From positions 1-49,642 of the forward strand of contig NZ_PVWJ01000020.1 of the NCBI RefSeq assembly GCF_003003775.1: 49,642 nt of DNA, written 5' to 3'. Numbering within the stretch: position 1 is the stretch's first letter; each line of letters opens with the position of its first letter. A program made the translations under genes and the position numbers. The stretch is from Merismopedia glauca CCAP 1448/3. Its GTDB lineage: Bacteria; Cyanobacteriota; Cyanobacteriia; Cyanobacteriales; CCAP-1448. The notes under the pieces are model-generated. The model worked only from the letters and a program-made list of their open reading frames with translations. It did not search any database and was not told the origin of the DNA. Below are positions 1 through 49,642 of the stretch, piece after piece.

Positions 1-125
1 GGACTGGGGATTGGGGATTAAGTAAATGACTGAGGTTTCAATAGCAAAGTTAGCATGGGAATTGTTAAGTTAAATTAAGTTGACCTTTGCCGAATCCACT
101 AGTTTAAGACAATTCACCATTTATT

Positions 126-1016
126 ATGACTCAGCCTTTACCTTTGTCTGCACAAGTCGTGCTGATTACAGGCGCTTCTACTGGAATTGGGGCGGCGTTA
201 GCTAAGCTTTTAGCCACCAAAGCACCAGGAATTCGATTAGTTTTAGCGGCTCGTAGACTAGATAGATTACAAGTAGTTGCCAGTTTTTGTGAGGAAGCTG
301 GTGCTAAGACTTTAATTGTACCTACAGATTTGTCTCAAGTTTCCCAAGCTGAAGCTTTAGTTGATGCAGCTTTTAAAGCGTTTGGACAGGTAAATGTTTT
401 AGTCAATAATGCTGGCTATGGGCAGATGGGGCCTGTAGAATTAGTTTCTATACCAGCAGTTGAGCGACAATTACAGGTTAACTTAGTTGCACCCATTGCT
501 TTAATTCAAGCTTTAATTCCCAGTATGCGTCAGCAAGGCTCTGGCAGAATTATTAATGTTAGTTCTATAGCAGGTAGATTATCTTTTCCCTTCGGTGGAA
601 TTTACAGTGCGTCTAAATTTGGTTTGGAAGCTCTCAGCGATGCTTTGAGAATGGAACTGCAACCATTTAATATTGATGTTAGTGTTATTGAACCAGGGCC
701 TGTCAAAACAGAATTCTTTCAAGTAGCACAGAAGATGACTTCAGGTAGCATTGAAGCTCCCGAAACTACTCCCTATCGAGCCTGTTTTGAGCATATGGAA
801 GGGTTTGAGGAGAGAATGAAAGGGAATACCTGGAGTTCTGAACGAGTCGCTCAAGTAATTTATCAAGCGATCGCTGCCACTAAGCCTCGTCCTCGTTACA
901 TAGCTGCTACTGGTGGAGAAATACTGCTATTTATGATGGAAAAAGTTTTACCCACCTGGATGGTAGATGCTTTTTGGCAAAAATTGTATGGAATCGACCG
1001 TATTTCTGGCAATTAG
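126..1016 (+). CDS. short-chain dehydrogenase/reductase (SDR)
   Basis: A 296-residue classical SDR, a Rossmann-fold NAD(P)-dependent oxidoreductase. The nucleotide-binding glycine motif TGASTGIG is at residues 15-22, the NNAG motif follows in the middle, and the catalytic triad is readable as S147, Y160 and K164 (Y-x-x-x-K, with Ser 13 residues before Tyr). No signal peptide, so probably cytosolic. The hydrophobic stretch near residues 265-280 could give membrane association. Length is slightly above the usual 250, as in the DltE/YqjQ-like subgroup that reduces carbonyls of uncertain identity. The substrate cannot be read from sequence. It stands alone, converging on the M48 peptidase gene with a shared hairpin between them. 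Confidence 0.88.
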   Translation: MTQPLPLSAQVVLITGASTGIGAALAKLLATKAPGIRLVLAARRLDRLQVVASFCEEAGAKTLIVPTDLSQVSQAEALVDAAFKAFGQVNVLVNNAGYGQMGPVELVSIPAVERQLQVNLVAPIALIQALIPSMRQQGSGRIINVSSIAGRLSFPFGGIYSASKFGLEALSDALRMELQPFNIDVSVIEPGPVKTEFFQVAQKMTSGSIEAPETTPYRACFEHMEGFEERMKGNTWSSERVAQVIYQAIAATKPRPRYIAATGGEILLFMMEKVLPTWMVDAFWQKLYGIDRISGN

Positions 1017-1074
1017 CTAAAAATTTAGCACCTCGGCAGCTTAAATCTTATAAATCTTACGCCAACTGACTGCT

Positions 1075-1117
1075 GTACAGACGCATAGGCTCAAGGAGCG
1101 CGCCAGCGCGTCTGTAC
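1075..1117. terminator. hairpin between convergent genes
   Basis: A perfect 10-base inverted repeat (GTACAGACGC at 1075-1084, GCGTCTGTAC at 1108-1117) encloses a 23-base loop that contains a second GCGC-rich mini-palindrome. It lies between the stop of the SDR gene and the stop of the convergent peptidase gene, where a bidirectional terminator would be expected. There is no clear T-run on either side. It resembles a dispersed cyanobacterial intergenic palindrome, so it may be a repeat that also terminates. Confidence 0.5.
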
Positions 1118-1120
1118 TCT

Positions 1121-2635
1121 TCATTTTGGCTCATCAGTTTCAGAACGCTGACGCAACTTATCTTTGTCAATAATTTGCTGTAACCTGTCCTTGATTTGAC
1201 GATGGCGAGCTATACCCTCAAAACCGTAGCGATTATAGCCATATTGTTCAATAATCCCTTGTAGATATGCGATTCGTTCGGGAGTAGCTGGATGAGAGGA
1301 AAGCCAAGCAAAGCTAAAACTCCTTCCCTCTTTTTCTTTATCTAGCGTTATCATCAAGTTCCACAAGCCATCAGCCGCATAACCACTATTAGCGAGTAAC
1401 CGCGTCCCCAATATATCCGCTTGGCGTTCCATATCGCGGCTATAGTCAAGAACTATTAAATTCGCTAAAGTCGAGCCATAAGGCAAAAACTGTCCCAGAT
1501 TAGCCGTCAAACTCCCTTCTGTAGCTAGTTCAAATCCGTGAGATAAAACCGCATGGGAGATTTCATGAGCTAATAATCCAGCAAACTCAGCTTCCGAATT
1601 AGCCTTTAAAATAGCTCCAGCGTTGATAAATACCTTACCTCCTGGTAGCGCAAAAGCATTCAGACTATCGTCTTTAACTACATAAAATTCATATTTAAAG
1701 TCTTTTCTACCACCAATCAGGGCAATTTTGTTACCAATTTCATCGACGTAACCCGATACTTCTGGATCTGTAATCAGATCTAGTCTATCTTTCAGACGAG
1801 CGGCTATCTTCTCTCCAACAGCCGATTCTCCTTGTAATAATAAAGCTGTAGTTTCAATCCCCGAAATTAAGCCAAAAAAGTTCCCAGAAACCGCATAACT
1901 GACGGCTCCGGTTAAAACATTAGCAATAGTATTCTCTCGCTGTTTGACTCGCAAAGAAGATTGGAAACGCTTTAAATCTTCATCGGCTATTTTCGTAAAT
2001 TCAGCTACTTGAGGGGAATTTGGGTTAAAAATAACGAAATGACGGGCTGCTAAAGATGCTTCCAACCACCTTTTTGCAGTTTCATGGCTATTGATACTAG
2101 TTTTAACTAAATCTGGTTCAGTCGGATATAAACTAGTAGCTCTTTCTAGAGAAGCTAGGGCTTCAGATTCTCGATTGTATAATTTTAAAGCCTTGGCGTA
2201 TTCTATATGACCTGGAATAAATTCGGGATATTTCTCGACTAGACTTTTCAATGGAATGAAAATCTTCGATTCTAAACCTTGTTTTAAACCAGCTTGAGCA
2301 ATGCGCCAGTAGACTTTACCAGCCGGAGTTAGCTTTTGAGGGTCATAAATAGCTGGTTTGATGCCAATTACAGACTGATTGCGATTGAAGGGTGGTTTAG
2401 CTTGGCGATACAACTCCTGAGCGGCTGTGTATTGTCCACCTAGATAGAGTTTATCTCCTTCTTCGAGGAGTTTTTGCCGTTCGGTTTCAGTTAAGGGTTG
2501 AGTGCTAGAAGTTGGTTGATTTACCTGATTTTGAGCGATGGAAGTTGGGTAAGCAGATACTCTAGCCAGATTAATATTGTTGAAGCCTAGGAGCAAGCTG
2601 AAGCTAAATAGCAGAGATTTATAGCAAATATTCAT
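1121..2635 (-). CDS. M48 family metallopeptidase with N-terminal TPR-like region
   Basis: A 504-residue exported zinc peptidase of the M48 (Ste24/HtpX/BepA-like) family. Residues 1-28 form a signal peptide. About residues 50-230 are helical and TPR-like, with alternating aromatic and alanine positions. The peptidase core has the zinc motif HEISH near residue 357 and the downstream ligand in ERQAD about 45 residues later, both of which are diagnostic. Family members with TPRs act in periplasmic quality control of envelope proteins, and that is the likely role here. The TPRs precede the peptidase, the reverse of BepA. Transcription diverges from the hydrolase gene at 2944. Confidence 0.88.
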   Translation of the reverse strand: MNICYKSLLFSFSLLLGFNNINLARVSAYPTSIAQNQVNQPTSSTQPLTETERQKLLEEGDKLYLGGQYTAAQELYRQAKPPFNRNQSVIGIKPAIYDPQKLTPAGKVYWRIAQAGLKQGLESKIFIPLKSLVEKYPEFIPGHIEYAKALKLYNRESEALASLERATSLYPTEPDLVKTSINSHETAKRWLEASLAARHFVIFNPNSPQVAEFTKIADEDLKRFQSSLRVKQRENTIANVLTGAVSYAVSGNFFGLISGIETTALLLQGESAVGEKIAARLKDRLDLITDPEVSGYVDEIGNKIALIGGRKDFKYEFYVVKDDSLNAFALPGGKVFINAGAILKANSEAEFAGLLAHEISHAVLSHGFELATEGSLTANLGQFLPYGSTLANLIVLDYSRDMERQADILGTRLLANSGYAADGLWNLMITLDKEKEGRSFSFAWLSSHPATPERIAYLQGIIEQYGYNRYGFEGIARHRQIKDRLQQIIDKDKLRQRSETDEPK

Positions 2636-2943
2636 ATACTTTTGAGGTAGCCAAGCGATCGCTGTAGTTCATAAGTTAACAGTAAATGGATCGCGATCGC
2701 TGGTGGTACAGAAAAGCAGTTGGTCGTTGCTCAGAACCAGCAATGGCAACTGTTTAAATCTTAGACTGCATAGCGTCATTAAGTTACGCTCCTTTTTTAG
2801 CTGATAGAGCTAGATTTATCTGGGAATCGCTCCCCAGTATTACGAGAATTTTACAAATATTTTGTCCTACATCTCACTTTTTCTCACCGACAAGAGCAAT
2901 AAATTGAGTTATTTATAGAGTAAGTCGATCGCGTCTATCACTT
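2636..2943. other. intergenic region between divergent genes
   Basis: This 308-base stretch separates the starts of the M48 peptidase gene (minus) and the hydrolase gene (plus), so it should carry both promoters. I see HIP1 octamers and related GCGATCGC-like sites, but no convincing ORF, RNA or long inverted repeat. Confidence 0.6.
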
Positions 2944-3999
2944 GTGAATAACTCTGTAGCTGAGTCCCAAGGTAAAGTCAAAGTCAAAGTCAATGATTTA
3001 AACCTGTATTATGAAGCTTTTGGAAATCCATCCGATCCGCCAGTCTTACTGATTAATGGTTTGTCTTGTCAATGTCTGCAATGGTTTCCCTATTTTTACG
3101 AACCTATTGTCGATAGCGGTTACTACGTTATCCGTTTCGATAATCGAGATGTGGGATTATCCACCTGGATTAAGGATAAAGACTGGGAAAAGCAGCCTTA
3201 TTCCCTAGTAGATATGGCAAAAGACGCGGTTGGCTTGTTGGAAGCCTTGGGAATCGCTAACGCGCACCTTATTGGTGTTTCAATGGGAGGGGCGATCGCT
3301 CAACGCATTGCCATTGACTACCCAGATCGCATTCTATCCCTAACTTCTATAGTCTCTTTTGCCGAGGCATCTGCTGTAGGAATGGAAGGTATAGCCTCGT
3401 TTTTATCAGCTAAAGTCCCATCGATTGAGGAATATTTGGCTTTTTGGTCTTTGCTAGTTGGGACAACTTTCCCTCTGGATGTTCCCCTGTACGCAGAATT
3501 ATATCGGGAAAGTGTGGAAGTGCGGCAAGGTTACAATCCTGACTGCATTCCCCGTCAATTAAGAGCGATCGCTAGTTCATCCTCAACTTTACCAGAATTA
3601 AAAAAGATCGACGTTCCTACCCTAATTCTCTACGGTACAGCCGATCCTTTGATTCCTGTCGCTCATGCGGTTGAGTACGCCAAGTTAATTCCTGCTTCTC
3701 AGCAAGTCAAAATGGAAGATGTTGGAGTTAAAGCAGTTTTTACGAAATTTATGGGCTATTTGACCCGACAAAACTTTAGTCGTAGCGAATTACATGAAGA
3801 TACTCTGACTCAGAAGATGCTAGCAGATAATATCGCTATTGTCAGTGGCGTGGCGACTCGCTTTAAAAAAGACGAAGCAGGGAAGGAAGTTGTGCTAGAA
3901 AAAATAGGGGTTACTTATACTCTTCACAAAGATAAAGATAACCAGTGGAAAATTATTACGGGTGTGAATCACAAACCAGAAACAGCGATCGCTTTGTGA
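2944..3999 (+). CDS. alpha/beta hydrolase fused to an NTF2/SnoaL-like tail (chimera)
   Basis: This 351-residue product starts at a GTG. Residues 1-258 are a typical alpha/beta hydrolase with an oxyanion-region NG, the nucleophile elbow GVSMG (S113) and the acid in GTADP (D234). At residues 259-264 the sequence leaves the family just where the Gly-His of the catalytic triad should occur. The remaining 90 residues (ADNIAIVSGVATRFKK, then IGVTYTLHK and WKIITGVNH) read like the C-terminal half of an NTF2/SnoaL-like polyketide-cyclase fold. No alternative catalytic histidine is evident, so ester hydrolysis is probably lost. The best explanation is a deletion that fused two adjacent genes in frame. 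The frame is open throughout, so it may still be translated. Confidence 0.75.
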   Translation: MNNSVAESQGKVKVKVNDLNLYYEAFGNPSDPPVLLINGLSCQCLQWFPYFYEPIVDSGYYVIRFDNRDVGLSTWIKDKDWEKQPYSLVDMAKDAVGLLEALGIANAHLIGVSMGGAIAQRIAIDYPDRILSLTSIVSFAEASAVGMEGIASFLSAKVPSIEEYLAFWSLLVGTTFPLDVPLYAELYRESVEVRQGYNPDCIPRQLRAIASSSSTLPELKKIDVPTLILYGTADPLIPVAHAVEYAKLIPASQQVKMEDVGVKAVFTKFMGYLTRQNFSRSELHEDTLTQKMLADNIAIVSGVATRFKKDEAGKEVVLEKIGVTYTLHKDKDNQWKIITGVNHKPETAIAL

Positions 4000-4059
4000 A
4001 ATCATTAGCGATGGAAATGAACTGCAAATTGAACTCTGAAGGGTTATTTTGCTTCTATC

Positions 4060-4632
4060 CTAATCATCTAGGAGCAGTCTTTGGAAGCTAGCAGTATCAG
4101 GTAGGTTACAATCTACTAAAAATTGCTGATAAACTGGTTCTTCTGGCATCTGCATTTTGATATAGTCTGTTTGAGGTATTTTTCCGGCTCTTAGACCTGC
4201 ATAATCTAAATAGCTAGAAAAATCCCATTCTCCAGGTTTCTCAACTAGCCCTGCTTTGACAGGATTTAGGTGAATGTAGCGTAACAGATTAATCAGATAA
4301 TCCGTTTGTGGAACGTGAATGCTTTGAAACCGCCCTTGAAATAACACGCCAGAACGATGAAAACGCTTATTAATTGCCTTGGTGTAAGAAAGTGAGAGAG
4401 ATTTCATCGCCTCAGATAAGCTTTCATCCCTCAGATAGACCAAAAAATGGTAATGATTGGGCATTAAACAGTAAGCAACTATATCTACTGAATTACCCAT
4501 CAAATGTTTCTTCACCAACCGGAGAAAATAAAGATAGTTTTCCCGCTCAAAAAAAATTGTTTGGCGATTGTTCCCCCGATTGTAGACATGGTAAAAGTTG
4601 CCTGTTTGCAGTGGAATCCGTCTTTGCGGCAT
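4060..4632 (-). CDS. REP-associated tyrosine transposase (RAYT, Y1_Tnp family)
   Basis: A 190-residue single-strand transposase related to IS200/IS605 TnpA. It shows the family opening (YHVYNRGNN, residues 14-22), the HUH-type metal motif H60-Y61-H62 within MPNHYHFLV, and the RYIHLNPVKAG block holding the likely catalytic tyrosine (Y119). Length is normal for RAYTs. Such proteins process hairpin-forming REP sequences and are usually single-copy domesticated genes without IS ends. A perfect hairpin lies 49 bases upstream of its start codon at 4681-4713, and a related one is at 8324-8358; these are candidate substrates. A weak stem (CTAAGAA/TTCTTAG, 4636-4661) also sits just upstream of the start codon. 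Confidence 0.9.
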   Translation of the reverse strand: MPQRRIPLQTGNFYHVYNRGNNRQTIFFERENYLYFLRLVKKHLMGNSVDIVAYCLMPNHYHFLVYLRDESLSEAMKSLSLSYTKAINKRFHRSGVLFQGRFQSIHVPQTDYLINLLRYIHLNPVKAGLVEKPGEWDFSSYLDYAGLRAGKIPQTDYIKMQMPEEPVYQQFLVDCNLPDTASFQRLLLDD

Positions 4633-4680
4633 AGCTAAGAATATAAGATGTTTTTCTTAGTATTCCCATCCAGATCCCGC

Positions 4681-4713
4681 AGATGCCTGACTTCTTCAAG
4701 AAGTCAGGCATCT
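4681..4713. repeat. perfect 16+1+16 hairpin, REP-like, overlapping a gene end
   Basis: Two 16-base arms (4681-4696 and 4698-4713) are exact reverse complements around a single C. The core TGACTTCTT-N-AAGAAGTCA is shared with the hairpin at 8324-8358, while the outer seven base pairs differ but stay paired. The stop codon of the STAND NTPase gene (4704-4706, minus strand) lies inside it, so it could end that transcript, although no T-run follows. Its position next to the RAYT gene suggests a REP-type element. Confidence 0.8.
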
Positions 4714-7700
4714 AAGGCAACAGCACCCAAAGCTGTTAAAGTCGCCAATTGAGTCTCGCTGATACCTTGAACTTGGCTAATCTTCATTCCTTCATAGGGA
4801 TTAGGAACTCTTAAAGTCTGTTGACACTTACCAGTTTCCAAATCCCAGAATTTGATCGTTTCGTCAAAACTACCGCTAATTACTCTAGATTCAGACAAAG
4901 CTAAAACAGTATAAACTGTATTGCTATGACCGACTAGAGTTTGCTGACACTTGCCAGTTTCTAATTCCCAAACTTTAAGAGTAGAGTCTCCGCTACCACT
5001 AATAATGAGGGGTGGGTCGGTATTGGGGATAAACTTGGCTACGTGTACTGCTCCTTGGTGTCCGGTAAAAGTACGGAGACATTCTCCATTAGTGACAGAC
5101 CACAGCTTGATAGTACCGTCGCCACTCGCACTGAGCAAACACTTGCCATCTGTAGTGAAGACAACTGACCAGACAATACTAGTATGTTCTTTGAGAAATA
5201 GAGTCCGATCGCGATTATTTAAATCTTCAATGGCGATCGCCCCACCAAAATCGCTACTGGCTAGATAGTTACCATCTGGGCTAAAAGTAACGCAAGTTAG
5301 TTGGCTAGTTTGTCCGATTAAAGTTTTTTGGCATTGACCAGTAGTTACATCCCATATTTTCACAGTTTGGTCGTAGCTGCCACTAACTAGTTTTAGTCCG
5401 TCTGGACTAAAAGCAACGCTCCAAACCCAGCTTTTATGACCTAAAAGAGTCCTGTAGCTGTCTTGTGACTGGCAATCCCATAATTTGATACTATAGTCCG
5501 CACTACCGCTAGCGAGTAAAGACTGTGTGGGAGAGAAAGCTACCGACCAAATCCGGTTAGTATGTTCTCGCAGGGTTTGAATTATTTCCCCGTTAGAAAC
5601 TGACCACAATCTGATAGCTTGGTCTTCATGACCGCTAGCAAAATATTCCCCATCTGGACTCATAGCTAGGGACATGACTGCGTTACTATGACCTTTGATG
5701 GTTTTGGTACAGCGTCCGGTGGTGAGATGCCAAATTTTGGTAGCATGGTCGTCTCCACAAGTAGCGATTTCTCCAGTTTGAGGGTGATAGGCAATACTCC
5801 ACAGACGACTGGTGTGTCCGAGAAAGGTTTTCTCGCAAGTTCCAGTTTCTAAGTTCCAGAGTTTCGCGGTGCGGTCATAACTAGCACTGGCAAGTAAAGA
5901 TGGATTAAGAGGATTAAAAGCTATTCCCGTGACTGCACCTTGATGTCCGCTTAAGGTTTTGAGGCATTCTTGAGTGCGAACATCCCAAACTTTGATAGTT
6001 TTATCAAAGCTACTAGTGGCTAAGATATTGCCATCTGGGTTAAATGCCAAACACCAGATCCAGCCTGAGTGTGCTTGCCAAACTCGCACGCAAACACCTG
6101 TTTCTAGATCCCAAAAGCGGACGGTTAAGTCCTCTCCACAACTAGCTAAGGTTTTGCCATCGGGGCTGAAGGCTAAAGACCAGATTCTCTCAGTATGACC
6201 CAAAAGAATCTTAATTTCTCGATCTTGCAAATTTTGAGTAGACCACAAGCGAATGGTTAAGTCTTCGCCAGCACTAGCAAATATCTCTCCATCTGAGTGA
6301 AAAGCGATTGCATTGACGAGGTAGGTATGTTTGGTGTAAGTTTGCAAGCATTCTCCAGTCTGTACATCCCACAAGTTGACCAAGCAATCATCAGCAGCAC
6401 TAGCTAGATATCTACTATCGGGACTAAAAGCGATCCCCCACACCCAACCTTGGTGTCCTTTAAAACGTAAAATAGCTTCAAAAGTGGTCGCATTGCAAAC
6501 CTGAATTTCACCATTACTATCGCTAGTAGCTAATAGTTTGCCATCTGGACTATACGCAATGCATAATACACCGCCAAAGGTTTCGGCAAATACGGTTTGC
6601 TCGAACTGGGCACCTGTGAAATCAGTTTGCTGTAAAGTCGTATTAGCTAAATATGCTTGGCGAATCGCTAGATGAGAAAAATCAAACCCTGTTAAATCAG
6701 TTTTGAGATGGGTAAATAGATTTAGTAAATTACCACCTGCATAACCCGTCATTTCGCTGGTAGTTAGGCGTAAAGATGCCAAGATTTGAGTCAAATGTGT
6801 TTCTAGATCGGATTTTCTAGAAAAGTGGGTGGATAGGCGATTGCGCAAGCGATCGCATAATGGTTGCAAAATCAACTGAATTTGAGCTTCCCGCAAGTAA
6901 TCTGGGGTTTGAGCTTCAATTAAGGCGTGAGTTTTGAATATCTCCAGTTGATTGGTTATCAGTTCTTGCTCAACTTTTTCCAGGAATTTTTCGGTAATAT
7001 ACTCCATCACTACTGGTTGTTGAGTAATTCCCATTTCACCGGATTCAATCAGCGATCGCTCTTGTAGTGCTTCTAGCGCCTCCATTACCTCTCTTAGAGT
7101 CACTTGGGGCAGTATTTCTGCTTGCAGCTTGACTGGCATTACTCCTTCTCGATTAATCGCTAACCAGTACATAACTTGCTGTTGTAGGGGCGATAAACGG
7201 CTGAATTGCTGCTCTAATAAATCCCATAAATTACTAAAAACAGAACTGCCTTGGGCTAAAAATGCCTGAATGTTGCCACCAAATAAAGTTTTAACTGTCG
7301 TGCTAGCAATTTTCAAAGCTAATGGGTTACCGCCAAAGTAATTTACCAAAGTGCGATTTTGAGACTCTGTAACCGCTAAACCTTTATCTTTCAAGATGCG
7401 CTGACTGGCGGTAATGGAAATTCCTGGTAAAGAAAGGGCGCGCACTGGTAAGTTTACCCCTTCTCTAATCGCAAATCCCCCTGGTTTTTCTCTGCCAGTG
7501 ACTAGCAAGCAACTTGAATGAGCTTCGTCTGCTATGCGCTCTAAAAGTTGTTTATAATCCTCATATCCAGCTTTATAAGCCCCACTCCGATTACCTGAGT
7601 TCAAAATTGACTCAATATTATCCAAGACTAATAAACACCGTTTTTGGCGCAACTGAGCCATTAAAGTCTCAATTCCCATGTCTCCCGCAGCTTCAGAACC

Positions 7701-8231
7701 GACTAGAATGGGAACAATTTCTTTGAGTAATTCAGTCAAGCTGGGTGCTTGTCTCAGGGTACGCCAAATCAGACATGGAAACTGAGATTGCACCTGCTGA
7801 GATAGTTTCACCGACAAAGCAGTTTTCCCAATTCCACCAATGCCAAAAATTCCTACTACCCGACACTTTGACTCAGTTAGCCAAGTTTCCAGGGTTTGTA
7901 ATTCTGATTCTCGCCCATAAAATCTAGAAACATCGATCGCCTCACCCCAATCTGTGACTAGGGGAGGTAAATTTTGATAATGACGCAAAACTGATTGAAT
8001 ATTCCCCTTAGTGACGGGTTCTTGCAAAACTAATGACAGAGTGCGCCACAACTGGGAACCAACTTGTTTCACATAATCCGACTGGTATCCAAAATCATCA
8101 GCGATCTGTTGATAAGAATATCCTGCCCAAGTACCAAGAAATACTCGCTGCTGAATATCGCTCAGTCTTCCCCCTCCATTTTTTGAGTCGAGTAGGGTAC
8201 TAACTAGGGCGATCGCTTCTTTTTCTGTCAT
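4704..8231 (-). CDS. STAND NTPase (NB-ARC) with 14 WD40 repeats
   Basis: A 1175-residue signalling ATPase. Residues 1-85 form a helical domain with a helix-turn-helix look (GYSYQQIADDFGY), common at the N-terminus of cyanobacterial WD40-NTPases. The NB-ARC NTPase has Walker A GIGGIGKT (130-137) and Walker B LLVLDN near 200. A winged-helix/ARC region follows, then a few pentapeptide-like units (about 515-550). From about residue 555 to the end there are 14 WD40 repeats, enough for two seven-bladed propellers. Known members of this class act as ligand-sensing switches in signalling or cell death. The ligand and output are unknown. The gene is monocistronic and flanked by related hairpins. Confidence 0.9.
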   Translation of the reverse strand: MTEKEAIALVSTLLDSKNGGGRLSDIQQRVFLGTWAGYSYQQIADDFGYQSDYVKQVGSQLWRTLSLVLQEPVTKGNIQSVLRHYQNLPPLVTDWGEAIDVSRFYGRESELQTLETWLTESKCRVVGIFGIGGIGKTALSVKLSQQVQSQFPCLIWRTLRQAPSLTELLKEIVPILVGSEAAGDMGIETLMAQLRQKRCLLVLDNIESILNSGNRSGAYKAGYEDYKQLLERIADEAHSSCLLVTGREKPGGFAIREGVNLPVRALSLPGISITASQRILKDKGLAVTESQNRTLVNYFGGNPLALKIASTTVKTLFGGNIQAFLAQGSSVFSNLWDLLEQQFSRLSPLQQQVMYWLAINREGVMPVKLQAEILPQVTLREVMEALEALQERSLIESGEMGITQQPVVMEYITEKFLEKVEQELITNQLEIFKTHALIEAQTPDYLREAQIQLILQPLCDRLRNRLSTHFSRKSDLETHLTQILASLRLTTSEMTGYAGGNLLNLFTHLKTDLTGFDFSHLAIRQAYLANTTLQQTDFTGAQFEQTVFAETFGGVLCIAYSPDGKLLATSDSNGEIQVCNATTFEAILRFKGHQGWVWGIAFSPDSRYLASAADDCLVNLWDVQTGECLQTYTKHTYLVNAIAFHSDGEIFASAGEDLTIRLWSTQNLQDREIKILLGHTERIWSLAFSPDGKTLASCGEDLTVRFWDLETGVCVRVWQAHSGWIWCLAFNPDGNILATSSFDKTIKVWDVRTQECLKTLSGHQGAVTGIAFNPLNPSLLASASYDRTAKLWNLETGTCEKTFLGHTSRLWSIAYHPQTGEIATCGDDHATKIWHLTTGRCTKTIKGHSNAVMSLAMSPDGEYFASGHEDQAIRLWSVSNGEIIQTLREHTNRIWSVAFSPTQSLLASGSADYSIKLWDCQSQDSYRTLLGHKSWVWSVAFSPDGLKLVSGSYDQTVKIWDVTTGQCQKTLIGQTSQLTCVTFSPDGNYLASSDFGGAIAIEDLNNRDRTLFLKEHTSIVWSVVFTTDGKCLLSASGDGTIKLWSVTNGECLRTFTGHQGAVHVAKFIPNTDPPLIISGSGDSTLKVWELETGKCQQTLVGHSNTVYTVLALSESRVISGSFDETIKFWDLETGKCQQTLRVPNPYEGMKISQVQGISETQLATLTALGAVALDA

Positions 8232-8260
8232 TACCAGCTATTTCCACTTCTTGCTTACAT

Positions 8261-8290
8261 TGTGATCGATACTGAAGATATCCGATCACA
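8261..8290. promoter_or_regulatory. candidate operator upstream of the STAND NTPase gene
   Basis: An 8-base inverted repeat, TGTGATCG at 8261-8268 and CGATCACA at 8283-8290, is separated by 14 bases and centred about 45 bases upstream of the start codon at 8231. A symmetric site here could bind a dimeric regulator. The half-site TGTGA resembles CRP-type half-sites, but the spacing does not fit (the CRP spacer is 6), so no regulator is assigned. Confidence 0.35.
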
Positions 8291-8323
8291 ACGTTATGAG
8301 AAGTTTACAAATGTAGATCTGTG

Positions 8324-8358
8324 TAGATCTTTGACTTCTTGAAGAAGTCAAAGATCTA
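8324..8358. repeat. perfect 17+1+17 hairpin, REP-like, downstream of cupB
   Basis: Arms at 8324-8340 and 8342-8358 are exact reverse complements around a single G. They share the 19-base core TGACTTCTT-N-AAGAAGTCA with the hairpin at 4681-4713, with compensated changes in the outer arms. It begins directly next to the cupB stop codon (8359-8361, minus strand) and so could act as its transcript end. A partial direct repeat, TGTAGATCT, occurs next to it at 8312-8330. Confidence 0.8.
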
Positions 8359-9495
8359 TCAAGAATTCACCTTCACCAATTGAGAGGTAAGAAACCTATC
8401 CATCCAATATTCTAAATATTTTTGATTGGCAGCTTTTTCTGTAGGATCTTGAGTATCCAAAGGATGAGGCGCTAAACCTTTAATAGCGGCTGTAGTCACG
8501 CAAAACATCGATTTCTGGAAGGTTTGACAAATTTTGACTCGCAGATCGCTTTCTCCCCGCAAGCTGTTCTCATAGAACTTATGGAGGTAATCTGGAAGGT
8601 AATGGCGCATATCCTGCATCAACAGGGTAGGAGGAATTCCCGCACCGCCAATTGGTAAAGGATCGGCATATAATGCACCATACTGGAATCGACTTTGATC
8701 TGGAGGGATAAATTGGGCTTGGGCGTTATAAGAAACTGTACCACTGAAGGGAGTTCCTCGGAAAAAGACGGCTTCTACATAAGGTACGGCTACATCCATT
8801 AAAAATGTTAAACCTACAGAAGCAGGAATAATATCGTAGGTTTTACCTTTGATTTCGACTGAATAGGTAATTGGTTTGCTAGCTGCTGCGACTAGCCCAT
8901 CTAGGATATGCTGAACTACGTCAGGGATAGATTTAATCTCGCGGCGATCGTATTTGTCAGATAGGGTGAGGAACATCTCGCTCATTACGTCCCAAAACTG
9001 ACCTAAACAACTGTAATAAGCCTGTTGGCGGACTAGTTCGGGGAAAAAGTTTTTGAATATGCCATTTATGGCTTGTAAGAGCGGATTAGATTTAATTTTA
9101 GCAGCGATCGCTTCTTTGGCTTTTGACTCAAACTCAGGCGAATCTAGGTACGCATCTAACTGAGTTGCTCCATGCCAAAACATGGCTTTCATACAATACT
9201 CAGCATATTCAAAGTTGATGCGATCGTGCCACCAATGACGAAACAGTTTTTGTACGGAAATTTCGCCGTTGAAGTATTTGAAAAACGGGAAAAGCACTAA
9301 GAATTGATACTCGGAAATGTAAAGTAAGTTTTTATAGTAAGCCTCTAAAACAATCCCATAACTTTTGAGAATTCCTACTACTTCCAGCACGTTTTCTGGC
9401 GTATCAACTAATAAGGCTTCTCCTCCCTGCAAGCGGTTGATATACTCTTGGAGGGGATGAATTCTAACTTTGGGAGTAGTTTTAATAGTAGTCAT
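8359..9495 (-). CDS. cupB: CO2 hydration protein CupB (ChpX)
   Basis: A 378-residue CO2-hydration subunit of an NDH-1MS-type complex. It binds NdhD/NdhF variants and converts CO2 to bicarbonate on the cytoplasmic side, driven by electron flow. The family is recognised from its N-terminal region (HPLQEYINRLQGGEALL), the FRHWWHDRINFEYAEYC block and the C-terminal EYWMDRF. Its length fits CupB (about 380) better than CupA (about 440), and no cupS follows. Two ATGs are possible: 9495 is preferred because AAGGA lies about 5 bases upstream, whereas the ATG at 9501 directly abuts that site. It is the last gene of the ndhF4-ndhD4-cupB operon, with a hairpin at its stop codon. Confidence 0.9.
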   Translation of the reverse strand: MTTIKTTPKVRIHPLQEYINRLQGGEALLVDTPENVLEVVGILKSYGIVLEAYYKNLLYISEYQFLVLFPFFKYFNGEISVQKLFRHWWHDRINFEYAEYCMKAMFWHGATQLDAYLDSPEFESKAKEAIAAKIKSNPLLQAINGIFKNFFPELVRQQAYYSCLGQFWDVMSEMFLTLSDKYDRREIKSIPDVVQHILDGLVAAASKPITYSVEIKGKTYDIIPASVGLTFLMDVAVPYVEAVFFRGTPFSGTVSYNAQAQFIPPDQSRFQYGALYADPLPIGGAGIPPTLLMQDMRHYLPDYLHKFYENSLRGESDLRVKICQTFQKSMFCVTTAAIKGLAPHPLDTQDPTEKAANQKYLEYWMDRFLTSQLVKVNS

Positions 9496-9565
9496 GACCA
9501 TCCTTAATCGTCATTTGTCGCTAAAACCTCAATTATTCGGCATTTAATTCGGTTTAAATCCTTTT

Positions 9566-11140
9566 TTATCCACCTATCTGACTAAGTTGGGGTGCTTGTA
9601 GCGGCTTGGCACTTGGCGAAGTCTTTGTCGCGTGGATTTGAGGCAAAATGATTAAGCTAGCTGTAGTAGCATCACTCCAACGCACCATCCAGTTGGGTTG
9701 TAAGCCTAAAAAGACGATAATTGCGGCTAAAACTATAGCTGGTGCCCGATCTGACCAAGAAACTGGGGGGAGATTGCTAAATTCTTCTGATAGTCGTCCA
9801 AAGAAGGCTTTGTTAACCAATAATAGGAAGTAAACTGCTGTTAAACCAGTTCCCACCATACAAAGTATAGTTTGAGTGGGAAAGACGGGGTAACTACCTC
9901 TAAATATTAAGAATTCAGCAATAAAACCGATCATTCCTGGCAATCCTGCACTTGCCATCACCGCCACTATCATTAAGCTGCCAATTACGGGTAAACCTCG
10001 TTCTGGGTTCAGTAAACCCCGCAAAACTTGAATATCTCGCGTTCCAGTTTTGTGGTAAACCACCCCAACAAGGATAAATAGTAAGGCAGAAATCAAACCG
10101 TGGCTGACCATTTGAAAGACGGTAGCTAGTAGACTTAAGGGAGTTGCCGCCGCCGTCGCCAAGAGAATGTAACCCATATGACCTATGGAACTATAGGCTA
10201 CCATTTTTTTCATATCAGTTTGGGCGATCGCATTTAAGGCTCCATATAAGACGCTAAATACTGCCCAACTTGCCAGCCAAGGGGCTAAAATTGCCCACGC
10301 TTCGGGAAATAAACCCAAACCAAATCGCATTAACCCGTAAGTACCGAGTTTTAACAGCACTCCAGCTAATAGCACTGAGATGGGTGTAGAAGCTTCTACG
10401 TGAGCATCTGGTAACCAAGTATGGAAAGGAACTAAGGGAATTTTGATGCCAAATCCGATCAAAATGCCAATAGTTAACACTAACTGGGTAGTAATCGGTA
10501 AAGCTGAAGTGGGAAAACTACCACTAGCGATACCAGCAAATGTTTCTCCTATGGGACGCAACGAGCCATAAGCAAAAGTAGGAGAATGAGTTAGCCAGAC
10601 TAAACCTAAGAAGGAAGCCAGAATTAAAATTCCTGAAAGTGCGGTGTAAATCAGGAATTTGGTAGCCGCATAACCCCGACGAACACCTCCCCAAATCGCA
10701 ATCAGGAAATAGAGGGGAATAATTTCTAGCTCGTAGAATAAGAAAAACAGCAGTAAATCTTGTGCGACGAACGCTCCCGTGACTGCACCATTGAGGACTA
10801 GTACCAATGAGTAATAAAATCTAGGGCGGCGGATATCATCTTGCGTGGCGTATAAAGCCACCAAAGTCAGCAAACTATTGATTATCACCAACGGTAAAGA
10901 TAAACCGTCTACACCAAGCTGATAGGTTAATCCTAGAGCATCAATCCAGGGTAGAGATTCGACAAACTGCTGGTTTGAATCGAGAACGTTAAATTGGCTC
11001 ACTAGTGCTAATGATAAAATTAGTACTATGGCTGTCACGATTAAAGAGAACTGCTTAGTTGTTTTAGCAGTTAAATTACCTGGCCAAAAACCTACAATAG
11101 CAGCAGCAACAATTGGCACCCAAATTAAGGCACTCAGCAT
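9566..11140 (-). CDS. ndhD4: NADH dehydrogenase-like subunit NdhD4
   Basis: A 524-residue, about 14-helix antiporter-like subunit of thylakoid NDH-1. The family signatures are FHTWLPDAHVEASTPIS in the middle, the helix-5 glutamate region (FFLFYELEIIPLYFLI) and the HGLISALLFILVG block. It forms part of the proton-pumping distal arm of the NDH-1MS' complex together with NdhF4 and CupB. The type 4 assignment rests on its partners and on their placement next to the ccm operon, as in other beta-cyanobacteria. AGGAG lies about 10 bases before the ATG, and the gap to ndhF4 is 42 bases, so the two are co-transcribed. Confidence 0.9.
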   Translation of the reverse strand: MLSALIWVPIVAAAIVGFWPGNLTAKTTKQFSLIVTAIVLILSLALVSQFNVLDSNQQFVESLPWIDALGLTYQLGVDGLSLPLVIINSLLTLVALYATQDDIRRPRFYYSLVLVLNGAVTGAFVAQDLLLFFLFYELEIIPLYFLIAIWGGVRRGYAATKFLIYTALSGILILASFLGLVWLTHSPTFAYGSLRPIGETFAGIASGSFPTSALPITTQLVLTIGILIGFGIKIPLVPFHTWLPDAHVEASTPISVLLAGVLLKLGTYGLMRFGLGLFPEAWAILAPWLASWAVFSVLYGALNAIAQTDMKKMVAYSSIGHMGYILLATAAATPLSLLATVFQMVSHGLISALLFILVGVVYHKTGTRDIQVLRGLLNPERGLPVIGSLMIVAVMASAGLPGMIGFIAEFLIFRGSYPVFPTQTILCMVGTGLTAVYFLLLVNKAFFGRLSEEFSNLPPVSWSDRAPAIVLAAIIVFLGLQPNWMVRWSDATTASLIILPQIHATKTSPSAKPLQAPQLSQIGG

Positions 11141-11182
11141 ATTTTCTATAGCTCCTGATTCGGCGATCGCTCAAATTTAGCG

Positions 11183-13042
11183 CTAAAAGTTCAAAAATCC
11201 TAAAGAATTGAGAATTGGCCAGATAATCCACAGACCAAAGGCACTCAGTCCTAATAAGATCGTAAAAACATAAAATTGAGATTGTCCTGAAGCGCTATAT
11301 TTCAAGCCTTGTCCGCTAAAAATTGCAGCTAAACCCACAAAATTAACTAAACCATCTACTAAATAGCGATCGATCCAAGCATTGAGTTGAGAGAGTTTCT
11401 CGACTAATAAAACTACCGTGACGCGATAAATGCGATCGATGTAGAAGTCATAACCGAGTAAATCTTGCAGAAATCTCCAATGGAATTGCAACGATCTCGA
11501 CCAAGCTTTCTGGAGATATATTTTGCTTCCAATCCCAAACCCGATTAAGCCAGATATTACCAGTAAAATCAGCCCTTTGGTGTTGATATATTCCCAATCT
11601 GGTAACAGGGATAACCGATACATGATGACAGGAACTAGCAAATTAACTATACTCAAGCTCACCATCGGTACTGCCATCAACCAGTTAACTTCTGGCGCTC
11701 TTCTAGTTTTGGGTTGGGGTTCACCTAAGAAAACTAGGCGGAAGACGCGAGTTAGATTCAGAGCCGTTAAACCGTTAACTAACAGCAAAACTACGACTAA
11801 AGCTGGTCTATCGTACCAAAAAGTATCTACACCTTGCTGAAACGCCCAGAAACTCCCTAAAGGTAAAATACCGACCAAACTTGCCGATCCTACCAAGAAA
11901 GCTGTGGTTGTCGCTGGCATTCTACTCCCCAATCCCCCCATTTCGGTGAGATCTTGGGTACTAGTAGTCGTAATGACTGAACCCACACTCATAAATAATA
12001 GAGCTTTGGCGATCGCATGAGTCAACAGCAAAATTAGTGCGTAACCCGTCCACTGAGTCCCCACAGCTATCAAAACTAGTCCCAAATAAGCACTAGTAGA
12101 GTGCGATAATGCCCGCTTAATGTCAATTTGTGCCAAAGAAACTAAAGATGCGCCAATTGCCGTCACTGTCCCCACTACAATCAAGGTTTGCAAAGCCAAA
12201 GGTGATAAATTTAAAATTGGCTGAACCTTAATTAATACATAGGCTCCCACCCCCACCACCACTGAGTTTCGCAAAATTGAAGCTGGATTTGGTCCTTCCA
12301 TCGCTTCATCTAACCACAGATGCAAAGGAAATTGGGCACACTTACCTATAGGACCAGCAATTAAGGCTAATCCCAATAAATTTGCTGTCAATGGTGGTAA
12401 ATTTGCTTCGTCTGTCCATTCATAAAGATCCGGAAAATTTAAACTACCTGCTAAAGCACCCAGAGTCACAACTCCCATGAGCAAGAGTACATCTCCGACC
12501 CGTTTGGTTAAAAATGCATCTCTAGCCGCAGTTACCACTAAAGGTTGAGCATACCAAAATCCTACCAAAAGGTAAGTTGAAACCGTCAGCATCTCTAAAA
12601 AAGCATAGCTGAGAAATAGCGAGTTACTCAGGGCTAAGCCACCCATAGCCCCTTCAAAAAATCCCATCAGGGCAAAAAATCTCGCTAATGCCCAGTCTTT
12701 TTCCATGTAACCCAAGGCAAAAATTTGAGCTAGTAAACTCAATCCTGCCACTAGTTCCATTGCTCCTACGCTTACCGCAGAGATTTGTAAACTAAAAGAT
12801 AGCTGGAGGTCTGCTGCTTGCAACCAATACACGTTGATGAGTTCTGGTTCCTGGTGCAGAACCGTCTGAAATGCTATAGAACCGTGAATTACCCCAATTA
12901 TTGTCATTAACAGGTTAAAGTACGCCGCCGGTCTTGGACCTGTACGACGCACAATTCCCGTTGACCAAGGCAAAGTAACTAAAGCACCAATCAAGCCATA
13001 AATTGGAACCCACCAGACATTGTGGGTGAGAAAATGACCCAT
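11183..13042 (-). CDS. ndhF4: NADH dehydrogenase-like subunit NdhF4
   Basis: A 619-residue distal antiporter-like subunit of NDH-1 with about 16 membrane helices and a C-terminal lateral helix region. The core contains GKCAQFPLHLWLDEAMEGP followed by NPASILRNSV. Respiratory NdhF1 typically reads TPVSALIHAA at that place, and this change is a mark of CO2-uptake NdhF3/F4 forms. First gene of the minus-strand operon with ndhD4 and cupB. The 761-base region upstream is shared with the divergent carboxysome operon, so both halves of the carbon-concentrating mechanism could be co-regulated from there. The 3 versus 4 choice rests on the CupB-length partner. Confidence 0.9.
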   Translation of the reverse strand: MGHFLTHNVWWVPIYGLIGALVTLPWSTGIVRRTGPRPAAYFNLLMTIIGVIHGSIAFQTVLHQEPELINVYWLQAADLQLSFSLQISAVSVGAMELVAGLSLLAQIFALGYMEKDWALARFFALMGFFEGAMGGLALSNSLFLSYAFLEMLTVSTYLLVGFWYAQPLVVTAARDAFLTKRVGDVLLLMGVVTLGALAGSLNFPDLYEWTDEANLPPLTANLLGLALIAGPIGKCAQFPLHLWLDEAMEGPNPASILRNSVVVGVGAYVLIKVQPILNLSPLALQTLIVVGTVTAIGASLVSLAQIDIKRALSHSTSAYLGLVLIAVGTQWTGYALILLLTHAIAKALLFMSVGSVITTTSTQDLTEMGGLGSRMPATTTAFLVGSASLVGILPLGSFWAFQQGVDTFWYDRPALVVVLLLVNGLTALNLTRVFRLVFLGEPQPKTRRAPEVNWLMAVPMVSLSIVNLLVPVIMYRLSLLPDWEYINTKGLILLVISGLIGFGIGSKIYLQKAWSRSLQFHWRFLQDLLGYDFYIDRIYRVTVVLLVEKLSQLNAWIDRYLVDGLVNFVGLAAIFSGQGLKYSASGQSQFYVFTILLGLSAFGLWIIWPILNSLGFLNF

Positions 13043-13803
13043 GAAAATCCCTCAATCAAACTTTTCCCTTTCCTGAATTTGCTATGGCAAACTGATATTA
13101 TTTTCCTAATCTTGGGAAATTTTGCTCAGCTTTTATAGACTGCTTTTCTAAGCTGCTTATCATCTCGATCTCAATCATCTTAACCGTTTGCTATGACAAT
13201 ATAACTGTTGGCATAGTAAAGATATTAAATAGTTGATTTCAACTTAGCTTATCTCTCTTAAAACAGAAGCTTTTGCCACAAGTAAGTGTCAGTTTGCTGT
13301 ATTCTTAGAGTTGTGGTGAAATCAGAACCTCAATAAGCTTGTAATCTTCTTCCAAAGGTCATTTTAGCTTATATAGCGTTACAAAAACCAAAAGCTTTGC
13401 TCAAAGAGGCTTCCAGGCATTTTCAATGCTATTTCGTAACCGGTCTATTTTTTAGCTAGCAAAACCTAACTGCTGAACTGGCTTTTTTGAGAGCAGAGCA
13501 GTTCCTTGCTAATGAATTAAATAGGTATACACACTTAGTAAAGAAATTATAAAACATAACCTATCCTCTCATAAACAGATGACACGGTGCCCAGGGGAAG
13601 ATGTATGTTAAGTTTAATAAATAATTCTAATAAAAAAATATCATAAAAATTAATATTGTCAATGATGCCATGCTTCCCTATGCTTAAAAAAGAAGAGAAT
13701 CGATGATTTGTTCCATACAACTATGGTCATTTATGTTCGTATATTCTCAACCAGGCAGCAAAGCAATCTGAGTTGGATTGGTTCTTAGGAGAGAAGGGTA
13801 ATT
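13043..13803. other. 761-base divergent regulatory region between ndhF4 and ccmK2
   Basis: No credible ORF occurs on either strand. The stretch is AT-rich near the ccm side and must hold the promoters of both carbon-concentrating operons. I see a stem AACTGCT/AGCAGTT around 13468-13503, an AT-rich TTA-N7-TAA site at 13608-13620 of the kind LysR regulators can bind, and a plausible sigma-70 promoter at 13656-13684. Its length, with about 120 bases between that promoter and ccmK2, suggests a long leader. Confidence 0.6.
13656..13684 (+). promoter_or_regulatory. candidate sigma-70 promoter of the ccm operon
   Basis: TTGTCA (13656-13661) and TATGCT (13679-13684) are separated by 17 bases, a near-consensus -35 and a moderate -10. 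The predicted start would leave a leader of about 110 bases before ccmK2, whose own ribosome site is AGGAGAG just before the ATG. Judged by eye only. Confidence 0.35.
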
Positions 13804-14112
13804 ATGCCAATTGCGGTAGGGATGATTGAAACTAGAGGCTTTCCAGCCGTGGTAGAAGCGTCTGATGCTATGGTAAAAGCCGCACGGGTCACCCTAGTCG
13901 GTTACGAAAAAATCGGTAGCGGTCGGGTGACCGTCATCGTCAGAGGAGATGTTTCTGAAGTTCAAGCTTCTGTAGCTGCGGGAGTTGAATGTGCTAATCG
14001 GGTCAACGGAGGGGAAGTTCTATCAACCCATATCATTGCCCGTCCTCACGAAAACCTCGAATATGTCCTGCCAATTCGCTATACAGAAGATGTAGAGCAG
14101 TTCAGAATGTAG
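13804..14112 (+). CDS. ccmK2: carboxysome shell hexamer protein CcmK2
   Basis: A 102-residue single BMC-domain protein that forms hexamers tiling the facets of the beta-carboxysome shell. The core is unmistakable: [25 protein letters not shown] (pore-loop region) and the [11 protein letters not shown] segment. The short C-terminus (EQFRM), RGFP near the start and the ANRVNGG segment match CcmK2 rather than CcmK1. An AGGAGAG ribosome site precedes the ATG. First gene of ccmK2-K1-L-M-N-O, 49 bases ahead of ccmK1, to which it is nearly identical over most of its length. Confidence 0.95.
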
Positions 14113-14161
14113 AAGTGAGCTATTGAACGAGTTGATTGTCTAAAAACTAAGGAATAAAAAA

Positions 14162-14503
14162 ATGTCAATTGCTGTGGGAATGGTAGAAACTCTAGGCTTT
14201 CCAGCCGTAGTAGAAGCTGCTGATGCGATGGTGAAAGCCGCACGAGTAACCCTAGTCGGTTACGAAAAAATCGGTAGTGGTCGGGTGACTGTCATCGTCA
14301 GAGGAGACGTTTCTGAAGTCCAAGCTTCTGTAGCTGCTGGAGTCGAATCAGTAAAGCGTGTTAATGGCGGACAAGTACTATCGACCCATATCATCGCTCG
14401 TCCTCACGAAAACCTCGAATATGTCCTGCCAATCCGTTATACAGAAGATGTAGAGCAGTTCCGCGAAAGTACCAACACTATTCGTCCGATGGGTAGACCA
14501 TAG
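14162..14503 (+). CDS. ccmK1: carboxysome shell hexamer protein CcmK1
   Basis: A 113-residue BMC shell protein, paralogous to the preceding ccmK2 and differing mostly at the N-terminus, around residues 60-70 and in a longer C-terminal tail ([12 protein letters not shown]). The extended tail and LGFP at the start are features of CcmK1. It co-assembles with CcmK2 in the facets of the shell, and metabolites cross through the central pore. It is separated from ccmL by only four bases, which argues for translational coupling. Long stretches identical to ccmK2 at the nucleotide level suggest duplication followed by homogenisation. Confidence 0.94.
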
Positions 14504-14507
14504 TTGA

Positions 14508-14816
14508 ATGCAAATTGCTAAAGTTCGCGGCACGGTTGTTAGTACGCAAAAAGACCCTAGTTTGAGAGGAAGCAAGCTACTATTGCTGCAATTCGTCGAT
14601 GAAGAGGGTCATTTGCTGCCAAAGTATGAGGTGGCTGCTGACAGTGTGGGAGCAGGAATTGACGAGTGGGTTTTAGTTAGCTGTGGCAGTGCTGCTCGCC
14701 AAATTCCTGGGAATGAACAAAGGCCAATCGACGCGATGGTAGTGGGGATTATAGACACCATCAACGTCGATAATCGCCTCATTTATAGCAAAAAAGATCA
14801 ATACACCAGGGGATAA
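14508..14816 (+). CDS. ccmL: carboxysome vertex pentamer protein CcmL
   Basis: A 102-residue member of the EutN/CcmL family, which forms the pentamers that cap the icosahedral vertices of the carboxysome. Recognised by the N-terminal MQIAKVRGTVVSTQKD, the GSKLLLLQ motif, the AADSVGAGIDEWVLVSCGSAAR core and the GIIDTINVD end. Length is typical. The start ATG is four bases after the ccmK1 stop, so expression is likely coupled; a lower level than CcmK is needed because few pentamers are used per shell. Confidence 0.96.
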   Translation: MQIAKVRGTVVSTQKDPSLRGSKLLLLQFVDEEGHLLPKYEVAADSVGAGIDEWVLVSCGSAARQIPGNEQRPIDAMVVGIIDTINVDNRLIYSKKDQYTRG

Positions 14817-14822
14817 AAGCAG

Positions 14823-14894
14823 TCAGCTTTCAGCAGTCAGCAGGTTGCTCACAAAAGGCGAGGTAAACATCCAGACTACACCTCTGAAAGCTGA
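14823..14894. repeat. 11-base inverted repeat between ccmL and ccmM
   Basis: TCAGCTTTCAG at 14823-14833 and its exact complement CTGAAAGCTGA at 14884-14894 could form a long-range stem with a 50-base loop. The surrounding short repeats (AGCAGTCAGC, GCTCATA twice) look like dispersed intergenic sequence. If it forms in RNA, it sits where CcmK/L and CcmM/N levels could be separated within the operon. Confidence 0.4.
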
Positions 14895-14941
14895 TAGTTT
14901 ATAGCTCATAGCTCATATTTTCAGTTAGGAGGAATTTATTT

Positions 14942-16594
14942 ATGGTAGCCCGTAGCCAAGCGGCTCCCCCAACGCCTTGGTCAAGGAATTTAGCCGAGCC
15001 GACAATCGATGCCAGCGCTTATATCCATTCATTTTCTAACGTTATTGGAGACGTTCGGATTGAATCGAAGGTACTAGTTGCTCCTGGAACTTCAATTCGG
15101 GCTGATGAAGGAACCCCTTTTCACATTGGAGAAGGAACTAACATCCAAGATGGCGTAGTAATTCATGGCTTAGAGCAAGGTCGTGTGATTGGAGATGACA
15201 AAGAAAGCTACTCAGTCTGGATTGGCAAAAATTCTTCCATCGCTCACATGGCATTGATTCACGGTCCTGCTTATGTAGGGGATGACTGCTTTATTGGTTT
15301 TCGCTCTACAGTCTTTAATGCCAGAGTCGGTAACGGTTGCATTGTGATGATGCACGTACTGATTGAAGACGTGGAAATTCCTGAAGGGAAGTACATTCCT
15401 TCAGGCTCTATTATTACTAATCAGCAGCAGGCAGATAGACTACCTGATGTTCAAACAGAAGATATTAAGTTTGCTCGTCATGTAATTGGCATTAATGAAG
15501 CCTTGCGGTCTGGTTATCAATGTGCTGGCGATGTTGCCTGTGTAGCTCCAATTAGAGATGAATTGCAGCGTGATGGCGCAAGCGATCGAACCCAAGAACC
15601 AATTAGCAATAGCAATGGGAGTATTATGAGTCAGAAAGTCCGTGGTGAAGCTGTCGATCTGGTGCGTTCTTTACTATCTCAGGGATATCAGATTGGTACT
15701 GAACACGCAGACAAGCGGCGGTTTAGAGCTAGTTCTTGGAGTACTTGTTCCCCAATCCAAGCAACTAGGGAATCAGAGGTGATTTCAGCTTTAGAGCGTT
15801 GCGTACTCGAACATAGTGACGAATACGTCCGTCTGTTTGGAATTGATACCAAAAGTAAGCGTCGAGTCTCAGAAATGATGATTCAACGTCCAGATGGTAC
15901 GAGCGGTGGTGGCGCTCCTATTAAGAGTCCATCGTACCAGGCTGCATCATCTAGCTATAGTGGCGGTGGTAACAGCAACGGTTTATCAGGCGAAGTTGTG
16001 GGTCAAGTGCGTTCTTTGTTGGGTCAAGGCTATCGAATTGGCACAGAGTATGCTGATGAGCGTCGCTTCCGAACTAGTTCTTGGAAGAGTGGAACCCCAA
16101 TTGCTTCAAGCAACGAATCAGAAGTATTAGCGGCTTTGGCTAGTGCTATGAATGAGTATGCTGGAGATTATGTCAGATTAATTGGCATCGATCCTAAAGC
16201 AAAACGTCGGGTAGCAGAAGTCATTATTCAACAACCTGGCGGTCAACCCCCAAGCAACGGTGGTGGTAGTCAATATCAATCTTCATCCTCTAATTCTGGT
16301 AATCACAGTCAATCGGCATCCAGTTCTAGCCAAAGCTTATCTCCACAGATAGTAGAACAAGTGCGTTCTTTACTCAGGCAAGGAAATAAGATTGGTTTAG
16401 AGTATGCTGACCAACGTCGTTTCCGAGCTAGTGCTTGGAAAACTGGTTCCATTTCTAGTCAGCAAGAGTCAGAAGTATTCAAAGCCATAGAAGCTAACTT
16501 AGCAGAACACGCGGGAGAGTATGTGCGCTTGCTGGGAATTGAACCCAAAGCAAAACGGCGGGTGGCAGAGATTTTGATTCAACAGCCTAGTTAA
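14942..16594 (+). CDS. ccmM: carboxysome assembly protein and gamma-carbonic anhydrase CcmM
   Basis: A 550-residue scaffold of the beta-carboxysome. Residues 1-205 are a left-handed beta-helix gamma-carbonic anhydrase with zinc ligands H75, H102 and H107 and the pair C194/C200 that forms the activating disulfide in characterised homologues, so this copy is probably active. Then come three RbcS-like domains at about 232-312, 347-430 and 465-550, joined by Ser/Gly/Asn/Gln-rich linkers. These bind and condense RuBisCO. The first RbcS-like domain has C269 and C287, spaced 18 apart like the redox pair described in Synechococcus. A strong AGGAGG ribosome site precedes the ATG. A second start at 15626 gives the short isoform. 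Confidence 0.96.
15617..15628 (+). promoter_or_regulatory. internal ribosome binding site and start for short CcmM (M35)
   Basis: GGGAG at 15617-15621 is followed after four bases by an in-frame ATG at 15626, codon 229, immediately before the first RbcS-like domain. Translation from here gives a 322-residue, roughly 35 kDa protein with the three RbcS-like domains only. That matches the CcmM35 isoform known in beta-cyanobacteria, which is made from an internal start. Confidence 0.75.
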
Positions 16595-16719
16595 AAGTTA
16601 AGAGTATCCGTACTAAACCAGCAAAGGAGGAGAAGAGGAAAAATATTTGCTCCTTTAACCTCCTGCTGCTTAGTTGTTGGGGATGAGAATGAGCCGCTCA
16701 ATTGCGAGGTTATGATTTC

Positions 16720-17397
16720 ATGCATTTGCCACCTCTACGCCTGCATCAAGGATTTCAGACATACACCAGTGGTGATGTCCGAATAGATCCTAGTGCGGCG
16801 ATCGCTCCTGGAACGATCTTACAAGCTGAGGGCGATTACCACATAGAGATCGCGGCGGGTGTTTGTATTGGTGCTGGGGCAATTCTTCATGCTGTAGAAG
16901 GCAGCATTAAAATCGAAACAGGAGTAGCTTTAGGCGCTGGTGTTTTGATCGTCGGTGCGGTGACAATTGGTGCTAATGCTTGTGTGGGTTCTTTAACGAC
17001 TGTTTGGAATCAAAACGTTAGTTCGGGGCAAGTTATACCACCTGGCTCATTACTCGCACCATTAGGCAGAGAAGTGCCTGAATTAGAGCGATCGCCAATA
17101 CCTGCTTCAGTTGTCGAGCCAGAGCCAAAAATTACCAGAAATATCATTGAGAAGGTTTCGGTAGCAGTTTCCGAAATCCAAGAGATAGTTACTACCAGAC
17201 CAGAGCCAGTAAATTCAACCTCGCTCAATAATTCTAGCGATACTAGTAATGTTGGCGATCGCAAACCTAAAGTTTACGGTCAAGATAAGCTCAACCAAAT
17301 GTTAGAGAGTTTATTCCCTCATCGCAATGCTCTCAAACAGACCCTTCCTAGTCAAGATTATCAAGAACCTCCAACTTCAGATACTCTTGGTAGTTAG
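16720..17397 (+). CDS. ccmN: carboxysome assembly protein CcmN
   Basis: A 225-residue bridge between core and shell. The N-terminal 120 residues are a hexapeptide-repeat beta-helix (IDPSAAIAPGTILQAEG, GVCIGAGAILHA) that binds CcmM. A Pro/Ser/Thr-rich linker follows, and near the C-terminus is the amphipathic encapsulation peptide (VYGQDKLNQMLESLFPHRN) that recruits shell CcmK. The start at ATG 16720 (MHLPPLRLHQ) is preferred over the upstream TTG at 16702 because family members begin this way and GAGG lies about 11 bases ahead. It lies 125 bases after ccmM; that gap holds AAAGGAG/CTCCTTT stems. Confidence 0.93.
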   Translation: MHLPPLRLHQGFQTYTSGDVRIDPSAAIAPGTILQAEGDYHIEIAAGVCIGAGAILHAVEGSIKIETGVALGAGVLIVGAVTIGANACVGSLTTVWNQNVSSGQVIPPGSLLAPLGREVPELERSPIPASVVEPEPKITRNIIEKVSVAVSEIQEIVTTRPEPVNSTSLNNSSDTSNVGDRKPKVYGQDKLNQMLESLFPHRNALKQTLPSQDYQEPPTSDTLGS

Positions 17398-17506
17398 AAG
17401 ATAGATTCTCCGTCGAGCAAAAAACAGCTAAGATAAAACGTGCCATCATAGAAACAGTTCTTGCTGTTAACTGCAAGCAGGCAACTCAAATCAGAGCATC
17501 TATTGT

Positions 17507-18289
17507 GTGCCTAGCCCCATGCAAATTCAACGTCGTACTCCTAGCCAGTGGCAACCAAAAGACCCCCTCAATCAGTATGAGGGGATGGCTTTGGGTTTGA
17601 TTTCTACCGGTAGCTTCCCCGCAATTGTCGCCACGGCGGATATGATGCTCAAAACTTCGGGAGTTAAATTAATCGGTTACGAAAAGATTGGTAGCGGTCA
17701 TTGTACCGCAGTGGTAAGAGGTGGAATCGCTGATGTGCGATTGGCTATTACAGAGGGGATTCAAATGGCTGAGCAATCTGGTCATTATATCTCCAGTTCA
17801 ATCATTGCCAGACCTTTGCCTAATTTAGAAGTAGTACTACCGATTGGGAGTCGATTGGGAGAGTGGTTAGAGCAAAAAAATCCTTCTCGAAATAGCAACC
17901 AAGCCATTGGGTTATTAGAAACAATTGGTTTTCCTGCTATGGTAGGGGCGGTTGATGCCATGCTGAAATCAGCCGATGTTCAATTTACAGCATATGAAAT
18001 GATTGGTGCTGGATTGTGTACGGCAATAGTGCGCGGTTCGGTGGCTAATGTAGCTGTAGCTGTAGAAGCAGGGATGTATGAGGCAGAAAGAATTGGGGAA
18101 TTACACGCTGTAATGGTGATACCCCGTCCTTTGGAAGATTTAGAACAGACTTTACCTGTGGCTAAATGCGATTTGGTACAACCTCAACCGTTACAACTAC
18201 CACTCAATCTGAAAGAAACTGTCAAAGAAGTCGTTGAATTACCAGAAATGGTCGAAATTTCGATTCAAGCTCCTTTGGAAAATCAGTAG
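17507..18289 (+). CDS. ccmO: tandem BMC-domain shell protein CcmO
   Basis: A 260-residue shell protein with two BMC domains, at about residues 28-115 and 130-220, each with a GFPA/SFPA-type helix, a GYEKIGSGH or AYEMIGAGL pore-region segment and a final ARPLPNLE or PRPLEDLE strand. Fused BMC proteins form trimers that occupy hexamer positions; CcmO is needed for beta-carboxysome shell formation. The two domains are well diverged, unlike the ccmK pair. The C-terminal tail of about 40 residues is proline- and glutamate-rich. The start is uncertain: GTG 17507 has a weak AGAG upstream, while ATG 17519 has no visible ribosome site. Confidence 0.92.
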   Translation: MPSPMQIQRRTPSQWQPKDPLNQYEGMALGLISTGSFPAIVATADMMLKTSGVKLIGYEKIGSGHCTAVVRGGIADVRLAITEGIQMAEQSGHYISSSIIARPLPNLEVVLPIGSRLGEWLEQKNPSRNSNQAIGLLETIGFPAMVGAVDAMLKSADVQFTAYEMIGAGLCTAIVRGSVANVAVAVEAGMYEAERIGELHAVMVIPRPLEDLEQTLPVAKCDLVQPQPLQLPLNLKETVKEVVELPEMVEISIQAPLENQ

Positions 18290-18366
18290 AGTTAATAAGC
18301 TCCTGTAACAGTAAAAATGACATATTTGCTGGCTCTTATAGACCCTACTGGCACGCTACGCCAACC

Positions 18367-18387
18367 CTCTTCCTTCTTCCCTCTTCC
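18367..18387 (-). repeat. heptad repeat (GGAAGAA family), 3 copies
   Basis: Three consecutive seven-base units CTCTTCC, TTCTTCC and CTCTTCC form a minus-strand GGAAGAA-type array directly before the start of the next gene. On the transcript of that gene they read as pyrimidine-rich sequence in place of a ribosome binding site. Confidence 0.7.
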
Positions 18388-18394
18388 TTAATTG

Positions 18395-19030
18395 ATGCGA
18401 AGCGATCTACAAGGTTTAGAAATTGGCAAAAGAGAGTTCCGCCATTGGACTGGACTAGGGTTTGATGCTATTTTTAGTCCGCCAATTTTACCCAAGTTTT
18501 GCCCGCAATTGCTCAAAAAGTTGCTGCTTTTGCCTTTGATTGCCTTGAGTGGTTGGATACTAGCGCAAATATTTGTCCGAGATCAACTTTTGGCGATCGC
18601 ACTTCACCTATTTTTAGCAGTTGAGTTGATTGTCTGGGAGTTTTGGCGGTTATATCGCAGCTACAAGTACCGCAGTTTAGGGAAATTAATGGGTGAGGTG
18701 GTTTCTTATAACAATATAATTCAAGCCATCGACCTCAACGATCGCATTGAAGAGGCTGGTAATCCTCATGTCAAGTTAGAGGAAAGAGAAAAAGTTCTAG
18801 CAGCTTTACAACTAACTAGAGAAGATTTGATTAGGGCATTGAAAACTGAAAGGATATTGCGAGAAAATGCTAAATTTATGCGAATTAATCCCCATTTGTT
18901 TGCTTCTAATTTGACGGCTTTAACCACATTACAAGTGAGCGATCGCGCGACAGAACACGGACGTTTGCTCAATGAAGCTTTGCAAATTGCCATAGATGTG
19001 CAACAGCAGGTAAAAAATCTGCCAAGATAG
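18395..19030 (+). CDS. conserved membrane protein of unknown function
   Basis: A 211-residue protein that I do not recognise. Two hydrophobic segments lie at about residues 42-60 and 65-83 (LLKKLLLLPLIALSGWILA and LLAIALHLFLAVELIVWEF), forming a membrane hairpin. The rest is a charged, helical, probably coiled-coil cytoplasmic region (about residues 90-211). ATG 18395 is preferred over the in-frame TTG just before it. It follows ccmO by about 105 bases on the same strand and could be read with the carboxysome genes, but the heptad repeat between them argues against tight coupling. No catalytic motif is seen. Confidence 0.65.
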   Translation: MRSDLQGLEIGKREFRHWTGLGFDAIFSPPILPKFCPQLLKKLLLLPLIALSGWILAQIFVRDQLLAIALHLFLAVELIVWEFWRLYRSYKYRSLGKLMGEVVSYNNIIQAIDLNDRIEEAGNPHVKLEEREKVLAALQLTREDLIRALKTERILRENAKFMRINPHLFASNLTALTTLQVSDRATEHGRLLNEALQIAIDVQQQVKNLPR

Positions 19031-19040
19031 GCTTAGTTAA

Positions 19041-19063
19041 GGAAGAAGGAAGAAGGAAGAAAG
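19041..19063 (+). repeat. heptad repeat (GGAAGAA), 3 copies
   Basis: Three perfect tandem copies of GGAAGAA (19041-19061) plus two further bases, followed by a run of seven T at 19064-19070, just after the stop of the preceding gene. This belongs to the short tandemly repeated repetitive (STRR) class described in filamentous cyanobacteria. Confidence 0.85.
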
Positions 19064-19148
19064 TTTTTTTGACTATTAAAGCTCTAAAAAAGACGATAAT
19101 TTGACTTTTTCCGAAGATATAATCACTACAAGTAGGGGATTAAAGTTG

Positions 19149-20468
19149 ATGAGCAAACAACCCAAAATTATAGTTCTTGATGACGATCCGACGGGTTCTC
19201 AAACCGTCCATAGCTGTCTTTTGCTGATGCGTTGGGATGTGAAGACATTACAGATGGGATTGGCAGATCCAGCCCCGATTTTCTTTATTTTGACCAATAC
19301 TAGAGCCTTGAATCCAACTCAAGCGGCTCAAGTGACGAGGGAAGTGTGTCAAAACCTGAAAAAGGCGATCGCCATCCAAGGAATTAGCGAGTTTTTAGTC
19401 GTCAGTCGCTCTGATTCTACATTAAGAGGGCATTATCCCATTGAAACCGATGTTATTGCCTCCGAACTTGGCCCTTTTGACGGTCATTTTTTAGTTCCTG
19501 CCTTTTTTGAAGGGGGCAGATTTACTAAAGATAGCATTCATTATTTAGTAGTAGATGGAGTTCCCACTCCCGTACACAAAACCGAATTTGCTCGTGATTC
19601 TGTCTTTGGCTATCAACACAGCTATTTACCAGATTATGTCGCGGAAAAAACTCAGGGAAGGATAAATGCCGATCGAGTTGAGAGATTTACTTTAGATCGG
19701 ATTCGGAGTGGTACGCAAGATAAATTACTGCAACTCAGTGATAATCAGTGCGTGGTTGTCGATGCAGAAAAACAAGCCGATTTAGATATCTTTGCTAGTG
19801 ATGTGCTAGCAGTCGCAAGTCAAGGAAAACGTTTCCTATTCCGCAGCGCAGCCAGTTTATTAACTTCCTTAGCCAAATTACCACCCCAACCCATAGCATC
19901 TACTCAGATGTCCCAATACGTCAAAACAGACTATCCTGGGGTAGCAATTGTGGGTTCTCACGTCAAAAAGACAACCGAACAGCTAGAACGCCTGCTACAA
20001 GAACCGGAAACAACAGGGATTGAAGTTGATGTGTCTCAACTTCTGGGGGGTGGTAAAGCTGAATATGACAGGCTTTTAGGAGAAACTCTAGAGAAAGTTC
20101 AATCTAGCTACCTTGCAGGAAAAACTCCTGTGGTTTATACCTCTCGTCAAGAATTGAGTTTTCCAGATATTAAAACTCGCTTAGATTTTGGGATGAATGT
20201 TTCGGCTTTATTAATGGATATTGTCAAAGGATTGCCCAAAGATATCGGATTTTTGATAAGTAAGGGGGGAATTACCTCTAACGATGTTTTAAGTACTGGT
20301 TTAGCTTTGCGATCGGCTAGACTTTTAGGGCAAATTATACCTGGTTGTTCTGTCATTAGAACTCCTGAAGACTTACCTAGTTTCCCTAATTTACCTGTAG
20401 TATTGTTTCCAGGAAACGTTGGCGATCGCGAAGCGTTAGCTACAGTTTGGCAACGTTTAACTATCTAG
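19149..20468 (+). CDS. four-carbon acid sugar kinase family protein (DUF1537)
   Basis: A 439-residue kinase of the OtnK/DtnK family, which phosphorylates four-carbon acid sugars such as threonate or erythronate in other bacteria. The N-terminal domain has LDDDPTGSQTVH (substrate binding), TNTRAL and VSRSDSTLRGHYP. The C-terminal nucleotide-binding domain has ISKGGITSNDVL and LFPGNVGD, both family hallmarks. ATG 19149 is chosen over TTG 19101 because the family motif starts about 10 residues later and AGGGG lies upstream. The usual partners (dehydrogenase, isomerase, aldolase) are absent here, so the substrate in this organism is unclear. Confidence 0.85.
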   Translation: MSKQPKIIVLDDDPTGSQTVHSCLLLMRWDVKTLQMGLADPAPIFFILTNTRALNPTQAAQVTREVCQNLKKAIAIQGISEFLVVSRSDSTLRGHYPIETDVIASELGPFDGHFLVPAFFEGGRFTKDSIHYLVVDGVPTPVHKTEFARDSVFGYQHSYLPDYVAEKTQGRINADRVERFTLDRIRSGTQDKLLQLSDNQCVVVDAEKQADLDIFASDVLAVASQGKRFLFRSAASLLTSLAKLPPQPIASTQMSQYVKTDYPGVAIVGSHVKKTTEQLERLLQEPETTGIEVDVSQLLGGGKAEYDRLLGETLEKVQSSYLAGKTPVVYTSRQELSFPDIKTRLDFGMNVSALLMDIVKGLPKDIGFLISKGGITSNDVLSTGLALRSARLLGQIIPGCSVIRTPEDLPSFPNLPVVLFPGNVGDREALATVWQRLTI

Positions 20469-20762
20469 CAACAATTAACTGACAGAATGCCATTACTGTC
20501 CTAGGATACATCGAGAAAGGTGTTAAGGTAAGACTCCCCAGCCAACAACATTAAACGATGAGGTGTTGGGTTATGCCTAACGGCAGGCTAGCGCCAACCT
20601 ATCGTCAACCCAACCTACAATATTCTATTGATGCAGGTTGAATTTAACTTCTGACTTCTGACTTCTGACTTCTGACTTCATGTATGTTTCTTTTTCTGTA
20701 ACCAATTAGTTTTGTCGTAAATTACTGTGTTACATTCCTGTCGATGGTTAAGTGAGGGGTAA
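20469..20762. other. 294-base intergenic region with dispersed repeats
   Basis: No ORF is seen. It contains a long-range stem (GTTGGGTT 20565-20572, AACCCAAC 20607-20614) whose right half AACCCAACCTACA recurs at 39855-39867, and a four-copy heptad array near 20650. It is best read as accumulated dispersed repeats plus the promoter of the downstream gene. Confidence 0.6.
20647..20679 (+). repeat. heptad repeat (ACTTCTG), 4 copies plus ACTTC
   Basis: Four exact tandem copies of ACTTCTG and a partial fifth, ACTTC. The same arrangement of four copies ending in ACTTC occurs at 37042-37074 with the variant ACTTTTG. An STRR-type array, intergenic, of unknown function. Confidence 0.9.
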
Positions 20763-21629
20763 ATGTTTTTCACAGATGCGCGAGATTATCAAATTGTATT
20801 TCTAGCTAGTTTTTTATTTCTGGGAATTGGTAATAGAGATTGGACTTTACACCCAGGAACTATAGTCACTTTATTCTTAACTTGTTGGATAACTCAGGTA
20901 GTTTGTCTTTATCTGAAAGTAGAAGTCTTCCCTCACAGTGAATCTTTAGAAGAGCGTAAAATCCAGTCGCAATCCTATCTTTCAAGTTTGCGGAGTGCGA
21001 CGATCACGGCTTTGGGTTTGAGTTTATTACTAAGGGCAGATACTACCACTACGATTATTATAGCTGGTGTGTTGGCGATCGCCAGCAAATTCATTTTAGA
21101 ATTCCGTGGTAAGCACTTTTTTAATCCCGCTAATTTTGGGATTATTGCTACTGTAATTCTAACTCAAGATGCTTGGGTTTCGCCAGGACAATGGGGTGAT
21201 GAATGGTGGTATGCACTCCTGTTTATGGGAACTGGCGGAATTGTCCTTAAAAAAGTGGGAAGGTGGGATACAACAGTCGCTTTTTTAGTTAGTTATGGCG
21301 CGTTAGAAGCAATCAGAAATGTTTGGTTGGGTTGGACTTGGGATGTGTATTTTCACAGGTTAATGAGTGGTTCTTTACTACTTTTTGCCTTGTTTATGAT
21401 TACCGATCCTCGTTCGATTCCTGATGCTAAACCTAGTCGATTAATTTGGTCTTTTGCAATCGCTGGTTTAACCTTTATTCTGCGGAACTTTTTCTTGATC
21501 AATTCGGCTGTGTTTTGGGCACTATTTATCATCTCTCCTTTGACTGTTCTACTCGATTTATTGTGGAGAGAAAAACAATTTACTTGGTCTGCTTTGAAAC
21601 CAGTCAGCGAGAGTAAAGCTTTAGCTTAG
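20763..21629 (+). CDS. RnfD/NqrB-like integral membrane protein
   Basis: A 288-residue protein with about nine or ten predicted membrane segments, resembling the RnfD/NqrB/RnfE family of redox-driven ion pump subunits. Family-like segments are GKHFFNPANFGI (about residues 116-127), SGSLLLFALFMITDPRSIPDA and the C-terminal helices. I see no SGAT flavinylation motif, so covalent FMN binding is doubtful. No other Rnf or Nqr subunit is nearby. A good ribosome site (AGGGGTAA) precedes the ATG. It is followed at 13 bases by the first DUF2330 gene, so the two are probably co-transcribed and co-functional. A role in electron transfer across the membrane to periplasmic partners is inference only. Confidence 0.72.
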   Translation: MFFTDARDYQIVFLASFLFLGIGNRDWTLHPGTIVTLFLTCWITQVVCLYLKVEVFPHSESLEERKIQSQSYLSSLRSATITALGLSLLLRADTTTTIIIAGVLAIASKFILEFRGKHFFNPANFGIIATVILTQDAWVSPGQWGDEWWYALLFMGTGGIVLKKVGRWDTTVAFLVSYGALEAIRNVWLGWTWDVYFHRLMSGSLLLFALFMITDPRSIPDAKPSRLIWSFAIAGLTFILRNFFLINSAVFWALFIISPLTVLLDLLWREKQFTWSALKPVSESKALA

Positions 21630-21642
21630 AGGAGTGATCTTT

Positions 21643-22989
21643 GTGAGATATTATCGTTTTTTTTGCAGTTGCATTTTATCTATACTATTATTAGTTGGAT
21701 ATATGCCATCTGCCTGGGCATTTTGTGGATTTTATGTATCTAAAGCTGACAGTAAGTTATATAATCAAGCCTCACAGGTAGTCATTGCCAGAGATGGCGA
21801 TCGCACCATTTTAACGATGGCAAATGATTACCAAGGAGACGTGAAAGATTTTGCGATCGTAGTCCCTGTTCCTGTCAAAATAGAGAAGGAACAAGTTAAG
21901 ATTGGCGATCCTAAAGTTATTCAACACTTGGATGCATTTAGCGCGCCTAGATTAGTCGAATATTTCGACTCAGATCCTTGCTTAGAAAGAGTACGTTTAA
22001 ACTTCAATATAGGCTTGACTGGTGCAGATAGCCTTGACAATCAATTAAGATATCGTGCTGAAAAAAAAGATAATTTAGGAGTAACAATAGAAGCCAAATT
22101 CAACGTCGGAGAATACGAAATATTAGTCCTCAGCGCCAAACAATCCGACGGTTTAGAAACCTGGCTCAAACAAAACGGCTACAAACTTCCCAGAGGTGCA
22201 AGTCAACTATTGCAACCTTACATCAAACAAAAGATGAAATTCTTTGTCGCTAAAGTCAACCTCAAAGAATTTGATAAATCAGGTTCGGAGTTTTTACGTC
22301 CTTTAATGATAGCCTACTCTTCACCTAAGTTCATGTTACCAATTCGCTTAGGGATGATGAATTCAACTAACGAACAAGACTTAATTGTTTACGTACTTTC
22401 TCCCAAAGGACAAGCCGAAGTCACTAACTATCGTACAGTTAAAGTTCCTTCTGGAGACGAAATTCCCGTCTATGTAAAAAATGAGTTTGGCGAGTTCTAT
22501 AAATCCATGTTCCAAACTTCTTATAACAAAGAAGATCGGAAAGTAGCTTTCTTAGAATATGCTTGGAATATGAGTAACTGCGATCCTTGTTCAGCAGAAC
22601 CTTTAAATGAAGAAGAACTCAAAAAAGCTGGTGTATTTTGGTTAGAGTCAAATTTAAATCGCGGAATTCCTTTTTCAAATAAAGTCTTCATCACTCGACT
22701 TCATATTAGATATAGTCGAGATAAATTCCCAGAAGATCTGATGTTTCAAGAAACAGCAAATCAAGAGCACTTTCAAGGTAGATATGTGTTGCGTCATGCT
22801 TATACTGGAGAAACTAAATGTGCAGCCGGAAGAGAGTATAGAAGAGGTTTGAAACAGAGATTTGAACGAGAAGCACAGACTTTAGCTAAGTTGACTGGTT
22901 GGAATATTAAAGATATTCGCAAAGAAATGGATTTTGCAGAAACTGTCGGTACAACCGAACCATTTTGGCGAGACATTTGGGGACAATAA
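21643..22989 (+). CDS. DUF2330 exported protein, copy 1
   Basis: A 448-residue exported protein of the DUF2330 family, whose function is unknown. The start is taken at GTG 21643, because GAGGAG ends eight bases before it and the signal peptide then aligns in length with copy 2; the GTG at 21634 overlaps that ribosome site. After a signal peptide ending AWA, the mature protein begins FCGFYVSKADSKLYN. Conserved cysteines include the CDPC motif and others near the C-terminus. Residues about 117-146 form a linker unlike that of copy 2, while the following 160 codons are almost identical in nucleotide sequence. Lies 13 bases after the RnfD-like gene. Confidence 0.85.
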   Translation: MRYYRFFCSCILSILLLVGYMPSAWAFCGFYVSKADSKLYNQASQVVIARDGDRTILTMANDYQGDVKDFAIVVPVPVKIEKEQVKIGDPKVIQHLDAFSAPRLVEYFDSDPCLERVRLNFNIGLTGADSLDNQLRYRAEKKDNLGVTIEAKFNVGEYEILVLSAKQSDGLETWLKQNGYKLPRGASQLLQPYIKQKMKFFVAKVNLKEFDKSGSEFLRPLMIAYSSPKFMLPIRLGMMNSTNEQDLIVYVLSPKGQAEVTNYRTVKVPSGDEIPVYVKNEFGEFYKSMFQTSYNKEDRKVAFLEYAWNMSNCDPCSAEPLNEEELKKAGVFWLESNLNRGIPFSNKVFITRLHIRYSRDKFPEDLMFQETANQEHFQGRYVLRHAYTGETKCAAGREYRRGLKQRFEREAQTLAKLTGWNIKDIRKEMDFAETVGTTEPFWRDIWGQ

Positions 22990-22995
22990 ATTAAA

Positions 22996-23024
22996 GTAGA
23001 GACGTAGCAGTGCTACGTTTCTAC
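22996..23024 (+). terminator. hairpin between the two DUF2330 genes
   Basis: A 13-base stem (22996-23008 with 23012-23024, one G-T pair) around a three-base loop AGT. Each half carries the segment ACGTAGC or its complement. No T-run follows, so it may be an RNA-stabilising or attenuating structure, or a dispersed palindrome. It lies seven bases after the first DUF2330 stop and 28 bases before the next start. Confidence 0.5.
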
Positions 23025-23052
23025 AGAAGTATTAAAATGGAGGAAATAATTA

Positions 23053-24375
23053 ATGAAATACTGGCGCATTTTAAGTAGTTTCTTGTTAGCTATTACGATT
23101 TGTTTTAGCAACATGGGAAACGCTTGGGCATTTTGTGGATTTTATGTATCTAAAGCTGACAGTAAGTTATATAATCAAGCATCACAGGTAGTAATTGCAA
23201 GGGATGGCGATCGCACCATCTTAACTATGGCAAATGATTACCAAGGAGACGTAAAAGATTTTGCCATAGTTGTACCAGTTCCTGTCAAAATAGAAAAGGA
23301 ACAAGTTAAGATTGGCGATCCTAAAGTTATTGAACGTTTGGATGCATTTAGCGCACCTAGATTAGTCGAATATTTCGATTCTAATCCTTGCGAACCACAA
23401 GTATTCTACGATCGCCTACCAGCTTCTGCACCCCTTCCAGCACCAGCACCTATTGCTAGGGAAAGAGAGGGTGCTTTAGGAGTAACAATAGAAGCCAAAT
23501 TCAACGTTGGAGAATACGAAATATTAGTCCTCAGCGCCAAACAATCCGACGGTTTAGAAACCTGGCTCAAACAAAACGGCTACAAACTTCCCAGAGGTGC
23601 AAGTCAACTATTGCAACCTTACATCAAACAAAAGATGAAATTCTTTGTCGCTAAAGTCAACCTCAAAGAATTTGATAAATCTGGCTCGGAGTTTTTACGT
23701 CCTTTAATGATAGCCTACTCTTCACCTAAGTTCATGTTACCAATTCGCTTAGGGATGATGAATTCAACTAACGAACAAGACTTAATTGTTTACGTACTTT
23801 CTCCCAAAGGACAAGCTGAAGTCACTAACTATCGCACAGTTAAAGTTCCTTCTGGAGACGAAATCCCAGTCTATGTAAAAAATGAGTTTGGTGAGTTCTA
23901 TAAATCCATGTTCCAAACTTCTTATAACAAAGAAGATAAGAAAGTGGCATTCCTAGAATATGCTTGGAATATGAGTAACTGCGATCCTTGTTCAGCAGAA
24001 CCTTTAAATGAGGAAGAACTTAAAAAGGCTGGTGTATTTTGGTTGAAGCCAGATGCTTCGAGTCAAGTATTTATTTCTCGGATTCATGTACGTTACACTC
24101 GCGATAAGTTTCCCGAAGATCTGATGTTTCAAGAGACATCAAATCAAGAGTCTTTTCAAGGTAGATATGTGTTGCGTCATGCGTATACGGGAGAAACTAA
24201 TTGCTCAGCCGGAAGAGAGTATAGAAGAGGTTTGAAACAGAGATTTGAACGGGAAGCGCAGACTTTAGCTAAGTTGACTGGTTGGAATATTAGAGATATT
24301 CGGAAAAAGTTAGATTTAGCTGAAGAAGCCTCTCCTCCTAGCGATCCTTTCTGGAAGAATATTTGGGGGGAATAA
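23053..24375 (+). CDS. DUF2330 exported protein, copy 2
   Basis: A 440-residue paralogue of the gene just upstream. A clear ribosome site GGAGG precedes the ATG by about nine bases. Signal peptide to about residue 26 (NAWA), then the same FCGFYVSKADSK start, the same CDPC motif and a similar C-terminus. The only strongly different parts are a linker at about residues 115-143, here proline/alanine-rich (PASAPLPAPAPIA), and a short region near residue 340. The family is unassigned biochemically. Location outside the cytoplasmic membrane is inferred from the signal peptide, and conserved cysteines suggest disulfides or metal binding. Confidence 0.85.
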   Translation: MKYWRILSSFLLAITICFSNMGNAWAFCGFYVSKADSKLYNQASQVVIARDGDRTILTMANDYQGDVKDFAIVVPVPVKIEKEQVKIGDPKVIERLDAFSAPRLVEYFDSNPCEPQVFYDRLPASAPLPAPAPIAREREGALGVTIEAKFNVGEYEILVLSAKQSDGLETWLKQNGYKLPRGASQLLQPYIKQKMKFFVAKVNLKEFDKSGSEFLRPLMIAYSSPKFMLPIRLGMMNSTNEQDLIVYVLSPKGQAEVTNYRTVKVPSGDEIPVYVKNEFGEFYKSMFQTSYNKEDKKVAFLEYAWNMSNCDPCSAEPLNEEELKKAGVFWLKPDASSQVFISRIHVRYTRDKFPEDLMFQETSNQESFQGRYVLRHAYTGETNCSAGREYRRGLKQRFEREAQTLAKLTGWNIRDIRKKLDLAEEASPPSDPFWKNIWGE

Positions 24376-24865
24376 AGGCTGAGACTAGCTTCTCGTCTGG
24401 GTTATATCGAAATGTAGTTAGTTCAATTATTTTATACCTAGTTGGCTAACTACATAATCTTACTAGCTATTTCGATCATTTTTTGCCAGCCACACTACGG
24501 TTATTCAGATATTGATCGAGTTTCCATACAAGTCAGGAAGAGAACCACAAAGGCACAAAGAACACGAAGAGTTTCACGGATAATTTGCGATCGCTCTCAA
24601 GCTATTCTAGTTCAGTAATTTCAACTGCCACCAAAACCTTTTATTAACAATTATTAAAAAGATAGTACCACTACTGGGCGATCTAGGTTATGACTTAGAG
24701 TAGAGTGGTTCTACTATCGCCTCATCTTTATTATTCTATACAGAATTAAACCCGTGTAGGTATACTGCTTGGCGATCGCTTTTTGGGTGCGTTGTTTGTA
24801 GCTGTAGATTCTATATCTCTCAGCTTTTTTGAGGAGTGAAACCTGTTTTAGGTCATATTTGAAAA
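24376..24865. other. 490-base intergenic region
   Basis: No credible ORF on either strand. It begins with a 10-base inverted repeat (24412-24455) that may end the DUF2330 transcripts. Near 24543 is a CACAAAGGCACAAAGAACAC segment of a kind that recurs between cyanobacterial genes. The rest presumably carries the promoter of the macroglobulin gene; GAGGAG at about 24830 lies too far from its ATG (24866) to be the ribosome site. Confidence 0.55.
24412..24455 (+). terminator. 10-base inverted repeat after DUF2330 copy 2
   Basis: ATGTAGTTAG at 24412-24421 and CTAACTACAT at 24446-24455 are exact complements with a 24-base AT-rich loop, 36 bases after the stop codon. Weak as an intrinsic terminator because the stem is AT-rich and there is no adjacent T-run; it could equally be an operator. 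Confidence 0.35.
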
Positions 24866-27800
24866 ATGAATTCAGAACCGCAGTCGATTAGCTTTTTGCG
24901 TTTGGGTAAATTTCGTCAAAACGCTAGACATATTATCAATTTTATTCTGGTTTTTATTTTATTATTTAACACTACGGGATGCAGTACGCTCAAAGTTTCT
25001 GAAAAGGAACAATTACCTGTAGTTTCTGAGTTAGTTAAGCCTAAATTACCTGATTGGATTGAAGAAATTACCCCGACGGGTATTGCCGATCCTTTAGCGC
25101 AAATTAGAATTAGATTTAAAGAGGCTTTAATACCAGTTGAAAAGCTAGATACTCCTCAACAGCAGCAACTCTTACAACTTTTTGAAGTTATTCCTCCAAT
25201 TCCAGGCGCATTTCGATTTTTGACTCCTAGAATGGTAGGATTTCAAGCAGATAAAGCTTTACCTAAAGCTACCCGTTTACAAGTAACTTTAAAGTCTGGT
25301 TTGGGAGACTTGAAAAATCATCGTTTAGATCGAGATTTACCTTGGACTTTTAATACAGAAACTATTAAATTAACTAATTTATCCAAGACGGAAAAGGATA
25401 CTCCTAATTTTTGGGATTTGAATTCGCCTTTAGAATTTACTTCTAATGTGGAATTAGATCTCGATTCAGTTTTAAAGCAAGTTCGTTTAACTCCAGTTGG
25501 TAAAGGTGAATCAGTTCCAGTCAAGGTATCTTTAAAGCCAGAAGAAAATACGGGGAATGTAGAGGAGGAAGAAGCACCAGCAGAAAAATTCGATCCGACA
25601 TCTCGCGATTGGACTTATCTGATTGCACCGCAAAGGACATTAGAAAAAGCGACTAATTACAAGTTAGAACTTAGTTCTGGAGTGCGTCCAGTGTTAGGGA
25701 ATATAGTAAGCGATCGCTCTTTCTCCAGTCAAGTTTCTACTTACTCCGCACTCCAATTCAAAAAAATTGAATTCTACGGACAACCTAATTCTGGAGGAAC
25801 GTATGGTAGGTTTGTTAAAGGTAGTCCGCAGTTAGTATTTAATAATGAGGTTACGGCTGAGTCTGCAATTAACAATATTACCGTTAATCCACCTATTAAA
25901 AATAAGGCTCAACTGATTCAATCTGATGAGAATACTAATATAATTAGTTTGAATCCTTATGCTTTAGAACCTGCGACTAATTATAGAGTTACTGTTGGAA
26001 AAGATCTTAAAGATAAGTTTGGGCAAACTTTAGATAAACCAGTTACTCTACAATACCAAACTGGCGATCTAGGTGGTGATATTTGGGTGCCATCTAGTCT
26101 CAATATATTTCCATCGGGAAAGAATCTACAACTGAATATTTCGACAATTAATCTCCCAGATAATAAGTATAAAGCAGCTTATCAAGTAGTTGAACCAACA
26201 GATTTAGTTTACGATGATGCTGGAAGTACGTTATTACCAAATCCTTCTCAATGGCAAAGCTTCCCAGTATCAGCTAAGAAAAATCAATACAAAGATACTA
26301 GTGTTCCGATTCGCGAGAAACTGAATTCTGATACCGGAATGTTAGTTTATGGAGTACAGGCTAGAACTAATAAATATCAGGAAAATGGCAAACAACTTTG
26401 GCGAGAACCTACTACTTATGGGATGGTACAACTAACGAATTTAGGAGTATTTTCTCAGTGGTTTCCTGAGTCGGGTTTGATTAGAGTTAATCACTTAGCT
26501 GATGGTTCTCCTGCTGTGGCTTCAGTAGAAGTTTATGAATCTAAATTATCAGCCGAGTCACGCAGTAAATCTACACCTTGTGCATCTGGAAAAACCGATT
26601 CAAACGGAACCCTAATATTAAATACTCAAGATATTCAAGGATGTGTTAAATCTGGATCTGCATTTACAGAAAATGGTCCTAGTTTATTAATTATTGCCCG
26701 TGAAAATAAAGATTGGGCATTTACGAGGACGGATAGTTATAGCGGTTCCTACGGTTATGGAGTTTATACGGATTGGGATAGCGGTAAACCTATAGCTAGA
26801 GGGGCAATTTTTTCAGATCGGAAGCTGTATCAACCAGGTGAAAAGGTGGCTTTGACTGGAATGGCTTACTTTTTAGAAAAAGGTATCCTCAAGTCAGATA
26901 AAAATGCGACTTATGATGTCAAGCTGGTAAATCCAGATGGGAAAGAAACCAGTTTGGGAACTCAAAATACTAATCAGTTTGGGACTTTTTCGGTAGAGTT
27001 TAATCTCCAAAATAATCAACCTTTGGGATACTATTCTCTTCTGGCTAAAGGCAAAGATGGGAGAGAAATTAATGGTGAAATTCGGGTAGCTGAGTTTAAA
27101 CCCCCTAACTTTAAAGTAGATTTGAGTTTAGATAAAGAATTTGCTTTCCCTGGTGCAGAAATTCAAGCTAAAGCCGTCAGTAACTATTTATTTGGCGCGC
27201 CAGTTGAAGGTGGAAAGGCTAAATATAATGTCACCCGCAGTCAAACTACTTTTATTCCTAAAGGTTGGGAGGAATTTCAGTTTGGAAAGCAGTGGTTTTA
27301 TCCCGAAGAAAGTCCAAACGTACCTAGCGATGTTTTACAAACAGATAGCGTTTTGGATGCAGCAGGTAAAAGCAGTCAAAGCGTTAAAGTTGCTTCGGAT
27401 ATTCCCTATCCCATGACTTATCAAGTAGACGTGCAAGTCACGGATGTTTCTAATTTAGGTGTATCTAATTCTCAAAGCTTTATCGTACTACCAAGCGATC
27501 GCCTAATTGGTTTAAAAAGTAACTTTGTCGCCGATGCAGGGAAGGGTTTTCCCATTCAAATTATCGTCACCGACAATACCGGAAAAGCGATCGCAGGTCA
27601 ACAAGTACATCTGGAACTGCAAGAAATGAAATATAACAGCGTGACGCAGTTAGTTGCAGGCAGTCAGAAAGCAAAAAATCAAGTTGAATACCAAACTGTA
27701 GATAAAACCGACTTGCAATCTGCCGATACTCCCCAAACTGTTAATTTAACCCCACCGAAATCTGGTTCCTATCGCATCCGTGCCTGTACCGATGTTTCGT

Positions 27801-30616
27801 GTAATGCAGGTGAAACAGACTTACAAATCTGGGTTACGGGGAATAATGCTGTAGATTGGGCGCTAAATCCTGAAGATAAAGATAAGCTAGAACTTAAATT
27901 AGATAAACCCAGCTATAAACCAGGGAATACAGCTACAGCTTTAATCCAATCGCCATATCCTGAAGGTGAATTATACTTTGCCGTGGTACGCGATCGCACC
28001 CTGTACAGTCAAACTCTCAAAGTCAAAGGTGGTGCGCCACAAGTTCAGTTCCAAGTTACCCCAGAAATGCTGCCAAATGCGGCGATAGAAGCTATATTAG
28101 TTCGTCAAGGCGCGCCTTTATCCAAAATAGATACGACTGGTTTACCAAACCTGACTAAAATCGGTTTTGCACCCTTCCAAGTTAACCTGGAAGAAAAGTA
28201 TTTAAAACTGCAAATTACTCCTAGTACCGAGTCGCTTCTACCAGCTACCGAACAGACTATACAACTGGAATTAAAAAATTCTCAAGGTAATCCCGTCCAA
28301 GGACAAGTTACCATCATGGTAGTGAATGAGGCAGTATTGCAACTAAGTGCATATCGTCCCCCAGATTTAGTAACTACAGTCTATGCCGAACAGCCAATTA
28401 CTACCCGTTTCAGCGATAATCGACGCAATGTAGTTTTAAAACCCCAATCATCTCCATTACCTAAAGGCTGGGGTTACGGAGGCGGTTTCTCTGCGGCGGC
28501 GGCGAATACTCGTACTCGCAAAGATTTTCAACCTTTAGCTTACTACAACGGTTCACTTTTAACCGATACTAGTGGAAAAGCCACAGTCAAGTTTAAACTA
28601 CCTGACGATCTAACCACTTGGCGCATCCTGGCAGTAGCTACCGATGAAAATCAACGGTTTGGCAATGCCGAAGCGACATTTATTACCACCCAACCTCTGA
28701 TTACCAATCCAGTTTTACCACAGTTTGCCCGCCCAGGCGATCGCTTCCTAGCTGGTGTATCTGTCACCAACAACACCAAAACTCAGGGAAGCCTAGATAT
28801 AAACAGTTCTGCGACAGGTTCAATCCAACTTACCGATACCAGTAACCTCCAAGTACAAACCGCCTCCGGTACTCAAGCCTATCGCTTCCCCGTAGTTGCA
28901 GGAAGTCCAGGTACGGGTAAAATTAGCTTTAAAACCTATCTAAATAGCGCAGCAGATGCCTTTGAAGTGCCTTTAGAGGTAAAACAAATCCCCGTTACCG
29001 AACAAGTCGTAGAGACGGGTACAACCACCAATACAGTCAAGATTCCCGTTAACGTAGATTCCAACGTTGTCAACGATACCGGAGGCTTAGAAATATCCCT
29101 AGGAAGTACCCTAATTCCCGAAATTAACGCTGCTGCACAGCAAGTTCTCACTGAAGAACAACTACCCTTCCTCGAACCTGCTGCTAGCCAACTAGCGATC
29201 GCTTCTAACTTACAAACTTTATCTCAAAAAGCACCCCAAAACTTCTCTAAATTCAACCCCAGCCAAACCGCGAAAAAATCCATCCTCACCCTGCAAAAAC
29301 TGCAAAAACCCGATGGCGGATTCGCCGCTTATCCCAAAGCTGAAACTTCAGATCCTTGGGGTTCCGCATACGCAGCCATATCTCTCAACCAAGCGCGTCA
29401 AGCCTTTCCAGATCTCGTTAAAGCTGAAGCAATTAGCAACTTGCGCGGTTACCTCAAACAAGTCTTACTCAACCCAGGAAAGTATGGTTATTGCCAAGAA
29501 AACTTATGTAAAAACCAACTGCGCTTAGAATCCTTAATTGCCTTAGCCGAACTAGGCGAAAAACGCAATGATTTCCTGGCAGATATCTATCAAATGCAAA
29601 ATAAATTCGATTCAGTCACGCGCATTAAACTAACACGCTACTTGTTCCAATTTCCAGAATGGCAGAAAGAAGCACGAGAACTTTCCCAACAGTTTAGCAA
29701 AAACGTCTATCAAAGCGGACGTACAGCTACAGTCAACATACCTGCTGCTAGCTGGATTAATTCTCCCACCAGCACCCAATCCCAATTTTTAAGGTTATTT
29801 ATCGTTCAAAAAGCCAAACCAGAAGTCATAGATAGATTGTTCAAAGGCTTACTCGCACTCAGACGGAATGGTACTTGGCAAAATAGTTACGATAATGCCG
29901 AAGCGCTGACGGCTTTAGCAGAATACAGTAACTTACAACCCACTCCACCCAACTTTACCGCCAAAACCCAACTGGCGGGCAAAAAACTCGGTGAAACCAA
30001 GTTCGTCGCTACTACTACCAGTGCAGAAATTAAAGTTCCCATTGCAGAACTACCTCGCGGACGCAATGACCTAATCGTGCAAAAATCGGGTAAAGGCACA
30101 TTGCACTACCTAGTAGATTATCGCTATCGCCTCCCAGGAAATCAACCTGGTAGATTCAACGGTTTGCGAGTGGTGCGCGAAATCAGTCGCATCAATCAAA
30201 CCAAACCCCTGCAAAAACTCAGCTTATTTACCCCAGATAATCCATTAATCGTCGAACCAGGACAAGTATTTGATATTAACTTAGAAATAGTCACGGATCA
30301 TCCCGTAGACCACGTTATCGTCACAGATCCGCTTCCGGCTGGTTTAGAAGCTGTAGATGCTAGTTTACAAGCAACTGCCGTTCCAGGAGCCAAAGTTAAC
30401 GAAGATATTTGGTTGAAGGTGAAAGATATCTACCGCGATCGCATTTTCGCATATAGCGATCGCCTCGAACCAGGAGTATACAACCTGCATTATCTGGTAC
30501 GTTCAGTCACCCCAGGTACATTCTACTGGCAAGGTGCAGAAGCTCACCTGCAATACGCACCAGAAGAATTTGGGCGATCGGCTGATGCTACTTTAATAGT
30601 ATCGGGGAATTCGTGA
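24866..30616 (+). CDS. alpha-2-macroglobulin-like lipoprotein lacking the thioester
   Basis: A 1916-residue bacterial alpha-2-macroglobulin family protein. A membrane segment ends in a lipobox with C39 (NTTGC), so it is probably an envelope lipoprotein. It shows a string of MG-like beta domains, the MG2-type segment FSDRKLYQPGEKVALTG (about residue 650), the LTTWRILAVATD segment before the TED, and a helical TED-like domain from about 1420 to 1700. Where trapping members carry C-x-E-Q, this one reads LPFLEP (1433-1438): the Gly-Cys is missing and Gln is Pro, so no thioester can form. It must act without covalent trapping, if at all as an inhibitor. The usual neighbour gene for penicillin-binding protein 1C is absent. 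Confidence 0.88.
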   Translation: MNSEPQSISFLRLGKFRQNARHIINFILVFILLFNTTGCSTLKVSEKEQLPVVSELVKPKLPDWIEEITPTGIADPLAQIRIRFKEALIPVEKLDTPQQQQLLQLFEVIPPIPGAFRFLTPRMVGFQADKALPKATRLQVTLKSGLGDLKNHRLDRDLPWTFNTETIKLTNLSKTEKDTPNFWDLNSPLEFTSNVELDLDSVLKQVRLTPVGKGESVPVKVSLKPEENTGNVEEEEAPAEKFDPTSRDWTYLIAPQRTLEKATNYKLELSSGVRPVLGNIVSDRSFSSQVSTYSALQFKKIEFYGQPNSGGTYGRFVKGSPQLVFNNEVTAESAINNITVNPPIKNKAQLIQSDENTNIISLNPYALEPATNYRVTVGKDLKDKFGQTLDKPVTLQYQTGDLGGDIWVPSSLNIFPSGKNLQLNISTINLPDNKYKAAYQVVEPTDLVYDDAGSTLLPNPSQWQSFPVSAKKNQYKDTSVPIREKLNSDTGMLVYGVQARTNKYQENGKQLWREPTTYGMVQLTNLGVFSQWFPESGLIRVNHLADGSPAVASVEVYESKLSAESRSKSTPCASGKTDSNGTLILNTQDIQGCVKSGSAFTENGPSLLIIARENKDWAFTRTDSYSGSYGYGVYTDWDSGKPIARGAIFSDRKLYQPGEKVALTGMAYFLEKGILKSDKNATYDVKLVNPDGKETSLGTQNTNQFGTFSVEFNLQNNQPLGYYSLLAKGKDGREINGEIRVAEFKPPNFKVDLSLDKEFAFPGAEIQAKAVSNYLFGAPVEGGKAKYNVTRSQTTFIPKGWEEFQFGKQWFYPEESPNVPSDVLQTDSVLDAAGKSSQSVKVASDIPYPMTYQVDVQVTDVSNLGVSNSQSFIVLPSDRLIGLKSNFVADAGKGFPIQIIVTDNTGKAIAGQQVHLELQEMKYNSVTQLVAGSQKAKNQVEYQTVDKTDLQSADTPQTVNLTPPKSGSYRIRACTDVSCNAGETDLQIWVTGNNAVDWALNPEDKDKLELKLDKPSYKPGNTATALIQSPYPEGELYFAVVRDRTLYSQTLKVKGGAPQVQFQVTPEMLPNAAIEAILVRQGAPLSKIDTTGLPNLTKIGFAPFQVNLEEKYLKLQITPSTESLLPATEQTIQLELKNSQGNPVQGQVTIMVVNEAVLQLSAYRPPDLVTTVYAEQPITTRFSDNRRNVVLKPQSSPLPKGWGYGGGFSAAAANTRTRKDFQPLAYYNGSLLTDTSGKATVKFKLPDDLTTWRILAVATDENQRFGNAEATFITTQPLITNPVLPQFARPGDRFLAGVSVTNNTKTQGSLDINSSATGSIQLTDTSNLQVQTASGTQAYRFPVVAGSPGTGKISFKTYLNSAADAFEVPLEVKQIPVTEQVVETGTTTNTVKIPVNVDSNVVNDTGGLEISLGSTLIPEINAAAQQVLTEEQLPFLEPAASQLAIASNLQTLSQKAPQNFSKFNPSQTAKKSILTLQKLQKPDGGFAAYPKAETSDPWGSAYAAISLNQARQAFPDLVKAEAISNLRGYLKQVLLNPGKYGYCQENLCKNQLRLESLIALAELGEKRNDFLADIYQMQNKFDSVTRIKLTRYLFQFPEWQKEARELSQQFSKNVYQSGRTATVNIPAASWINSPTSTQSQFLRLFIVQKAKPEVIDRLFKGLLALRRNGTWQNSYDNAEALTALAEYSNLQPTPPNFTAKTQLAGKKLGETKFVATTTSAEIKVPIAELPRGRNDLIVQKSGKGTLHYLVDYRYRLPGNQPGRFNGLRVVREISRINQTKPLQKLSLFTPDNPLIVEPGQVFDINLEIVTDHPVDHVIVTDPLPAGLEAVDASLQATAVPGAKVNEDIWLKVKDIYRDRIFAYSDRLEPGVYNLHYLVRSVTPGTFYWQGAEAHLQYAPEEFGRSADATLIVSGNS
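30435..30469. repeat. 35-base exact repeat, copy 1 (in coding sequence)
   Basis: These 35 bases, which contain two HIP1 octamers separated by ATTTTCGCATATA, are identical to 31109-31143. Here they encode RDRIFAYSDRLE near the end of the macroglobulin-like protein. Confidence 0.9.
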
Positions 30617-30629
30617 AACCTCTCCCCAA

Positions 30630-30652
30630 CCCCTCTCCTGCAAGGAGAGGGG
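30630..30652 (+). terminator. GC-rich hairpin after the macroglobulin-like gene
   Basis: A perfect 10-base stem (CCCCTCTCCT with AGGAGAGGGG) around the loop GCA, 14 bases after the stop codon. It is strong enough to terminate or stabilise the transcript; only short A/T sequence follows. The same palindrome type is a frequent dispersed intergenic sequence in cyanobacteria. Confidence 0.6.
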
Positions 30653-30715
30653 CAAAAGTTTGGTTCTGTAGAGATAGCAGAAGCTACAATTCAAGAAAGA
30701 AAATTATAATTTCTT

Positions 30716-30943
30716 ATGACAGAACCGCCAAAATTACCTGACATAGAAAAAGTAAAGCAAACATCTGCCAAAGTTAAAGAACTTTGTCAAAGAGCAGATG
30801 CTCGAATTCTGATTTTAGACGATCTAATCGCTCAACTAGAAGAAAGTATTCGTTCTTCTCCTTTATATCGCTACCGTTTGAATAAAGCAAAGCGATTACT
30901 AAATATTGAAAGTAGCAAGAATAATGAAAGAACTACCAGATGA
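30716..30943 (+). CDS. small helical protein of unknown function
   Basis: A 75-residue ORF, not recognised. It is strongly helical and charged (IEKVKQTSAKVKELCQRAD, then LILDDLIAQLEESI), consistent with a short coiled coil. Codon use and composition look real. It overlaps the next small ORF by 20 bases in another frame, an arrangement typical of translationally coupled pairs. Neither a DNA-binding nor a nuclease motif is visible. Confidence 0.5.
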   Translation: MTEPPKLPDIEKVKQTSAKVKELCQRADARILILDDLIAQLEESIRSSPLYRYRLNKAKRLLNIESSKNNERTTR

Positions 30944-31100
30944 AAAAACATTGGACAAATTAATTGAACTTGCCGAGGATTTTGAACAAAAAGCTAAATC
31001 TTTATGCGATCTAGCCACAGAAATAGATGAGAAGTGGCGCATTAAATTAGAAACAAGGCGAAAAGCTGCCATAGAACAGTCTAAAATTTTAACTAAATAA
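30924..31100 (+). CDS. small helical protein, partner of the preceding ORF
   Basis: A 58-residue ORF beginning at ATG 30924, inside the 3' end of the preceding small gene; an in-frame TTG at 30906 is a less likely start. It is helical and charged (LPDEKTLDKLIELAEDFEQ) with a basic C-terminus (RRKAAIEQSKILTK). The two small products resemble each other in style, and both contain a lone Cys in a helix (KELCQRAD, KSLCDLAT), so they may be diverged relatives or interacting partners. Function unknown. Confidence 0.5.
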   Translation: MKELPDEKTLDKLIELAEDFEQKAKSLCDLATEIDEKWRIKLETRRKAAIEQSKILTK

Positions 31101-31108
31101 AAGAGAAT

Positions 31109-31143
31109 GCGATCGCATTTTCGCATATAGCGATCGCCTCGAA
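31109..31143. repeat. 35-base exact repeat, copy 2 (intergenic)
   Basis: Identical over 35 bases to 30435-30469 within the macroglobulin-like gene, 674 bases upstream. Two HIP1 octamers lie inside it. Flanking bases differ on both sides, so the shared block has sharp limits. Confidence 0.9.
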
Positions 31144-31212
31144 AATGTCTACATGGTACTGTTTTCTTAGATAGTCAAGAATTGATTATACTCGTTTTAG
31201 ATAGAATGGAAC

Positions 31213-31752
31213 TTAAAGACACCTAACAATCCGATTCAGTCCTTTGAGGCGATCTTTATAAATACAAAGGAAGTTTTCAATATGATCTGCCCTCATCTGA
31301 TTTAGAGGCTTTGGAAATACTTGAGAATTTAATTTGTCACCATCATCAACTTTTATTCCTAAAGCACGAGCGCCATATGTTGTTCCAGCATGGCAATAAA
31401 CTTTGTCAATCATAACTTGACAATGAACAGCAATTCTCAGTGAAAAATCATATTTTGCTAGTGGTCCGATACCAGAGTTAGAAATATCTTCAACAAACTG
31501 GTAAATTTTATCAAATTCATTGAAACTTTTAATATTATTAATATCAATTTTTTGAAGAGCCATATCCGCAACTTCATTTAGCTTTCTTCTGCCAATTCGG
31601 CATTGATGTCCGTGAATCTTGCCTTGATATTCACTTTTGAAGGCTAACTCTATAGCTTTTTTAAAAGGCAGATTGCGATAAAAGTCATAATATTTTTCTT
31701 GCTCAGGTTCAAAAAGTGACCTATACTCTGCAACTAAATCGGTAAGTTTCAT
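31213..31752 (-). CDS. hypothetical protein
   Basis: A 179-residue protein that I do not recognise. It is mostly helical, with no signal peptide or membrane segment. Possible landmarks are HGHQCRIGRRKLNEVADMAL (about residues 47-66), GIGPLAKYDFSLRIA and a C-terminal basic segment ending RLKGLNRIVRCL. The GIGPLAKYD stretch has the look of a short helix-turn segment, but no catalytic motif is apparent. Start at ATG 31752. Surrounded by small ORFs and repeats, i.e. accessory sequence. Confidence 0.6.
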   Translation of the reverse strand: MKLTDLVAEYRSLFEPEQEKYYDFYRNLPFKKAIELAFKSEYQGKIHGHQCRIGRRKLNEVADMALQKIDINNIKSFNEFDKIYQFVEDISNSGIGPLAKYDFSLRIAVHCQVMIDKVYCHAGTTYGARALGIKVDDGDKLNSQVFPKPLNQMRADHIENFLCIYKDRLKGLNRIVRCL

Positions 31753-31967
31753 GTTCTACTTTACTAACTCATCAACATAATTAGTATTCCCTAATTCATC
31801 AATCTAATTAAGAAGAGAAATCTGCGAACTTTCAACAGCGATCGCTTACCAGTTTTCAACGCACAATCACATTGATGCTGCGCGATCGCCCTATTGTTAC
31901 ACTGTGAGTAGAATGCAAGAGCCTAGAGGAAGCCATGCGATCGCAACAATCAACTAGAGAAAGATAA

Positions 31968-32186
31968 ATGGAAATCATAGAACTCAAAGCCATAATTAAA
32001 GAAAGCGTTCGCGAAGTTTTGCGAGAAGAACGACTCATACTTTCTCAGATGCTTACCCCATACATCAGCGATGAAGAACAGATAGAACTAGAAACTGAAT
32101 TTGGCTCTCCTGAAGATTATGACACTGAAGAACTCATCGATATGACACAATTGGTTCGAGAGGAGATGTTTATAAATAAGTTCTGA
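31968..32186 (+). CDS. small acidic protein, possibly antitoxin-like
   Basis: A 72-residue ORF with a GAGAAAG site eight bases before the ATG. The N-terminal helix IIELKAIIKESVREVLREERL resembles the start of several small cyanobacterial proteins, and the C-terminal half is acidic (DEEQIELETEFGSPEDYDTEEL). An antitoxin-like role is possible from the size, charge and style, but no toxin gene follows within 130 bases on this strand, so this is a guess. Confidence 0.5.
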   Translation: MEIIELKAIIKESVREVLREERLILSQMLTPYISDEEQIELETEFGSPEDYDTEELIDMTQLVREEMFINKF

Positions 32187-32316
32187 AGTTATTTGAAAGA
32201 TAAGCGATCGCTTGCACTGTGCGAAAGGCGATCGCTCACACAATTCACTCTAATCTTTCAGAAACTGAAGTCACAATTCCAAAGGCAGAAACTTTGGGTA
32301 AAATATTCTGAGCTTA

Positions 32317-33621
32317 TTACTTAATGTTTGCATAAACACCTCTGGCAGATGCACTCACGCCACTTTTCCACTTAGCGTCGTTGACAGATTGCCAAGTCAA
32401 ATTAGATTTTAAACCGCTAGGATTTGCCCCGCCAAAACTGACATAGATGCGATTTACATTAATCGGAATTGCTTGGACTTGTCTGACTTTTAGAGTTTTG
32501 ATATCGAATAAAACTCTGCCAATAATATGTTCTGAACCTGGGACTAAAGCGGGGTGAATAAAGTTACCAACACTTTCAAATAAAACGCCTTTTTTCCCAG
32601 TAGTGGATTGCACAATTCTGACAGGTTTCCAACGATGAGGACCACTGCCAAAAACTACATCGCCGTTATAATTACGAATAAAATTGTAGCCTAAATTAAC
32701 TAAATCTATTTGGGTTTCATCCGTCCAACTATGAATAGCTAAAATCCTGATATCTGCATCTGCATCCCGTAAGGAGCGTAAGACAGTTTTTTCATCTTTA
32801 ACACAAGTTACATAGGTGCAATCACCTTCAGCTAAATATAAACTAGCAAAAGCAACTTTTACCGGACGACCTTAAATATTAAAGGTTTTAACTCTGGCTA
32901 ATTTTTGAGTTCCAACACCATGCCAAAGCCACCCACCGCCAATAGTTTGGGTGAGTTTTTCTAAGTGCTGAGATGAGACTAAAGCACCGTTAGCTTTATT
33001 GTCTCCCTGGGGACAATCGCGGGCATGATTATTAGCTAAACCAATCAGATTAAAGCCTTTTTGATAAGCTTGAATCAGGTTATCTGGATGGGAAATAAAG
33101 GCAAAAGAAGCAGGACCTAAAGCTGCCCAAAATCTATTGCATCTAGTGCCGACTGTAGTTTCCCAATTGAGAAAAGATAAATCTCCTTTATAGGATTTTC
33201 CTGTCGGATCGAATTGTTGCAATCGCTGTCCAAAAGTGGCTTTAATTGGCTGTTGATGAGTTTCCGCCATTGCTGAATCGCCCACACCCCGAATGTCTAA
33301 AAATTCGTTGGTGTTACCTCCAAATAGAGGTACAGGTTTTAAAGCATCTTTAGGGTTGCTTTGATTTGGTTCTTTAAAGATATTGACAGCAATTACGGGA
33401 GTTGTAGGTTCGGGGGGAAGTAGGATTTTCTTAACTACTGGTGTCGGAGAGGCAGAGGGAGTAGACTTGATCTCAACACTACTCTTTTGAGGCTTTGATT
33501 CTAAAGCTGTATTGGTACAAGCGGCGATCGCCCCTAAAATCAAAATTGAGAGGGAAATAGTTTTTGTCCGTTTCATTAATCCCATATTGAATGAATCCTC
33601 GATCGTACCTCTTTTTGCCAA
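32317..33621 (-). pseudogene. CapA-family lipoprotein gene broken by one in-frame stop
   Basis: A CapA-like (poly-gamma-glutamate synthesis) metallophosphatase-related protein, about 434 codons in a single frame, interrupted by TAA at 32872-32874. The N-terminal part has a lipobox signal (GAIAAC; the likely true start is ATG 33576) and the family motifs GDLSFLNWE and GLANNHARD. The downstream part continues in the same frame with LAIHSWTDETQ, GDVVFGSGPHRWKPVRI and LFESVGNFI. There is no frameshift or insertion, only the nonsense codon after VKTFNI. The 3' half has no good start of its own. It could be a recent point mutation, a sequencing error or, less likely, readthrough. Confidence 0.85.
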
Positions 33622-33664
33622 TGTTGAAAAACTCGCTCAAATCCCCTAATTTTACCTCTGCCTC

Positions 33665-35125
33665 ATGCTGCTAAGTGCAGAAATGTTACTATATTTCCAA
33701 CGTTGTCATCGTCGCACGTTTTTGGATACCTATGGCGATCTGACGCAAAAAGACCCTCTCTCTGATTTTCACCTCAGATTGCAGCAGGAGAGATTCGCTC
33801 ATCAGCAAGCGGTTTTACAAGCACAAATCGAGCAAGGTGCTACTCTTCATCAAAAGCCAGTATATCCCAGTCAAGATTGGCAAGCTGGTGCCGAAGCTAC
33901 CCAAGAAATGATGCGTCAGGGAGTGGAACGAATTTATCGGGGAGTGTTGACAGCAGAGGTTGACAGTGACGGAAAATTGGTGACTTTGGTGAGTGCGCCA
34001 GATTTACTAGTTAAACAGCCAGGAAAGTCTTATTTTGGAGATTGGGTATACGTACCAATCGATATTCACCTCGGTAAGCGCCCTAAGTTAGAATATCAAA
34101 TCGTAGCGGCTTATCATGCCTATTTACTTAGCTTTGTGCAAGGAATATCTAGCGAGAAAGCTTGGTTAATTTTACGGGGGAAGGGATGGTATTTAGTAAA
34201 TTTAGAGCGATCGCTTCCCCAAATGCAAGAAGCCTTGCAAGCTAGTTTGGCAATGTTGGTGCATGGGCGAGAACCGGAAGTATTCATTTCTCGTCAAATT
34301 TGTAATTTATGTCCTTGGTTCAGCAGTTGTTATCAAATTGCTAAGTCTCAAGAACATCTTTCGCTAATACCTGGTGTTTCTCCCACTCGCTACCAATCTT
34401 TACAAAAATTGGGGTTAAATACAGCAGAAGCGATCGCCAATAGCGATCCGGCTCAGTTAGCATTAGAGATAGGGTTAGATACGGCTCAACAACTAGTCAA
34501 CCAGGCGAAATCTCTGACTAATAACTGTGCTATTCCTCGTCAACCGCATTTTCCAGCTAATTATTTACCAAACAGTCCTATAGAAATCTATTTTGATATT
34601 GAAGCAGAACCCGATCTCAATTTAGATTATTTGTTAGGAGTGTTAGTCGTCAATCAGGAAGAGGAAACACAAACATTTCACCCCTTTTTCGCCGAAAAAC
34701 CCACAGATGAAGGCTCAATCTGGGAGCAATTTATTGATTTAGTTTCCTCTTACCCCAAGGCTCCAATTTTTCACTTCTCACCTTATGAAGCAGAAACAGT
34801 AAAAAGACTAGCCAAGCTATATCAGACTCCCAAAGGGCAAACCAGAGCTTTATTAGCTAGATTTGTGGATTTACACAAGCGATTACATTCTGCTGTCACC
34901 TTACCCGTTGAGAGTTACTCTCTCAAATCTATTGCTCGCTGGATGGGTTTTCATTGGCGCTACCCTCAAGCTAATGGTTCCCTGTGCATCTGTTGGTACA
35001 ACAACTGGTTAGAAACTGGTTCTAGCTCTTGGCTCGACTTAATTGTCGCCTACAACGAAGATGATTGCCTAGCTACTTACCAAATTAAAGAGTGGTTAGC
35101 AGGATTCTTGCAGGAAACTATGTAG
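33665..35125 (+). CDS. TM0106-family RecB-like nuclease with RNase H-like exonuclease domain
   Basis: A 486-residue nuclease. The N-terminal PD-(D/E)xK RecB/Cas4-like domain has one N-terminal cysteine (C14) and three later ones (C213, C216, C222), the layout that binds a 4Fe-4S cluster in Cas4/AddB-type nucleases. A helix-hairpin-helix (LIPGVSPTRYQSLQKLGL) follows. The C-terminal RNase H-like 3'-5' exonuclease domain has D-x-E in YFDIEAEP and the late acidic motif YNEDDCLATY. A DNA repair or processing role is likely. It is a single gene on the plus strand, not next to cas genes or other defence genes. Confidence 0.88.
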   Translation: MLLSAEMLLYFQRCHRRTFLDTYGDLTQKDPLSDFHLRLQQERFAHQQAVLQAQIEQGATLHQKPVYPSQDWQAGAEATQEMMRQGVERIYRGVLTAEVDSDGKLVTLVSAPDLLVKQPGKSYFGDWVYVPIDIHLGKRPKLEYQIVAAYHAYLLSFVQGISSEKAWLILRGKGWYLVNLERSLPQMQEALQASLAMLVHGREPEVFISRQICNLCPWFSSCYQIAKSQEHLSLIPGVSPTRYQSLQKLGLNTAEAIANSDPAQLALEIGLDTAQQLVNQAKSLTNNCAIPRQPHFPANYLPNSPIEIYFDIEAEPDLNLDYLLGVLVVNQEEETQTFHPFFAEKPTDEGSIWEQFIDLVSSYPKAPIFHFSPYEAETVKRLAKLYQTPKGQTRALLARFVDLHKRLHSAVTLPVESYSLKSIARWMGFHWRYPQANGSLCICWYNNWLETGSSSWLDLIVAYNEDDCLATYQIKEWLAGFLQETM

Positions 35126-35160
35126 CCGAACTTGGGCGGGTTTTGTTTCTAATGAGGTTG

Positions 35161-36906
35161 TTACCGAGGCTGACTCTTCGACAAGTTTAGAGTATCACTT
35201 TTTTCCACTAATCTGACAAATTCAGCCCGATAACCATCTAAATCGGTTCCTTGTGACTGACTAGCTAATGCCAGTACAGATTTTAAAGTAGCATTACCCT
35301 TGTAAGGAGAATTCCGCAACACCATGCCAAAGCTAGCGACAGATGAAGCAAATTTGAAGTCAGTCGAGGCATTTTTGAAGGAGGTAAAGCGATCGCCTAC
35401 GGGATAATTAATTAGTTGCGATTCATTTTGTTTGGGATCTTTATAGCGCAAATTAACTATCATTAGATCGTTAAAAACAGGCACCGCAGTAGTTGTTGGC
35501 TGTTCGGGTTTAGTATCTGCGATAGGAACATCAGATTTTACCCCAGTAGGAATAATCTCATACAAAGCTGTAACAGTATGTCCTGCACCTAATTCTCCAG
35601 CATCTTTGCGATCGTCATTAAAATCTTGATTAGCTAATTGGCGGTTTTCATAACCAATTAAGCGATAGGCTTGCACCTTTTGCGGGTTGAATTGGACTTG
35701 GATTTTCACATCTTTAGCTAATGTATACAAACTACCGCCAATCTCTTTAACTAAAGCTTTCTTCGCTTCCAAAAGACTATCAATATAGGCATAATTTCCA
35801 TTGCCCTTATCAGCAATTTGCTCCATTTTAGCATCTTGCAAATTACCAGTTCCAAAGCCTAACACTGTTAAAAATATACCTTGATTACGCTTTTCTTCAA
35901 TTAATTTAACCAACTCAGATTCACTAGAAATTCCCACATTAAAATCGCCATCGCTAGCTAAAACTACGCGGTTATTACCAGATGTCAGCAAGTTTTCTTG
36001 AGCGACTTTGTAAGCTAGGTTAATTCCTTCTCCACCAGCCGTAGAACCACCAGCTTCTAAGTTATCAATTGCCTGCAAGATTTTATCTTTTTGATTAGCT
36101 GGAGTTGAAGGTAAAACTAAACCAGCATTACCAGCATAAACTACGATCGCCACCCGATCTACAGGACGCAATTCATTAACTAATAAATGCAAAGAAGATT
36201 TGACTAAAGGTAATTTATTAGGATCTGACATGGAACCCGAAACATCTATTAGAAATGTGAGATTACTAGGAGGTAAACTCTCATTTGTCAGACGCTTTCC
36301 TTGCAATCCTACTTTAACTAACTTATGCTTTTCATTCCAAGGTGCTGAAGCGACTTCGGTAGTAATAGAAAAAGGTCTAGATCCTGACGGTTGGGGATAA
36401 TCGTATTTAAAATAGTTAACCATTTCCTCAATTCGGATCGCATCTTGAGGTGGTATTTGTCCCTCATTAATAAAGCGGCGAACATTACTATAAGATGCTG
36501 TATCTACATCAATTGAAAATGTAGAGAGGGGATTAAGACTAGCTTTTAAAAAAGCATTATCTGTAATTTGCCGATAGCCTTCACCCCCAGAAGAATCTAT
36601 TTCTTGATTGTCTCCACGACTGGTATTTGAATCTTTTTTTTCTGGTTCTTGAGCTAAACTTGGAGCGGGAAGCTGATTAGTACGAGTATTAGTAGTTTGT
36701 GCTTCCGATCGAAGTCTAACAGTACCAGAAGGCTTTGATTTACCAGTAGTGACTGACGGTGCTACTTGAGTGGGAGCATTACCAGAATTTTCTGCTTTAT
36801 CCGATGATGTAGAATTAGGATTACCGCAGGCAGTGAGACTTCCAAGTAATACTAAGCTACTGAAAAGTGCAATTTTTGTAGCGATCGCCCTAGATCTATC
36901 AATCAT
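35161..36906 (-). CDS. VWA-domain lipoprotein, YfbK family
   Basis: A 581-residue envelope lipoprotein. The lipobox LTAC puts the lipidated cysteine at residue 27. A Ser/Thr/Pro/Asn-rich spacer runs to about 105, then a VWF_A-associated N-terminal domain (NPLSTFSIDVDTASY, QIPPQDAIRIEEMVNYF), a VWA domain with a complete MIDAS motif DVSGSMS, and a C-terminal DUF3520-type domain (LASFGMVLRNSPYKG-like). VWA domains bind metal and mediate protein interactions. Partner and function are unknown. Start at ATG 36906. Single gene. Confidence 0.9.
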   Translation of the reverse strand: MIDRSRAIATKIALFSSLVLLGSLTACGNPNSTSSDKAENSGNAPTQVAPSVTTGKSKPSGTVRLRSEAQTTNTRTNQLPAPSLAQEPEKKDSNTSRGDNQEIDSSGGEGYRQITDNAFLKASLNPLSTFSIDVDTASYSNVRRFINEGQIPPQDAIRIEEMVNYFKYDYPQPSGSRPFSITTEVASAPWNEKHKLVKVGLQGKRLTNESLPPSNLTFLIDVSGSMSDPNKLPLVKSSLHLLVNELRPVDRVAIVVYAGNAGLVLPSTPANQKDKILQAIDNLEAGGSTAGGEGINLAYKVAQENLLTSGNNRVVLASDGDFNVGISSESELVKLIEEKRNQGIFLTVLGFGTGNLQDAKMEQIADKGNGNYAYIDSLLEAKKALVKEIGGSLYTLAKDVKIQVQFNPQKVQAYRLIGYENRQLANQDFNDDRKDAGELGAGHTVTALYEIIPTGVKSDVPIADTKPEQPTTTAVPVFNDLMIVNLRYKDPKQNESQLINYPVGDRFTSFKNASTDFKFASSVASFGMVLRNSPYKGNATLKSVLALASQSQGTDLDGYRAEFVRLVEKSDTLNLSKSQPR

Positions 36907-36993
36907 AAGACTTAAAAATAATAATTAGAGTACTATTAATTTAGTCTCACAATTAAGTCGCGATCGCCCAAGTTGCAGAAAATGTAACGCAAA

Positions 36994-37021
36994 GGAAGAA
37001 GGAAGAAGCAAGAAGGAAAAG
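36994..37021 (+). repeat. heptad repeat (GGAAGAA), about 4 copies
   Basis: Two exact GGAAGAA units followed by two variant units (GCAAGAA, GGAAAAG). Lies between the VWA gene and the next minus-strand gene and is followed within 21 bases by a second heptad array of a different unit. Confidence 0.8.
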
Positions 37022-37041
37022 CAAATATAGAGATTAAATAC

Positions 37042-37074
37042 ACTTTTGACTTTTGACTTTTGACTTTTGACTTC
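37042..37074 (+). repeat. heptad repeat (ACTTTTG), 4 copies plus ACTTC
   Basis: Four exact tandem copies of ACTTTTG and a terminal ACTTC, the same plan as the ACTTCTG array at 20647-20679. It runs into the stop codon (37073-37075, minus strand) of the adjacent gene, so the array forms the 3' boundary of that coding sequence. Confidence 0.9.
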
Positions 37075-37624
37075 AAAGTTTAGAACCCCGTTGCAAGCTA
37101 TCTTGAGCCGAAGGTTCGATCCAAAGATTACAAATTGGTCTTTCTGCGGGTAAATTACAAGTATAAGCCGCTAATAATTCCTTTTGACCGTTAAAAACCC
37201 GAATATTGTAGCCGTACTCTCTTCCGACAGTGCCAAACTTATTGACTAAGGTATAGCGTTCGATATAATCTAGTAATCCCCATAACTGAAAATTAACTAA
37301 AATATCTACACGGCGTTCTAAACCTTGTGCTTGGGTATAAATCAACCAATTATTAATTAACCTACCGGAAAAAGGGTCAAACTGTTCTTTTGTCCACCAA
37401 AGACTGGGAACCTGAATTGTTGTAGCAGAAATGCGATCGCCTCTCAATACATCTTTGCGATTAACTGATGAGTCTGTCTGTAGCAGGTTGATTTCTAAAG
37501 GTTTTTCTGAAGCTTCCGGTGCTATTTGAGTTAATCCAGGTAAACAAAGAATTCCTAGCCAGATTGAAAGGCTATAAATTAATCTTTCTAAGGCTATCTT
37601 CTTTAAATTCCTGTTTAACCCCAT
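37073..37624 (-). CDS. exported protein of unknown function
   Basis: A 183-residue protein with an N-terminal signal-like helix (LIYSLSIWLGILCLPGLTQIA, with a basic start) and a mature domain rich in aromatic residues (SLWWTKEQFDPFSGRLINNW). Two cysteines near the C-terminus (TCNLPAERPICNLW) could form a disulfide. I do not recognise a named domain. It overlaps the end of the aldo/keto reductase gene by 10 bases, so the two are co-translated, although exported and cytosolic products are an odd pair. The stop codon lies against a heptad array. Confidence 0.7.
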   Translation of the reverse strand: MGLNRNLKKIALERLIYSLSIWLGILCLPGLTQIAPEASEKPLEINLLQTDSSVNRKDVLRGDRISATTIQVPSLWWTKEQFDPFSGRLINNWLIYTQAQGLERRVDILVNFQLWGLLDYIERYTLVNKFGTVGREYGYNIRVFNGQKELLAAYTCNLPAERPICNLWIEPSAQDSLQRGSKL

Positions 37625-38745
37625 AATCTGCGCCTCGATTCACCTTGCAACCGTTGATGAGTATCGTACAGTAAGGTAGGAATATCTAGACTTTGGGGAC
37701 AGCGAGGCAGACAATCGTTACAGCTATTACAGCGATCGGCTTTCATTCCTGGAAACCAATGTCCAGCATTTTCAAACATCCCGTAGCGATACTTACTATA
37801 ATCAGTCATGTCATAGGCTACGGCTAAGTTTCGTAATCTTAGCACTTCTGGAATATTAATACTTTCTGGGCAAGGTAGGCAAGCGTAACACTGAGAGCAT
37901 AAATCTGTGGCTAAAGTCTGGTTTAAATGCTCGTCTAGCTGTTGTAAAACCTGGTTTTCGGCTGAAGTCAGAGGAAAAGTTCGATCCTTAACCTGTAAAG
38001 GTAATTCTAACTCTTCTGGTTGAGCCGCACCGACACTCAAAGTTGTAATTCTCGGATCGCTAAGCAAAAACCGATAGTTAATTTCTAGAGGGGAATAGGG
38101 TTCGCATAGTTGTGCCAAAGTGGGGGAAGGTGTATAGAGTTTTCCGCCTTTATCCGCAGGGGAGATAATGAAAATACCCAGATCTTTTTGTGCTGCAAGA
38201 GCGATCGCTGGTGCATGACGCTGGAAAAATAAGTAGTAATGCAGATTCACGAAATCAAATAAATCTGACTCTATCGCTGCTAAAATTAGTTCTAGACTGC
38301 CGTGGCTAGAAAAACCGACGTGATGGATTAAACCACTAGCGACAGCTTCTTGTACCGCTACCATGCAACCATTGTCAGATAACACCCATTCCAGATGTTC
38401 CCAAGTATTAATTCCATGAATGGCTAGACAATCGAGGTAATTTACCCCCAAACGTTCTAATGATTCATGTATCCACTGACTCATAACTAGGCGATCGCAG
38501 ACGGGTGGGAGTTTGGTAGTAATATATAATTTCTCTCTAGAAACCCCCAAATTAGCTTTCAGAGCCGCCCCCAAATACTCTTCACTCCTGCCATACCCTC
38601 TAGCGGTTTCGATGTGATTGATGCCCCGATTAATAGCTGCTTGAAGAGTTGCTTGAGCCTGCCCTGGAGAACTCAAACAGCGCATCATCCCCAAAGAAAA
38701 CACCGAAAGTTGTAGATTTGTTTTCCCAAACCGCCGATAGTGCAT
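37615..38745 (-). CDS. aldo/keto reductase with C-terminal 4Fe-4S domain
   Basis: A 376-residue protein of the COG1453 type. The N-terminal TIM-barrel AKR domain retains Y in ARGYGRSE, K in TTKLP and H in LAIHG, but the usual Asp before the tyrosine is Glu (IETARGYG). The C-terminal part has two cysteine clusters, CSQCYACLPCP and CNSCNDCLPRCP, typical of bacterial ferredoxin-like 4Fe-4S sites. It probably couples electron transfer to reduction of a small carbonyl or sugar-like substrate. The start ATG lies five bases from a MITE-like element whose terminal repeat supplies an AGAGG eight bases upstream. Forms an operon with the overlapping downstream gene. Confidence 0.88.
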   Translation of the reverse strand: MHYRRFGKTNLQLSVFSLGMMRCLSSPGQAQATLQAAINRGINHIETARGYGRSEEYLGAALKANLGVSREKLYITTKLPPVCDRLVMSQWIHESLERLGVNYLDCLAIHGINTWEHLEWVLSDNGCMVAVQEAVASGLIHHVGFSSHGSLELILAAIESDLFDFVNLHYYLFFQRHAPAIALAAQKDLGIFIISPADKGGKLYTPSPTLAQLCEPYSPLEINYRFLLSDPRITTLSVGAAQPEELELPLQVKDRTFPLTSAENQVLQQLDEHLNQTLATDLCSQCYACLPCPESINIPEVLRLRNLAVAYDMTDYSKYRYGMFENAGHWFPGMKADRCNSCNDCLPRCPQSLDIPTLLYDTHQRLQGESRRRLWG

Positions 38746-38750
38746 TTATT

Positions 38751-38884
38751 AGACCTCTTGCATAAATACTAGAATTGTTAGTTGAGTCAAGGAAGAAGGA
38801 AGAAGGGAACGTCGCGATTTCGGAGGTTTCCTCCAAAATTGCAGCGACCGTAATCGATTTCTCAAATACTTTTGCAAGAGATCT
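38751..38884. mobile_element. 134-base MITE-like element at the aldo/keto reductase start
   Basis: Terminal inverted repeats of 20 bases (38751-38770 AGACCTCTTGCATAAATACT; the complement of 38865-38884 matches at 16 of 20) flank a noncoding interior containing a GGAAGAA array and an imperfect hairpin centred on GGAGGTTTCCTCC. ATT occurs directly outside both ends (38748-38750, 38885-38887), consistent with a 3-base target duplication. No ORF inside. It resembles the ends of IS5-group elements, but the family is not proved. Confidence 0.65.
38791..38807 (+). repeat. heptad repeat (GGAAGAA), 2 copies, inside the MITE
   Basis: Two exact GGAAGAA units plus GGG within the MITE-like element. It shows that this heptad family travels with, or inserts into, other repeats. 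Confidence 0.7.
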
Positions 38885-38889
38885 ATTAA

Positions 38890-39115
38890 CGATATCCTAA
38901 AATTCTGACTCGGAACTCCTACATCATCCCAATAACTATATTGCGAGTGCCTTCTTTGATAGGTGGAGAATCTTGTGATTCGGTGCGATCAATCGCTCAG
39001 ATTGGTGATAAGTTAAGGCTGTATGGCTTGTTTCAAGAGGCTTTGAGAGAATTGTTGAAAAAAAACTGGTCAGACCCTCGCTGAATATCAGGAAAAGGAG
39101 CAACAATTAATTTGA
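38890..39115 (+). pseudogene. truncated and frameshifted gene remnant
   Basis: The region reads as protein-like sequence in one frame from 38890 (LTRNSYIIPITILRVP, then IGGESCDSVRSIAQIGD and LYGLFQEALRELLKK). It meets an eight-A run (39058-39065), after which that frame ends at 39082-39084. With seven A the reading continues in a second frame as TGQTLAEYQEKEQQLI to a TGA at 39113-39115. There is no start codon: the 5' end is cut by the adjoining MITE-like element. The family is not recognised. Confidence 0.6.
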
Positions 39116-39160
39116 CATTTGGTTTTTGCTTCTGTTTGATAATGCCTAAATCTCGCTCCC

Positions 39161-39180
39161 ACTTCTGACTTCTGACTTCG
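39161..39180 (+). repeat. heptad repeat (ACTTCTG), nearly 3 copies
   Basis: Two exact ACTTCTG units and ACTTCG, directly after the stop of the minus-strand cyclotransferase-like gene (39182). It has the same placement relative to a gene end as the array at 37042. Confidence 0.7.
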
Positions 39181-39181
39181 T

Positions 39182-39727
39182 TTAATCGCCTTTTTGCAGC
39201 TTATGCATATGCTCAAATAATTTCCAGCAATATTCTGATGTCAAACCGCAAGTAACTGCACCTCGCAAGACAACATTAAAATACCAATCATTGGGTGCAA
39301 GTTCTGCGGCGAGTTTGTCTACTACTACATAAGTCCGCACATTTTGGTAGACTTTTTCGCCACATTGAACCTCGACTAATTCTTGCCGATAACCACCACG
39401 GGGGACTTCTTCTCGTTCGTCTAGGCGATCGCTCAATCGCCAAGGTAATTGATACAAAACCCCTTCTACATAAGACCTCTGGTCTGGAACTATATCTAGC
39501 ACACCACAATTACGCAATGGAGAACGGCGATAAAATCCCAAACGATAATTATGTAATTTGACGCAACCAACTACATACGGGTGGGTTTTTTCTCCCAAAG
39601 ACCTTTTTAAGTCTACAGGACACATACACGAACCATAGGCAAAGTAGTAGAAACTTGGTTCTGATTGTCTTTGACTAGTTTTATGCCAGATTTTGGCTTC
39701 GTGTAACTGTGTAGGATGAAGACTCAT
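39182..39727 (-). CDS. gamma-glutamylcyclotransferase-like protein
   Basis: A 181-residue protein of the GGCT/AIG2-like fold. It has the substrate-binding loop FAYGSCM (family YGSNM/YGSCM) near the N-terminus, a VVGCVKLHNYRLGF strand pair, and the segment LDEREEVPRGGYRQ, where the family glutamate acts as general base. A likely role is cyclisation of gamma-glutamyl peptides or amines to 5-oxoproline in glutathione-type metabolism; the exact substrate is open. ATG 39727 is chosen over the in-frame TTG at 39739. Single gene between repeats. Confidence 0.82.
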   Translation of the reverse strand: MSLHPTQLHEAKIWHKTSQRQSEPSFYYFAYGSCMCPVDLKRSLGEKTHPYVVGCVKLHNYRLGFYRRSPLRNCGVLDIVPDQRSYVEGVLYQLPWRLSDRLDEREEVPRGGYRQELVEVQCGEKVYQNVRTYVVVDKLAAELAPNDWYFNVVLRGAVTCGLTSEYCWKLFEHMHKLQKGD

Positions 39728-39897
39728 GGAACAGGACAAATGCTATTTGTATCATAATATAATATCAAAATTTAGCAACCAAACAAACCTATCCCGATAG
39801 ATAAACCGTAGATTAAATACCTCAAGACAGTTTGCGTATGGGTTGAGGCACGAAACCCAACCTACAGTTCTTCTTCCTGATTCCTTGCTCTCTACTA

Positions 39898-40038
39898 GTA
39901 AATTAGGCGTTGCTGAATCAAGGTATGAACTAGGTTGACACCCCAAGATAGGAATAGTGAGAGATCGGGGGGAAAGAAAACCCAATCAACCATCAACAAT
40001 CAACAATTCATACTTCAAATCAGCAATGCCGTAAATTA
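39898..40038. mobile_element. 125-base MITE with 8-base target duplication
   Basis: The element spans 39906-40030. Its ends GGCGTTGCTGAATCAAGG and the complement of the right end (GGCATTGCTGATTTGAAG) match at 19 of 24 positions over the full repeat. The octamer GTAAATTA stands directly outside both ends (39898-39905 and 40031-40038), a perfect target site duplication. The interior is noncoding. The element lies between the cyclotransferase-like gene and the 3' end of the four-repeat protein gene. Family unassigned; IS1- and IS6-group elements make 8-base duplications. Confidence 0.85.
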
Positions 40039-40051
40039 AATGTATCACAGC

Positions 40052-41740
40052 TTATTTGTCTACAATCTCATTCCAAGCCGAGATTACCCTTCTTAAAGGT
40101 TGGGGTAAACCTTCTTGAATAATATCAGCGTAGCGAGTTGTCCCAGAAAGACTAGTGAAAGTAACTGTTATAAAGTCAGCCGCACCTCGATTGGGTTTGT
40201 AATCTAACCTATCAAACTGATAGAACCTTTGCTCATCTAGTAATTGCTGAAATTCTCTTAGTTCTGATAAAGAAATGCGATTCACTTCTTGAGACGATGA
40301 ATTACCTGAAAAACGCAGCACTCTTCCATCTTCTAGCAAAACGGTTTCGTAGGTGCGACCAGTGAATCCACCAGTAGAAATAGCTCGAAATACTACGTTT
40401 CTCTGTAACGGTGAGGGTAATTGATCTTGAGGAATTTGGTCGGGGGTAATAGTTCCATTATCATCGCTACCTTCTGGATTGAGGACAATCCGCGAGCCAG
40501 AGCTATCTGTATGATACACCCAGCGCTGATTCCCACCTTCCACCGTCACTAGCCAACCTTTGACCCTTCCTGCGGCGCAAATATCTGCGATACCACCCAA
40601 ACCCAAACAGCCATCAGACCAAGTTTTTTGTGATGCTGCCACAATTTTAAGGCGCGATCGGCTCAAACCAGAACGTCTTTGAGTTTCTCGTAAAACTGCA
40701 TCGGCTAAATCATCAGGTAATTCTGAGTTCATAGAATCCTCAAAATCACTGGCTTCTCTATCTAACCTCACTACCGAACCACTTTGATTCGTGCGGTAAA
40801 CCAAGATTTGTCTATTACCTCTAACAGTAACTTCCCAACCTGGAACTAAATTTCTCGTACAAGCTTCTCTAGGTCTAGGTAATCCCAAACAACCACCAGA
40901 CCAAATTTTCTCTTCAGCTTTGATAATCTCCAATCGAGCGGCGGAAACGTTTAAAACTGAAGCTGCATCTTCTAAAACCGCGTCAGCTACCCTTTTAGGT
41001 AATTCGGTATCATTGTTTGTACTGCTGCTAGCACGGCGGTCAAATTTGACGACAGAACCCGTTGAATTAGTCCGATAGACCCACTGCTGACTGTTTCCGG
41101 CTACTGTTACTCTCCAGCCAGGTACAATCGCTTCAGTGCAAAATTGTCCTGGATCTGCTAATCCTAAACAACCATCTGACCAAGACCGACGCTCAGCAGT
41201 GATGATTTTGAGGCTATTTGGGTTAATTTGAAAACGATTCTGGACATCTGCTAATACTGCATCGGCAACAGCTTTAGTTAATTGAGTATTATTCGTGTTA
41301 CCTCGATCTAACCTGACGTTACGTCCTTGAGCATCTGTACGATAAATCCAAGTTTGGTTGTCAGCAGTAGCTGTGACACGCCAACCAGGAGTCAAAACTT
41401 CAGTGCAAAATTCATCAGATCTAGGTAAACCCAAGCAACCATCTGACCAAGTTTGACGACTGTATCTCAATATTCTGACTCTACCTGGAGTAATTCCAGT
41501 TCTTTGAGCTATATCTTGGCGAATAGCATTAACTACGGCTCTAGATAAACCTTTAAATAGGGAATTAGGTCTTTCTTGAGAGATATCAAAGCGATCGCTG
41601 GGTATACTCGAAGTTACACCGATGTCCGAGACTTTCTGGGTAGCTGCTACTGTAGTTTGTCCCCCACTCAATCCAGCAATTAAAGCCGCAGTGACTAGAC
41701 AGTAAATAGTGAGATGGCGATGCTTAGCTAATAAATACAT
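40052..41740 (-). CDS. exported protein with four cysteine-containing tandem repeats
   Basis: A 562-residue protein, family not recognised. A signal peptide (AALIAGLSGGQTTVAA) is followed by four repeats of about 85 residues (roughly 65-150, 155-240, 245-330, 340-425). Each has a helix (xxVADAVLxD), a strand (LKII), the signature WSDGCLGL, a second Cys 8 to 10 residues later, PGWxVTV and WVYRT. The Cys pair per repeat suggests a disulfide. A separate C-terminal domain (about 445-562) starts VVFRAISTGGFTGRTYE. ATG 41740 is chosen over 41770 because AGGAG lies eight bases upstream and the signal peptide then starts correctly. Confidence 0.8.
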   Translation of the reverse strand: MYLLAKHRHLTIYCLVTAALIAGLSGGQTTVAATQKVSDIGVTSSIPSDRFDISQERPNSLFKGLSRAVVNAIRQDIAQRTGITPGRVRILRYSRQTWSDGCLGLPRSDEFCTEVLTPGWRVTATADNQTWIYRTDAQGRNVRLDRGNTNNTQLTKAVADAVLADVQNRFQINPNSLKIITAERRSWSDGCLGLADPGQFCTEAIVPGWRVTVAGNSQQWVYRTNSTGSVVKFDRRASSSTNNDTELPKRVADAVLEDAASVLNVSAARLEIIKAEEKIWSGGCLGLPRPREACTRNLVPGWEVTVRGNRQILVYRTNQSGSVVRLDREASDFEDSMNSELPDDLADAVLRETQRRSGLSRSRLKIVAASQKTWSDGCLGLGGIADICAAGRVKGWLVTVEGGNQRWVYHTDSSGSRIVLNPEGSDDNGTITPDQIPQDQLPSPLQRNVVFRAISTGGFTGRTYETVLLEDGRVLRFSGNSSSQEVNRISLSELREFQQLLDEQRFYQFDRLDYKPNRGAADFITVTFTSLSGTTRYADIIQEGLPQPLRRVISAWNEIVDK

Positions 41741-42307
41741 AAAATAAACTCCTAAAACAGCATGGAACAAAGTCAGAAGTCGGAAGTCAGAATTCAGAAG
41801 TAAAAATCATGGCAATGCCCACCATACTCTAGATATAGTGTAAAATTTGGCAATTTGTGTCAGTACTAATACATTTAAGACTTCAAACTGAGTTGAGTTT
41901 GTTCCCACAATTGCTAGTTAAATACTTTTGAGGAGCCACAAAGATCAAAATCATCCTAATTGGTCATTTTGAAGCTCAATTCTAGTTAAGGCAGATTATG
42001 ATTGGTGATTTGCCAATTTGTCAAATTAGTAAACTGCTTTATCTCAACCTCAGCAGCCATATCAGAGTCTATGGCGATATTTAAACGATCTTTAGTTGCC
42101 ACATCTGCGACTCTTTCAGTAAATTTCTGGAAAAGGTCGAGTAAAGATTGTATCTAAGTCTAGTTGACAATTTTTTCTTAGTTTGTGAACTTAACTAAAA
42201 CCCTCAGTTAGAGCTATAAAATCTGGCTTTTACCCCAAAATACTGCATCTCTTCTCCCAATCTAGGGAAAATTGGGGATTATCAATTAGTTAAGACTTAC
42301 GGCTTTT
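41741..42307. other. 567-base divergent intergenic region
   Basis: Separates the four-repeat protein gene (minus) from the sigma factor gene (plus). It holds a degenerate heptad array at 41771-41801 and, on the minus strand, a 55-codon open frame without a start codon (41986-42153) that reads like protein (FTERVADVATKDRLN, then DMAAEVEIKQF) and may be a gene remnant. The rest, AT-rich near 42170-42300, should contain the sigma gene promoter. Confidence 0.5.
41771..41801 (-). repeat. heptad repeat (ACTTCTG family, reverse), about 4 degenerate copies
   Basis: Units AGTCAGA, AGTCGGA, AGTCAGA and ATTCAGA, the reverse complement of the ACTTCTG family seen at 20647 and 39161, upstream of the four-repeat protein gene. 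Confidence 0.6.
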
Positions 42308-43585
42308 ATGTTTCTTGATCGCATCTATGAGAGATCTGATATGCAAGTTACTACCTTTGAGCTAGAAATCTCTTCCAAAAAGCAGTCTGTCCCTAAAGAA
42401 GTTGACTTATTTGCTCCAGAATCAGGATTTGATTTAGAAACAGTCGAAAATAGTGGATTGAACCCGACTGTTAATCCTCAAAATAAAGATTTAGTCCGTT
42501 TATATCTGCAAGAAATTGGTCGAGTTAATCTTTTAACTCAATCTCAAGAGATTACTGAAGCCAAAAAAGTGCAACGCTATATGCGTTTGCTAGATTTACT
42601 GCATGAGGTTGGTCAAGCAGAGGATTTACCAGGTCAAGCCAAGGAGCCAATTTTACAACAATACCTAGCTTTAGTGGAAATCCGCGATCGCCTCTCTTCT
42701 CAGTTAGGTCATCGTCCAGCTTTAGAGCGTTTGGCAAAAGAGGCTCAGATATCGGTAGCAGATTTGAGAACTGCAATGCTATCTGGCAAGCAACGTTGGG
42801 CAGAAATCGCTAATCTTAGCGTATCAGAGTTTGATACCATTCAATCTCAGGCTTTAAAAGCTAAATCTCACATGATTGAAGCTAACCTACGTTTGGTAGT
42901 CTCAGTTGCTAAAAAATATCAAAACCGTGGTTTAGAATTACTAGATTTAATCCAAGAAGGTACGATTGGACTCGAAAGAGCCGTAGACAAATTTGACCCC
43001 ACCAAGGGATATCGGTTTAGTACCTACGCTTACTGGTGGATTCGCCAAGGAATTACCCGCGCTATAGCCACTCAAAGTCGAACCATTCGCCTTCCAGTTC
43101 ATATCACTGAAAAACTCAATAAAATTAAGAAAGCTCAGCGCCAGTTCGCTCAAGAAAAAGGCTATACTCCCACAATTGAAGATATTGCTGGTCGTCTAGA
43201 GATGAGTCCACCCCAAATTCGCGAAGTTTTAATGCGAGTACCTCGCTCTGTCTCTTTAGATACCAAAGTCGGGAAAGAAAAAGATACTGAACTTGGAGAT
43301 CTACTAGAAGCAGAAGACAATGCTACCCCAGAAATATTACTCATGCGAGAAGCTTTGCAAAGAGAGTTATTTAATCTCTTAGCAGAACTAACTGGTCGAG
43401 AAAGAGATGTAATCCGCTTAAGATTCGGATTAGAAGGAATTAATCCTCATTCTTTAGCAGAAATCGGTCGAGTGTTAGATTTATCGCGAGAAAGAGTCCG
43501 CCAAATTGAAAGTAAAGCTCTGCAAAAGCTACGTCAACCCAAGCGCCGTAGTCGTGTGCGAGACTACTTGGAAGCTTTTGGTTAA
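42308..43585 (+). CDS. sigC: group 2 sigma-70 factor, probably SigC
   Basis: A 425-residue primary-like sigma factor. Region 1.2 is DLVRLYLQEIGRVNLL. Region 2 holds the core-binding and -10 recognition helices (LRLVVSVAKKYQNRGLELLDLIQEG, YRFSTYAYWWIRQGITRA). Region 3 starts at LPVHITEKLNKI, and region 4 has the -35 helix-turn-helix (LAEIGRVLDLSRERVRQIE). The long spacer after region 1.2 and the total length fit SigC rather than SigB, D or E (320-370), but this is by length and style. Group 2 factors control stress and nutrient responses, SigC often carbon or heat. ATG 42341 is an alternative start. Confidence 0.85.
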   Translation: MFLDRIYERSDMQVTTFELEISSKKQSVPKEVDLFAPESGFDLETVENSGLNPTVNPQNKDLVRLYLQEIGRVNLLTQSQEITEAKKVQRYMRLLDLLHEVGQAEDLPGQAKEPILQQYLALVEIRDRLSSQLGHRPALERLAKEAQISVADLRTAMLSGKQRWAEIANLSVSEFDTIQSQALKAKSHMIEANLRLVVSVAKKYQNRGLELLDLIQEGTIGLERAVDKFDPTKGYRFSTYAYWWIRQGITRAIATQSRTIRLPVHITEKLNKIKKAQRQFAQEKGYTPTIEDIAGRLEMSPPQIREVLMRVPRSVSLDTKVGKEKDTELGDLLEAEDNATPEILLMREALQRELFNLLAELTGRERDVIRLRFGLEGINPHSLAEIGRVLDLSRERVRQIESKALQKLRQPKRRSRVRDYLEAFG

Positions 43586-43660
43586 CCGAAATAAATATCT
43601 CCGAAAATAAAGCTTAGATCGTTGTAAAATAGGACTATATGCGTAATTTGTGGTTTGCAA

Positions 43661-44995
43661 CTATAATCGCTCGATCACTTGGATAGCAGCTAGATACCGC
43701 TCTTTAATATCTCTGCGGTCTAACTCCTCTGCAATTCCTTGGTGGCTGCCGCGCTCAATCATCTCAGCATGTCGCCGCAGGGCAGTTTGCTCCGGTGTGC
43801 GGTGAGTAAAAGGAGCGATCGCGGCGATCGCCTCTAGCAAGCCTATGGTGACGGCGACACTCGATTGCCCATACTGGCGAATTTGGTTAAAGGCAGCATC
43901 CACTAAATCTGCAAACGCGATCGGTTCAGCGATTACGCGAAGCCGATTGCGGTCGTCGTAGCGGTAGGCAGAGGGAATCTCTCTTTGGGCTAAATGACAA
44001 AGAGCAGCACTAAGTTGGTCGATACACCGAATGGCAGTAAACGGATCGTTAATTCCTGGAGAAAGCGCGCGTACTGCAATTTCAACGAGTTGGTTGAGGG
44101 AAAACTCTACATCCTGCTGTTGGGTACGTTGTGAGCCAAGAACAAAGGCATCGTCGATCTTGGCTGCAAGCTGCTTATTTACCTTTTCTCCAGGAAAGGC
44201 TAGCACAAGTTCACTTCCTTGAACTACAAAGCGACCAGGGCGCTGCTCCACCCGCAATAGCAGATTATGCTCTGTGGCAATCTGCATCAATTGGTTGTGA
44301 TCAATCGCTTGAATGTAACCACTAGCGATGGTCTTAATTGAACTAGCACTTTCATCAAAATCGGAAGGAAGATCTGCAATACTCGTTTCTTGACGCTGCT
44401 TTGAGCCACTACGTCCCATCTTTTCGGGAAAAAGCCGATCGATTGCTCCATCAAGATCGTGTCCCACTTGTTGAATCACCCGATCGACTTGAATCGATGA
44501 GGCTGAATGATGAATGAAGTAAATCAATACCCCAATGCTGGCGATCGCCAAGCCAATCCCACAGGTCACTGCAAGATGAGGAACAAACTCATTTTCTTCT
44601 ACCCCATTGATTGTTCGCAGCACCATCAAGCTATAGACAAACGTGGAAATGAAAGTTCCCAGCACTACTTGGTTGCCCGTATCCTGCATGAAGTTACGCA
44701 GCAAGCGCGGACCAAATTGGGAAGAGGCAAGCTGAAGCGCCACAATTGTAATGGAAAAAGCCGTGGTGGCAACGCTCACCATTGAACCTGCGATCGCCGA
44801 GAGAATCGCCCGTGAGCCATTAGGACCAAGAGAATAAGCCCAGCCTAGATCTCCGATGATGTCCGTTTCTCGACTCTGGTCAATGCTGATAGTAATAAAT
44901 GAAAGGGCGATGGCCAGCACTACCATAACCGTTGGCACAAACCAGAAACTGGAATGTAAGGAATCCCACAGTTTGCTTAACTTTGCGTATTTCAT
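43661..44995 (-). CDS. DUF2254 membrane protein
   Basis: A 444-residue integral membrane protein of the DUF2254 family. Four main membrane segments lie in the first 165 residues (about 17-37, 60-85, 108-130, 140-163), with the family stretch FSITIVALQLASSQFGPRLLRNFMQDTGNQ between segments 2 and 3. The C-terminal soluble half contains a conserved SPGINDPFTAIRCIDQL motif. Function is unknown. Its ATG overlaps the stop codon of the upstream MscS-like gene by four bases (ATGA), so the products are made together; a shared role in ion or osmotic balance is inferred from that. Confidence 0.87.
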   Translation of the reverse strand: MKYAKLSKLWDSLHSSFWFVPTVMVVLAIALSFITISIDQSRETDIIGDLGWAYSLGPNGSRAILSAIAGSMVSVATTAFSITIVALQLASSQFGPRLLRNFMQDTGNQVVLGTFISTFVYSLMVLRTINGVEENEFVPHLAVTCGIGLAIASIGVLIYFIHHSASSIQVDRVIQQVGHDLDGAIDRLFPEKMGRSGSKQRQETSIADLPSDFDESASSIKTIASGYIQAIDHNQLMQIATEHNLLLRVEQRPGRFVVQGSELVLAFPGEKVNKQLAAKIDDAFVLGSQRTQQQDVEFSLNQLVEIAVRALSPGINDPFTAIRCIDQLSAALCHLAQREIPSAYRYDDRNRLRVIAEPIAFADLVDAAFNQIRQYGQSSVAVTIGLLEAIAAIAPFTHRTPEQTALRRHAEMIERGSHQGIAEELDRRDIKERYLAAIQVIERL

Positions 44996-46122
44996 CGATC
45001 GTTCTGAGCCGGATTGTGATTCGCTGAAGATCGATTACCCTCTTTAGCGCCATTGCGTTGAGATTGGCTCTCAGCAAGCTGTCTGATAGCGCTGCTGATA
45101 CTGTGTGACTTGGGAACTTCGCCTTTTCCGGCGGACCAGCCTTCTCGTTGACGGGTGCGATCGCCATCGGTGGCTTCGGTCTGGTCGTGGAATAAAATCT
45201 GCTGTGTTGGGAAGGGCAGATCGATCCCATTCGCTATTAGCTTATTTTTGATATTTGTTAATACGCGATCTTGCAGGTCTAAAATATCGGCACGACGAGG
45301 TGGTTGCACCCACCACCGAGCGCGAATATTAACTGTGCTACCTGCTAGTTCTACCACGATCGCATCAGAGGCAGGGTTTTTTAATACTCCATCAGTTTCA
45401 TTCATTGCCTCTAAAATTAACTCTCTGGCAGTATCGATATCATCGCCGTAACCAATGCCGATGTCATGCTCCAAGCGGCGATTGTTAAACGCGGTGTTGA
45501 CAGTGACTGAATTGGTAAATAATTCTGAATTGGGAATGACAATCCGCCGACCATCGTAGGTTCTAATCATTGTCGCTCGTGTTTGAATCTGTTCTACAGT
45601 TCCCTCAAAATCTTTGAATACGATTTGATCGTCAATTTGAAAGGGTTCAGTCAGGAGGATTAAAATACCCGCCAAGAAGTTTTGCAGAATATCCCGAAAC
45701 GCAAACCCGATCGCCACCCCACTAATCCCCAGTAGCTGCACCAGATCGGCAGCTTTGATAGAGGGAATCACGATTGATAGGGCAATAAACAAGCCTGCGA
45801 GAATAGTTGTCCCTTGAGCTAATCTCCCCAACACTAATCCTAGATTACGAGCCTGACGATGAGAGCGCGTCATTTTTTTGACTGTTCGCTTCAATGTTCT
45901 GGCAATAAAAAAGAAAATTGCGAATACAATCAACGCCAGCACGAGGTTAGGCAATAAAACCATGAATTCATTTGCCATTCCCTGAATTTTCTGCCAAACG
46001 GCGGTTACTTCTACACTCACAACCAGATTAATCAACACGTCAAAGACAACACTAATACGAAAACTATCAGACGAGCCTCTACCAAAGGTTAGTAGTTTGC
46101 CTGAGCGATCGCATACTCGCAT
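44992..46122 (-). CDS. MscS-family mechanosensitive channel
   Basis: A 376-residue small-conductance mechanosensitive channel homologue. Three membrane segments occur at about 55-75, 95-115 and 130-155, with a pore-lining helix (LLGISGVAIGFAFRDILQNFLAGILILLTEPF is the family core). The beta domain (VEQIQTRATMIRTYDGRRIVIPN) follows, then the alpha/beta domain. The C-terminus has a charged hydrophilic tail of about 60 residues (about 315-376) not found in the E. coli protein. It opens under membrane tension to release osmolytes. Four-base overlap with the DUF2254 gene downstream. The bases of this pair look richer in GC than those of neighbouring genes. Confidence 0.9.
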   Translation of the reverse strand: MRVCDRSGKLLTFGRGSSDSFRISVVFDVLINLVVSVEVTAVWQKIQGMANEFMVLLPNLVLALIVFAIFFFIARTLKRTVKKMTRSHRQARNLGLVLGRLAQGTTILAGLFIALSIVIPSIKAADLVQLLGISGVAIGFAFRDILQNFLAGILILLTEPFQIDDQIVFKDFEGTVEQIQTRATMIRTYDGRRIVIPNSELFTNSVTVNTAFNNRRLEHDIGIGYGDDIDTARELILEAMNETDGVLKNPASDAIVVELAGSTVNIRARWWVQPPRRADILDLQDRVLTNIKNKLIANGIDLPFPTQQILFHDQTEATDGDRTRQREGWSAGKGEVPKSHSISSAIRQLAESQSQRNGAKEGNRSSANHNPAQNDR

Positions 46123-46141
46123 ACTATAGATCTCGCTCTAA

Positions 46142-46166
46142 CTTATTAGCTATTATTCTCAATAAG
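46142..46166. promoter_or_regulatory. candidate AT-rich operator upstream of furA
   Basis: CTTATT at 46142-46147 and AATAAG at 46161-46166 form an inverted repeat around AT-rich sequence between the divergent MscS and fur genes, about 75 bases before the fur start. The base composition is like a Fur box, and fur genes often autoregulate, but the match is loose. Confidence 0.25.
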
Positions 46167-46238
46167 CTGGGTTTCTTGACAACAAGCTCGATCTTAGCTA
46201 CCATCAGAAATAGAAACTAATTGACTAGTAGGCTGACT

Positions 46239-46694
46239 ATGTCAGTATATACACCAAGCTCCCTGAAAGCTGAGCTAAACGATCGCGGTTGGCGATTAAC
46301 TCCTCAAAGACAAACAATTTTAGAAGTCTTCCAAAACTTATCTAGAGGTCAGCATCTAAGTGCTGAAGACCTTTATGAGATGTTAAAAGGAGAGGGTGAA
46401 AATATCAGTCTTTCAACTATTTACCGCACCCTGAAGCTATTATCTCGGATGGGAATTTTGCGGGAATTAGAGTTAGCAGAAGGGCACAAGCACTACGAAA
46501 TTAACCAACCTCATCCCTATCACCATCACCATTTATTGTGTGTTCGCTGTAATAAAACTATTGAGTTTAAAAATGACTCAATTTTAAAAGTTGGCAGCAA
46601 AGTAGCTGAAAAAGAAGGTTATCATTTGCTAGATTCACAATTGACAATTCATGCTATTTGTCCAGCTTGTCAAAGATCGCTATTACCTCTATAA
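46239..46694 (+). CDS. furA: ferric uptake regulator FurA
   Basis: A 151-residue Fur repressor. Residues 1-85 form the winged helix (RGWRLTPQRQTIL, LSTIYRTLKLLSRMGIL). The dimerisation domain has the HHHHLLC metal-site stretch, with CXXC pairs C101/C104 (CVRC) and C141/C144 (CPAC). The same residue numbers and the same total length are known for Anabaena FurA, which controls iron homeostasis and links it to redox state and other metabolism. ATG 46239 is used; the TTG at 46221 would add six residues unlike the family. Diverges from the MscS/DUF2254 operon. Confidence 0.88.
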   Translation: MSVYTPSSLKAELNDRGWRLTPQRQTILEVFQNLSRGQHLSAEDLYEMLKGEGENISLSTIYRTLKLLSRMGILRELELAEGHKHYEINQPHPYHHHHLLCVRCNKTIEFKNDSILKVGSKVAEKEGYHLLDSQLTIHAICPACQRSLLPL

Positions 46695-46817
46695 GCAGAT
46701 AATTAGTTCAGGTATCTTGAATCAGATGGGAGTAGCGATCGCTGGTGGCAAACTCACTGTAATCAGCAATTAATCTCTTTTTTTGGTGTTTACAGTAGTA
46801 ATCCCAAGCATTATGCC

Positions 46818-47372
46818 TTACTGCCCAGTTTCTCGATCTGGTTTTGGTTTTGGGACATCCAGCTTTTCAATGTTACTAGCTCTAACCCATCCTTCTTTTT
46901 TGGTTTCTTTAACTCGAATACGTACCCAATCTCGATCCTCGCCAGATTTAAGGACAATTACTTCTTGGTTATAACTAGCAACAGCCAGTTTTTCTGCCGA
47001 TTGATTTGGCTCTGCTCTCAAGCTTAAACCTTTTCGAGGGACTACTCGACCCCGATAGGCACCAGGAGGCAATTGCTGAGATGAATTGACTGTTGCCACT
47101 TTTTTAGTTGCAGTCTTTTGTTCTTCGCTAAATCGTGGTTTAGGGGGACTATTTGTCAGTCTATTAATAAAGTAATAACCTATGCCAGAGCCAATCCCAA
47201 CTAAAAGGGTCAATCCTACCAAGATACCGATGACTAACTTAAGTAAACCCGTCCACATGGTTTGAGAAGATTTTTGAGGATAAGTAGATGCGTAACCTTG
47301 ATTTACAGGTACGCTGAGAAGCTTATCATTCTCTTGGTCTAAGTTGGCATCTTGAGGCAGGTTTTGACTCAT
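46818..47372 (-). CDS. membrane-anchored bacterial SH3 domain protein
   Basis: A 184-residue protein with a hydrophilic N-terminal region, one transmembrane helix at about residues 40-65 (LLKLVIGILVGLTLLVGIGSGIGYYF), a linker, and an SH3b domain at about residues 105-170 (LSLRAEPNQSAEKLAVASYNQEVIVL, DWVRIRV, EGWVRASNI). SH3b domains often bind peptidoglycan peptides, so the domain probably faces the periplasm. ATG 47372 is preferred over 47420 because GAAAGAGA lies about eight bases upstream. It is nine bases or less from the ycf46 stop at the longer start and 57 bases from it at the chosen one, and is probably in the same transcript. Confidence 0.8.
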   Translation of the reverse strand: MSQNLPQDANLDQENDKLLSVPVNQGYASTYPQKSSQTMWTGLLKLVIGILVGLTLLVGIGSGIGYYFINRLTNSPPKPRFSEEQKTATKKVATVNSSQQLPPGAYRGRVVPRKGLSLRAEPNQSAEKLAVASYNQEVIVLKSGEDRDWVRIRVKETKKEGWVRASNIEKLDVPKPKPDRETGQ

Positions 47373-47429
47373 AAATATTTCTCTTTCATTAGGTAGGTGT
47401 GACTTGGCTGTACTTGTCACTAGTGATAG

Positions 47430-48947
47430 TTAAGGCATTTGGCGATGAATACTATTACTATTCAAACTCCCTTGTCTAGATGCCATCCGTGCTTTGCCTG
47501 CTGCTGCCCAATTTTGCAAAAATTGAATTTGTTCTTGAGCAGTTCTAGCTAGAGGAATTAGTTGGCTAGCTGCTTCTAGAATATCTTCGGTAGCAAAGTC
47601 ACGGTTTTGGCTAAAGCCGATGTGCATCGCTTCAATGAGGATTTGTTCGATTTCTGCTCCCGAAAAATCCGGTGTTTCATAGGCTAAGCGATCTAAATCG
47701 AAATTTTTCAGGTTTTGAGGTCGTAATTTAGACAAATGTACCCCAAAAATTGCACGACGCTCTTCTTGAGCAGGCAATCCCACAAAGAAAATTTCATCAA
47801 ATCTGCCCTTGCGGAGCATTTCTGGGGGTAAAGACTGAATGTTATTAGCTGAAGCGACTACAAAGACGGGTGAGGTTTTTTCGGCTAACCAAGTGATAAA
47901 AGTCCCAAAAACGCGGCTAGTGGTGCCAGCATCCCCTCGACTTTCAATCCCAGCAAAGGCTTTATCAATTTCATCAATCCATAGAATGCAAGGGGCTAAA
48001 GCCTCAGCCACTTGAATCATCTGACGGGTGCGAGATTCTGATTCGCCAACTAATCCAGCAAATAAACGCCCAACATCTAGACGTAGTAAGGGTAAATGCC
48101 AATGGTGGGCTATAGCTTTAGCAGTTAAAGATTTGCCAGTTCCTTGAATTCCTACTAGTAATAACCCACGGGGATAAGGCAAGCCGTACTGTCTAGCGCG
48201 TTCGGAAAATGCGCTACCGCGCCTGAGAAGCCACTCTTTGAGGTTATCTAACCCCCCAATATCAGAAATTTTTTCAGTAGCGGGGTAAAAGTCTAAAATT
48301 TGGGTTTGACGAATGGTTTGGCGTTTTTCTTCCAAAACTAGATCTACATCTTCAGGTCTAATTTCCCCGTGATTGGCAATAGCTTTAGCCAAAACGCGGC
48401 GAATTCTTTCCATCGATAACCCCTGACAAGATCTAACTAACTCATCTATAACTTTACTACCAACTACTTGACTGCTAGCGGCTAGTAGTTTTTCAATTTC
48501 CTGACGAATTTCTGGCGCTGTAGGTAAAGGAAATTCTACAACTGTGAGGAGTTCGCTTAAATCTGAGGGAATACCAATTTGTGGGGCAATAATGACGATA
48601 TTTTTGGGTTGGGCTTTGAGCTTTTGAGATAAGTTTCGTAACTTGCGGGCGATCGCCACATCTTCTAAAAAACGCTGAAAGTCCCGCAGAATAAAGACAG
48701 CAGGGGCATCTGGGATCATTTTCTCCAGTAACTCTAGAGCTTGCAGGGGGTTACGCCGAGCAAATCCCATATCGTTGGGATTTCCTTGATAACCATCCAC
48801 GAAATCCCAAATATATACGGGACGATTTCCCTGTTGCTTGGCAGAAAGAGCGATCGCCGCTTCTGCTCTTTCTTCTTCGAGTGTAGATATGTAGATCAAT
48901 GGATAGCGGGCGCGCAATAGTAGTTCAAACTCTTCTTTAAAGCTCAT
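47430..48947 (-). CDS. ycf46: Ycf46-like AAA+ ATPase
   Basis: A 505-residue AAA+ ATPase related to the plastid-encoded Ycf46. The N-terminal domain (about 1-220) begins FKEEFELLLRARYPLIYIST and resembles a degenerate AAA fold. The second AAA domain has Walker A GIQGTGKS (266-273), Walker B CILWIDEIDKAF, a sensor 1 asparagine in VVASANNI and a following arginine finger region. Reported for cyanobacterial Ycf46 is a role in photosynthesis under low CO2, but the substrate is unknown. Between the YceD-family gene and the SH3 protein gene on the same strand. Confidence 0.87.
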   Translation of the reverse strand: MSFKEEFELLLRARYPLIYISTLEEERAEAAIALSAKQQGNRPVYIWDFVDGYQGNPNDMGFARRNPLQALELLEKMIPDAPAVFILRDFQRFLEDVAIARKLRNLSQKLKAQPKNIVIIAPQIGIPSDLSELLTVVEFPLPTAPEIRQEIEKLLAASSQVVGSKVIDELVRSCQGLSMERIRRVLAKAIANHGEIRPEDVDLVLEEKRQTIRQTQILDFYPATEKISDIGGLDNLKEWLLRRGSAFSERARQYGLPYPRGLLLVGIQGTGKSLTAKAIAHHWHLPLLRLDVGRLFAGLVGESESRTRQMIQVAEALAPCILWIDEIDKAFAGIESRGDAGTTSRVFGTFITWLAEKTSPVFVVASANNIQSLPPEMLRKGRFDEIFFVGLPAQEERRAIFGVHLSKLRPQNLKNFDLDRLAYETPDFSGAEIEQILIEAMHIGFSQNRDFATEDILEAASQLIPLARTAQEQIQFLQNWAAAGKARMASRQGSLNSNSIHRQMP

Positions 48948-48976
48948 CGGCTGTCACGCATTGGAATAGGGAATGG

Positions 48977-49030
48977 GGAAGAAGGAAGAAGGAAGAAGGA
49001 ATAGGAAAGAAGGGAACAAGGAAGAAGGAA
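48977..49030 (+). repeat. long heptad repeat array (GGAAGAA family), about 7 to 8 copies
   Basis: Three exact GGAAGAA units are followed by degenerate units (GGAATAG, GAAAGAA, GGGAACA and more) between the yceD-family gene and ycf46. It is the longest array in the window. The exact-to-decayed gradient suggests expansion at its left end. Confidence 0.8.
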
Positions 49031-49100
49031 TGGGGTTTGGCTGCGTGACAGGAAAGGCTTAGAAAGGATTCTGTGGGCATAGAGGGTCAATTTTAACCAT

Positions 49101-49607
49101 TTAGTTAGTCAATTGACGTTTGAAGGCTTCTAAGGCTTGCCAACGCCGATCTACAGTGGTTTTTGATCCAGCCTCTGATTCTAATTTTACCCCTGGGCAT
49201 TGGTTGTCACATAACTTGCGTGGGGGAGTAGCCAAGCATAACTGCTCATAAATCCAAGTATCTGGAGCAAAATGCCCTTGAGGATCGAGTTTTTCGACTA
49301 AATCCTCCATTGGGGTTTCCCTTTCCAATGGGCCAGTATCTGGAGCATTGACTGCTGGATCTAACCAGATAATTTCCGAGGTTTTGATGCCTAGTTTGTG
49401 ATTGTACTGCTGCAAACAGCGATCACAAGTCAAGGTAATAATTGTTTCTGCTTGACCAAATACTTCTAAAAAGTTCCCTCGATGCCTCACCACTACTTTG
49501 CCACGAACTGGGGTTAAGGTATCTAAGTGGGTTAAAAACTGCTCAATTAACACCGATTGAGTACTTTCTGGTGCCTTAGCAAGATGAGGAATATAAATTG
49601 GTTCCAT
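49101..49607 (-). CDS. YceD family (DUF177) protein
   Basis: A 168-residue YceD/DUF177 protein. Two CxxC-type pairs, in LTCDRCLQQY and LCDNQCPG, match the family's metal-binding look. In many bacteria the gene sits before rpmF and the protein is linked to 23S rRNA accumulation; in plants DUF177 proteins aid chloroplast 23S rRNA processing. Here the next gene is ycf46 rather than rpmF, 153 bases away with a heptad array between. Start ATG at 49607 with a short upstream region before the window's end. Confidence 0.85.
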   Translation of the reverse strand: MEPIYIPHLAKAPESTQSVLIEQFLTHLDTLTPVRGKVVVRHRGNFLEVFGQAETIITLTCDRCLQQYNHKLGIKTSEIIWLDPAVNAPDTGPLERETPMEDLVEKLDPQGHFAPDTWIYEQLCLATPPRKLCDNQCPGVKLESEAGSKTTVDRRWQALEAFKRQLTN

Positions 49608-49642
49608 ATCTAAATTCTAGGGATTGGGCATGGGGCATGGGG
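49608..49642. repeat. heptad repeat at window edge (GGGCATG type)
   Basis: The last bases show GGATTGG followed by two GCATGGG units, another heptad periodicity, cut by the window end. A GGGGATT pair at positions 6-19 marks a similar array at the window start. Confidence 0.55.

Follow-up and report, generated by a model that had tools for sequence, protein, structure and literature searches.

Two perfect hairpins lie on either side of a gene for a STAND-type protein, the first of them next to a RAYT gene, which raises the question of what these hairpins are and which of their neighbours they belong to. Both lie in a 49,642-nucleotide stretch of Merismopedia glauca DNA (the window). The first hairpin, h1 (AGATGCCTGACTTCTTCAAGAAGTCAGGCATCT; 4681–4713, no strand assigned), has two 16-nt arms around a single loop base, and the second, h2 (TAGATCTTTGACTTCTTGAAGAAGTCAAAGATCTA; 8324–8358, likewise unstranded), has two 17-nt arms around a single base. 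Every arm position is paired in each, so an earlier note on this DNA had described and placed both correctly. No other perfect hairpin in the 49.6 kb window has arms of this length and a loop of this size, and five shuffled versions of the window contained none. Folding energies of the hairpins range from -24.8 to -29.9 kcal/mol. The 19 bases that the note had the two share are indeed common to both, as TGACTTCTT-C-AAGAAGTCA versus TGACTTCTT-G-AAGAAGTCA. These 19-nt cores are mutual reverse complements and therefore identical on opposite strands. The core GACTTCTTNAAGAAGTC lies at 4689–4705 in h1 and at 8333–8349 in h2, neither assigned a strand. The differences in the outer arms, also as claimed, are compensated. 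Elsewhere in the window, the same 13-nt inverted repeat (ATGAAATTCTTTG / CAAAGAATTTGAT) is found at 22234–22275 and 23635–23676, 1.4 kb apart.

The RAYT that had been placed beyond the first hairpin lies at 4060–4632 on the minus strand, with h1 49 nt upstream of its start codon. It codes for 190 aa, is full length and has all catalytic residues, including the HUH motif NHYH and a catalytic tyrosine in YIHLNP; both HUH and tyrosine are invariant among 27 aligned relatives. The protein scores 81.9 bits against NCBIfam NF047646 (cut-off 80), Pfam detects Y1_Tnp alone across its length, and it resembles the solved E. coli TnpAREP structure (PDB 4er8) at E=3e-6. On profile, catalytic motifs and similarity to 4er8, we identify the predicted product of this gene as a RAYT, that is, a TnpAREP-type HUH transposase. 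It has a hairpin on the upstream side alone; neither a hairpin nor any recognisable relic of one was found downstream.

The STAND gene (4704–8231, minus strand; 1175 aa, with WD40 repeats) ends in or at h1, its last codons reading ..LDA stop and its stop codon (4704–4706) lying inside the hairpin. Its single PADLOC match, HEAT-ARM_XIII, falls within the WD40 part and was judged uninformative. At the other end, h2 follows the stop codon of chpX (8359–9501, minus strand) with no gap. Both stop codons had been placed correctly in the earlier note, but the gene it named cupB is ChpX/Y, a CO2 hydration protein gene and the terminal gene of an ndhF-ndhD-chpX cluster. The STAND gene is a passenger and chpX is the neighbour of h2; both are outside the element.

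A search of the 5.2 Mb genome for the core palindrome, as had been proposed, returned four exact copies and none of the reversed control. A covariance model extended these to about 14 family copies (E 4e-13 to 9e-3), a lower bound, as part of the first-look candidates was scored. One copy, h1, is beside the RAYT, where the chance expectation for a copy so near is 0.0004. The repeats are short palindromes, dispersed and mostly non-coding (12/14 outside reading frames). Several are decayed (on contigs C57, C31 and C8). The copies on C24 and C95, on the other hand, are identical across the full hairpin and differ from h1 at two positions and from h2 at four, compared with six differences between h1 and h2. 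In the 13 alignable copies, two-sided changes occur in 6 of 15 pairs and 95.9% of cells pair, giving a covariation score of 0.379 against 0.163 for shuffled and at most 0.128 for slid alignments. Searches of Rfam gave no match to the hairpin, and literature searches with the hairpin strings (in which figures are not text-searchable) gave nothing or apparently unrelated papers only. The idea that h1 and h2 are chance palindromes or a sequencing artefact has next to no probability: it is already refuted by the repeat family, its covariation and the lack of such hairpins in shuffled sequence, and the reversed core matched in 2 of 196 genomes, once in each.

We gathered 80 loci that encode relatives of this RAYT; they are cyanobacterial save for one in a metagenome bin labelled Anaerolineae. 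Close orthologues, in Nostoc, Tolypothrix, Komarekiella, Calothrix, Chamaesiphon and others, bear AGATCCCCGACTTCTTNAAGAAGTCGGGGATCT 25–80 nt upstream and mostly also 2–35 nt downstream. RAYTs farther out in the same clade have other hairpins, built alike (AGATCTGCGACTTCTT, AGATCCCAGGGTTCTT, AGAAACCCGGTTTCTT, AGAAACCCGCTTTCTT, AGACCTCCGAGGTTTT, AGGGACCAGGTGCCTT and others). No typed hairpin was found at 28 of the 80 loci; where both sides could be typed, the type was the same in 36/38. When oriented by the RAYT, flanking hairpins tend to one polarity (29 asymmetric forward, 5 reverse). Mapped onto a maximum-likelihood tree of the RAYTs, the hairpins, of eight types, require seven changes of type, the minimum possible, while 200 label shuffles required at least 16.

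The same pattern is seen at the level of genomes. The core is present in 46/196 genomes of the order overall but in all seven with a RAYT at least 74% identical (Fisher 2.7e-5, a value that ignores genome relatedness). A second core, type B (CCGGTTTCTTNAAGAAACCGG), numbers 0, 0, 0, 1, 0, 0 and 0 copies in those seven genomes and is present in 11/19 genomes with a 50–60% identical RAYT; several of the remaining genomes in this range have further hairpin variants adjoining the RAYT. Together, the bracketing of RAYTs, the agreement of hairpin type with the RAYT tree and the core in 7/7 close-RAYT genomes make the REP-type, RAYT-linked reading well supported. By sequence comparison, then, the hairpins are copies of a repeat family tied to this RAYT lineage across cyanobacteria.

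The association is looser in the other direction. No close RAYT accompanies the core in 39 of the 46 core-bearing genomes, which means that copies persist or spread without that enzyme. In core-rich genomes of this kind, strong NF047646 RAYTs are flanked by other hairpins, save for one copy at locus L186. Either the copies spread first and the RAYT was then lost, or another enzyme serves them. Three genomes (G103, G120 and G150) hold 262–358 exact type-B cores (CCGGTTTCTTNAAGAAACCGG); a RAYT, at most 35% identical, is present in one of them.

Our main reading, to which we give a probability of about 0.85, is that the RAYT at 4060–4632 has a cognate small REP-like hairpin family, of which h1 and h2 are two dispersed members. 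The 33-nt hairpin (AGA...TCT, with a 15–16 bp stem and a 1–3 nt loop) would form in single-stranded DNA, for example on the lagging-strand template, where single-stranded AGATCCCTGACTTCTTGAAGAAGTCAGGGATCT is the putative substrate bound by the HUH tyrosine transposase. The RAYT would then cut at the hairpin foot and join the element elsewhere. The copies that survive would mostly be those immediately beyond the end of a gene, which can provide its stop codon and give its mRNA a structured 3' end. Mobility and RAYT cleavage of this family are inferred from work in E. coli and Stenotrophomonas (PMC8266576). A search for insertion polymorphism among the RAYT loci turned up only decayed or repeated hairpins and no clean empty site. 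A comparison of genome G189 with about 1.25 Mb of G123 for clean excision or insertion gave one absent allele, with diverged flanks.

The feet of the hairpins depart from the canonical form. GTAG is found at the foot of only 1/53 RAYT-flanking hairpins, and for this reason we file the family as a REP-like variant and not as canonical REPs. The earlier proposal of REP-type elements processed by this RAYT holds for the association of family and lineage (bracketing, tree and genomes); processing itself is an extrapolation. Direct partial duplications of the foot occur at 11/306 flanks (inverted, 1; expected from shuffling, 0.35) and may be a trace of cutting or slippage there. One is at h2, where GTAGATCTGT lies beside GTAGATCTTT (8313–8322, plus strand). 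Direct duplications of 6 nt or longer just outside the hairpin were seen at 8313–8332 of the window and at loci L020, L033, L034, L039, L040, L050, L075 and L138.

How the copies came to lie where they do can be explained in other ways. The pair could delimit a composite unit by which the STAND gene was, or could be, moved, since both belong to one family and bracket that gene, which is at this site in none of the relatives examined. However, that absence says little, because none of the window's downstream genes adjoins chpX in any of 20 relatives and there is no conserved downstream neighbour. Furthermore, the position of h1 assigns it to the RAYT, as it corresponds to that of the upstream hairpin in orthologous RAYTs; the copies on C24 and C95 are nearer to h1 than h2 is, and at least as near to h2 as h1 is; two of 14 randomly placed copies fall within 3.64 kb of each other in 13% of simulations; and related STAND-WD40 genes end alike at the C-terminus without such a hairpin. 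The suggestion in the earlier note that the pair could have mobilised, or could mobilise, the 3.5 kb between them is thus very improbable, and nothing positive speaks for mobilisation of the h1-STAND-h2 block. Most likely, h1 is the upstream hairpin of the RAYT and h2 an independent copy that lies where chpX ends. It is considerably easier to imagine that the RAYT, since become inactive in this genome, spread the copies long ago and left them as relics, although we consider this somewhat less probable than not. The low copy number, the decayed copies, the perfect core in only four of them and the RAYT without a downstream hairpin would all fit. A full-length RAYT with every catalytic residue present and the identity of the C24 and C95 copies would not.

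A third possibility is that the hairpins, whatever their origin, are kept as transcript ends, acting as terminators or as 3' structures that stabilise mRNA. A gene 3' end is contained in, or within 15 nt of, 8/14 copies, compared with a background of 21% outside reading frames (p=0.003). In a Chamaesiphon, of the copies outside reading frames, 56% have a 3' end no more than 40 nt away (28% expected) and 8% are near 5' ends (26% expected). Three hairpins supply the stop codon itself, to the STAND gene (..ALDA), to miaB on C52 (..GVDP) and to a protein gene on C24 (..SPDP); the conserved part of both MiaB and the STAND protein stops short of the hairpin. This preference, the stable folding and the preservation of the stem by compensatory changes argue for such a role, and with their preference for 3' ends the copies may protect mRNA ends. 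However, a U tract after the stem, as expected of an intrinsic terminator, is absent at both h1 and h2, and chpX lacks the hairpin in most relatives. Some copies are between divergent genes. In a Chamaesiphon, one (L283 1492–1525; G189:C124) is read in frame as part of the linker between the two domains of a fusion protein; there the repeat codes for YPRLLQEVGD and the copy adds about 15 residues that are missing in a relative with roughly 78% DNA identity. Finally, it is the stem sequence, beyond the stem alone, that tracks the RAYT lineage. We therefore regard retention as transcript ends, which the earlier note had offered as an alternative, as rather unlikely: the 3'-end preference bears it out and the missing U tract does not.

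The family of RAYT-linked hairpins is close to, but distinct from, known systems. In the REPtrons of E. coli, Stenotrophomonas and Pseudomonas, tnpAREP (RAYT) is bracketed by REP elements (PMC8266576, PMC3116915). Here too, an HUH/Y1 gene is flanked by hairpins that are also dispersed, mostly outside genes; in most orthologues the bracketing is on both sides, whereas in the window it is on the upstream side only. As in group 3, the palindromes are perfect, and hairpin and enzyme co-evolve. Unlike in REPtrons, the foot has no GTAG and its AGA...TCT is itself paired, stems are 15–16 bp, flanking hairpins mostly have the same polarity and copies are few (1–55 exact cores per genome where present). 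The cyanobacterial GTAG-12, -15 and -16 families are likewise small palindromic repeats, set apart from this one by the terminal GTAG of their definition in Di Nocera 2013 (PMC3733652). Similarities to IS200/IS605 are the HUH Y1 transposase, a hairpin at either end and ends in one polarity; the differences are YIHLNP in place of a Y---Q motif, low-copy RAYT genes and no tnpB next to the window RAYT. Elhai is also said to have described, in 2008, small dispersed repeats of Nostoc that are very small mobile cyanobacterial repeats.

The enzyme itself has the motifs of TnpAY1 subclass 2.1 (NH[YF]H, FQ, Y[IV]HLNP and an SS tail), all four of which are present in 65/76 near-full-length relatives. 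Subclass 2.1 (Bertels group 1) is published as having no REP-like sequences near its genes, unlike the RAYT clade studied here, and as having C-terminal HTH domains (PMC6006769). No HTH-like extension was detected at the C-terminus of the window RAYT (Pfam, 190 aa: Y1_Tnp only) so we do not claim membership of subclass 2.1 for it. Nor does it have the motifs of the cyanobacterial subclass 2.8 (NHYH / W[YH] / YIHYNP), having FQ and YIHLNP instead.

What is new is the combination of GTAG-free hairpins (GTAG in 1/53) with a RAYT whose motifs are those of a subclass described in print as lacking REPs. We think it somewhat probable that a cyanobacterial RAYT clade with these motifs bears a whole set of perfect hairpins with an AGA foot and no GTAG, and that their stem sequence has changed over about seven times on the RAYT tree. 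If true, this would provide a natural series for how a RAYT reads its hairpin. Canonical REPs are recognised via GTAG and hairpin, and one large RAYT group has been reported without REPs. If the hairpins are substrates of such an enzyme, GTAG would be dispensable, the REP-less label would be partly a sampling matter, and related, matched pairs of enzyme and hairpin could be used to map recognition residues. Copies that end genes with their own stop codons are also an example of how repeats of this kind reshape gene ends.

Other repeats were seen in the same genome (G000). A second RAYT (C44, near 34131–34583; L099, L100) has GTAGGGGCGCAATGCATTGCGCCCCTAC on either side and is a canonical GTAG-type system alongside the GTAG-free one. 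An imperfect palindrome, GACTTATGCAAGAGGTC, has about a dozen or more copies on many contigs and is likely unrelated to the h1/h2 repeat. Several copies of another repeat (L007, L009, L011, L013 and L014) end in CCCCGACTTCTGCAAGAAGTC, adjoin a conserved stretch, GTAGGCGATGCCGGAACCACTTCCGGCAT, and often lie close to the end of a contig; this repeat looks like the end of an insertion sequence or MITE.
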